Below, in pieces: positions 1 through 32,948 of a stretch of DNA of 32,948 nt (the stretch's first letter is position 1; the number at the start of each line of letters is the position of its first letter). The translations under genes and the position numbers were made by a program. Source of the stretch: an uncultured Oscillospiraceae bacterium. GTDB taxonomy: Bacteria; Bacillota; Clostridia; Oscillospirales; Oscillospiraceae. The DNA lies in the NCBI GenBank assembly GCA_944386995.1, contig CALXDF010000193.1:1-32948 (forward strand), read 5' to 3'. The notes beneath the pieces are model-generated. The model had not been told where the DNA came from. It saw only the letters and a list, made by a program, of their open reading frames with translations, and searched no databases.

Positions 1-1397
1 ACGCCAAGGCCCTGCCTCTGTACGGCCTGCGCCAGAACATCTTCACCGATCCTCAGAAGCCCATGAAGGTCACCCCGGGCATCTATCCCATCAACGGTGC
101 CGACGAGAACAGCCCCTGCTGCCTGACGGTGGACTTCGCCCTGACCTACTTCCTGGTGTCTGGCGAGCTGGAGCGCTCCAAGATGCCGGTGAACCTGCTG
201 ATCACCGACGCCTCCGGTATGTCCGTTCTGACCGCCTGGGCCGCCGGCAAGTTCTCCAGTTCCTCCGTGAAGAAGTTCATGGACGAGTTCGACATTGCCA
301 ACAAGATCAAGAGCCGCGCTCTGATCATCCCCGGCAAGGTTGCCGTGATGAAGGGCGAGATCCAGGACAAGCTGCCTGATTGGAGCGTCATTGTGGCCCC
401 CAACGAGGCGGTGCAGCTGGTGAAGTACATGCGTGACGAGGAGTGGAAGAAGAGCTATGTGGAGAAGGCTCCCGCCGCTGCCGGCGCTGCCGCTCCCGCT
501 GCCGAGGCTGCTCCCGCTCCCAAGAAGGTCATCCCCGCACCTCCCATTGTGGTCAATGGCCCCTACAAGCTGGATGATCAGGTGGTCACCTATAAGGGCC
601 ACGATCCCGCCAGCAAGAAGTTCGTGGTCATCGGCGAGCGGATCCACTGCATCTCCCCGGCCATCCGCAAGGCTATGGACACCTACGACGAGGGCCCCAT
701 CCTCAAGCGTGCCGCCGAGCAGATCGCTGCCGGTGCCACCTACCTGGATGTGAACATCGGGCCTGCTGAGAGCAATGGTCCCGAGCTGATGCAGTGGGCT
801 GTACAGCTGCTGCAGCAGAACTTCAACAACGTGCCTCTGGCTCTGGATACTGCCAACAAGGCCGCTATTGAGGCCGGCATCAAGGTCTATAACCGCACCA
901 ACGGCAAGCCCATCGTGAACAGCGCCGACGCCGGCAGCCGTATCGACAACATCAACCTGGCCGCCGCCAACGACGCCATTGTCATCGCTCTGTGCTCTGC
1001 CGACGGTATCGCTAAGGACAACGATGAGCGGATGCACCACTGCCACAACATGCTCGAGCGCGGCCTTGCCCTGGGCATGGAGGCCGACGACCTGTGGTTC
1101 GACCCCCTGTTCCTGGTGGTCAAGGGCATGCAGGACAAGCAGATGGACGTGCTCAACGCTATCAAGGCTTTCTCCGACGAGGGTCTGAAGAGCACCGGCG
1201 GTCTGTCCAACAACTCCAACGGTATGCCCAAGCATATCCGTCCCATCATGGACAGTGCCCTGGTTGCCATGTGCATGATGCAGGGTCTGACTTCCGCCAT
1301 TGTCAACCCCTGCGACCAGCGCCTGATGGAGACCATCAAGAGCTGCGACGTGTTCAAGAACAACACCCTGTACGCCGACTCCTACCTGGAGATCTGA
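1..1397 (+). CDS. acsC-acsE: AcsC C-terminal region fused to AcsE methyltransferase (5' truncated)
   Basis: One open frame runs from base 3 to the TGA at 1395-1397 without a break. Numbering from the in-frame ATG at 63, residues 1-135 match the C-terminal domain of the large (gamma) subunit of the corrinoid iron-sulfur protein (PGIYPINGADENSP, then LTAWAAGKF and RALIIPG). Residues 136-161 are an Ala/Pro-rich linker. Residues 187-444 are a complete pterin-binding TIM barrel of the methyl-THF:corrinoid methyltransferase type (VIGERI, YLDVNIGP with D229/N231, LALDTANK, WFDPL, LSNNSNGMP). AcsE moves the methyl group of methyl-THF to cobalt on AcsC/AcsD; the acetogen proteins I know are separate polypeptides. 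No ribosome site or start is evident at the AcsE boundary, so translation as a fusion is the simplest reading. The true start lies left of the window. Family calls are firm; the functional gain from fusion is inference. Confidence 0.9.
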   Translation, partial: AKALPLYGLRQNIFTDPQKPMKVTPGIYPINGADENSPCCLTVDFALTYFLVSGELERSKMPVNLLITDASGMSVLTAWAAGKFSSSSVKKFMDEFDIANKIKSRALIIPGKVAVMKGEIQDKLPDWSVIVAPNEAVQLVKYMRDEEWKKSYVEKAPAAAGAAAPAAEAAPAPKKVIPAPPIVVNGPYKLDDQVVTYKGHDPASKKFVVIGERIHCISPAIRKAMDTYDEGPILKRAAEQIAAGATYLDVNIGPAESNGPELMQWAVQLLQQNFNNVPLALDTANKAAIEAGIKVYNRTNGKPIVNSADAGSRIDNINLAAANDAIVIALCSADGIAKDNDERMHHCHNMLERGLALGMEADDLWFDPLFLVVKGMQDKQMDVLNAIKAFSDEGLKSTGGLSNNSNGMPKHIRPIMDSALVAMCMMQGLTSAIVNPCDQRLMETIKSCDVFKNNTLYADSYLEI

Positions 1398-1403
1398 TTT
1401 GCA

Positions 1404-1441
1404 GGCAAGAGCCGGGACCTCCTCTGGTCCCGGCTCTTGCC
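1404..1441 (+). terminator. Strong hairpin after acsC-acsE
   Basis: A perfect 16-bp inverted repeat (arms 1404-1419 and 1426-1441) with a 6-nt loop begins seven bases after the stop codon. The nearest T run (1455-1460) is 13 bases past the stem, so this may be a terminator, a partial terminator or an mRNA 3'-end stabiliser between acsC-acsE and acsB. Confidence 0.6.
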
Positions 1442-1458
1442 GCTTTCCCAACGGTTTT

Positions 1459-1487
1459 TTGTCCTGCTGCGTAAAACCCACTATACA
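1459..1487 (+). promoter_or_regulatory. Possible weak promoter before acsB
   Basis: TTGTCC (1459-1464) and TATACA (1482-1487) are separated by 17 bp, each matching 4 of 6 consensus bases. It lies just after the hairpin and 80 bp before acsB. A second -10-like TATATT sits at 1505-1510 without a good partner. Only suggestive. Confidence 0.25.
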
Positions 1488-1567
1488 ACCGGGGGAAATT
1501 TTGGTATATTACTCTTAGTGAGCGGCATCCTAATAGTGATGCTGATGATAAAAGGAGGTTGTAACCT

Positions 1568-3697
1568 ATGAGTGCATTGACTGATCTGATCTATGCCGGT
1601 TCCAACGCTGTCGCCGGTTTGACGGAGGGCGCCGTCAACGACGCCATCGCCAAATACGGCGCCGATACGCCGGTGGCTTTCCCTGATACCGCCTATTTCT
1701 TCCCCACGATTTACGCCGCTACCGGCGTGAAGGTGAAGACGCTGGGCGACCTGCCCGCCTGCGTGGGTGTCCTCAAGAGTCTTATCACCAATGAGGATGA
1801 CATTGGTAAAGCCCTGAACGCCGGACTCGCTACCGCTGTTGGCGCCGAGATCATTGAGGGGCTCAAGTATGTGAATGGTGCTCAGCCCTATGAAAACGAG
1901 TCCGGGATCGGCTTTGTCCCTGATCCTGTGATCCGCTCCCTGGGCGTCCCCCTGGTCACCGGGGATATCCCCGGTGTGGCTGTTGTCCTTGGCAAGGCCG
2001 ACAATGCCGAGGATGTTGCCAAAGTGGTCAAGGACTACCAGTCCAAGGGCATCATGACCTTTATGATCGGCGACTGCATCGAGCAGGCTGCCGAGCAGGG
2101 GGTAAAGATGGGCCTGGAGCTGCGCGTAGTTCCTCTGGGCCATGATGTCACCAGCGTGATCCATGTCGTTACCGTTGCCATCCGTGCGGCTCTGATCTTC
2201 GGCAATGTTCAGCCCGGCGATCTCTCCGGTCTGCTGACCTACACGAAAGATCGTGTCCCCGCCTTTGTCAACACCTTCGGTCCCCTGAATGAGGTTGTGG
2301 TCTCCGCCGGCGCCGGTGCCATTGCCCTGGGCTTCCCCGTGGTGGTGGATCAGGATATCGGCGATCTGCAGGTTCCCGGCGCCCTGGAGTACGAGGGCAA
2401 TTACGACGAGACCGTAAAGCGCTCCCTGGCCCTGCGCAACATCCACATCAAAGTAAAGGAGCTGCCCATTCCCGTGGCCTTTGCCGCCGCGTTCGAGGGC
2501 GAGATCGTCCGCAAGGCCGACATGAAGGTGGAGTTCTGGTCCAACAAGAATACCACCTGCGAGCTGGTCACCATGCGGGAGCCCGACCAGGTGGAAGATC
2601 ACAAGATCACCCTGGTGGGCCCGGACATCGACAGCGGCGAGACCGAGTACCCCATCGCTACCTACATCGAGGTGTCCGGCAGCAAGATGCAGAAGGACTT
2701 TGAGAGCGTTATCGAGCGGAAGATCCATGCCTGGTTCAACTACATGGAGGGTGTGATGCACACCGGCCAGCGCAACCAGATCCGCATCCGCATCAACAAG
2801 GACGCCTTTGACAAGGGCCTGCGTATGCACCATTTCGGTGAGGTCCTGTATTATATGATCATGGACGAGTTCGCCGCCGTGGTGGACAAGTGCCAGGTCA
2901 CCCTGGTCACAGATCCGGCGGAGGCCAAGCGCATTCTGGACGAGGAGGCCACTCCCGCCTACAACGCCCGCGATGACCGCCTGGCCAGCATGACCGATGA
3001 GAGTGTGGACCACTTCTACACCTGCACCCTGTGCCAGTCTTTCGCCCCCAGCCACGTCTGCGTGGTCACCCCCGAGCGTCTGGGCCTGTGCGGCGCCGTC
3101 TCCTGGCTGGATGCCAAGGCCACCAAGGAACTCAACGATGCCGGTCCCTCTCAGCCCATCAGCAAGGAGGGCTGCACCGATCCGGTGAAGGGCTACTATC
3201 CCGATGTGGACCGCATGGTCCACGAGGCCTCCCACGGCGCACTGGAGCACGTGAGCCTGTACTCCATCATGGAGGATCCCATGACCTCCTGCGGCTGCTT
3301 CGAGTGCATCTGCGGCATCGAGCCCATGAGCAACGGCGTTGTCATCGTCAACCGCGAGTATAACGGCATGACCCCCACAGGTATGACCTTCGGTGAACTT
3401 GCCAGTATGACCGGCGGCGGCGTCCAGACCCCGGGCTTCATGGGTCACGGCCGTCACTTCATCGCCTCCAAGAAGTTCATGTATGCGGAGGGAGGCCCCG
3501 CCCGTATTGTCTGGATGCCCAAGGAGCTGAAGGATGATGTGGCAGCCCGTCTGAACCAGACCGCCAAGGATCTGTACGGTATTGACAACTTTACCGATAT
3601 GATCGCCGACGAGACGGTGGCTGTCGACGCGGAGTCCCTGCTGAACTTCCTGACGGAGAAGGGTCATCCGGTGCTGAACATGGAGCCGCTGATGTAA
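1568..3697 (+). CDS. acsB: Acetyl-CoA synthase (CODH/ACS complex)
   Basis: 709 residues, close to the 729 of Moorella AcsB. The enzyme condenses CO, a methyl group from the corrinoid protein and CoA to acetyl-CoA in the cytoplasm. The A-cluster ligands are all present: C486, C489, C498 and C508 (C-x2-C-x8-C-x9-C) for the [4Fe-4S] cubane, and the Cys575-Gly576-Cys577 motif that binds the two nickel sites in the family. The spacing matches the Moorella positions with a constant offset of 20. Start ATG at 1568 is set by AAAGGAGG 7-8 bases upstream. It lies 170 bp after acsC-acsE, with a strong hairpin between, so it may be partly independently transcribed. The N-terminal CODH-contacting domain seems slightly shorter than in Moorella. 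The CO dehydrogenase partner (AcsA/CooS) is not in the window. Confidence 0.96.
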   Translation: MSALTDLIYAGSNAVAGLTEGAVNDAIAKYGADTPVAFPDTAYFFPTIYAATGVKVKTLGDLPACVGVLKSLITNEDDIGKALNAGLATAVGAEIIEGLKYVNGAQPYENESGIGFVPDPVIRSLGVPLVTGDIPGVAVVLGKADNAEDVAKVVKDYQSKGIMTFMIGDCIEQAAEQGVKMGLELRVVPLGHDVTSVIHVVTVAIRAALIFGNVQPGDLSGLLTYTKDRVPAFVNTFGPLNEVVVSAGAGAIALGFPVVVDQDIGDLQVPGALEYEGNYDETVKRSLALRNIHIKVKELPIPVAFAAAFEGEIVRKADMKVEFWSNKNTTCELVTMREPDQVEDHKITLVGPDIDSGETEYPIATYIEVSGSKMQKDFESVIERKIHAWFNYMEGVMHTGQRNQIRIRINKDAFDKGLRMHHFGEVLYYMIMDEFAAVVDKCQVTLVTDPAEAKRILDEEATPAYNARDDRLASMTDESVDHFYTCTLCQSFAPSHVCVVTPERLGLCGAVSWLDAKATKELNDAGPSQPISKEGCTDPVKGYYPDVDRMVHEASHGALEHVSLYSIMEDPMTSCGCFECICGIEPMSNGVVIVNREYNGMTPTGMTFGELASMTGGGVQTPGFMGHGRHFIASKKFMYAEGGPARIVWMPKELKDDVAARLNQTAKDLYGIDNFTDMIADETVAVDAESLLNFLTEKGHPVLNMEPLM

Positions 3698-3737
3698 ACA
3701 GGAGATCCCATCCATCGCATCAGCTTATGAAGGAAAG

Positions 3738-3764
3738 AGGGGCGGCCCCGCTGGGGCCGCCCCT
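3738..3764 (+). terminator. GC-rich hairpin after acsB
   Basis: Perfect 12-bp stem (3738-3749 with 3753-3764), 3-nt loop, 40 bp after the acsB stop. No real T run follows, so termination efficiency is uncertain. Confidence 0.5.
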
Positions 3765-3816
3765 TCCGCTTTCCCGCATAGAAATGCTTATAAAATTTCG
3801 GAAAGGAGGAATCCCA

Positions 3817-4185
3817 TTGCCCATCGCCCTGCGCAATATGAATGGCACGGACATTGCTATTCTTACCGGCCCCGGAAAACAAATTATCGACGCCAAGTCT
3901 GCACTGGATCTGGCCATAACGGTGAAATATGAAACTGGTGCGGCCAAAATTGCCATAGACAAGGAAGCCATCACTGACGAATTTTTCATTCTGAGCTCCG
4001 GTTTAGCCGGCGAGATCCTGCAAAAATTTGTCAATTACCAGATCCAAGCTGCAATCTACGGGGACTTCAGCCGCTATACCAGCAAGCCGCTGCGGGACTT
4101 TATCCGGGAGTCCAACCGCAGCGGGCAGTTCTTTTTTGTCCCAACACAGGAGGACGCCATCTCCGCTCTGCTGCGTTGTCAATAA
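3817..4185 (+). CDS. DUF4180 domain protein
   Basis: 122 residues from a TTG start at 3817. The start is chosen because AAAGGAGGA (3802-3810) sits 6 bases before it; the longer frame from ATG 3727 would begin inside the upstream hairpin. The sequence matches the DUF4180 pattern as I remember it: IIDAKSALDLAITVKYETG, then KEAITDEFFILSSGLAGEILQKF, and GDFSRYTSKPLRDFIRESN near the end. No catalytic function is established for this family to my knowledge; it is small, soluble, and has no signal peptide or membrane segment. It lies between acsB and acsV, so a role connected with the CODH/ACS system is possible but rests on position alone. Confidence 0.8.
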   Translation: MPIALRNMNGTDIAILTGPGKQIIDAKSALDLAITVKYETGAAKIAIDKEAITDEFFILSSGLAGEILQKFVNYQIQAAIYGDFSRYTSKPLRDFIRESNRSGQFFFVPTQEDAISALLRCQ

Positions 4186-4241
4186 CCGCAGTTTCCTGCC
4201 ACTGCCCCTCCTCAATACCAGGCTGCATCCTGACAGCCTCC

Positions 4242-4270
4242 TTGACAAAGGCCGCCGCTCCATATATACT
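4242..4270 (+). promoter_or_regulatory. Sigma-A promoter for acsV
   Basis: Perfect TTGACA (4242-4247), 17-bp spacer, TATACT (4265-4270). Transcription would start near 4277, giving a leader of about 60 nt. One of the best promoter matches in the window, implying that acsV (and perhaps the DUF3786 gene) is transcribed separately from acsB. Confidence 0.8.
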
Positions 4271-4285
4271 ATAAAATGAAAATTT

Positions 4286-4311
4286 GGCGGGTTTCGCCCG
4301 AAATTCCCGCC
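4286..4311 (+). other. Hairpin in the acsV leader
   Basis: GGCGGGTTTC (4286-4295) pairs with GAAA and CCCGCC (4300-4311) across a 2-nt bulge, loop of four. It would start about ten bases into the acsV transcript and ends before the ribosome site GAAAGGA at 4321-4327. No T run follows, so it looks like a 5' stabiliser or protein site rather than a terminator. Confidence 0.4.
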
Positions 4312-4335
4312 TTTGACGGGGAAAGGATAAAAAAT

Positions 4336-6273
4336 ATGTTTACGATCACCTTCGTGTTAGAGGGCGCGGCGCCGGTCACCATTGACGCCAACGCCAACGA
4401 GAATCTGCTGGATGTGGCCCGAAAGGCCAATGTGGCTATCGACGCCCCCTGCTCCGGCAACGGAGCCTGCGGCAAATGCCGGGTACGGCTGGCCGAGGGC
4501 TATCTGGACTCCCCTCAGAACCGCCATATCACCAGCGAGGAATATGAGGCTGGCTGGCGGCTGGCCTGCTGCAGCAAGGTGGTTGGCGACGCCACCATCG
4601 AGGTCCCTGATATTGCCTCTGCCTACCGCAGCCGCATGAAAATCGCAGATCTGGATTCTCCGGAGGAGATCGCTATCTTTGATAATCTGCGCCAGCAGAT
4701 GCTGGAGGCAGGCTTTGCCTTCCAGAGCGACCTGAGCTTCCTGCCCCTGGAGCTCAGCGAGCCCACCCTGGATGACACTATGCCGGATAACGAGCGTGTT
4801 ATCCGCGCAGTGGAGAAAGCCACAGGGTGCCCCTATGAAAATATTATCATGCCCTACTCCGTACTGCGGGATCTGAGCTGGGTGCTGCGGGAGAGCGAGT
4901 GGCATGTGAAATGCGTCATCTCCCGGGATGGGGACCGCATCCACATCCGGGACGTCCTGCCATCAGAAAACACGGATCCCATTGTGGGCTTTGCCCTGGA
5001 CCTTGGCACCACCTCCCTGGCCGGCCTTCTGGTGGATCTGCAGAGCGGAAAGATTTTGGCCAAGGCCAGCTGCGGCAACGGCCAGATCCGCTACGGGGCC
5101 GACGTTATCAACCGCATCATTGAGTCGGAGAAGCGGGGCGGCCGCCGCCGCCTCCAGGATGCGGTGGTCAAGGAGTCCATTATCCCCATGCTGGTACAGA
5201 TGTACCAGAGCGCCAATATCAACCCCAGGCGCATCTACCGGATGGTCCTGGCCGGCAACACCACCATGAACCACCTGCTGCTGGGCCTCTACTCCGATCC
5301 GGTGCGCATGGAGCCCTTCGTCCCCAGTTTCTTCCGTACCAATTATATTTATGTCCGGGACATTGGATTGAAGATGAACCCCCTGGCAGAGTTGGTAGTC
5401 GCCCCCAACATTGGCAGTTATGTGGGCGGAGACATCACCGCCGGCGCCTTCGCCTCCATGATCTGGAACAGCCCGGAGATGAGCTTGTTCATCGACCTTG
5501 GCACCAATGGCGAGCTGGTCTTTGGCAATAATGAGTTCCTCATGTCCTGTGCCTGCTCCGCCGGTCCTGCCTTTGAGGGCGGCGACATCTCCTGCGGCAT
5601 GCGGGCAACCGACGGCGCCATCGAGGCGTGCACCATTGACAAGGAGACGATGGAGCCCACCCTTACCGTCATCGGCGGCGGAGCCCCGGTGGGGATTTGC
5701 GGCAGCGGTATCATCGACATCATCGCGGAACTCTTCCGCTGCGGCATTATCAACGGCAAGGGCAAGCTGGTCCGTGAGGGCAAACGTGTCCTCCACGATG
5801 AGCACGGCATGGGTTCCTTTGTTCTGGCCTTCCAGTCCGAGACCGGCGGGGCCAAGGATGTGGTTATCAACGAGGTGGACATCGATAACTTCATCCGTGC
5901 CAAAGGCGCCATCTTCTCCGCCACCACCACCATGCTTCACTCTCTTGGCTTCGACCCCTCGGTTATCGAGCGGGTCTATGTGGCCGGCGGCATCGGCAGC
6001 GGCATCAACATGAAGAACGCCGTCACCATCGGCATGTTCCCGGACATCTCTCTGGACCACTTCCACTATATCGGCAACTCCTCTCAGACCGGGGCTTACG
6101 CCATGCTTCTCAGTCAGGGTGCCCGTGAGAAGGTGGATGAACTGAGCCGCAGCATGACCTACCTGGAACTGAGCAACGAGCCTCAGTATATGGACAACTT
6201 CGTTGCCTCCTGCTTCCTGCCCCACACGGATGCCTCCCTCTTCCCCTCTGTTCAGGAGGAGTTGGGCCTGTAA
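4336..6273 (+). CDS. acsV: Corrinoid protein reductive activator (RACo)
   Basis: 645 residues from ATG 4336 (GAAAGGA 8 bases upstream; an earlier in-frame ATG at 4276 falls on the transcription start). RACo uses ATP and a low-potential electron to return the inactive Co(II) corrinoid protein to Co(I). The N-terminus is a [2Fe-2S] ferredoxin domain with C-SGNGA-C-GK-C and a fourth Cys in LACC. A linker and middle domain follow, then a C-terminal ASKHA-fold (DUF4445) ATPase region with ALDLGTTSLAGLLVD, FIDLGTNGELV and a VAGGIGSG adenosine motif. Length agrees with the known RACo of Carboxydothermus (about 630). It sits directly after acsB and DUF4180 and acts on the AcsC/AcsD protein, whose AcsC part is encoded at the left edge. 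Some ASKHA ferredoxin proteins reactivate other corrinoid proteins; the acs context makes AcsV by far the best call. Confidence 0.93.
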   Translation: MFTITFVLEGAAPVTIDANANENLLDVARKANVAIDAPCSGNGACGKCRVRLAEGYLDSPQNRHITSEEYEAGWRLACCSKVVGDATIEVPDIASAYRSRMKIADLDSPEEIAIFDNLRQQMLEAGFAFQSDLSFLPLELSEPTLDDTMPDNERVIRAVEKATGCPYENIIMPYSVLRDLSWVLRESEWHVKCVISRDGDRIHIRDVLPSENTDPIVGFALDLGTTSLAGLLVDLQSGKILAKASCGNGQIRYGADVINRIIESEKRGGRRRLQDAVVKESIIPMLVQMYQSANINPRRIYRMVLAGNTTMNHLLLGLYSDPVRMEPFVPSFFRTNYIYVRDIGLKMNPLAELVVAPNIGSYVGGDITAGAFASMIWNSPEMSLFIDLGTNGELVFGNNEFLMSCACSAGPAFEGGDISCGMRATDGAIEACTIDKETMEPTLTVIGGGAPVGICGSGIIDIIAELFRCGIINGKGKLVREGKRVLHDEHGMGSFVLAFQSETGGAKDVVINEVDIDNFIRAKGAIFSATTTMLHSLGFDPSVIERVYVAGGIGSGINMKNAVTIGMFPDISLDHFHYIGNSSQTGAYAMLLSQGAREKVDELSRSMTYLELSNEPQYMDNFVASCFLPHTDASLFPSVQEELGL

Positions 6274-6285
6274 ATTTGAACGCCA

Positions 6286-6332
6286 CCCCGGTCCGGAGCA
6301 TCCGGGCCGGGGGATTGTCCCCCCTATTTTTC
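6286..6332 (+). terminator. Overlapping hairpins, terminator or attenuator after acsV
   Basis: The second hairpin, GGGGGA (6309-6314) with TCCCCC (6318-6323), is followed by six T (6327-6332): a standard intrinsic terminator. An earlier 11-bp hairpin (6286-6296 with 6302-6312, one G-U pair) uses four of the same G residues, so the two cannot form fully together. The DUF3786 ribosome site starts six bases later. Confidence 0.6.
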
Positions 6333-6348
6333 CAAACGAGGTAACGCC

Positions 6349-6966
6349 ATGGAACCCATTTACGGCAAAAACAACAAAGAAGAACTTCCCCTGGAATACT
6401 ATCTGGCAAAATTCAGGGAGGGTGACCCCCATGAGATGGCAGAGCGCTGCGCCCTGCCTTTCGACGGGAAGCGCTTTACAATTCACCTGCTGGGGGATCT
6501 CTTTATGCTCTCCCATCCGGACTATGCGATCCAGGGTGACCGGGAACCCACGAACCCTGAGCGCATCCTCTTCCTGCGCTATCTGTTGGATGGGAGATGC
6601 ACGCCGCCCACCGGCACTTTCCGCACCTATCGGGAGTTCCCCTGGGGGGAGGTCTACCTCCAGCAGTTCACCGGCCGGTGCATCAAGCGCTTTGCCTTTT
6701 CCTACAATGCCAAGCCCGACCTGCTGCGCCGCATCATGGAGCATCTGCCCGCCCATCCTGTAAAAATGGGCGACATCGGCTATGAACTGGAGCTGATGGA
6801 CGGACTCTTCATGCAGCTGATCCTGTGGCTGGGAGACGATGAGTTCCCTCCCAACGCACAGATTCTCTTCTCCGAGAATTTCCGGGACGCTTTCACCGCC
6901 GAGGATATGGCCAACATTGGGGATATTGTCCTCAACCGCATGAAGGTCATCGGCGCCAGCCTGTAA
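6349..6966 (+). CDS. DUF3786 domain protein
   Basis: 205 residues, soluble, no signal peptide. It resembles DUF3786 proteins (LPLEYYLAKFREGDPHEMAERC at the start, RILFLRYLL, FRTYREFPWGEVY, then GDIGYELELMDGLFMQLILWLGDDEFPPNAQILFSENF). Function unknown. From memory, members turn up near corrinoid and Wood-Ljungdahl genes in anaerobes, which fits its place directly after acsV. Start ATG 6349 has a modest site, CGAGGT, 5-10 bases upstream. It is 75 bp from acsV with a terminator-like structure in between and is followed by a strong terminator, so it is the last gene of the acs block. A helper role in corrinoid activation is inference from position only. Confidence 0.8.
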   Translation: MEPIYGKNNKEELPLEYYLAKFREGDPHEMAERCALPFDGKRFTIHLLGDLFMLSHPDYAIQGDREPTNPERILFLRYLLDGRCTPPTGTFRTYREFPWGEVYLQQFTGRCIKRFAFSYNAKPDLLRRIMEHLPAHPVKMGDIGYELELMDGLFMQLILWLGDDEFPPNAQILFSENFRDAFTAEDMANIGDIVLNRMKVIGASL

Positions 6967-6987
6967 GCGCTCTTTCTGCAATTTTCC

Positions 6988-7029
6988 TTCTGCGCAGCGG
7001 CGCTTTCAGCCTGCTGCGCAGAATTTTTT
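6988..7029 (+). terminator. Intrinsic terminator of the acs block
   Basis: TTCTGCGCAGC (6988-6998) pairs perfectly with GCTGCGCAGAA (7013-7023), followed at once by six T (7024-7029). Ends the acsV-DUF3786 unit. Confidence 0.85.
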
Positions 7030-7049
7030 GAAAAAGTTTGTGAAAGTTC

Positions 7050-7078
7050 TTGCAATCTGTCTGCAGATAGTGTATGAT
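7050..7078 (+). promoter_or_regulatory. Promoter for riboswitch-folT-folC
   Basis: TTGCAA (7050-7055), 17-bp spacer, TATGAT (7073-7078). Start expected near 7085, about 45 bases before the aptamer. Confidence 0.65.
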
Positions 7079-7128
7079 GATGCCGTCTTCCAGGAAGGGA
7101 TGCCTGGTAGACACAAGTGAATAGGATT

Positions 7129-7233
7129 GGTAGAGTAAGTATGGCGCGTAAAGTGGCAAGCGGCTGGGAAGTTGCCCTTGCACGAAAGGCCCCCGAGAAA
7201 TAGGGCCTACGATTCCATACTGCATCCGCTACC
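7129..7233 (+). promoter_or_regulatory. Tetrahydrofolate (THF) riboswitch aptamer
   Basis: Matches the THF-I riboswitch: GGTAGAGTA at the 5' side, GCGTAAAGTG, CTGGGAAGT, and GCATCCGCTACC at the 3' side. P1 is GGTAG (7129-7133) with CTACC (7229-7233); P2 is AGTATGG (7138-7144) with CCATACT (7215-7221); a further helix pairs AGGCCC with GGGCCT. The next gene is a folate transporter, the classic target of this class. Bases 7126-7132 (ATTGGTA) are also exactly complementary to 7260-7266 (TACCAAT) in the terminator's left arm, extendable to nine pairs with a G-U. This gives a direct switch: folate bound, P1 forms and the terminator forms (off); folate scarce, the antiterminator forms (on). Confidence 0.9.
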
Positions 7234-7258
7234 GCACAATTTTTTCGGATGTGACTGG

Positions 7259-7297
7259 ATACCAATTCATGGCCGCTTGGTCTGAATTGGTATTTTT
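7259..7297 (+). terminator. Riboswitch expression-platform terminator
   Basis: ATACCAATTCA (7259-7269) pairs perfectly with TGAATTGGTAT (7283-7293); the loop holds a further GGCC/GGTC pairing, and T residues run 7293-7297. Its left arm is complementary to the 5' strand of the aptamer P1 helix. Confidence 0.85.
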
Positions 7298-7441
7298 GTT
7301 GCCCCTTGGCAGCAAAGGCTGCATCCGATCCGCCGGGGGCTGGCGTCTTGCGCCGCCGCCTTGTGCAGTAGCTTCAATGCACTTTATCTCCTAAAAACAG
7401 CCCCGCCTGCGGCGGGCAAATCAAAAAAGGAGGAGACGCAT
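7298..7441 (+). other. folT leader downstream of the riboswitch terminator
   Basis: No ORF with a ribosome site. It contains a small CAGC/GCTG hairpin, a second copy of GCATCCG (7321-7327) like that in the aptamer, a 6-bp CCCGCC/GGCGGG hairpin (7402-7416), and the folT ribosome site AAAAAAGGAGGAG just before the ATG. Confidence 0.5.
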
Positions 7442-8029
7442 ATGAAGCGTAACCAACACAGCATCCTGAACACCCGCTCTCTGGTAATGATGGCCCTTTT
7501 GGTGGCCATCCAGATCATCCTGGCCCGGTACCTCTCCATCCAGAGCGAGACCTTCCGCATCAGCTTTGAGACGATTCCTCTGGCTCTGGCCGGTATGTGG
7601 CTTGGCCCCCTGGCGGGCGTCATTGTTGCCCTGGTGGCAGACATCCTCGGCACCGTTCTCTCCGGCATCGGTCTCTATTTTCCGCCCTTATCCCTTGGAC
7701 CCATGGTGTTTGCTTTTCTCTGCGGCATCGGCGGCAAATATGTACGCCAGGTCCAGCGGCCCCTGCTCAGTCAGGTCCTGATGATCCTTCTGGTGGTTGT
7801 AGCCGGAATCATCAACAGCTTTTTGGTGGGCGTTGCCACTTTCGTGTGGTACCAGATTGCAGTCATGGGCACAGAGGGTTCCTTCTGGAGTCTGGCGGCG
7901 ATCAATTTTACCAGTCGGCTGGCTACCAAGCCCCTGACCATTGTTGTCAGCGCGCTGCTGGTCTATGCCATCAACCGGGCGGCCTATCGTCCGGTCATCT
8001 CCCGGATCATGTCCCGGCACCGGGCATAA
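7442..8029 (+). CDS. folT: Folate ECF transporter S component
   Basis: 195 residues, about six membrane segments, of the ECF S-component type. It binds folate in the membrane and works with a shared energising module (EcfA, EcfA', EcfT), which is not encoded here. The N-terminal region (RSLVMMALLVAIQIILARYLSIQ) and IPLALAGMWLGPLAGVIVALVADILG are typical of the FolT group; length fits the family. Start ATG 7442 is set by AAAGGAGGAG; a longer frame from 7361 lacks a ribosome site and runs through the leader. The upstream THF riboswitch strongly supports folate as substrate. folC follows after 45 bp, so import and polyglutamylation appear co-transcribed and co-regulated. Confidence 0.92.
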   Translation: MKRNQHSILNTRSLVMMALLVAIQIILARYLSIQSETFRISFETIPLALAGMWLGPLAGVIVALVADILGTVLSGIGLYFPPLSLGPMVFAFLCGIGGKYVRQVQRPLLSQVLMILLVVVAGIINSFLVGVATFVWYQIAVMGTEGSFWSLAAINFTSRLATKPLTIVVSALLVYAINRAAYRPVISRIMSRHRA

Positions 8030-8074
8030 AGTCCCCCGCTGCCGCAATTTTTTGAAAGAAATCAGGTAATTGAC

Positions 8075-9337
8075 ATGAACTACAGCGAAGCCCTGTCCTA
8101 TATCCACAGCATCAACTGGCAGTGGAGCAAGCCCGGCCTCAGCCGCACCCAGGAACTGCTGGAAAAGCTGGGCAACCCGGAAAAAAGTTTGAAATTCATC
8201 CATATCGCCGGTACCAATGGCAAAGGCTCTACCGCCTCCATGCTCGCCTCCATTCTGGAGGCGGCCGGCTACACCGTGGGACTCTATACTTCCCCCTACA
8301 TCAACCGCTTCAATGAGCGCATGCAGGTCAACCACCAGTGCATTGGCGACGAGGAGCTGGCCGAACTCACCGACTATGTCCGCCCCCACGCCGACAGCAT
8401 GACCGACGCGCCCACGGAATTTGAGCTCATCACTGCCATCGGCATGGAATATTTCAAGCGCCACCAGTGCGACATTGTTGTGCTGGAGGTAGGCATGGGC
8501 GGCGCTCTGGACTCCACTAACGTGATCGACACTCCGGAGGTAGCCATTATCACCGCCATGGGCTATGACCACACGCAGGTGCTGGGCAGCACCATGACGG
8601 AGATCGCCTCTGCCAAGGCCGGCATCATCAAGCCAAACGGCAATGTGGTGGTTTATGGGCAGAACCCGGAAGCGGAGGCCGTCTTTGAAAAGGTGGCGGC
8701 GGAACAGCACAGCGCCCTTTTCCGGCCGGATTACAGCCAGCTGATTCCCGGCGATTTCAACCTGGATGGTCAATCTTTCTCCTATAAGGAGTGGAAAGAC
8801 CTGCGGATCCCCCTGGTGGGACTCTATCAGCTCAACAATGCCGCTGTGGTGCTCACAGCGGTAGACGTTCTGCGGCAGAGAGGCTGGGAGATCTCCGATG
8901 ATGCAGTCCGCAGCGGGCTGCGCAATACCCGCTGGCCCGCCCGGTTCGAGGTCCTCCACCGGAATCCCGTGTTCATTGTGGACGGCGGCCACAATCCCCA
9001 CGGCATCCGGGCCACCGCCGAGAGCCTCCAGCGGATCTTCCCGGGGCAGAAGTTTGTATTTGTCACCGGCGTATTAGCCGACAAGGACGTGGAGCACATT
9101 CTGGGCCTCATCGTCCCCCTGGCCCGCCGGTTCTACGCGGTCACGCCCCCCAATCCCCGGGCCATGCAGGCTGATGTATTGGCTCAGCGCATCCGCGCCA
9201 TGGGAGCCGATGCGGTTCCCTGTGATACCATTCCCCAGGCGGTGCAGTCCGCCATGGACTTTGCCGGCCCGGAAGGCGTGGCCTGCGCCCTGGGCTCCCT
9301 CTACATGAGTGGAGATGTTCGCAACTGCTTTCAATAA
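8075..9337 (+). CDS. folC: Folylpolyglutamate / dihydrofolate synthase
   Basis: 420 residues, the normal FolC length. It adds glutamates to reduced folates, retaining them in the cell and tuning them for folate enzymes; many homologues also join dihydropteroate to glutamate. It is a Mur-ligase family ATPase: P-loop [10 protein letters not shown] near residue 43, [22 protein letters not shown], the hinge [13 protein letters not shown], and the C-terminal [11 protein letters not shown]. The ribosome site is weak (AGGT about ten bases before the ATG), so coupling to folT is possible. A strong terminator follows. Whether dihydrofolate synthase activity is retained cannot be judged from the sequence. 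Confidence 0.95.
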
Positions 9338-9347
9338 ATCTCCCCAG

Positions 9348-9379
9348 AGCGAGCTGCTTTCCTAAAGCAGCTCGCTTTT
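9348..9379 (+). terminator. Intrinsic terminator after folC
   Basis: Perfect 12-13-bp stem (core 9349-9360 with 9364-9375), 3-nt loop, then TTTT. Eleven bases after the folC stop. Confidence 0.85.
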
Positions 9380-9418
9380 GTGCACAAATTTTTGTCAGGT
9401 TTTTTGTATCTTCTAGCA

Positions 9419-9447
9419 TTGCGCTCTACGCAACAGTTTGTTATAAT
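9419..9447 (+). promoter_or_regulatory. Extended -10 promoter for fhs
   Basis: Perfect TATAAT (9442-9447) preceded by TG at 9439-9440 (extended -10). The -35 TTGCGC (9419-9424) is weak but correctly placed at 17 bp. Start near 9454. Confidence 0.75.
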
Positions 9448-9454
9448 CTTAACG

Positions 9455-9597
9455 AACAGTGGGGCTCAGACGGACCACCCACGTTTTCCTGTCAAATAGG
9501 CCATGGCAGGACGGATTTTCCCGATATTAATTTGTCCCTGTGGCCGGGACCAGAGCGATCCAGCAGGACACTGGGACGCAGAAAGGAACGACGAACC
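9455..9597 (+). other. Long untranslated leader of fhs
   Basis: About 143 nt between the predicted start and the fhs ATG. It holds short inverted repeats (GTCCC/GGGAC around 9535-9550; CAGGAC near 9500 with GTCCCTG near 9535) but no terminator and no riboswitch class that I can recognise. An in-frame ATG at 9532 has no ribosome site. Confidence 0.4.
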
Positions 9598-11274
9598 ATG
9601 AGCAACTTCAAATCCGACATTGAAATCGCCCAGGCGACCCCGATGCAGCATATCACCGAGGTTGCCAAAACTGCCGGCATCGACCCCAAGTATCTGGAGC
9701 AGTACGGCAACTACAAAGCCAAGGTGGACTACAACATTCTCAACGAGACGCCGGAGCGCTCCGGCAAGCTGATCCTGGTGACGGCCATTAACCCTACCCC
9801 CGCCGGCGAAGGAAAGACCACCACCACCGTGGGGCTGGCTGACGGTATGAAGCGGCTGGGCAAAAATGTTCTGGTTGCTCTGCGTGAACCCTCCCTGGGA
9901 CCGGTATTCGGCGTGAAAGGCGGCGCCGCCGGCGGCGGCTATGCCCAGGTAGTGCCTATGGAAGACATCAACCTCCACTTCACCGGTGACTTCCATGCCA
10001 TCGGCGCTGCCAACAACCTGCTGGCCGCTATGTTGGATAACCACATCTACCAGGGCAACAAGCTCAATATCGATCCCCGCCGCATCACCTGGCGCCGCTG
10101 TGTGGATATGAACGACCGGCAGCTCCGCTTCGTGGTAGACGGTCTGGGCGGCCGGGTCAATGGTACGCCCCGCGAGGACGGCTACGATATCACCGTGGCC
10201 AGCGAGATCATGGCTGTGCTGTGCCTGGCCAGCGACATCTCTGATCTGAAGGCACGTCTGAGCCGTCTGGTGGTTGGCTACACCTACGATGAAAAGCCTG
10301 TTACTGCCGGTGATCTCCACGCCGCCGGCGCCATGGCCGCTCTGCTGAAGGACGCGCTGAAGCCCAACCTGGTACAAACGCTGGAGCATACGCCTGCCTT
10401 TGTTCACGGCGGCCCCTTCGCCAACATTGCCCACGGCTGCAACAGCGTTACGGCTACCAAGATCGCCCTGCGCCTGAGCGATTATACCGTTACCGAGGCC
10501 GGTTTCGGTGCAGATCTGGGCGCTGAGAAGTTCCTGGACATCAAGTGCCGTATGGCTGGCCTCAAGCCCAGCGCCGTGGTTATCGTGGCGACTGTCCGCG
10601 CCCTCAAATACAATGGCGGCGTGCCCAAGAATGAACTGAGCCAGGAGAATCTTGCCGCTCTGGAAAAGGGCCTGCCCAATCTGCTCAAGCACGTGAGCAA
10701 CATCACTAACGTCTACAAGCTGCCCTGCGTGGTGGCCATCAACCGCTTCCCCTTCGATACCGAGGCCGAACTGAAGCTGGTCGAGGACAAATGTAAGGAG
10801 TTGGGCGTCAACGTGGCCCTCAGCGAGGTGTGGGCCAAGGGCGGCGAGGGCGGTATCGCCCTGGCGCAGGAGGTCATCCGTCTGTGCGAGCAGCCCAATG
10901 ACTTCTCCTTCTCTTATGATCTGAACATGTCCATTGAGGACAAGATTACCGCCATCGTTCAGAAGATCTATGGCGGCAAGGATGTAGCCTTTACCTCCAA
11001 CGCCCAGAAGCAGATCCAGCAGCTCACGGCTCTGGGCTATGACAAGATGCCCATCTGCATGGCCAAGACCCAGTACAGCCTCAGTGACGATCCCACCAAG
11101 CTGGGCGCACCCACAGGCTTTACTGTCACCGTGCGCAACATCAAGGTATCTGCTGGTGCCGGCTTCCTGGTAGCCCTTACCGGTGACATCATGACCATGC
11201 CGGGCCTGCCCAAGGTGCCTGCTGCCGAGCGCATCGACGTGGATGCTACCGGCAAGATCTCCGGCCTGTTCTAA
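9598..11274 (+). CDS. fhs: Formate--tetrahydrofolate ligase
   Basis: 558 residues, standard for the family. It makes 10-formyl-THF from formate, ATP and THF, the entry step of the methyl branch of the Wood-Ljungdahl pathway. The N-terminal domain carries the ATP loop [17 protein letters not shown]; further family blocks include [46 protein letters not shown] and [13 protein letters not shown]. The C-terminus has [23 protein letters not shown] and [11 protein letters not shown]. Start ATG 9598 follows GAAAGGA; starting at 9532 would add an unrelated basic tail. It has its own promoter and long leader. fchA and folD, the next two steps, follow after one small unknown gene. Confidence 0.97.
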
Positions 11275-11336
11275 GATGCGGAGTTCCATCAAGGGCTGTG
11301 GCGCATGATCCCAGTCCGCTCCCCTGTCCCTTGCGC

Positions 11337-11370
11337 AAGGGGCCGGCGGCTCACCGCCGCCGGCCCCTTT
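11337..11370 (+). terminator. GC-rich hairpin after fhs
   Basis: Perfect 13-bp stem (11337-11349 with 11357-11369), extendable by one pair, short loop. Only three T follow. Likely a partial terminator that lowers expression of the downstream genes relative to fhs. Confidence 0.5.
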
Positions 11371-11400
11371 CCACGGCTGCTCTCCAAAGGAGGATCCCTA

Positions 11401-11736
11401 ATGCCCGCTCCCGTATGTTGTGCCATTCTGCCTGCTGCGTCCGCACTCCGCCGCGGGGCGTCCCTGAATGTCCTGCTGGTCATGGAAAGCGCGGCTGCAT
11501 GCACTGCTCCGGTTCGCTTTTGGGGCAACGACGGCAGCGGCTGGCGAAAACTGCTGGAGGAAATGCGGGTGTTTCCCGCGGAGGAGCATGTCCATCTCTA
11601 TTTTACCCTGCCCGCCAGCTGCTTCCTCGCCCCATTCTGGGACGGCAGCGCGCCGGAGGAGGTTTCCCTGGCCGTAGGCGACTGCCCGCCAAAGGCAACG
11701 GACGCTGGTGTCCTCATCTTTGTAGAGGACCGATGA
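11401..11736 (+). CDS. Hypothetical protein between fhs and fchA
   Basis: 111 residues from ATG 11401, placed by a strong AAAGGAGGA site. I do not recognise the family. It is soluble-looking, rich in Ala, Cys (five) and aromatic residues, with no clear membrane segment; the N-terminus (CCAILPAASALRRG) is mildly hydrophobic but not a convincing signal. The C-terminal half (VHLYFTLPASCFLAPFWDG, then GVLIFVED) looks like alternating beta strands. It is 126 bp from fhs, 38 bp before fchA, and on the same strand, so it appears to belong to the C1 unit. The good ribosome site and placement argue for a real gene; it could also be a decayed remnant. Confidence 0.6.
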   Translation: MPAPVCCAILPAASALRRGASLNVLLVMESAAACTAPVRFWGNDGSGWRKLLEEMRVFPAEEHVHLYFTLPASCFLAPFWDGSAPEEVSLAVGDCPPKATDAGVLIFVEDR

Positions 11737-11774
11737 CCAAACAGACAACCTAACAAATAAGGAGAATGACTTTT

Positions 11775-12401
11775 ATGGATTTTGCACAAGCCAGTTGTAC
11801 AGAATTTGTCACTGTTCTGGCCTCCAACGCCCCAGTGCCCGGCGGCGGCGGCGCTTCCGCCCTGGTGGGTGCTATCGGCACAGCTCTGGGCAATATGGTG
11901 GGTTCCCTCACCGTCGGCAAGAAGAAATACGCCGATGTGGAGGAGGAAATGGTGGCCCTGAAAGCCAGATGTGATGCCATCCAGGCCGATCTTCTGGCCC
12001 TGATTGCCAAAGACGCAGAGGTTTTTGCCCCCCTGGCCAAGGCCTATGGACTGCCCAAGGAGACAGAGGAGGAAAAAGCTTACAAGGCCAAGGTCCTGGA
12101 GGAGTGTACGGTGGCCGCCTGCTCTGTACCCATGGAGATCATGGAGAAGTGCTGCGAGGCCATCGAGGCGATTGCCCAGTTCGCTGCCAAGGGCAGCCGT
12201 TTGGCCGTGTCTGACGCCGGATGCGGTGCCGCCTGCTGCAAAGCAGCGCTCCAGAGCGCCAGTCTCAACGTGTTCATTAATACCAAATCCATGCAGAACC
12301 GGGCAGTCGCTGAGTCCCTTAATGCCAAAGCCAACGCCATGCTGGACAAATATTGCCCCATGGCTGATGAAATTTTTGCCCAGGTCCGGGCGAACTTCTG
12401 A
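11775..12401 (+). CDS. fchA: Methenyl-THF cyclohydrolase (cyclodeaminase family)
   Basis: 208 residues of the FTCD_C (formiminotransferase-cyclodeaminase) fold. FchA interconverts 10-formyl-THF and 5,10-methenyl-THF, the second step of the methyl branch. The glycine-rich loop NAPVPGGGGASALVGAIGTALG and the SLTVGKKKYADVEEEM block near the N-terminus are characteristic. ATG 11775 is preferred over ATG 11766 because AAGGAG (11759-11764) lies ten bases before it and only one base before the other. folD starts 50 bp downstream. The cyclodeaminase family also acts on formimino-THF; the fhs-fchA-folD context favours cyclohydrolase, and the folD here seems to lack that activity. Confidence 0.9.
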   Translation: MDFAQASCTEFVTVLASNAPVPGGGGASALVGAIGTALGNMVGSLTVGKKKYADVEEEMVALKARCDAIQADLLALIAKDAEVFAPLAKAYGLPKETEEEKAYKAKVLEECTVAACSVPMEIMEKCCEAIEAIAQFAAKGSRLAVSDAGCGAACCKAALQSASLNVFINTKSMQNRAVAESLNAKANAMLDKYCPMADEIFAQVRANF

Positions 12402-12451
12402 TTGCCGCCCGTGCGGCAGATTGACTGATAAGAAAAGGAGCGAATCCAACC

Positions 12452-13306
12452 ATGGCAACGATCTGGAAGGGCGCAGAGGTCAATACCGGCCTGAACGCCC
12501 GCATTATGAAAGATGTGGAAGCTTTGAAGGCCCGGGGTATCACGCCGACCCTGGCCATCGTCCGGGTAGGCGAGCGGCCAGACGACCTCAGTTACGAGCG
12601 GGGCGCTATCAAGCGGGCGGAATCCCTGGGCGTGGCGGTGGCCAAATGCGCCCTGCCGGTGGACGTAACCCAGGAGGTACTGCTCCAAGTCATCCGGGAT
12701 ATTAATGCCGACTCAAAGATCCACGGCGTGCTTCTGTTCCGTCCTCTCCCCAAGCATCTGGACGAGGCGCTGATCTGCAATACGCTGGTGCCGGAAAAAG
12801 ATATCGACGGCATTACTGAGCTGTCCCTGGCCGGTGTTTTTGCCGGGAAGCCGCTGGGCTTTGCCCCCTGTACGCCGTCGGCCTGCATGGAAATTCTGGA
12901 CCACTACGGAATCGACTGCACCGGCAAAAGAGCGGTGGTCATTGGCCGGAGCCTGGTGGTTGGGAAGCCTGCCGCCATGATGCTTATCAAGAAAAATGCT
13001 ACCGTGACGGTCTGCCACACCCGCACGGCGGATCTGCCCGCCGTCTGCCGGGAGGCGGATATCCTCATTGCCGCCGCCGGCAAGGCCGGCATGGTGGGCG
13101 CGGACTTCGTCCGCCCCGGCCAGATTGTCGTTGATGTGGGGATCAACTGGAATGAGCAGGAGCAGAAGCTCTGCGGCGATGTGGACTTTGAGGCCGTCTC
13201 CCCCATTGTGGAGGCCATTACCCCTGTTCCCGGCGGCGTTGGAACCGTCACCACCTCTGTTTTGGTCGGGCATGTGGTGGAAGCGGCCAAGCGCACGCTA
13301 GCGTAA
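12452..13306 (+). CDS. folD: Methylene-THF dehydrogenase (FolD lacking cyclohydrolase residues)
   Basis: 284 residues, normal FolD length. Family blocks are clear: VRVGERPDD, DKDIDG-like EKDIDGITELS, GFAPCTPSACMEIL, the Rossmann segment KRAVVIGRSLVVGKPAAMML, and ITPVPGGVGTVT. Aligning without gaps to E. coli FolD (Y50 with Y48 here, G62 with G60), the catalytic Lys54 becomes Ala52 and Gln98 becomes Phe96, while Asp121 is kept as Asp119. Lys54 and Gln98 are needed for the cyclohydrolase step in characterised enzymes, whereas dehydrogenase activity can survive loss of the lysine. The simplest reading is a dehydrogenase-only FolD paired with FchA next door. Start ATG 12452 follows AAAAGGAGCG. 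It ends 14 bp before the formate channel gene. Confidence 0.93.
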   Translation: MATIWKGAEVNTGLNARIMKDVEALKARGITPTLAIVRVGERPDDLSYERGAIKRAESLGVAVAKCALPVDVTQEVLLQVIRDINADSKIHGVLLFRPLPKHLDEALICNTLVPEKDIDGITELSLAGVFAGKPLGFAPCTPSACMEILDHYGIDCTGKRAVVIGRSLVVGKPAAMMLIKKNATVTVCHTRTADLPAVCREADILIAAAGKAGMVGADFVRPGQIVVDVGINWNEQEQKLCGDVDFEAVSPIVEAITPVPGGVGTVTTSVLVGHVVEAAKRTLA

Positions 13307-13320
13307 AGGGGGCGGTATTG

Positions 13321-14142
13321 ATGAATCTCTTTACCGCTGCGGAAGCCGCTGCCAACTATTCCACCGCCGGCGCCGGCAAAACCAAGCTGCCCATTCCAAA
13401 GATGATGCTGCTGGCCATCCTGGCCGGCATCCTCATCGCCTTTCCCGGAGCTGTCACCAACATGGCTACCTATGCCCTGGACAACAACAGCACGGTGCGC
13501 ATGATCTCCGGCCTGCTGTTCGCCTTTGGCCTGGGGATGGTGATCCTCTCCGGTGCGGAGCTGTTTACCGGTAATACCCTGATCACCATCAGCGTACTGG
13601 ACAAAAAAGCAAAACTGACCGGACTGCTGCGCAACTGGGTGTTCGTGTACATCGGCAACTTCATCGGCTCCCTGATCGTAGCCTTTATCTGCGCCAAATT
13701 CGGCTGGGTGGGTGCCGGTGAAGGCGCCCTGGCCGTATTCTCCATGAAAGTAGCTGTCGGGAAGATGACCATGCCCTTCCAGAATGCGTTCTTTATGGGA
13801 GTCCTGTGCAACATTCTGGTGACCCTGGGCGTGCTGTTCTCCCTGTCTGCCAAAGACGTAGCCGGCCGAATCCTGGGTGCCTATACCCCGGTGGCTTTCT
13901 TCGTCATCTGCGGTTTCAATCACTCTATCGCCGATATGTTTTACTGCACCGTTGGGCTCTTTTCCAGGGCGCAGTATGCGGCCCAGGCCGCTGAGGCCGG
14001 TATTGCCGTGGAGAGCCTCACTTGGGGCAACTACTTCCTGGGCAACATGCTGCCGGTGACCCTGGGCAACATTGTAGGCGGTATCTGCGTGGGATTCCTG
14101 TTCTGGTTCTGCTGGCTCCGCGGTTCCAAGAAAAAGGGATGA
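13321..14142 (+). CDS. Formate/nitrite channel (FNT family)
   Basis: 273 residues with six predicted membrane segments, typical of FocA/FdhC/NirC pentameric channels. The loop motif GAELFTGNTLI and the CNILVTLGVLFS segment are family signatures. The central-histidine motif, usually GFEHxxANM, reads GFNHSIADMF here: the histidine is kept but Glu is Asn and Asn is Asp. Start ATG 13321 is preferred over the adjoining TTG at 13318, with AAAGGGGGCGG upstream. It closes the fhs-fchA-folD run, so formate import for Fhs, or export of excess, is the likely job. Nitrite or another small anion cannot be excluded. Confidence 0.9.
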   Translation: MNLFTAAEAAANYSTAGAGKTKLPIPKMMLLAILAGILIAFPGAVTNMATYALDNNSTVRMISGLLFAFGLGMVILSGAELFTGNTLITISVLDKKAKLTGLLRNWVFVYIGNFIGSLIVAFICAKFGWVGAGEGALAVFSMKVAVGKMTMPFQNAFFMGVLCNILVTLGVLFSLSAKDVAGRILGAYTPVAFFVICGFNHSIADMFYCTVGLFSRAQYAAQAAEAGIAVESLTWGNYFLGNMLPVTLGNIVGGICVGFLFWFCWLRGSKKKG

Positions 14143-14170
14143 CCCTGCCCCCTTCCCAAGTACATAAACA

Positions 14171-14202
14171 CACCCCCGGGACGAAGGTTCGTCCCGGGGG
14201 TG
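14171..14202. terminator. Bidirectional terminator between convergent genes
   Basis: Perfect 15-bp inverted repeat (14171-14185 with 14188-14202); in practice 13 bp with a 6-nt loop. It lies between the plus-strand formate channel and the minus-strand GNAT gene. T-rich but interrupted tracts flank both sides. Confidence 0.7.
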
Positions 14203-14232
14203 ATTATTTGCTGCAGGTTGGGGAGCCCCATA

Positions 14233-14715
14233 CTATTCCTGTTTCGCCAGCCGCTCCAGGTCTGCTGCCGTCAGGCGGTAAACGGTCCACTCGTCCATGG
14301 CTCTCGCTCCCAGAGACTGATAGAACGCAATGCTGGGCCGGTTCCAGTCCAGACACCACCACTCCATCCGGCCGCACCCCCGCTCCCGGGCGATCCTGGC
14401 CAGCTGGCGCAGAAGGGCCTTGCCATATCCCTTCCCCCGGCACTCCGGCCGGACAAACAGATCCTCCAGGTACAGCCCCGCCCGGCCCAGGAAGGTAGAA
14501 AAATTGTGAAAAAACAGGGCGAACCCCACTTCCTGGCCCTTGACTACGGCGAAAAGCACCTCTGCCCGATGCTGTTCAAACAGTTCCCGGCGGAGAAGGT
14601 CCTCGTCCGCTACCACCTGATCCAGCATCCCCTCGTACTCCGCCAAATCCCGGATAAATTCCAGGATCAATGGAATATCCTGTTCCGCCGCCATGCGGAA
14701 AGCAACTTCACTCAC
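14233..14715 (-). CDS. GNAT family N-acetyltransferase
   Basis: 160 residues. The acetyl-CoA binding motif RGKGYGKALL is clear, preceded by LYLEDLFVRPE. The FHNFSTFLGRAGLYLEDLFV stretch and the C-terminal WWCLDWNRPSIAFYQSLGA and MDEWTVYR resemble the spermidine/diamine acetyltransferase (SSAT-like) branch, so a small amine or amino-acid-like acceptor is likely, but the substrate is not decided. It starts with GTG at 14715, whose bases overlap the TGA stop of the upstream cyclo-ligase (GTGA), with GGAG a few bases before, so translation is probably coupled. It is the last gene of the crh-uvrC-cyclo-ligase-GNAT run. Confidence 0.88.
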   Translation of the reverse strand: MSEVAFRMAAEQDIPLILEFIRDLAEYEGMLDQVVADEDLLRRELFEQHRAEVLFAVVKGQEVGFALFFHNFSTFLGRAGLYLEDLFVRPECRGKGYGKALLRQLARIARERGCGRMEWWCLDWNRPSIAFYQSLGARAMDEWTVYRLTAADLERLAKQE

Positions 14716-15254
14716 ACTACATCACTCCAAATCACATCATCCACCGGAAGATCGTGGGCCTCTGTCTCCAGATGGGGCAGCATCTGAAATCCATAACACA
14801 GCGCCAGGGTGGGGTGGCCGGGGTAGGCGGAGAGATACTTGTCATAGAACCCGCCGCCATAGCCCATGCGGTGTCCCTCCCGGTCAAAGGCCAGCCCCGG
14901 CATCAGCACCAGGGCGGCAGGGTCCTCCGCCACCGGTCCATCAGCCACCGGCTCCGGAATGCCGTAGGCCCCGGGGGCCACAGCGCCCAGGTCGTCCAGC
15001 CACAGGAACTTCATCGTATCGCCGTAGACCTTGGGCACCGCCACCCGTTTACCGTCCTGTTGGGCGCGCTCCAAAATGGCCGCCGTCCGCACCTCCTGGT
15101 TGTAAGAGAGGTAGCCATACAAAGCCTCTGCCCGCTGATAGGCCGGATGGGCAAACAGTTTCTCTGCCAGTTCCGCGCTGGCGCTCTCAATCTGCTGCGC
15201 CGTCATGGCCCGTTTCTTCTCGCCGATTATCCGGCGCAGGGTCCTCTTGTCCAT
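14712..15254 (-). CDS. 5-formyltetrahydrofolate cyclo-ligase
   Basis: 180 residues from ATG 15254, chosen because GGGAGGA precedes it; the longer frame to 15299 lies fully inside uvrC. The enzyme uses ATP to turn 5-formyl-THF (folinate) into 5,10-methenyl-THF, clearing a folate that inhibits other folate enzymes. Motifs: MDKRTLRRIIGEKKRAM at the start, PKVYGDTMKFLW, LVLMPGLAFDREGHRMGYGGGFYDKYL (the ATP/folate-binding signature). It shares 68 bp with the end of uvrC and 4 bp with the GNAT gene. It lies convergent to the Wood-Ljungdahl folate genes and serves the same pool. Confidence 0.94.
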   Translation of the reverse strand: MDKRTLRRIIGEKKRAMTAQQIESASAELAEKLFAHPAYQRAEALYGYLSYNQEVRTAAILERAQQDGKRVAVPKVYGDTMKFLWLDDLGAVAPGAYGIPEPVADGPVAEDPAALVLMPGLAFDREGHRMGYGGGFYDKYLSAYPGHPTLALCYGFQMLPHLETEAHDLPVDDVIWSDVV

Positions 15255-17076
15255 GGGTATCCTCCCTGTGAAAGTGTTCGTACACCGCCTTGGCGGCATT
15301 TTTCGGCACCACGGCCTCCAGCTCCTCCAGCGATGCCTCCCGGATCGCCTTCACGCTCCTGAAACTCTTGAGCAGCGCCGTCCGGCGCGCCTCCCCTACT
15401 CCGGGGATGTCCTCCAATACGGAGCGGCGGACACTGCGGGAGTGGCTCTCGTGGTGGTAGGTGATGGCAAATCGGTGGGTCTCCTCCTGGATGCGTCCCA
15501 CCATGGCAAACACCGCCTGGTTCTGCTGGATCCCGATCTCCCGGCCTGCAGGCGTCACCAGGGCCCTTGTCCGGTGGCGGTGGTCCTTCACCATGCCGAA
15601 GATCGGGATAGAGAGGCCAAAGCTCTCCAACACCTGCCGGGCCACATCGGCATGGGTCTCGCCGCCATCGATGAGGAACACATCCGGCAGAGGGGAGAAC
15701 TTCTCGTCTCCGTCCAAATACCGCTGAACCCGCCGGGTCAGCACCTCCCGCATCGAACTGTAGTCGTCGGGGTGTCCATCCAGTTCTTTGATCTTGAACC
15801 GCCGGTACTGGCTTTTTGCGGGCCGTGCCCCGTGGAATACCGTCATGGAAGCCACGATATCGCTGCCGCCGGTGTTGGAGATGTCATAGGCCTCCATCCG
15901 CTTGGGGACCTCCGGCAGTCCCGCCATTCTGGCAAACAGCTCCAGTGTCCGGTCCACCCGTTCCTCCTTGGTGGTAAGGCGCTCCGCCTCCTCCCGGGCA
16001 TTGCGGGCCGCCATGTCCATCAGTTCCGCCTTCTCGCCCCGCTGGGGCACCCGAACGTGAACCTTATGGCCGGAGGTCTCCTCCAGCAGCTTTTCAAACG
16101 TCTCCATATCCTCAATCGCATAAGGCAGCAGGATCTCCCGGGGCAGGGCGGTGCGGCCGCCGTAGTACTGGAGCAGCAGAGCAGCCAGCATCTCCTCTCT
16201 CTCCTCTCCGCCGGGCGCGGAGAACAGCTCCGCCTCCCGGTAGATAAGCTGGCCCTGCTCATAGTGAAGGACCGCATAGCAGCACTTGGCCTCTTGATAC
16301 AGGCCCCAGATGTCCGTGTCCGCCACGTTGGCGGCAATCACCCGCTGCCGTTTTCCCAAGGTCTGGATGGAGCGAAGCTGGTCCCGCAGCTCTGCGGCCC
16401 GCTCAAATTGCAGATTTTCCGCGGCCTGGGTCATATGTGCCTCAATCTCCGCCGTCACTTGGTCCAGTTTCCCGGTCATCAGCAACACCGCCTGCTCAAT
16501 CCGCCGGCGGTACTCCGCCGCATCGGGCACACCGCGGCAGAATGCGTCGCACCGCCCCATATGGTGGTTCAGGCAGGGCCGCTCCCTGCCGATATCCCGC
16601 GGAAAATGCTTGGAACAGGTGGGCAGTTTCAAGGCCAACTGAATGGCATCCAGGGCGTGGCGGGTCTCCTGTCGCCCGCCGAAGGGACCAAAATACCGGG
16701 CGGTATCTTTTTCCTTGCGGTTCACCAGGGAAAAACGGGGATAGGGTTCATTGGACAGCCGGACAAAGGGATACCCCTTCCCGTCCTTCAGCAGAATATT
16801 GTAGCGGGGCATGTGCTGTTTAATAAGGGAGTTCTCCAGCACCAGGGCCTCGAACTCCGAGCGGACGATGATGGTATCAAAGTCGTCCACCTGTCCCACC
16901 ATCACATGGGTTTTGACATTGTGGCCGCTGCCGGACTGAAAATACTGGCTTACCCGGTTTTTGAGCTTTTTTGCCTTCCCCACATAGATGACCTCATGGC
17001 GGGCATTTTTCATCAGATAGACTCCTGGGGCCATGGGCAGAGAGTTTGCCTTTTCCAACAGCTCCGCGCGGGTCAT
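15187..17076 (-). CDS. uvrC: Excinuclease ABC subunit C
   Basis: 629 residues from ATG 17076, preceded by AAAAGGAGGA. UvrC makes both incisions in nucleotide excision repair. The GIY-YIG nuclease is at the N-terminus (GVYLMKNARHEVIYVGKAKKL), a cysteine cluster region follows (PTCSKHFPRDIGRERPCLNHHMGRC), then the UvrB-binding UVR motif (NLQFERAAELRDQLRSI), the RNase H-like nuclease (YDISNTGGSDIVASM, VFLIDGGETH) and helix-hairpin-helix repeats (LEDIPGVGEARRTALLKSF). About 20 hydrophilic residues follow the last helix and read into the cyclo-ligase gene. It starts 27 bp after the crh terminator, leaving no obvious room for its own promoter, so it may depend on read-through. Confidence 0.96.
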   Translation of the reverse strand: MTRAELLEKANSLPMAPGVYLMKNARHEVIYVGKAKKLKNRVSQYFQSGSGHNVKTHVMVGQVDDFDTIIVRSEFEALVLENSLIKQHMPRYNILLKDGKGYPFVRLSNEPYPRFSLVNRKEKDTARYFGPFGGRQETRHALDAIQLALKLPTCSKHFPRDIGRERPCLNHHMGRCDAFCRGVPDAAEYRRRIEQAVLLMTGKLDQVTAEIEAHMTQAAENLQFERAAELRDQLRSIQTLGKRQRVIAANVADTDIWGLYQEAKCCYAVLHYEQGQLIYREAELFSAPGGEEREEMLAALLLQYYGGRTALPREILLPYAIEDMETFEKLLEETSGHKVHVRVPQRGEKAELMDMAARNAREEAERLTTKEERVDRTLELFARMAGLPEVPKRMEAYDISNTGGSDIVASMTVFHGARPAKSQYRRFKIKELDGHPDDYSSMREVLTRRVQRYLDGDEKFSPLPDVFLIDGGETHADVARQVLESFGLSIPIFGMVKDHRHRTRALVTPAGREIGIQQNQAVFAMVGRIQEETHRFAITYHHESHSRSVRRSVLEDIPGVGEARRTALLKSFRSVKAIREASLEELEAVVPKNAAKAVYEHFHREDTHGQEDPAPDNRREETGHDGAAD

Positions 17077-17103
17077 CGGGACTCCTCCTTTTAGCGTACA
17101 ATT

Positions 17104-17134
17104 AAAAAGGCGGCTTCCTTTCGAAACCGCCTTT
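17104..17134 (-). terminator. Intrinsic terminator of crh
   Basis: On the minus strand AAAGGCGGTTTC (17134-17123) pairs with GAAGCCGCCTTT (17117-17106) with one G-U, 5-nt loop, and five T at 17108-17104. It lies between crh and uvrC. Confidence 0.8.
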
Positions 17135-17159
17135 CCCACAAACCTATTTACGCAATCAG

Positions 17160-17423
17160 TTACTCACCGAAACCATTGTTAATGAGCTCCGCCAGCGCTT
17201 CCACAGCTTCTTTCTCATCAGAGCCATCCGCAATCAGGGTGATGGTGGTGCCCTTGACAATTCCCAGAGACAGTACGCCCAGCAGGCTCTTGGCGTTCAC
17301 GCGGCGCTCGTCCTTCTCCACCCAGATCCCGCTCTTGAACTCATTTGCCTTACGAATAAAGAAAGTAGCGGGACGTGCCTGCAGGCCGACCTCGCTATGA
17401 ATGGTGACTTCCTGCGTGTACAT
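17160..17423 (-). CDS. crh: Crh-like HPr paralogue (Gln15, Ser46)
   Basis: 87 residues from ATG 17423 (GAAGGAGA 8-9 bases upstream; a TTG at 17429 is less likely). The fold and length are those of HPr. In HPr the PTS phosphate is carried by His15 in GLHARPA; here the site reads GLQARPA with Gln exactly at position 15, while the regulatory Ser46 is present in NAKSLLGVLSLGI. This is the defining pattern of Crh of Bacillus, a non-PTS regulator phosphorylated on Ser46 by HPr kinase that acts with CcpA. So this protein should not carry PTS phosphate but may sense glycolytic state. It is monocistronic in appearance, with its own promoter and terminator. hprK and ccpA are not in the window. Confidence 0.88.
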   Translation of the reverse strand: MYTQEVTIHSEVGLQARPATFFIRKANEFKSGIWVEKDERRVNAKSLLGVLSLGIVKGTTITLIADGSDEKEAVEALAELINNGFGE

Positions 17424-17468
17424 AGACAAATCTCCTTCAACACAAGTATAGGATAAAAGGTTATTATT

Positions 17469-17497
17469 AAGATACCAAATTTACGTATTTCCGTCAA
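17469..17497 (-). promoter_or_regulatory. Promoter of crh
   Basis: Minus strand TTGACG (17497-17492), 17-bp spacer, TATCTT (17474-17469). Start near 17462, about 40 nt before the ATG. Confidence 0.65.
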
Positions 17498-17617
17498 TGC
17501 CGAATTTGCATAAACTTTGACGATTCTCCCCCAGTATGTTCTGTAAATTCCAGCAAATCACACAAAATGAACACCCTTTCCTATAGTTAGTCAAAGCAAC
17601 GCACAAAGTTTCAGTCC

Positions 17618-17652
17618 AAAAAGGCGGACAAGAACCCCATCAACTGTCCGCC
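17618..17652 (-). terminator. Terminator downstream of mutS2
   Basis: Minus strand GGCGGACA (17652-17645) pairs perfectly with TGTCCGCC (17630-17623), followed by five T (17622-17618). It lies 190 bp past the mutS2 stop. Confidence 0.8.
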
Positions 17653-17841
17653 CGAAGCGGAGTTTTGCCCCCGTTTCAGGCGCATATCCCCATGTATGCG
17701 GTCATTTCTTTTCTACGGTGGCCCGCGCTTTTGGGCCGTCCCTGCCGGTCGTCCCCCGCATATCTTATCGATTCTATTCAGGCAGCTAAGTTACTGCGGC
17801 GGCAAGGGGATCGGGGCCGTCGGAACTGACAGTCCCCTTCA
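17653..17841 (-). other. Structured noncoding region, possible 3' UTR or small RNA
   Basis: No ORF with a ribosome site on either strand. On the minus strand the region between the mutS2 stop and the terminator can fold into several hairpins: AAGGGGA with TCCCCTT near the 5' end, and TATGCGG (17762-17756) with CCGCATA (17701-17695) enclosing a GGCCC/GGGCC hairpin. I do not recognise a known RNA family. Confidence 0.35.
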
Positions 17842-20226
17842 TCACTTCAGCTCCACGATCGTCACGCCATCCTCCCCCTCGCCGTAGCGGCCCAGTCGGA
17901 AAGATTTTACCGCGCTGTGGCGCCGCAGGGTCTGATGAACCGCCTGGCGCAGTGCACCGGTTCCCTTGCCATGGATGATGCTCACGGTGTTTAGTTTTCC
18001 CATCTGCGCGGTATCTATGAAGTGATTGACCACATCCTCCGCCTCGTCGGTCATCATCCCCCTGATGTCCAGCTCATTCTTAGCGGCGGCGGCCCGGCTG
18101 TGGGCGATCACCCGCGTCATCTGCTGCTTGACAGCCTTCTTGGCCGCAGTCTCCGCATCCTCCACCAGCCGGACGCCGGATGCCTTGATGGTCATCTTCA
18201 TATTGCCCGCTTGCAGCTGGAGTTTCTCTCCGTCCGCCGACAGCACAGTGGCCCGGGTTCTGGTGCCCGGCAGCTCTACAATATCCCCCTTCTGAATCGG
18301 GCGGGAGGGCTTTGGTATCGGCTCCTGGACAGATTTTGCATGGAGCTCCTCCTCCATTCGGTTCAGTTCCCCGCGAACAGCAGCCTGGGCCTGGTTTACG
18401 TCCTGCCAGCTGGCAGAGCGCTCCTGCTTCTTCCGCAGATCGCTCAGTTCCGCGAAAATGGCATCGGCGGATTCCCGTGCCTCCCGGACGATGCGCCGGG
18501 CCTCGGCCTCCCCCTTGCTGCGGGCGTTCTCCTTGGCCCGCTCCATCTGCTCCCGGAACTCCCGGGCCCGTCTGGCATCCGCCTCCCGCTGCACACGCAG
18601 GCGCTCCGCCTCGTCCTGGTCCTTTTCCAGCCGCTGGCGCTGGCGCTCCAACTCGGAGAGAACTTCCTCGAAGCGGATGGACTCGCTGTCCATCTGCTGC
18701 CGGGCAGTCTCAATGACCTCCTCCGGCAGTCCCAGGCGCTGGGAGATCGCAAAGGCATTGGATTTTCCAGGGACCCCGATCAGCAGGCGATAGGTAGGCC
18801 GCAACGTTTCCACATCAAACTCACAGGAGGCGTTCTCCACCCCCTTGGTGGTCATGGCAAAGGTTTTCAGCTCTGCGTAATGAGTGGTGGCTGCAATACG
18901 AGCCCCTTTCTCCCGAACATGGGTGATGACGGCAATGGCCAGGGCCGCCCCCTCCACAGGGTCCGTACCCGCTCCCAGCTCGTCAAAGAGAACCAAGCTG
19001 TTCTCCCCCGTCTCCTTTAGTATACGCACAATGTTGGTCATGTGCGCGGAAAAGGTGGAAAGGCTCTGCTCTATGCTCTGTTCATCGCCAATATCTGCCA
19101 AAACAGTTTCAAATACATTGATGGCGCTGCCGCCGGCGGCAGGGATCTGGAGACCGCACTGGGTCATCAGGGTCAACAGTCCCAAAGTCTTCAGCGTCAC
19201 GGTCTTTCCGCCAGTGTTGGGGCCGGTGATCACCAGCGTGTCAAACTTCCCGCCCAGTTCCACGTCAATGGGCACCGCCCTGGCGCTGTCCAGCAGAGGA
19301 TGGCGGGCTTTTTTCAGCACCAAGGAACCGTTTTTCCGGATTTCCGGGTGCATCCCCTCCATTTGATAGGACAACTGCGCTTTTGCAAAGATCAAATCCA
19401 AATGGACCAGCACATCATAGTCCCAAAGGATATCGCCGCTGTATTTGGACGCCTCGGCGCTGAGGGCGCTGAGGATCCGCAGGATCTCCTGCTCCTCCTT
19501 GGCCTCCAGCTCCTTGAGTTCGTTGTTGGCCTGGACCACCCCCATAGGCTCCACAAACAAAGTCGCTCCAGAGGATGAGGTGTCGTGGATCAGGCCGGGC
19601 AGGTCGGCGCGGTGCTCGGCCTTCACCGGCACCACAAAGCGCCCGTCCCGCATGGTAATCAGGGACTCCTGGAGGACCTTGCTATAGCTGGGGGAGGCAA
19701 TGATCCTCTGGAGGATCTGCCGGCCCTTAGCCGCGGCAGCCCGCTTGTGGCGTCGGATATCCGCCAGCTCCGGACTGGCGGTGTCTGCAATCTCGTCCTC
19801 ATCCAGAATGGTGGAATAAATTTTCTCCTCCAAAAACTTGTTGCCGTGAAGGGACTGGAACATGTGGTCGATCACCGAATGGCTGGCTGTGTCGGCGTTG
19901 AAATACTCCTTTACCCGCCGGGCACAGCGAAGCATCCCCGCCAGAAGCAGCAGCTCTCTGGTGTTCAGCACACCGCCCCGGTCCGCCCGGGCCAGGATTT
20001 CTGCCACCCGCTTCAGACCGGAAAAATTGGGACTTCCCTGCAGCCCCAGCATAGACCGTGCCGCCTCTGTCTCGTCCTGGAGACGGCGGACCTCGTCATA
20101 ATCTGTAGAAGGAAACAGCTTCCGGGCCCGGTCCTTGGCCTCATCGCTGACCGCCTGGGCCGCCAGCCGCTCCAGTACCGCCGGCAGTTCCAGCGTACGG
20201 ATGGATTTTTCAAACAATTCGCTCAT
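17842..20226 (-). CDS. mutS2: MutS2 ATPase/endonuclease
   Basis: 794 residues from ATG 20226 (AGGAGA upstream), the usual MutS2 length. MutS2 lacks the mismatch-recognition domain of MutS; it binds branched DNA and, in Bacillus, rescues collided ribosomes (also called RqcU). The core ATPase has VITGPNTGGKTVTLKTLG (Walker A), LVLFDELGAGTDPVEGAAL (Walker B and signature), and ATTHYAELK. A long charged coiled coil (SELERQRQRLEKDQDEAERL onward) and a KOW-like segment (KGDIVELPGTRTRATVLS) follow, and a C-terminal Smr nuclease domain carries LDIRGMMTDEAEDVVNHFID and HGKGTGALR. It is the last gene of the era-recO direction, 99 bp after recO, and ends at a terminator 190 bp later. Confidence 0.95.
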   Translation of the reverse strand: MSELFEKSIRTLELPAVLERLAAQAVSDEAKDRARKLFPSTDYDEVRRLQDETEAARSMLGLQGSPNFSGLKRVAEILARADRGGVLNTRELLLLAGMLRCARRVKEYFNADTASHSVIDHMFQSLHGNKFLEEKIYSTILDEDEIADTASPELADIRRHKRAAAAKGRQILQRIIASPSYSKVLQESLITMRDGRFVVPVKAEHRADLPGLIHDTSSSGATLFVEPMGVVQANNELKELEAKEEQEILRILSALSAEASKYSGDILWDYDVLVHLDLIFAKAQLSYQMEGMHPEIRKNGSLVLKKARHPLLDSARAVPIDVELGGKFDTLVITGPNTGGKTVTLKTLGLLTLMTQCGLQIPAAGGSAINVFETVLADIGDEQSIEQSLSTFSAHMTNIVRILKETGENSLVLFDELGAGTDPVEGAALAIAVITHVREKGARIAATTHYAELKTFAMTTKGVENASCEFDVETLRPTYRLLIGVPGKSNAFAISQRLGLPEEVIETARQQMDSESIRFEEVLSELERQRQRLEKDQDEAERLRVQREADARRAREFREQMERAKENARSKGEAEARRIVREARESADAIFAELSDLRKKQERSASWQDVNQAQAAVRGELNRMEEELHAKSVQEPIPKPSRPIQKGDIVELPGTRTRATVLSADGEKLQLQAGNMKMTIKASGVRLVEDAETAAKKAVKQQMTRVIAHSRAAAAKNELDIRGMMTDEAEDVVNHFIDTAQMGKLNTVSIIHGKGTGALRQAVHQTLRRHSAVKSFRLGRYGEGEDGVTIVELK

Positions 20227-20325
20227 CTGTGGTTCTCCTGCAAAGGATATGTGGAACATCGGAAACGCTCTTCCGCTGTCCGGATTCGATACAAACAGTA
20301 TTAATCACACAAATTTCTACAAATA

Positions 20326-21081
20326 TCAATCACTCTTGATCCTCTTATAGTAGTCCAGCGTACGGAACCCCCGCTCCAGCTGGGCTGCCACATAGGCCTC
20401 TGCCGCATGACCCAGCCGCCGCAGATCCTCCTCCGGCATTTGGAAAGCATAGAGCCGCTTGGAATCTCCGTAGACAATATGGCGCAATGCAGCCAACCCC
20501 GCCGTACCCAGCGGCATGGAGAGTCCCCCCTTCTGGGGACAGCGGGCACAGTGGAGCGTTCCCCGGACCACATCCAGCATGGGCTCCTCCGGCTCTTCTC
20601 TACCGCAGACAGCGCACCGGTCTGCCAGCGGCTCAAAGCCTGACAGGGACATGAGCTTTACCTCAAACGCAGGCTTCACCAGCGCCGCCGGACGGTTCAG
20701 CGTCCCCAGGGCATACAGGGCGTTAAGCAGCAGGGAGAGGATCTCCCCCGCCGGCAGATCCGCATATGTCACCGCCTCCGTCAGCTCCGCGAAATAGCTG
20801 GCCAGACTCAGCCGCTCCAAATCCTGCCGAATTCCGCTGAACAGCTCGATGGTATTCGCCTCCGAAAGGATCTGCCAGCCGCGGCGCTCGGTAAGCGTCA
20901 TCTCACTGTAGACCAGCAGCTGTGTCGCCGCAGTCACCCGGCTGCGCCGGCCCCTTGCCCCTTTCGCGACCACCGCCAGCTTCCCAAGTTCTCCGGTGAG
21001 GACAGTCAGGATCTTGTCGGCCTCCTTGGTATCTACAGAGCGCAGCACGATACCGCGAATCACCGTTCGTTCATTTGCCAT
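20326..21081 (-). CDS. recO: DNA repair protein RecO
   Basis: 251 residues. RecO helps RecR load RecA on SSB-coated DNA. The N-terminal OB fold (VIRGIVLRSVDTKEADKILTVLT, LAVVAKGARGRRSR), the central helical region and a four-cysteine zinc motif (CAVCGREE and LHCARC) are all present. GGAGGAG lies ten bases before ATG 21081. It sits directly after yqzL and era, the standard Firmicutes order. Confidence 0.95.
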   Translation of the reverse strand: MANERTVIRGIVLRSVDTKEADKILTVLTGELGKLAVVAKGARGRRSRVTAATQLLVYSEMTLTERRGWQILSEANTIELFSGIRQDLERLSLASYFAELTEAVTYADLPAGEILSLLLNALYALGTLNRPAALVKPAFEVKLMSLSGFEPLADRCAVCGREEPEEPMLDVVRGTLHCARCPQKGGLSMPLGTAGLAALRHIVYGDSKRLYAFQMPEEDLRRLGHAAEAYVAAQLERGFRTLDYYKRIKSD

Positions 21082-21105
21082 TGCCTATGTACTCCTCCGG
21101 GTGCA

Positions 21106-21132
21106 GGCAAAGACGGTCACCCCGTCTTTGCC
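21106..21132. other. Hairpin spanning the yqzL stop codon
   Basis: Perfect 11-bp stem (21106-21116 with 21122-21132) and 5-nt loop. The yqzL stop (minus strand, 21119-21117) lies in the loop and the recO ribosome site starts nine bases past it. No T run follows on the minus strand, so it is more likely to affect translation of recO or RNA stability than to terminate. Confidence 0.5.
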
Positions 21133-21224
21133 TCGTTTTCTTTCCCCCCGCCCGGCGGCTGCCGGTGCAGCAGATAGAACACCGGGTCGCCAGTGGCGCA
21201 AAACAGGTCCCAAAATCCATCCAT
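21117..21224 (-). CDS. yqzL: YqzL-like small protein
   Basis: 35 residues from ATG 21224, with AGGAGG seven bases upstream. The N-terminal core FWDLFCATGDPVFYLLHR matches the pattern of YqzL proteins, which are small and lie between era and recO in Bacillus and many Firmicutes. It occupies exactly that place here, 110 bp after era and 35 bp before recO. Function unknown. The C-terminal tail is short, Gly/Lys rich and not conserved as far as I can tell. Position, ribosome site and core motif together make it convincing despite its size. Confidence 0.8.
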   Translation of the reverse strand: MDGFWDLFCATGDPVFYLLHRQPPGGGKENEAKTG

Positions 21225-21334
21225 CCCACCGCCTCCTGTCGGTCTTAGCATGGACACTCCGGCAGCAGATATGCGAGGGAAGATGTGGGGAAACTGGGTG
21301 CAGCGGAACTCCAGCCTCTCGTCCGCTTTAACGC

Positions 21335-22228
21335 CTATTGCTCATCATAGCCGAAACTTCTTATGTAATTCAAATTGTCCCGCCAGTTTTCTTTCACTTT
21401 TACCCAGGTCTGGAGAAACACCTTGGTACCCATGAACCGCTCCATGTCCTCCCGGGCCTGGCTGCTGATCTTTTTCAGCATAGCCCCCTGTTTGCCGATG
21501 ATAATCCCCTTGTGGCTGGCCTTCTCACAGTAGATCGTCACATCCAGATCAATTATGCCGTTATCCCGCTCGGAAAACTTGGTCACTTCAATAGCGGTAC
21601 CATGGGGGATCTCCTTGTCCAAATTCCGCAGCAGCTTCTCCCGGACGATCTCCGCCATAATCTGTCTCTCCGGCTGGTCGGTGGTCATGCCGTCCGGAAA
21701 GAGCTGGGGGCCCTCCGCCGCATAGCGGGAGAGCTGCTCCATCAGTTCGGCCAGTCCGTCGTGCTTTTCAGCGGAGATAGGAATGATGGCGTCAAAATCA
21801 TAGGTCTCGCTGTAGGCGGCCATTACAGAGAGCAGAGCATCCTTTTCCACGGTGTCGATCTTGTTGATCACCAGCACCGCCGGGAGGCTCTCCTCCCGGA
21901 TCCGGTCAATGAGCACCTGCTCCGGCGTGCCTACATGGGGAATAGGCTCCACCAGCAGGCATACACAGTCCACGTCTGCCACAGATTCCCGGACCACCTT
22001 CACCATATAGTCTCCCAGACGGTTGCGGGCCTTGTGCAGGCCTGGGGTATCTAAGAGGACAAACTGAGTATCATCCCGGTTCACCACTCCGTAAATCCGG
22101 TTGCGTGTAGTCTGTGGCTTGTTGGAAACAATGGCAATCTTTTCTCCCACCAGGGCATTGACCAGCGTGGACTTGCCTACATTGGGCCGTCCGGCAATGG
22201 TAATCATGGCAGTTTTTGTAATCGGCAT
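21335..22228 (-). CDS. era: GTPase Era
   Basis: 297 residues from ATG 22228 (AGAGGG six bases upstream); in-frame starts further up lack ribosome sites. Era binds the 3' end of 16S rRNA and acts in small-subunit assembly. G1 is AGRPNVGKST, the switch region has KPQTTRNRI, G3 is LLDTPGLH, G4 is VINKIDTV, and the C-terminal KH domain has IYCEKASHKGIIIGKQGAMLKKI. It lies 34 bp after an acyltransferase gene, where cdd would be in Bacillus. Confidence 0.96.
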   Translation of the reverse strand: MPITKTAMITIAGRPNVGKSTLVNALVGEKIAIVSNKPQTTRNRIYGVVNRDDTQFVLLDTPGLHKARNRLGDYMVKVVRESVADVDCVCLLVEPIPHVGTPEQVLIDRIREESLPAVLVINKIDTVEKDALLSVMAAYSETYDFDAIIPISAEKHDGLAELMEQLSRYAAEGPQLFPDGMTTDQPERQIMAEIVREKLLRNLDKEIPHGTAIEVTKFSERDNGIIDLDVTIYCEKASHKGIIIGKQGAMLKKISSQAREDMERFMGTKVFLQTWVKVKENWRDNLNYIRSFGYDEQ

Positions 22229-22262
22229 AGCAATCCCTCTACAATAATCCTTCATTATTTTC

Positions 22263-23351
22263 TCATTTTGCGGCTTCCCGCCGCCTGTTGTTCTCCCGGG
22301 CGCACCGCGTTCGAATCCGCCCAAGGCCCCACAGGATCAGCCGCTCCGGCCATTGAATGCACCAGGCCAGAGCCACGGACACCAGCAAACTTGCCGGCAC
22401 CGCCGCCAGGCCCCACAGCAGCCGTCTCCCAATGTCCGGCACGCGCTGCACCAACAGCGCTCCAATCACCTGATCCGGGATCCAGGATACCAGATAGACC
22501 GTCAAAGACAGCCGGGACAAGCCCGTTACACTCCGCCGCAGCCATCCGGGGCAGCGGGGCCTCCACTGCACCAAAACGGAGAATACCAGCACAGCGGCAA
22601 CGGCGGTCAGCAGCCCATTCCAATAGGTGATATCCAGGTATCCGAATGCTCCGCCATCCGCCCGCCAGAGGTGAAGTGCCCCGCCGGCTACCGGGCAGAG
22701 CGCAGCCAGCCCCAGCAGGACCGGTCCCCGAAGGCGGATCGGATGTTCCCGCAGCCAGGCTCCCAGGCAATAGTAGGCCAGGGGGTATAACTTCTCCCAC
22801 CACCCCGGCACCAGCTGCACCTGCGCGTCTGTATACCGGGAAAGGTTGGCCGCCGAGGGCAGGATGGCCATGCACACCAGACTTGCAGTCAGGGCCAGGC
22901 GGCCCGCCCGGTCCACCCCCCGCCAGGCTGCGTTGATAAACGGGATCAACAGGAAGAGCCCCAGATACATCTCAATATACCAGCTGTAGGGCGCGCCGTT
23001 GAAATTCAGAATCTCCCGGCACCAGATCAGCGGATTCCAGGAGCCCTCCATAGCCACCGCCTTGAACAGCAGGCAGGCGGCACTTGCCAGCAGGTATACG
23101 CTCACCACCCGGCCCAGCCGCCAGTAGTAATCCCGGCTCCAGGTCTGTCCCACACAGAGATAGCCGCTCAGCAGCAGGAACAGGGGCACACAGGTCATGA
23201 GCGCCGGCCGCAGGAACGCCGCCGCCACCATAGCCGTACCCGCCAGGGGTTCCTCATAGTATTGAATATTGGAAAAAAAGTGGACTGCCAGGACCTCCAC
23301 CACCGCTAAGGCGCGAATCAAATCCAGGCTCCAGTTGCGTTCCCCGGTCAT
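22263..23351 (-). CDS. Acyltransferase family 3 membrane protein
   Basis: 362 residues with about ten membrane segments. The first segment carries LDLIRALAVVEVLAVHFF, the usual Acyltransferase_3 (OafA/WecH-like) opening with the catalytic histidine, and VPLFLLLSGYLC and WYIEMYLGLFLLIPFIN follow the family pattern. These proteins transfer acetyl or other acyl groups to cell-surface sugars or lipids; the acceptor cannot be told. GGGAG precedes ATG 23351. It is inserted between ybeY and era, an unusual neighbour in this conserved block. Confidence 0.85.
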   Translation of the reverse strand: MTGERNWSLDLIRALAVVEVLAVHFFSNIQYYEEPLAGTAMVAAAFLRPALMTCVPLFLLLSGYLCVGQTWSRDYYWRLGRVVSVYLLASAACLLFKAVAMEGSWNPLIWCREILNFNGAPYSWYIEMYLGLFLLIPFINAAWRGVDRAGRLALTASLVCMAILPSAANLSRYTDAQVQLVPGWWEKLYPLAYYCLGAWLREHPIRLRGPVLLGLAALCPVAGGALHLWRADGGAFGYLDITYWNGLLTAVAAVLVFSVLVQWRPRCPGWLRRSVTGLSRLSLTVYLVSWIPDQVIGALLVQRVPDIGRRLLWGLAAVPASLLVSVALAWCIQWPERLILWGLGRIRTRCARENNRRREAAK

Positions 23352-23433
23352 TGGGGTCTCCCTTCCGCTGCAACGCCCAGCATCCGTCTTTTAGGTCTTG
23401 TCTGCTCTATCCCGCAGGCCGCTCCGGCGGGTT

Positions 23434-23925
23434 CTACCGGCCGATGCCCAGTTCCGCCAGGATAGCGTCTTCCCGGGCGCGCATCTGTGCTTTCTGCGGC
23501 CCCTCGTCCAGATGGTCGTATCCCAGCAGGTGGAGGACTGAGTGGACCACCAGATAGGCCATCTCCCGGCGGTTGGAGTGGCCGTACTCCTTTGCCTGGG
23601 CCTGTACCCGCTCCAGGGAGAGGCACATGTCCCCCAGCGGTACCAGGCCCGTGGCCGGATCCGCGTCCTCCTCCCCCGGCAGTTCCCCCGGCCACAAGTC
23701 AAAAGCCGGGAAGCTCAGTACATCCGTGGGCCGATCCACCCCGCGCATCTCCAAATTAACCTGATGGATCCCCTCGTCGCTGGTGACACAGACGTCCACT
23801 TCGCAGGGAAAATCCACCCCCTCGGCAGCCAGGGCTGTGCGGATGACTTTGCGAATCAAGGCCCGCTGACCCTCATTCACCCCCGGCACATCGGCGGTGA
23901 TGGGGATATAGTGTCGCTTTGCCAT
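23434..23925 (-). CDS. ybeY: Endoribonuclease YbeY
   Basis: 163 residues. YbeY is a zinc endonuclease in 16S rRNA 3'-end maturation and ribosome quality control. The metal motif HSVLHLLGYDHLD (H-x3-H-x5-H) is complete and the upstream RPTDVLSFPAFD and LGDMCLSLERVQAQAKEYGH blocks are typical. Its ATG lies one base after the stop of the preceding gene and the AAGGAG site is inside that gene, so translation is likely coupled. ybeY between phoH and era is the normal Firmicutes arrangement. Confidence 0.95.
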   Translation of the reverse strand: MAKRHYIPITADVPGVNEGQRALIRKVIRTALAAEGVDFPCEVDVCVTSDEGIHQVNLEMRGVDRPTDVLSFPAFDLWPGELPGEEDADPATGLVPLGDMCLSLERVQAQAKEYGHSNRREMAYLVVHSVLHLLGYDHLDEGPQKAQMRAREDAILAELGIGR

Positions 23926-23926
23926 A

Positions 23927-24409
23927 TCAACTCTCCTTATCCGGCCCCTCTACAGGCTCGTCCAGCATCCAGGGGAGGTATAAGCTGACGTCCAGGTCAA
24001 AGTTGGGCTGGGGAAATCCCTCCGCCACATTGCAGGTCTCATGGCCCAGTATCAGACTAAACTGGGGCAGCCGCACAGGCGGCCCCCAGGGGGTGCCTTC
24101 GTTTTCCCTGCTCTCCGGCTTTTTGACCACACTGCCCGCGATCCGCCAGCTGATCTCATAGAGCAGCCCCCGCTCCCGCCAGTCCGCCTCATGGTAGAGT
24201 TCACACACGCAGGTTGCTTTCTCCGGCGGGATGGAGAGCCTGTCCAGAATTGCCAGCAGATCCTCCGGCAGCCTCCGCTCCCTTGCCAGGGCCAGGAAAT
24301 TGCGGCAGTGGCCGCACATACAGTCCCAGTCCCCAGCCTTCCTATAGTAGTTCCGGGTGGCCTGCTCGTCCACTGCCACGGTGTAGCCGTACCAGGAAAA
24401 CTGTGTCAT
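23927..24409 (-). CDS. Hypothetical cysteine-motif protein
   Basis: 160 residues from ATG 24409, which overlaps the stop of the upstream membrane-protein gene by 4 bases (ATGA). Function unknown. The N-terminus (WYGYTVAVDEQATRNYYRKA) is followed by DCMCGHCRNFL, a compact C-x-C-x2-C motif (C30, C32, C35), and later ATCVCELYHE adds two more cysteines, suggesting a metal site. The rest appears beta-rich (LLYEISWRIAGSVV; FNLDVSLYLPW-like end). No signal or membrane segment. It sits between phoH and ybeY where Bacillus has yqfF (pgpH), to which it shows no resemblance. Confidence 0.75.
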   Translation of the reverse strand: MTQFSWYGYTVAVDEQATRNYYRKAGDWDCMCGHCRNFLALARERRLPEDLLAILDRLSIPPEKATCVCELYHEADWRERGLLYEISWRIAGSVVKKPESRENEGTPWGPPVRLPQFSLILGHETCNVAEGFPQPNFDLDVSLYLPWMLDEPVEGPDKES

Positions 24410-24987
24410 GAAGGCACCGCCTCCCCATAAATCCGGGCTGTCTGGTAGAACTTCACCGCATAGTAGATTTTCGCTCCAAAGGCGGCCAGCAGCCCCGCCA
24501 TACTCAGCGGGGGATAAGCGACCAGCACGACAAAAGCAATATACCCCCACACGATCCCCTGCCAGCCCGCTCCCAGCTTATCGCTCCTCATACCCCGGGC
24601 GCAGGCGGTCTCGATCTCCTCGATCCCATCTGTGAGCCGGTACATGACCAGCAGCTCAAAAACAACTCCCACGGTCGTCAATAGCAGATCCATCACACGT
24701 GCCCCCACAGAGCCGCCCAGCAGCGCGGCGTCAATAAGTACCAGCGGGTGAAGATCCACCCAACGTGCTCCCACAGGGCCGCCCAGCAGCTCTATCAGCC
24801 ATATCACTCCCGCAAAAACAGCCGCAGTCGCTGTCAGCTTTCTCATGCGCTGAAAGGTTTCGCTCTCAGGCACCTCTCCCGTGCCAGACAGGATCAACAG
24901 GTATCCCACCCAAGCCGGAGTAATACCCAGGCGGCCCAGTTTGATCTCAACAAGCAGGAACAGCAGGCCCAAGAAGATCTTTTTCAT
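24406..24987 (-). CDS. Hypothetical membrane protein with internal duplication
   Basis: 193 residues, about five hydrophobic segments, first one at the N-terminus (KKIFLGLLFLLVEIKLG). Family not recognised. Two copies of a segment, LLGGPVGARWVDL and LLGGSVGARVMDL, lie 22 residues apart and are matched by near-identical DNA, indicating a recent internal duplication. It ends in a 4-base overlap with the next gene, so the two are probably translated together and may work together. 44 bp downstream of phoH. Confidence 0.7.
   Translation of the reverse strand: MKKIFLGLLFLLVEIKLGRLGITPAWVGYLLILSGTGEVPESETFQRMRKLTATAAVFAGVIWLIELLGGPVGARWVDLHPLVLIDAALLGGSVGARVMDLLLTTVGVVFELLVMYRLTDGIEEIETACARGMRSDKLGAGWQGIVWGYIAFVVLVAYPPLSMAGLLAAFGAKIYYAVKFYQTARIYGEAVPS
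24697..24790. repeat. Imperfect 28-bp direct repeat inside the membrane-protein gene
   Basis: Bases 24697-24724 and 24763-24790 agree at 26 of 28 positions with a period of 66 bp (22 codons), and weaker similarity continues to 24686 and 24752. It keeps the reading frame. Confidence 0.8.
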
Positions 24988-25031
24988 GGTCGTTCCCCTT
25001 CATTCTCTGTCACACTGAATCGAAACAGCCT

Positions 25032-25997
25032 CTACCGCTTGTCCTTTTTCCGGCTGTAATACTCGTCGTAGGCCTTGATGATCCGCTGGACCATGACGTG
25101 GCGCACCACGTCCTGGTCGTTGAGCTCGCAGATGCCGATGCCCTCCACACCCCGGAGGACCCGGACCGCCTCCTTGAGCCCGGAGGTCTTGTCCGGCGGC
25201 AGGTCGATCTGGGTGACATCGCCGGTGATGACCATCTTGGAGCCAAAGCCCATGCGGGTCAGGAACATCTTCATCTGCTCCCGGCTGGTATTCTGGGCCT
25301 CATCCAGGATGATGAAGCTATCGTCCAGCGTCCGGCCCCGCATGTAGGCCAGGGGCGCCACCTCGATGTTGCCCCGCTCCAGATACTTATTATAGGTCTC
25401 CGCCCCCAGCATGTCAAAAAGCGCATCGTACAGGGGCCGGAGGTAGGGATCCACCTTGCTCTGGAGATCTCCGGGCAAAAAGCCCAGCCGCTCCCCGGCC
25501 TCCACCGCCGGGCGGGTGAGGACAATGCGGTTGACCTCCTTGGAGCGAAAAGCCGCCACCGCCTCCGCCACGGCCAGGTAGGTCTTGCCGGTGCCGGCTG
25601 GCCCGACGCCGATGGTGACGGTGTTGCGGCTGATGCTGTCACAGTAGTGTTTCTGGCCGATGGTCTTGGGTTTCACCGGCCGGCCCTTGGCGGTGATGCA
25701 GATGACGTCCTGGGTCAGTTCGCTGATCTTCCCCTCCTGGCCGCTGCGGGCCAGGCCGATGACGTAGCGCACCTGCTGCTCCCCCAAAGGCTCTCCTTTG
25801 GCTGAGAGCGCCAGCAGGGCGTTGATGGCCTTCACCGCCAGCATGGTGTCCTCTGGCTCACCGTTGATGCGCAGTTCCCCCTCCCGGTTGGTAACGGTTA
25901 CGTGGAACTCCGCCTCGATGAGGCGGATGTTCTCATCAAAGGAGCCGAAGATATTTACCGCCTGTTCCATCCGCTCAATGCTGATTCGTTGCTCCAT
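25032..25997 (-). CDS. phoH: PhoH-like ATPase
   Basis: 321 residues, the typical clostridial PhoH length. It is a predicted RNA-linked P-loop ATPase of uncertain role, consistently linked to ybeY. Walker A is GVGPAGTGKTYLAVAEA near residue 130 and Walker B is FIILDEAQNT; the VLTRPAVEAGERLGFLPGD and MVITGDVTQIDLP blocks are family signatures. A KH-like N-terminal part precedes the ATPase. It starts 15 bp after yqfD. Confidence 0.94.
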   Translation of the reverse strand: MEQRISIERMEQAVNIFGSFDENIRLIEAEFHVTVTNREGELRINGEPEDTMLAVKAINALLALSAKGEPLGEQQVRYVIGLARSGQEGKISELTQDVICITAKGRPVKPKTIGQKHYCDSISRNTVTIGVGPAGTGKTYLAVAEAVAAFRSKEVNRIVLTRPAVEAGERLGFLPGDLQSKVDPYLRPLYDALFDMLGAETYNKYLERGNIEVAPLAYMRGRTLDDSFIILDEAQNTSREQMKMFLTRMGFGSKMVITGDVTQIDLPPDKTSGLKEAVRVLRGVEGIGICELNDQDVVRHVMVQRIIKAYDEYYSRKKDKR

Positions 25998-26012
25998 ATT
26001 GGGCTATTCCCT

Positions 26013-27197
26013 CTATTCTTTTTCAATCTCCACAAACCGGCCGATCTGCTCCTGGCACTCCGCCGAAAGCTCTACCAGAAGGTCATCCCCCCAGGGAACC
26101 GCCGTCAGCGTCTCATGCTCCACTTGGCCCTCCTCCATGCTGCCGGTGAGATACGCCTTCAGCACGCGGTAAGCCAACTGCTCCGCCTCCTCCTGGCTGC
26201 GCTCCACTGTCTGCTCCTCATAGCAGCGATACGTCTCCTTGACAACCGTAATGGGCAGAGCGATGCCCCCGGGCAGGGTCAGTTTGGTTCTGGTGACTAT
26301 TTTATCACAATCTCCCCAGGGAATGCTACTACTATTATAGAAATTTATCCGCTTGGCTCCCCAGCAGATGGCATACCGGGTATGTTCCTCCCCAGTGTAC
26401 ACCTTTTCCCGAACGCTCCCCGGCACCTGACACCGGATCTTATGCCAGGTTCTGGCGTACACCTTTCCCATGCCTCGGAGAAAACGGGTTCCGGCCTGCT
26501 CATCGTCGGTGACGCCGCTGATCAGGAGCTGTCCCTCCTGCACCATGGTACCCGGCAGAACCAGCTTCTCCCCGTCGTAGGGCTGCACCGCAGTGATCAG
26601 ACCGTCCCGGGCCGCAACAGTATTCCCCGGCTGCCGCTTGTTTACCAGCTCCGGCTTGGGGGTTCGCTCCCGAACCTGTACATAGGCCCGGCTTCCGCTG
26701 ACATTGACGGCAATATAGCTCAGCTCCGGGATCTCCAATAGGATCTGATTGCGCAGCTGTTCGGAATGGATGGAGAAGGCATAACTCCCCATCCCCACGC
26801 CATATTGATCCAGCACCCGGAGAATCTCCTCCTGGCTGACATTGACATTCCCTTCAATCTGGATATCCCAGATAAAAAAGGACCCTGTCAGGAGCAGAAG
26901 CGTGCACAGCCCCAGCCCCGCCATCAGCACACGCCGGCGGCGGAAGCGGCGGGCGAAAAACGGCAGGCCGCTCTTTCCCACCACCTGCATTTCCGCCCCC
27001 AGTTTTTCCTGGTGTTTTTTCAACTCCCGAAAGCTTTTCCGGGTCATGGTGAAGGTAAAGGAGATGGGCGTTTCCCAGTTGAGGTTCCAGAAGTTGATCT
27101 GCCGGGCGGCGCACAGGTTCAGTACCCGCTCGGGAAAACCGCCCTCCACCCGCACCGTCACGTGGCCTTTGCAAAAGTTCACCGCCCGCTGCAGCAT
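26013..27197 (-). CDS. yqfD: Sporulation protein YqfD
   Basis: 394 residues. The N-terminal cytoplasmic part (ERVLNLCAARQINFWNLNW) is followed by a basic stretch and a single membrane segment (VLMAGLGLCTLLLLTGSFFIW) near residue 90, then a large extracytoplasmic domain with IQIEGNVNVSQEEILRVL and VQVRERTPKPELV. This matches YqfD, a mother-cell sporulation protein of Bacillus. GGAGG precedes ATG 27197, 13 bp after yqfC. It marks the host as from a spore-forming lineage. Confidence 0.93.
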   Translation of the reverse strand: MLQRAVNFCKGHVTVRVEGGFPERVLNLCAARQINFWNLNWETPISFTFTMTRKSFRELKKHQEKLGAEMQVVGKSGLPFFARRFRRRRVLMAGLGLCTLLLLTGSFFIWDIQIEGNVNVSQEEILRVLDQYGVGMGSYAFSIHSEQLRNQILLEIPELSYIAVNVSGSRAYVQVRERTPKPELVNKRQPGNTVAARDGLITAVQPYDGEKLVLPGTMVQEGQLLISGVTDDEQAGTRFLRGMGKVYARTWHKIRCQVPGSVREKVYTGEEHTRYAICWGAKRINFYNSSSIPWGDCDKIVTRTKLTLPGGIALPITVVKETYRCYEEQTVERSQEEAEQLAYRVLKAYLTGSMEEGQVEHETLTAVPWGDDLLVELSAECQEQIGRFVEIEKE

Positions 27198-27210
27198 GTT
27201 CCCCCTCCTT

Positions 27211-27495
27211 CTATCGCACCAGTTCCACCTTGGTGATCCTGCCCTTCACCCGCAGTTCGCTGCCGTTCATCGCCGTCAGTTCCAGGCCTTCTCCTGCCAG
27301 ACGTACAATGAGCTTCCCGCCGTTGATGTCGATGGTCTCTGTGCTATAGGAAAGAATCCCCTGGTGTCCGCTGAGCAGCAGCTGGCAGTCGCCGATGAGT
27401 TCAATGTGGGGCAGGCTTCCGATCACATCCGCCGGCAGATCAAACACGTCAGCCGCCCGGGTCAGAAAATTCAGCTCTTTTTGATTCCAATCCAT
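27211..27495 (-). CDS. yqfC: Sporulation protein YqfC
   Basis: 94 residues from ATG 27495, with AAGGGG upstream; the longer frame to 27609 has no ribosome site and crosses the promoter region. The body (LPADVIGSLPHIELIGDCQLLLSGHQGILSYS) is typical of YqfC/YabP-like small sporulation proteins, whose members act during coat and cortex stages. It begins the yqfC-yqfD-phoH gene run, and a sigma-E-like promoter lies just upstream. Confidence 0.88.
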   Translation of the reverse strand: MDWNQKELNFLTRAADVFDLPADVIGSLPHIELIGDCQLLLSGHQGILSYSTETIDINGGKLIVRLAGEGLELTAMNGSELRVKGRITKVELVR

Positions 27496-27514
27496 GGTTT
27501 CACCCCTTACTGGA

Positions 27515-27543
27515 ACACTATGAACGCCTCCCTCCGGATATGC
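27515..27543 (-). promoter_or_regulatory. Possible sigma-E-type promoter before yqfC
   Basis: Minus strand GCATATC (27543-27537) and CATAGTGT (27522-27515) with a 14-bp spacer resemble the Bacillus sigma-E elements (KMATATT and CATACAHT). The implied start near 27508 leaves a very short leader that just includes the ribosome site. Confidence 0.35.
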
Positions 27544-27602
27544 CGCTCCAAGAGGCCTGGTAAAATCTCCGGCTCCCCATTCAAAAAATTTTTGCCGCCC
27601 AC

Positions 27603-27631
27603 TTGACAAGCTCCGCTTTTTGTATTATTGT
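27603..27631 (+). promoter_or_regulatory. Promoter of the GntR-ABC operon
   Basis: Perfect TTGACA (27603-27608), 17-bp spacer, TATTGT (27626-27631). The -10 element and the start lie inside the palindrome at 27620-27657. Confidence 0.75.
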
Positions 27632-27657
27632 ATTAAGCACCTAATACAATAATACAA
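27620..27657. promoter_or_regulatory. Perfect 16-bp palindromic operator
   Basis: TTGTATTATTGTATTA (27620-27635) and its exact reverse complement (27642-27657) are separated by six bases. Each arm is two copies of the 8-mer TTGTATTA, so the site holds four copies. It covers the -10 region and start and ends 11 bases before the GntR start codon, as expected of an autorepressor site. It could also form an RNA hairpin at the start of the transcript. Confidence 0.8.
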
Positions 27658-27668
27658 GGGGGATCGCA

Positions 27669-28034
27669 ATGGAATGGAACCTATCTGATGACCGCCCGAT
27701 CTGGCTCCAGCTCAGCGAGCAGCTGGCCCGGCAGATCGTCTCCGGCATCTACCCCCCCGGCGGGAAGCTGCCGTCGGTCCGGGATCTGGCAGCGGATGCC
27801 GGTGTAAACCCAAACACCATGCAGCGCGCGCTCAGCCAACTGGAGAGTGAGGGGCTGGCGGTGAGCAACCGCACCGCCGGGCGTATGGTGACAGAGGACA
27901 CCGCTGTGATCGACGCAGCCCGGCGCAAAATGGCCCGGGAAATCATCACCACATTTTTCGCCGCTATGGCCGGCCTGGGTCTGTCTCGGGCGCGGGCGAT
28001 TGAACTGCTGAAGGAGGAAGAAATTCATGAGTGA
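27669..28034 (+). CDS. GntR family (YtrA type) transcriptional regulator
   Basis: 121 residues: a winged helix (PIWLQLSEQLARQIVSGIYPPGGKLPSVRDLAADAGVNPNTMQRAL) and a short C-terminal helix, without the ligand domain of longer GntR proteins. This is the YtrA subfamily, whose members repress ABC transporter operons and often respond to cell-wall-active compounds. GGGGGA precedes ATG 27669. The palindrome over its promoter is the obvious binding site. Its last 8 bases overlap the ABC ATPase gene. Confidence 0.92.
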   Translation: MEWNLSDDRPIWLQLSEQLARQIVSGIYPPGGKLPSVRDLAADAGVNPNTMQRALSQLESEGLAVSNRTAGRMVTEDTAVIDAARRKMAREIITTFFAAMAGLGLSRARAIELLKEEEIHE

Positions 28035-28752
28035 TTTATTGATCCAGTGCCGGGGGCTGTGCAAGTCCTATGGCCATAAAAGCGCACTCCAGGGCGTGGA
28101 CCTGCAGGTAGACCGGGGCCGCATTGTGGGACTCCTGGGTCCAAACGGCAGCGGAAAGACTACCCTCATCAAAATACTCTGCGGTCTGCTCCAGCCCACC
28201 GCCGGGGAAATTCTGGTCGACGGACAGTCCATCGGCACCCACTCCAAATCGGTCATCAGCTATCTGCCCGACCGGATGTACTTTGCTGACTGGATGGCCG
28301 CCACGGACCTGTTCGACCTGTTCCATGATTTCTACACCGATTTTGACCGCCAGAAGGCCATCGCCATGTGCGAAAGCCTTGGCGTGGAACCCCGGGACAA
28401 GATGAAGACCATGTCCAAGGGCACCAAGGAGAAGGTACAGCTGGTGCTGGTCATGGCCCGGAAGGCCCAGCTCTACCTGCTGGATGAGCCCATTGCCGGG
28501 GTTGACCCGGCGGCCCGGGACTTCATCCTCAGCACCATCCTCACAAATTACAACGAGGAAGGCTCGGTCCTGATTTCCACCCACCTGATCAGCGACATTG
28601 AGCGGGTGCTGGATGAAGCCATCTTCCTCAAGGAGGGTAAAGTAATCCTCCACAACAGCGTGGACAATATCCGTGAGACCGAGGGCAAGAGTGTGGACGC
28701 CCTGTTCCGGGAGATGTTCCGGGCCCAGACTTTGGAAGGAGGGAATTTCTGA
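28027..28752 (+). CDS. ABC transporter ATP-binding protein
   Basis: 241 residues. Walker A GLLGPNGSGKTTLIKIL, Walker B LYLLDEPIAGVDP and the switch histidine in LISTHLISDIE are present. The signature reads MSKGTKEKVQLVLVMARK instead of the usual LSGGQ, common in this YtrB-like exporter branch. It pairs with the following permease and is controlled by the overlapping GntR gene. Likely an exporter for a hydrophobic or peptide compound; substrate unknown. Confidence 0.92.
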   Translation: MSDLLIQCRGLCKSYGHKSALQGVDLQVDRGRIVGLLGPNGSGKTTLIKILCGLLQPTAGEILVDGQSIGTHSKSVISYLPDRMYFADWMAATDLFDLFHDFYTDFDRQKAIAMCESLGVEPRDKMKTMSKGTKEKVQLVLVMARKAQLYLLDEPIAGVDPAARDFILSTILTNYNEEGSVLISTHLISDIERVLDEAIFLKEGKVILHNSVDNIRETEGKSVDALFREMFRAQTLEGGNF

Positions 28753-29546
28753 TGCTTGGAAAACTTTTGAAATACGACTTCCGCTCCATGTGGAAGCAGT
28801 TCGCCTTTATCTGGCCAGCGGCCCTGGCGCTGGCCCTGGTGAACCGGTTCACCCTGACCCTTTCCGGGGACAGCGAGCTGGGCGACATGGTGGCCGGGAT
28901 CGCCGGCCTGGTGTATGCGGCGATTCTCATCTCCATGTGCGTCATCGCCATCATCTTCGTCATCCAGCGGTTTTTCAAAGGCCTGCTGGGGGATGAGGGG
29001 TACCTCATGAACACCCTGCCGGTGAAGCCCTGGCAGCTCATCGCCTCCAAGCTGATCTGTGCCACGGTGGCCACCATCGTCAGCATCGCCGTGGCCCTGC
29101 TCTCCATTTTCCTGCTGGCTCCCCTCAGCGCGGTAGACTTCGCTGACGCCTTCCGGGAGGCCGTCCAGGTGTTCTCGGAGCTGATCGCCCGCTACCACGC
29201 CAACGTGCCCCTGCTCATTGTGGAGCTGGTGGTGCTGTGCCTGGTGGGACTCCTGGCCAGCTACCTGCAGCTGTACCTGGCCATGGCCATCGGCCACCTG
29301 TTCGGCCGCAACCGCATCGCCATGAGCGTCATCGCCTATGTGGGCATCAACGCGGTGATCAGCGTGGTCACCACTGTGCTGGGCAGCATCTTCCTGCAAC
29401 ATACAGTCTGGTTGTTCATGGGTATGAACGACTGGCAGATCTGGCACACCGTGATGGTCTGCCTCATTCTCTTTACTGCTGTGCAGGCCGTGGTGTTCTT
29501 CTTCATCACCGAAAACATCCTGCACCGGCACCTGAATCTGGAGTAA
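28752..29546 (+). CDS. ABC transporter permease
   Basis: 264 residues with about six membrane segments and no soluble domain, an ABC-2-like permease. The stretch FFKGLLGDEGYLMNTLPVKPWQLIASKLI is typical of this branch (YtrF/lantibiotic-type permeases). Start and the preceding stop overlap in TGATG, with AAGGAGGG upstream, so translation is coupled to the ATPase. Confidence 0.88.
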   Translation: MLGKLLKYDFRSMWKQFAFIWPAALALALVNRFTLTLSGDSELGDMVAGIAGLVYAAILISMCVIAIIFVIQRFFKGLLGDEGYLMNTLPVKPWQLIASKLICATVATIVSIAVALLSIFLLAPLSAVDFADAFREAVQVFSELIARYHANVPLLIVELVVLCLVGLLASYLQLYLAMAIGHLFGRNRIAMSVIAYVGINAVISVVTTVLGSIFLQHTVWLFMGMNDWQIWHTVMVCLILFTAVQAVVFFFITENILHRHLNLE

Positions 29547-29554
29547 AGCAGGCC

Positions 29555-29580
29555 GGGAGGCCGCCGGATGGCGGCCTCCC
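29555..29580 (+). terminator. Hairpin after the ABC permease
   Basis: Perfect 11-bp stem (29555-29565 with 29570-29580), loop GGAT, no T run. It may lower expression of the following lipoprotein gene. Confidence 0.4.
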
Positions 29581-29616
29581 ACCGAAAAACATCCCTGTGA
29601 CTATGGAGGAATGATG

Positions 29617-30072
29617 ATGAAATCTCTGCCCATCTGCTTTTTGGCCCTAGCGCTGGCCGGCATGGTGCTCACCGCCTGCGGCGCCCCGGCGGAGGACGGC
29701 TCCTACACCTTTGACGGCGAGGAGCTCTCCAAGGCCCAGGTGCTGGTGCTCACCGACAGCAGCGGCACAGAGCTGGGTACCATCACCGATTTAGACACCA
29801 TCGACACCCTGGTGGACGACCTCAGCACCGAGGACTGGACCATGGGGGAACTCTCCGAGGACGCCCGGCCGGAGCTGGTGGTCTCCCTCTACCAGGAGTC
29901 CACAGAGACCGTGCTGGGAGATAACGGGGAGGATCTCATCCACCTGCTGGACCTGGAATCCTATCCGGAGGAGGGCTGCATCGCCCTGCGGCTGGATGCC
30001 GTGCCGATAGCGCTGGACTTTCAGGTGCCCCAGAGCGCCCTGGACGCCCTCAGCGCCTTGGCTGAATCCTGA
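29617..30072 (+). CDS. Small lipoprotein
   Basis: 151 residues. Three ATG codons are consecutive at 29611, 29614 and 29617; the third is preferred because GGAGGA ends at 29610. A lipoprotein signal is clear (basic start, hydrophobic core, LTAC with the lipid-carrying Cys at 21). The mature part is very acidic (many Asp/Glu) with alternating strands such as AQVLVLTDSSGTELGTITD. Family not recognised. It lies downstream of the ABC genes and may be a surface partner of the transporter, but a hairpin separates them. Confidence 0.75.
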   Translation: MKSLPICFLALALAGMVLTACGAPAEDGSYTFDGEELSKAQVLVLTDSSGTELGTITDLDTIDTLVDDLSTEDWTMGELSEDARPELVVSLYQESTETVLGDNGEDLIHLLDLESYPEEGCIALRLDAVPIALDFQVPQSALDALSALAES

Positions 30073-30107
30073 CCCGGCACCCTTTGCAGGCATAAGGAGA
30101 ACTTACC

Positions 30108-31001
30108 ATGGAATCTAGCGCATCCCTCTCCCGCCCCGGCTTCCGGGGCCTCTCCGGCACCGCCTTAAAGGCCATCGCCCTGGCGCTGATGGTGCTGGAC
30201 CACATCCACTACTTTTTCGAATACACCGGTCTCATCCCCGAGTGGTTCAGCATGCTGGGCCGTCTGGCGGCGCCGCTGTTCCTCTTCTGCGCGGTGGAGG
30301 GCTTTGCCCACACCCACAACCGGAGGAAGTACTTTTTCCGGGTCTGGATCATCGCCGCCGCCATGGGAAGCCTGCTCTTTGCCATGGCCTATTTCGGCGT
30401 GCTGGTCCGGCCCGACGGGTTCTATCCCCTCAACGGCATCCTGCTGAACTTCGTGGTGCTCATGCCCATCTGGCAGGGGATTGATTGGCTGCGGCAGCGG
30501 CGCATCGGCCCAGGGCTGGCCGCGATTCTGATCCCGATCCTCTATCCCTTCGCCCTCGCGGCGGTGGTGAACCTGATCCCCGCCCTGGGCTACCCCATCC
30601 CGGCCCTGGGCTACCCCGCCGCCTATGTCAGCATGTCCATCCTCCCCTCCTGGACCACCATTGCAGACGGCGGCGTGGTCTTCATCCTGCAGGGGATCCT
30701 GCTCTACGCCCTCCGCAGCCGCCGGGGATGGCAGATGATTTCCTATGCCGTTGTTTCCCTGGCCTTCTATATGGGGCTGGTGGGATACCAGCTGACAGCG
30801 CAGGGGCTTCCCCTCTCCGCCCTGCTGACAGAGGCCTACCAGTGGATGGAGATTTTCGCCATTCCCCTGATGCTGTGCTACAACGGGGAGCGGGGCCGGG
30901 GCTGTCAGAAGCTGTTCTATGTCTTCTACCCCGCCCATGTCTATGTGCTCTATGCCCTGTCCTGGGCGCTGATGGTTGCGGTGCCCAGTCTGGCGGCGTG
31001 A
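30108..31001 (+). CDS. TraX family membrane protein
   Basis: 297 residues, eight or so membrane segments. The opening LSGTALKAIALALMVLDHIHYFF, then LGRLAAPLFLFCAVEGFAHTHNRRKYFFR, is characteristic of TraX-like proteins. F-plasmid TraX acetylates pilin; the many chromosomal relatives are presumed acyltransferases of unknown substrate. AAGGAG precedes ATG 30108. It contains a tandem IPALGYP IPALGYP. No conjugation genes are nearby, so a conjugative role is unlikely. Confidence 0.85.
   Translation: MESSASLSRPGFRGLSGTALKAIALALMVLDHIHYFFEYTGLIPEWFSMLGRLAAPLFLFCAVEGFAHTHNRRKYFFRVWIIAAAMGSLLFAMAYFGVLVRPDGFYPLNGILLNFVVLMPIWQGIDWLRQRRIGPGLAAILIPILYPFALAAVVNLIPALGYPIPALGYPAAYVSMSILPSWTTIADGGVVFILQGILLYALRSRRGWQMISYAVVSLAFYMGLVGYQLTAQGLPLSALLTEAYQWMEIFAIPLMLCYNGERGRGCQKLFYVFYPAHVYVLYALSWALMVAVPSLAA
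30576..30617. repeat. 21-bp tandem duplication in the TraX-like gene
   Basis: Two adjoining 21-bp units (30576-30596, 30597-30617) differ at one base and encode IPALGYP twice within a membrane-loop region. Confidence 0.85.
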
Positions 31002-31041
31002 AACAGCCCGGTATGATTTCTTCGCTCGGAGGCGATACTAC

Positions 31042-31473
31042 ATGAAAAAAGCATTGTTTGTTCTCTGTCTGCTGTCCCTTGCTGTTCTGACCGGCTGTGC
31101 CGGCACCACGCGGTTTTCCGATTTTCAGGTGGAGAAAACAGACGCCGCGCTGGTGGCTACCGGAGCGGTGTCTCTCCAGGGCGAGGACGGCGTCCTGCTG
31201 ACCATCCAGGCCCTGAAGCCCTTCTCCACCACGCTCCATCTCACCTATACCAAGGGTGACGGGGATGTCTCTGTGGCCCTAGGAGACAGCCGCCAAGCCG
31301 TTTTGGAGGCAACTGCCGCAGAGGATGCCGCCGCCGACCTTCCGCTCTCCCTGTCCCAGGGGCGCAATGACATCGCCCTTTCCGGCGCGGACTGCCAAGT
31401 GGACTATACTGCTGTCCTGGACGTGCCGGACTTTACTTTGGTGGAGAGTTTCGGCACCGGAACCACCCGTTAG
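31042..31473 (+). CDS. Small lipoprotein
   Basis: 143 residues from ATG 31042 (CGGAGG about ten bases upstream); the longer frame from 30976 overlaps the TraX-like gene without a ribosome site. The signal MKKALFVLCLLSLAVLTGC has a lipobox LTGC with Cys19. The mature part looks like a beta-sandwich (TDAALVATGAVSLQGEDGVLLT; FSTTLHLTYTKGDGDVSVALG). Family not recognised. Forty bases after the TraX-like gene. Confidence 0.75.
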   Translation: MKKALFVLCLLSLAVLTGCAGTTRFSDFQVEKTDAALVATGAVSLQGEDGVLLTIQALKPFSTTLHLTYTKGDGDVSVALGDSRQAVLEATAAEDAAADLPLSLSQGRNDIALSGADCQVDYTAVLDVPDFTLVESFGTGTTR

Positions 31474-31492
31474 CTTTTGCCAACTTCTTTTC

Positions 31493-31522
31493 TTGACAGA
31501 GGCGGCATTCCCACCCTATAAT
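31493..31522 (+). promoter_or_regulatory. Consensus promoter of the hydrogenase gene
   Basis: TTGACA (31493-31498) and TATAAT (31517-31522), both perfect, 18-bp spacer. Start near 31529. A 10-bp palindrome TTTGCGCAAA (31543-31552) lies in the leader and touches the ribosome site AAAGGAG. Confidence 0.85.
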
Positions 31523-31563
31523 AAAGGCAGATTCTGAAATCTTTTGCGCAAAGGAGAAACGGT

Positions 31564-32948
31564 ATGAGAGGAATTCCCTCATCTGTCACTGACATCCGCA
31601 AGCGGGTTTTTACCGAAGTTGCCCGCATGGCTTATGATGGGGACTACAGCCGTATGGAAGAACTGCCCTATCGGATTGTTCCGGGCACGGAGGCTCGGTA
31701 CCGGGAATCCATCTTCCTGGAGCGGGCCATTGCCGGGGAGCGGGTCCGCCTGGCTATGGGGCTTCCCCTGCGGCCGGTGGATCAGCACACCGTCCTCAGC
31801 AAGGGCGTCAGCGAGAGCGCCATTGCCGAGAAATATTATGATCCCCCTCTTATCAATATCATCGACTTTGCCTGCCACTCCTGCCCCACCAAGCAGTACC
31901 GGGTCACCGAATACTGTCAGGGCTGTCTGGCCCAGTCCTGCCACCAGGTCTGCCCCAAGGACGCCATTCGCTTTGTCAACGGCAAGAGCTACATCAAGCA
32001 GGATATCTGCATCAAGTGCGGACGCTGTGCCGAGGCCTGCCAGTACAACGCCATCATCAAGCTGGAGCGCCCCTGCGAAAAGGCCTGCGGCATGAACGCC
32101 ATCAGCCCCGGCGAGCACGGCCGGGCCAAAATCGATCAGAATAAATGTGTCTCCTGCGGCATGTGTCTGGTAAGCTGTCCCTTCGGCGCCATCGTGGACA
32201 AGGGACAGATCTTCCAGCTCATCCACGCCATCAAGCGGGGCGACCGGGTGGTGGCCATTGTGGCCCCCGCTTTCCTGGGGCAGTTCGGCCCCGCGGCCAC
32301 ACCGGAGCGCCTGACCCCCGCCCTCAAGCGCCTGGGCTTTGCCGGCGTGGCGGAGGTGGCGGTGGGCGCGGACCTCTGTACTATCGAAGAGGCCATTGAC
32401 TTCCTGGATGAGGTTCCGGAAAAGCACCCCTTCCTGGCGACCTCCTGCTGCCCGGCCTGGTCGGTCATGGCTAAAAAGCTTTTCCCGGAGTTTGCCGACT
32501 GCATCTCCATGGCCCGGACACCCATGGTCCTCACCGCCCGGCTCCAGAAATACAAGGACCCGGGCTGCCGGATCTGTTTTATCGGCCCCTGCGCAGCCAA
32601 AAAGCTGGAGGCCAGCCGCCGCTCTATCCGCAGCGACGTTGATTTTGTTCTGACCTTCGAGGAACTCCAGGGCATGTTCGAGGCCAAGGGGGTCCGCTTT
32701 GAGGATATCCCCAAGGAGGAGGAAGTGCCCCTCACCGAGGCTACCGGTGCAGGCCGCGGCTTTGCCGTTACCGGCGGCGTGGCCAAAGCTGTGGTGGGTG
32801 CTATTGCCCGCATGGAACCGGAGCGCGAGGTCAATGTGGTCAGCGCAGAGGGGCTGGACAACTGCCGCAAGATGCTGCAGCTGGCCAAGGCCGGCAAGTA
32901 CAACGGCTACCTTCTGGAGGGCATGGCCTGTCCCGGCGGCTGCGTCGC
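31564..32948 (+). CDS. [FeFe]-hydrogenase-like iron-sulfur protein (3' truncated)
   Basis: 461 residues are visible and the frame is open at the window end. The N-terminal half is a cysteine-rich ferredoxin region (CHSCPTKQY, YCQGCLAQSCHQVCP, CIKCGRCAEAC, CVSCGMCLVSCPFGAI) able to hold several [4Fe-4S] clusters. The C-terminal half carries the H-cluster motifs: ATSCCPAW (Cys295-Cys296), IGPCAAKK (Cys343) and EGMACPGGC (Cys456, Cys460). These correspond to TSCCPGW, MPCxxK and EVMACxGGC of characterised HydA, with Gly to Ala in the first and Met to Gly in the second. The variants suggest the monomeric group B type rather than the classic HydA1. It probably exchanges electrons between ferredoxin and protons, but H2 chemistry is not proven for this branch. 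ATG 31564 follows AAAGGAG. Confidence 0.85.
   Translation, partial: MRGIPSSVTDIRKRVFTEVARMAYDGDYSRMEELPYRIVPGTEARYRESIFLERAIAGERVRLAMGLPLRPVDQHTVLSKGVSESAIAEKYYDPPLINIIDFACHSCPTKQYRVTEYCQGCLAQSCHQVCPKDAIRFVNGKSYIKQDICIKCGRCAEACQYNAIIKLERPCEKACGMNAISPGEHGRAKIDQNKCVSCGMCLVSCPFGAIVDKGQIFQLIHAIKRGDRVVAIVAPAFLGQFGPAATPERLTPALKRLGFAGVAEVAVGADLCTIEEAIDFLDEVPEKHPFLATSCCPAWSVMAKKLFPEFADCISMARTPMVLTARLQKYKDPGCRICFIGPCAAKKLEASRRSIRSDVDFVLTFEELQGMFEAKGVRFEDIPKEEEVPLTEATGAGRGFAVTGGVAKAVVGAIARMEPEREVNVVSAEGLDNCRKMLQLAKAGKYNGYLLEGMACPGGCV

Follow-up and report, generated by a model that had tools for sequence, protein, structure and literature searches.

AcsC, the large subunit of the corrinoid/iron-sulfur protein (CFeSP), and the methyltransferase AcsE are encoded, both in full, by one reading frame in an uncultured Oscillospiraceae bacterium. 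The gene reaches into the start of the window, by which we mean the whole 32,948-nucleotide stretch of DNA analysed, where bases 3-1397 form a single stop-free frame of 464 residues with an open 5' end. Profiles for both enzymes match this frame, which bears out the original prediction of an uninterrupted AcsC-AcsE fusion. Comparison of related sequences indicates that the fusion is kept across 13 genera of a family sample with a connector of near-constant length and constrained sequence, and with the catalytic motifs retained.

Structure of the fused gene and its neighbourhood

Within the window's frame, residues 1-146 are the corrinoid-binding end of AcsC, residues 147-204 a connector and residues 205-464 a complete AcsE. 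Pfam matches CdhD at residues 2-141 (E 2.4e-38) and Pterin_bind at residues 233-435 (E 8.6e-20). The NCBIfam model of the CODH/ACS methyltransferase subunit (NF040758) covers residues 205-464 with 471.7 bits (cut-off 370), and the AcsC model (NF003195) covers residues 2-146 with 199.3 bits, below its cut-off of 306; AcsC is truncated here by the contig end. The rest of a full AcsC, expected to the left of the window, was found in frame on contig C75 of the same genome. This contig terminates in the first 331 residues of AcsC with acsD directly upstream, and it shares its final 105 bases exactly with the start of the window, with the same frame continuing. The closest complete copy (L006/L035) has 761 residues and is 98% identical over the window's stretch. 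Three of three full-length fused relatives tested score 499.9-525.4 bits against the AcsC profile (cut-off 306) and 466.3-473.6 bits against the AcsE profile (cut-off 370). In the fused genomes of the family sample no further match reached E 1e-50; in one genome (G009) the fused gene is divided between two contigs.

Residues needed by both enzymes are conserved. Four N-terminal cysteines of AcsC (C17, C20, C25 and C42), which we take to be the ligands of the [4Fe-4S] cluster, are invariant in 55 aligned fused proteins, and all four are present in the AcsC start on C75. The AcsE motifs LDT, FDP and GLSN are retained in 27 of 27 fused representatives, and with them the pterin-site residues, which are the Asp of LDT, the Asp of DPL and the Asn of GLSN.

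Features of the fused gene and of neighbouring genes, with positions in the window
Feature	Position	Strand	Evidence
AcsC C-terminal corrinoid-binding part (CFeSP large subunit)	3..440	+	Pfam CdhD, NF003195, C75 overlap, alignment to PDB CFeSP chains 9fzy_F and 4djd_C
Corrin-loop signature DASGMSVLTAWA of the fused clade	207..242	+	83/83 non-duplicate fused loci, 0/57 unfused
58-residue inter-enzyme connector, 14 Ala and 9 Pro	441..614	+	Separate tblastn of AcsC tail and AcsE core
Ala/Pro-rich connector middle, 26 residues (156-181)	468..545	+	Sequence; type seen in the window's clade
Complete AcsE, methyl-THF:corrinoid/iron-sulfur protein methyltransferase, including stop codon	615..1397	+	NF040758; PDB 1f6y, 2e7f and 2yci chains
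acsB, acetyl-CoA synthase, next operon gene	1568..3697	+	NF040764, 1019.8 bits, cut-off 800
acsV, corrinoid activation/regeneration protein	4276..6273	+	NF040756, 944.6 bits, cut-off 800
Formate-THF ligase, first of the methyl-branch genes	9532..11274	+	NCBIfam over cut-off
fchA	11766-12401		NCBIfam FchA, 185.6 bits, below cut-off 275
folD	12452-13306		NCBIfam FolD, best 283.7, below cut-off 421

Related loci show the order cooC-acsD-acsCE-acsB-acsV again for as much of the operon as they contain, with a few rearrangements. Two CdhC (acsB) matches were seen in 15 of the 22 genomes tested; in the window's genome one copy lies beside acsCE and the other on a CODH-carrying contig (G000:C110:4973-5434). 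A DUF4180 gene stands between acsB and acsV (3727-4185). It may have been inserted locally, since tblastn at E 1e-15 found no relative of it in 82 related loci, although many of these loci do not extend far. Downstream of acsV is a DUF3786 gene (6349-6966), present in 35 of the 82 related loci, many of which end before that point. Its product is possibly a partner of corrinoid activation. Positions 7361-14142 carry a row of genes for a folate ECF transporter component, FolC, formate-THF ligase, FchA, FolD and a formate/nitrite transporter, and an iron-only hydrogenase is encoded at 31564-32946, the end of the window. The transporter, the methyl-branch genes and the hydrogenase are consistent with a formate-importing pathway.

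The fused protein resembles several known systems and differs from each. Its likeness to the separate CFeSP (AcsC/AcsD) and methyltransferase systems is extensive: residues 1-441 of the AcsC part in a fused relative align with CFeSP chains such as those of Moorella thermoacetica (4DJD) and Clostridium autoethanogenum (9FZY), the AcsE part aligns over its full length with chains such as 1f6y and 2e7f, and the operon neighbours acsD, acsB and acsV are the same. It departs from them in being one protein with a connector of 52-62 residues (39 once) and in having Ser and Met in the corrin-loop motif. MetH also tethers a methyl-THF-binding TIM barrel and a corrinoid domain in one chain, and the AcsE part matches the MetH pterin domain. 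However, the fused protein scores 89.7 bits against TIGR02082 (cut-off 1010.85), its module order is reversed, with the corrinoid domain first, and its CFeSP-type corrinoid fold is unlike that of MetH as described in an excerpt of PMC13331322. Pfam found no homocysteine domain (S-methyl_trans) in the window's 464 residues, and in relatives the N-terminal 297 residues match AcsC throughout. HgcA and HgcAB-like fusions share a CFeSP-type corrinoid domain and give weak matches (NF043039 and NF040863), but the scores of 44.6 and 36.6 fall far under the cut-offs of 285 and 275. The fusion partner in HgcAB-like proteins is a ferredoxin rather than a methyltransferase.

Distribution and origin of the fusion

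A GTDB scan with one genome per species provided the best 80 of at least 588 relatives, picked by similarity to the fused query, so that their number is not a frequency. All 80 of these loci are fused and in frame, with stop-free connectors of 52-62 residues, and the hidden stop or frameshift at the connector that was raised as a concern in the original prediction was found in none of them. They include Candidatus Faecousia (5), Avoscillospira, Limimonas and Pseudoflavonifractor sp. MSJ-30 (L082), going by the record titles; the last of these appears from its title to be a cultured isolate. When the architecture was mapped onto taxa as had been suggested, 76 of 250 genomes sampled from the family had an AcsC or AcsE match; 27 of the 76 are fused (13 genera), 48 are unfused, including 4 with only one gene seen, and 1 is undecided at a contig end. 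These counts were made by hand, with frames re-read for 27 of 27 fused and 37 of 48 unfused genomes; of the 11 other unfused calls, 6 have acsC and acsE on different contigs, 4 show a single gene and 1 is an adjacent pair.

Wider searches gave matches in 17 of 345 genomes of the order, 39 of 391 of the class and 125 of 398 of the phylum. No fusion was seen outside the family in these samples; all fused genomes found belong to the window's family. A stop separates the two genes in all 37 outside genomes in which both were read on one locus (20 + 17). Open-frame lengths had suggested further fusions of 709-809 aa; in L020, however, the genes proved to be separated by a TAA, a ribosome-binding site and an ATG, and frames were re-read for this reason. 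The expectation that the partners are separate in related systems agrees with the 61 unfused loci read (57 after duplicate removal). The fused loci number 114, of which 83 are non-duplicate in the motif count and 92 in the Shine-Dalgarno count given below, for which different duplicate keys were used.

Phylogenetic trees were built from representatives, with short and near-identical rows left out, and comprise 97 of 175 loci for AcsC and the joined alignment (49 of these in the p-AU tests) and 50 for AcsE. The AcsE tree places the 29 fused rows in one clade (100/99), recovered in 100% of 200 bootstrap trees although the bootstrap had not fully settled, and places an unfused genome, G104, as sister to the whole fused clade (99/96). 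In the AcsC and joined trees the fused proteins form two groups, with G104 beside the window's clade, so that two changes are needed. The AcsC data do not reject a single fused clade (p-AU 0.145), a tree holding fused proteins and G104 together fits better than the free tree (p-AU 0.828), and placing G104 next to the window's clade is compatible with the AcsE data (p-AU 0.235). The fused AcsE therefore probably reflects a single origin of the fusion. One event that included the AcsC part is suggested by the shared and derived corrin-loop change, and is also favored by the AcsE tree; a later split in G104, or two independent fusions, may instead have occurred.

As the nearest unfused relative of the fused clade, G104 (L211, G104:C3, 5790-7977) has an 88-base gap between the acsC and acsE cores, in which a terminator-like inverted repeat was judged by eye. 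The arrangement may represent the state before fusion. At the two diagnostic corrin-loop positions, G104 has G and L.

Connector and corrin loop

The original prediction described a 26-residue Ala/Pro-rich tether. Such a stretch exists, at residues 156-181, and it is only the middle of a connector of 58 residues. Nor does AcsE start near residue 187, as had been proposed: judged by separate relatives, most of which begin with M-x-K-F at that point, the core begins near residue 205. The comparison to flexible linkers of lipoyl proteins did not hold for the fused proteins at large, since an Ala/Pro-rich middle is, among the loci compared, specific to the window's clade. Connectors of other fused loci are mostly rich in Ala, Glu and Lys, followed by a more conserved segment that often ends in Y-K-x-x-N-P-E-S. 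Length is better kept than sequence, which drifts widely; a length of 56-59 residues is shared by 77 of the 85 distinct connectors, and the range is 52-62 apart from 39 in genome G085.

The dN/dS over the first 42 connector residues is 0.23 and 0.21 in two groups (9 and 8 sequences), as compared with 0.18-0.20 for AcsC and 0.09-0.11 for AcsE. Over the last 18 residues (18 codons) the two groups differ, with 0.61 for the window's clade and 0.08 for Faecousia-type genes. Because dN/dS is near 0.2 over the first 42 residues in both groups, these ratios indicate that the connector is selected as protein, with weaker constraint on its final part in the window's clade.

A change in the corrin loop accompanies the fusion. 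DASGMSVLT is present in 83 of 83 non-duplicate fused loci (full signature DASGMSVLTAWA) and in none of 57 non-duplicate unfused loci, where the pattern is DAGG[YLM]SVLT[AS]WA and the position after DAGG is Y (53), L (3) or M (1). SVLT itself is retained in all 83, and the two variable positions ahead of it are Ser and Met. Among 37 further loci scanned from the order, class and phylum samples, 19 have a corrin-loop pattern (15 DAGGY, 2 DAGGL, 1 DCEGL and 1 DTDGT) and none of these 19 has DASG; the other 18, some with AcsE only, gave no match. An excerpt of PMC13331322 names a threonine as the side chain closest to cobalt, numbered Thr378 in Moorella and Thr375 in C. autoethanogenum. In our alignments the Thr of SVLT is residue 375 in Moorella and residue 378 in C. 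autoethanogenum, and the two organisms seem to be exchanged in the legend. On our reading of the alignments, the cobalt-nearest threonine is that of the SVLT motif. The motif counts indicate that the corrinoid site is altered along with the fusion.

Proposed mechanism, rival explanations and metabolic role

We consider it probable that the gene yields a single AcsC-connector-AcsE chain of about 761 residues, that this chain partners AcsD, and that the tether keeps the mobile B12 domain beside its methyl donor. The N-terminus of AcsE lies at the bottom of the TIM barrel. The connector would have to pass round that barrel, a constraint that would account for its length (mostly 56-59 residues) being kept better than its sequence. 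If AcsE keeps its usual homodimer, two CFeSP units would be permanently attached per particle. According to an excerpt of PMC12289521, contacts with both the methyltransferase and ACS are handled by a mobile element, the corrinoid domain that closes the AcsC chain. The connector would extend from the end of this domain. After swinging to the active site of AcsE and picking up the methyl group of methyl-THF, the domain would move out to ACS, while AcsE would never diffuse away. Docking would become intramolecular, with a fixed 1:1 stoichiometry and a millimolar effective concentration; a chain model estimates 2.7-9.8 mM at contact and 0.8-1.0 mM at 5 nm for connectors of 52-62 residues. CFeSP and AcsE of separate systems work without a tether, so any gain from one is putative.

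The main rival, to which we attach a rather low probability, is that a single loss of a stop codon joined two tightly linked operon genes and the connector is a spacer without advantage, the fusion persisting since a return to two genes requires several simultaneous changes. In 59 of the 61 unfused loci read, 16-185 bases lie between the AcsC and AcsE cores, so the step would have been easy, and both the likely single origin and the wide drift of the connector sequence fit such a history. A spacer of this kind does not readily account for a dN/dS of about 0.2 over most of the connector, its near-constant length or the shared corrin-loop change, and 44 fused representatives show no secondary split, if G104 is the pre-fusion state. 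That the frame gives two proteins after all, because translation starts or a protease cuts within the connector, is very improbable. A Shine-Dalgarno match of at least 5 bases precedes AcsE in 44 of 57 unfused loci versus 9 of 92 fused loci, the remaining 83 fused loci having none, and the window has no in-frame start with a match above 3 bases at bases 440-660. Some Faecousia-type genes do have, 36-42 bases ahead of the AcsE core, a Met (in DMG) with a weak Shine-Dalgarno-like stretch, and ATGs near the core (n=65) more often have a match of at least 4 bases (31%) or at least 5 bases (8%) than 2486 internal ATGs elsewhere (13% and 2%), but the DMG Met is missing from the window's clade. The window does begin at a contig end in a fragmented genome (222 contigs), as an assembly or sequencing artefact might; the chance of one is negligible, and it was rejected given the in-frame overlap with C75 and the same frame in 80 of 80 loci (the best 80 of at least 588) from many assemblies, that of Pseudoflavonifractor sp. 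MSJ-30 among them.

It is also unlikely, somewhat more so than a neutral history, that the fusion serves mainly methionine synthesis, or a methyl acceptor other than ACS, at least in part of the clade. The case for it begins with genome G085 (99% complete), which has metF, acsD and acsCE in a row (L213, G085:C17, 2362-6401) and no CODH or AcsB match. Its fused gene is diverged, with the shortest connector (39 residues) and a long branch in the tree. Neither a MetE-type domain nor a MetH-type B12-binding_2 domain was found in G085, and its single homocysteine methyltransferase domain lies in a frame of 295 aa (289 aa from its Met). The fused protein of G085 may thus serve methionine synthesis. 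More broadly, a MetE-type catalytic domain occurs in 0 of 18 genomes tested, the homocysteine methyltransferase domain (PF02574) is confined to short frames of 291-375 aa in 11 of the same 18, and the MetH-type B12-binding_2 domain is missing in 6 of 22. CFeSP has been proposed elsewhere as a methyl donor for methionine (MesB, in an excerpt of PMC7857596), and it may have that role in genomes of the fused clade. Set against this are the CODH matches in 21 of 22 genomes tested (19 over the cut-off; 21 of the 22 are fused), the AcsB matches in 20 of the 22 and the position of acsB directly after the fused gene in the window. A MetH-length frame is present in 7 of 18 genomes, and the homocysteine methyltransferase domain also occurs in 17 of 18 unfused relatives (frames of 276-538 aa), so the short homocysteine methyltransferases are not a consequence of the fusion. 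Enzymes of this short type may use S-methylmethionine.

In a broader and still doubtful proposal, Ser and Met in the corrin loop retune the corrinoid site and the fused protein delivers methyl groups as a machine complete in itself. It would no longer serve ACS alone but also feed a stand-alone homocysteine methyltransferase, and in genomes such as G085, which lack CODH and ACS, it would feed nothing else. If true, this would be a split methionine synthase with its folate and corrinoid halves taken from the Wood-Ljungdahl pathway.

The fusion, with tethered methyl delivery as our preferred reading, bears on how these bacteria are counted as acetogens. No published description of an AcsC-AcsE fusion was found among the matches listed in the open-licence PubMed Central literature, and one may exist elsewhere. 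Excerpts of PMC11338639 report that acsE escaped detection in 78% of CODH/ACS genomes of gut Oscillospirales (7 of 9 genera) and that acsCD were among the genes present in >88% of all CODH/ACS genomes, with genes called by KEGG orthology numbers and Faecousia making up 282 of the 411 Oscillospirales CODH genomes. All five named Faecousia loci among the best 80 of at least 588 relatives are fused, and the AcsC profile outscores the AcsE profile in three of three fused proteins tested. A survey that gives one label per gene would miss AcsE, because the fused protein scores higher against AcsC; for these two reasons the missing acsE, so far as those excerpts describe it, is most simply and probably the second half of the fused gene. 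The criteria stated in an excerpt of PMC12449052 require acsE for calling acetogens, and surveys of that kind could undercount this group. As a natural tether between CFeSP and its methyltransferase, the fused protein allows a direct test of whether partner docking limits the methyl branch of the Wood-Ljungdahl pathway.
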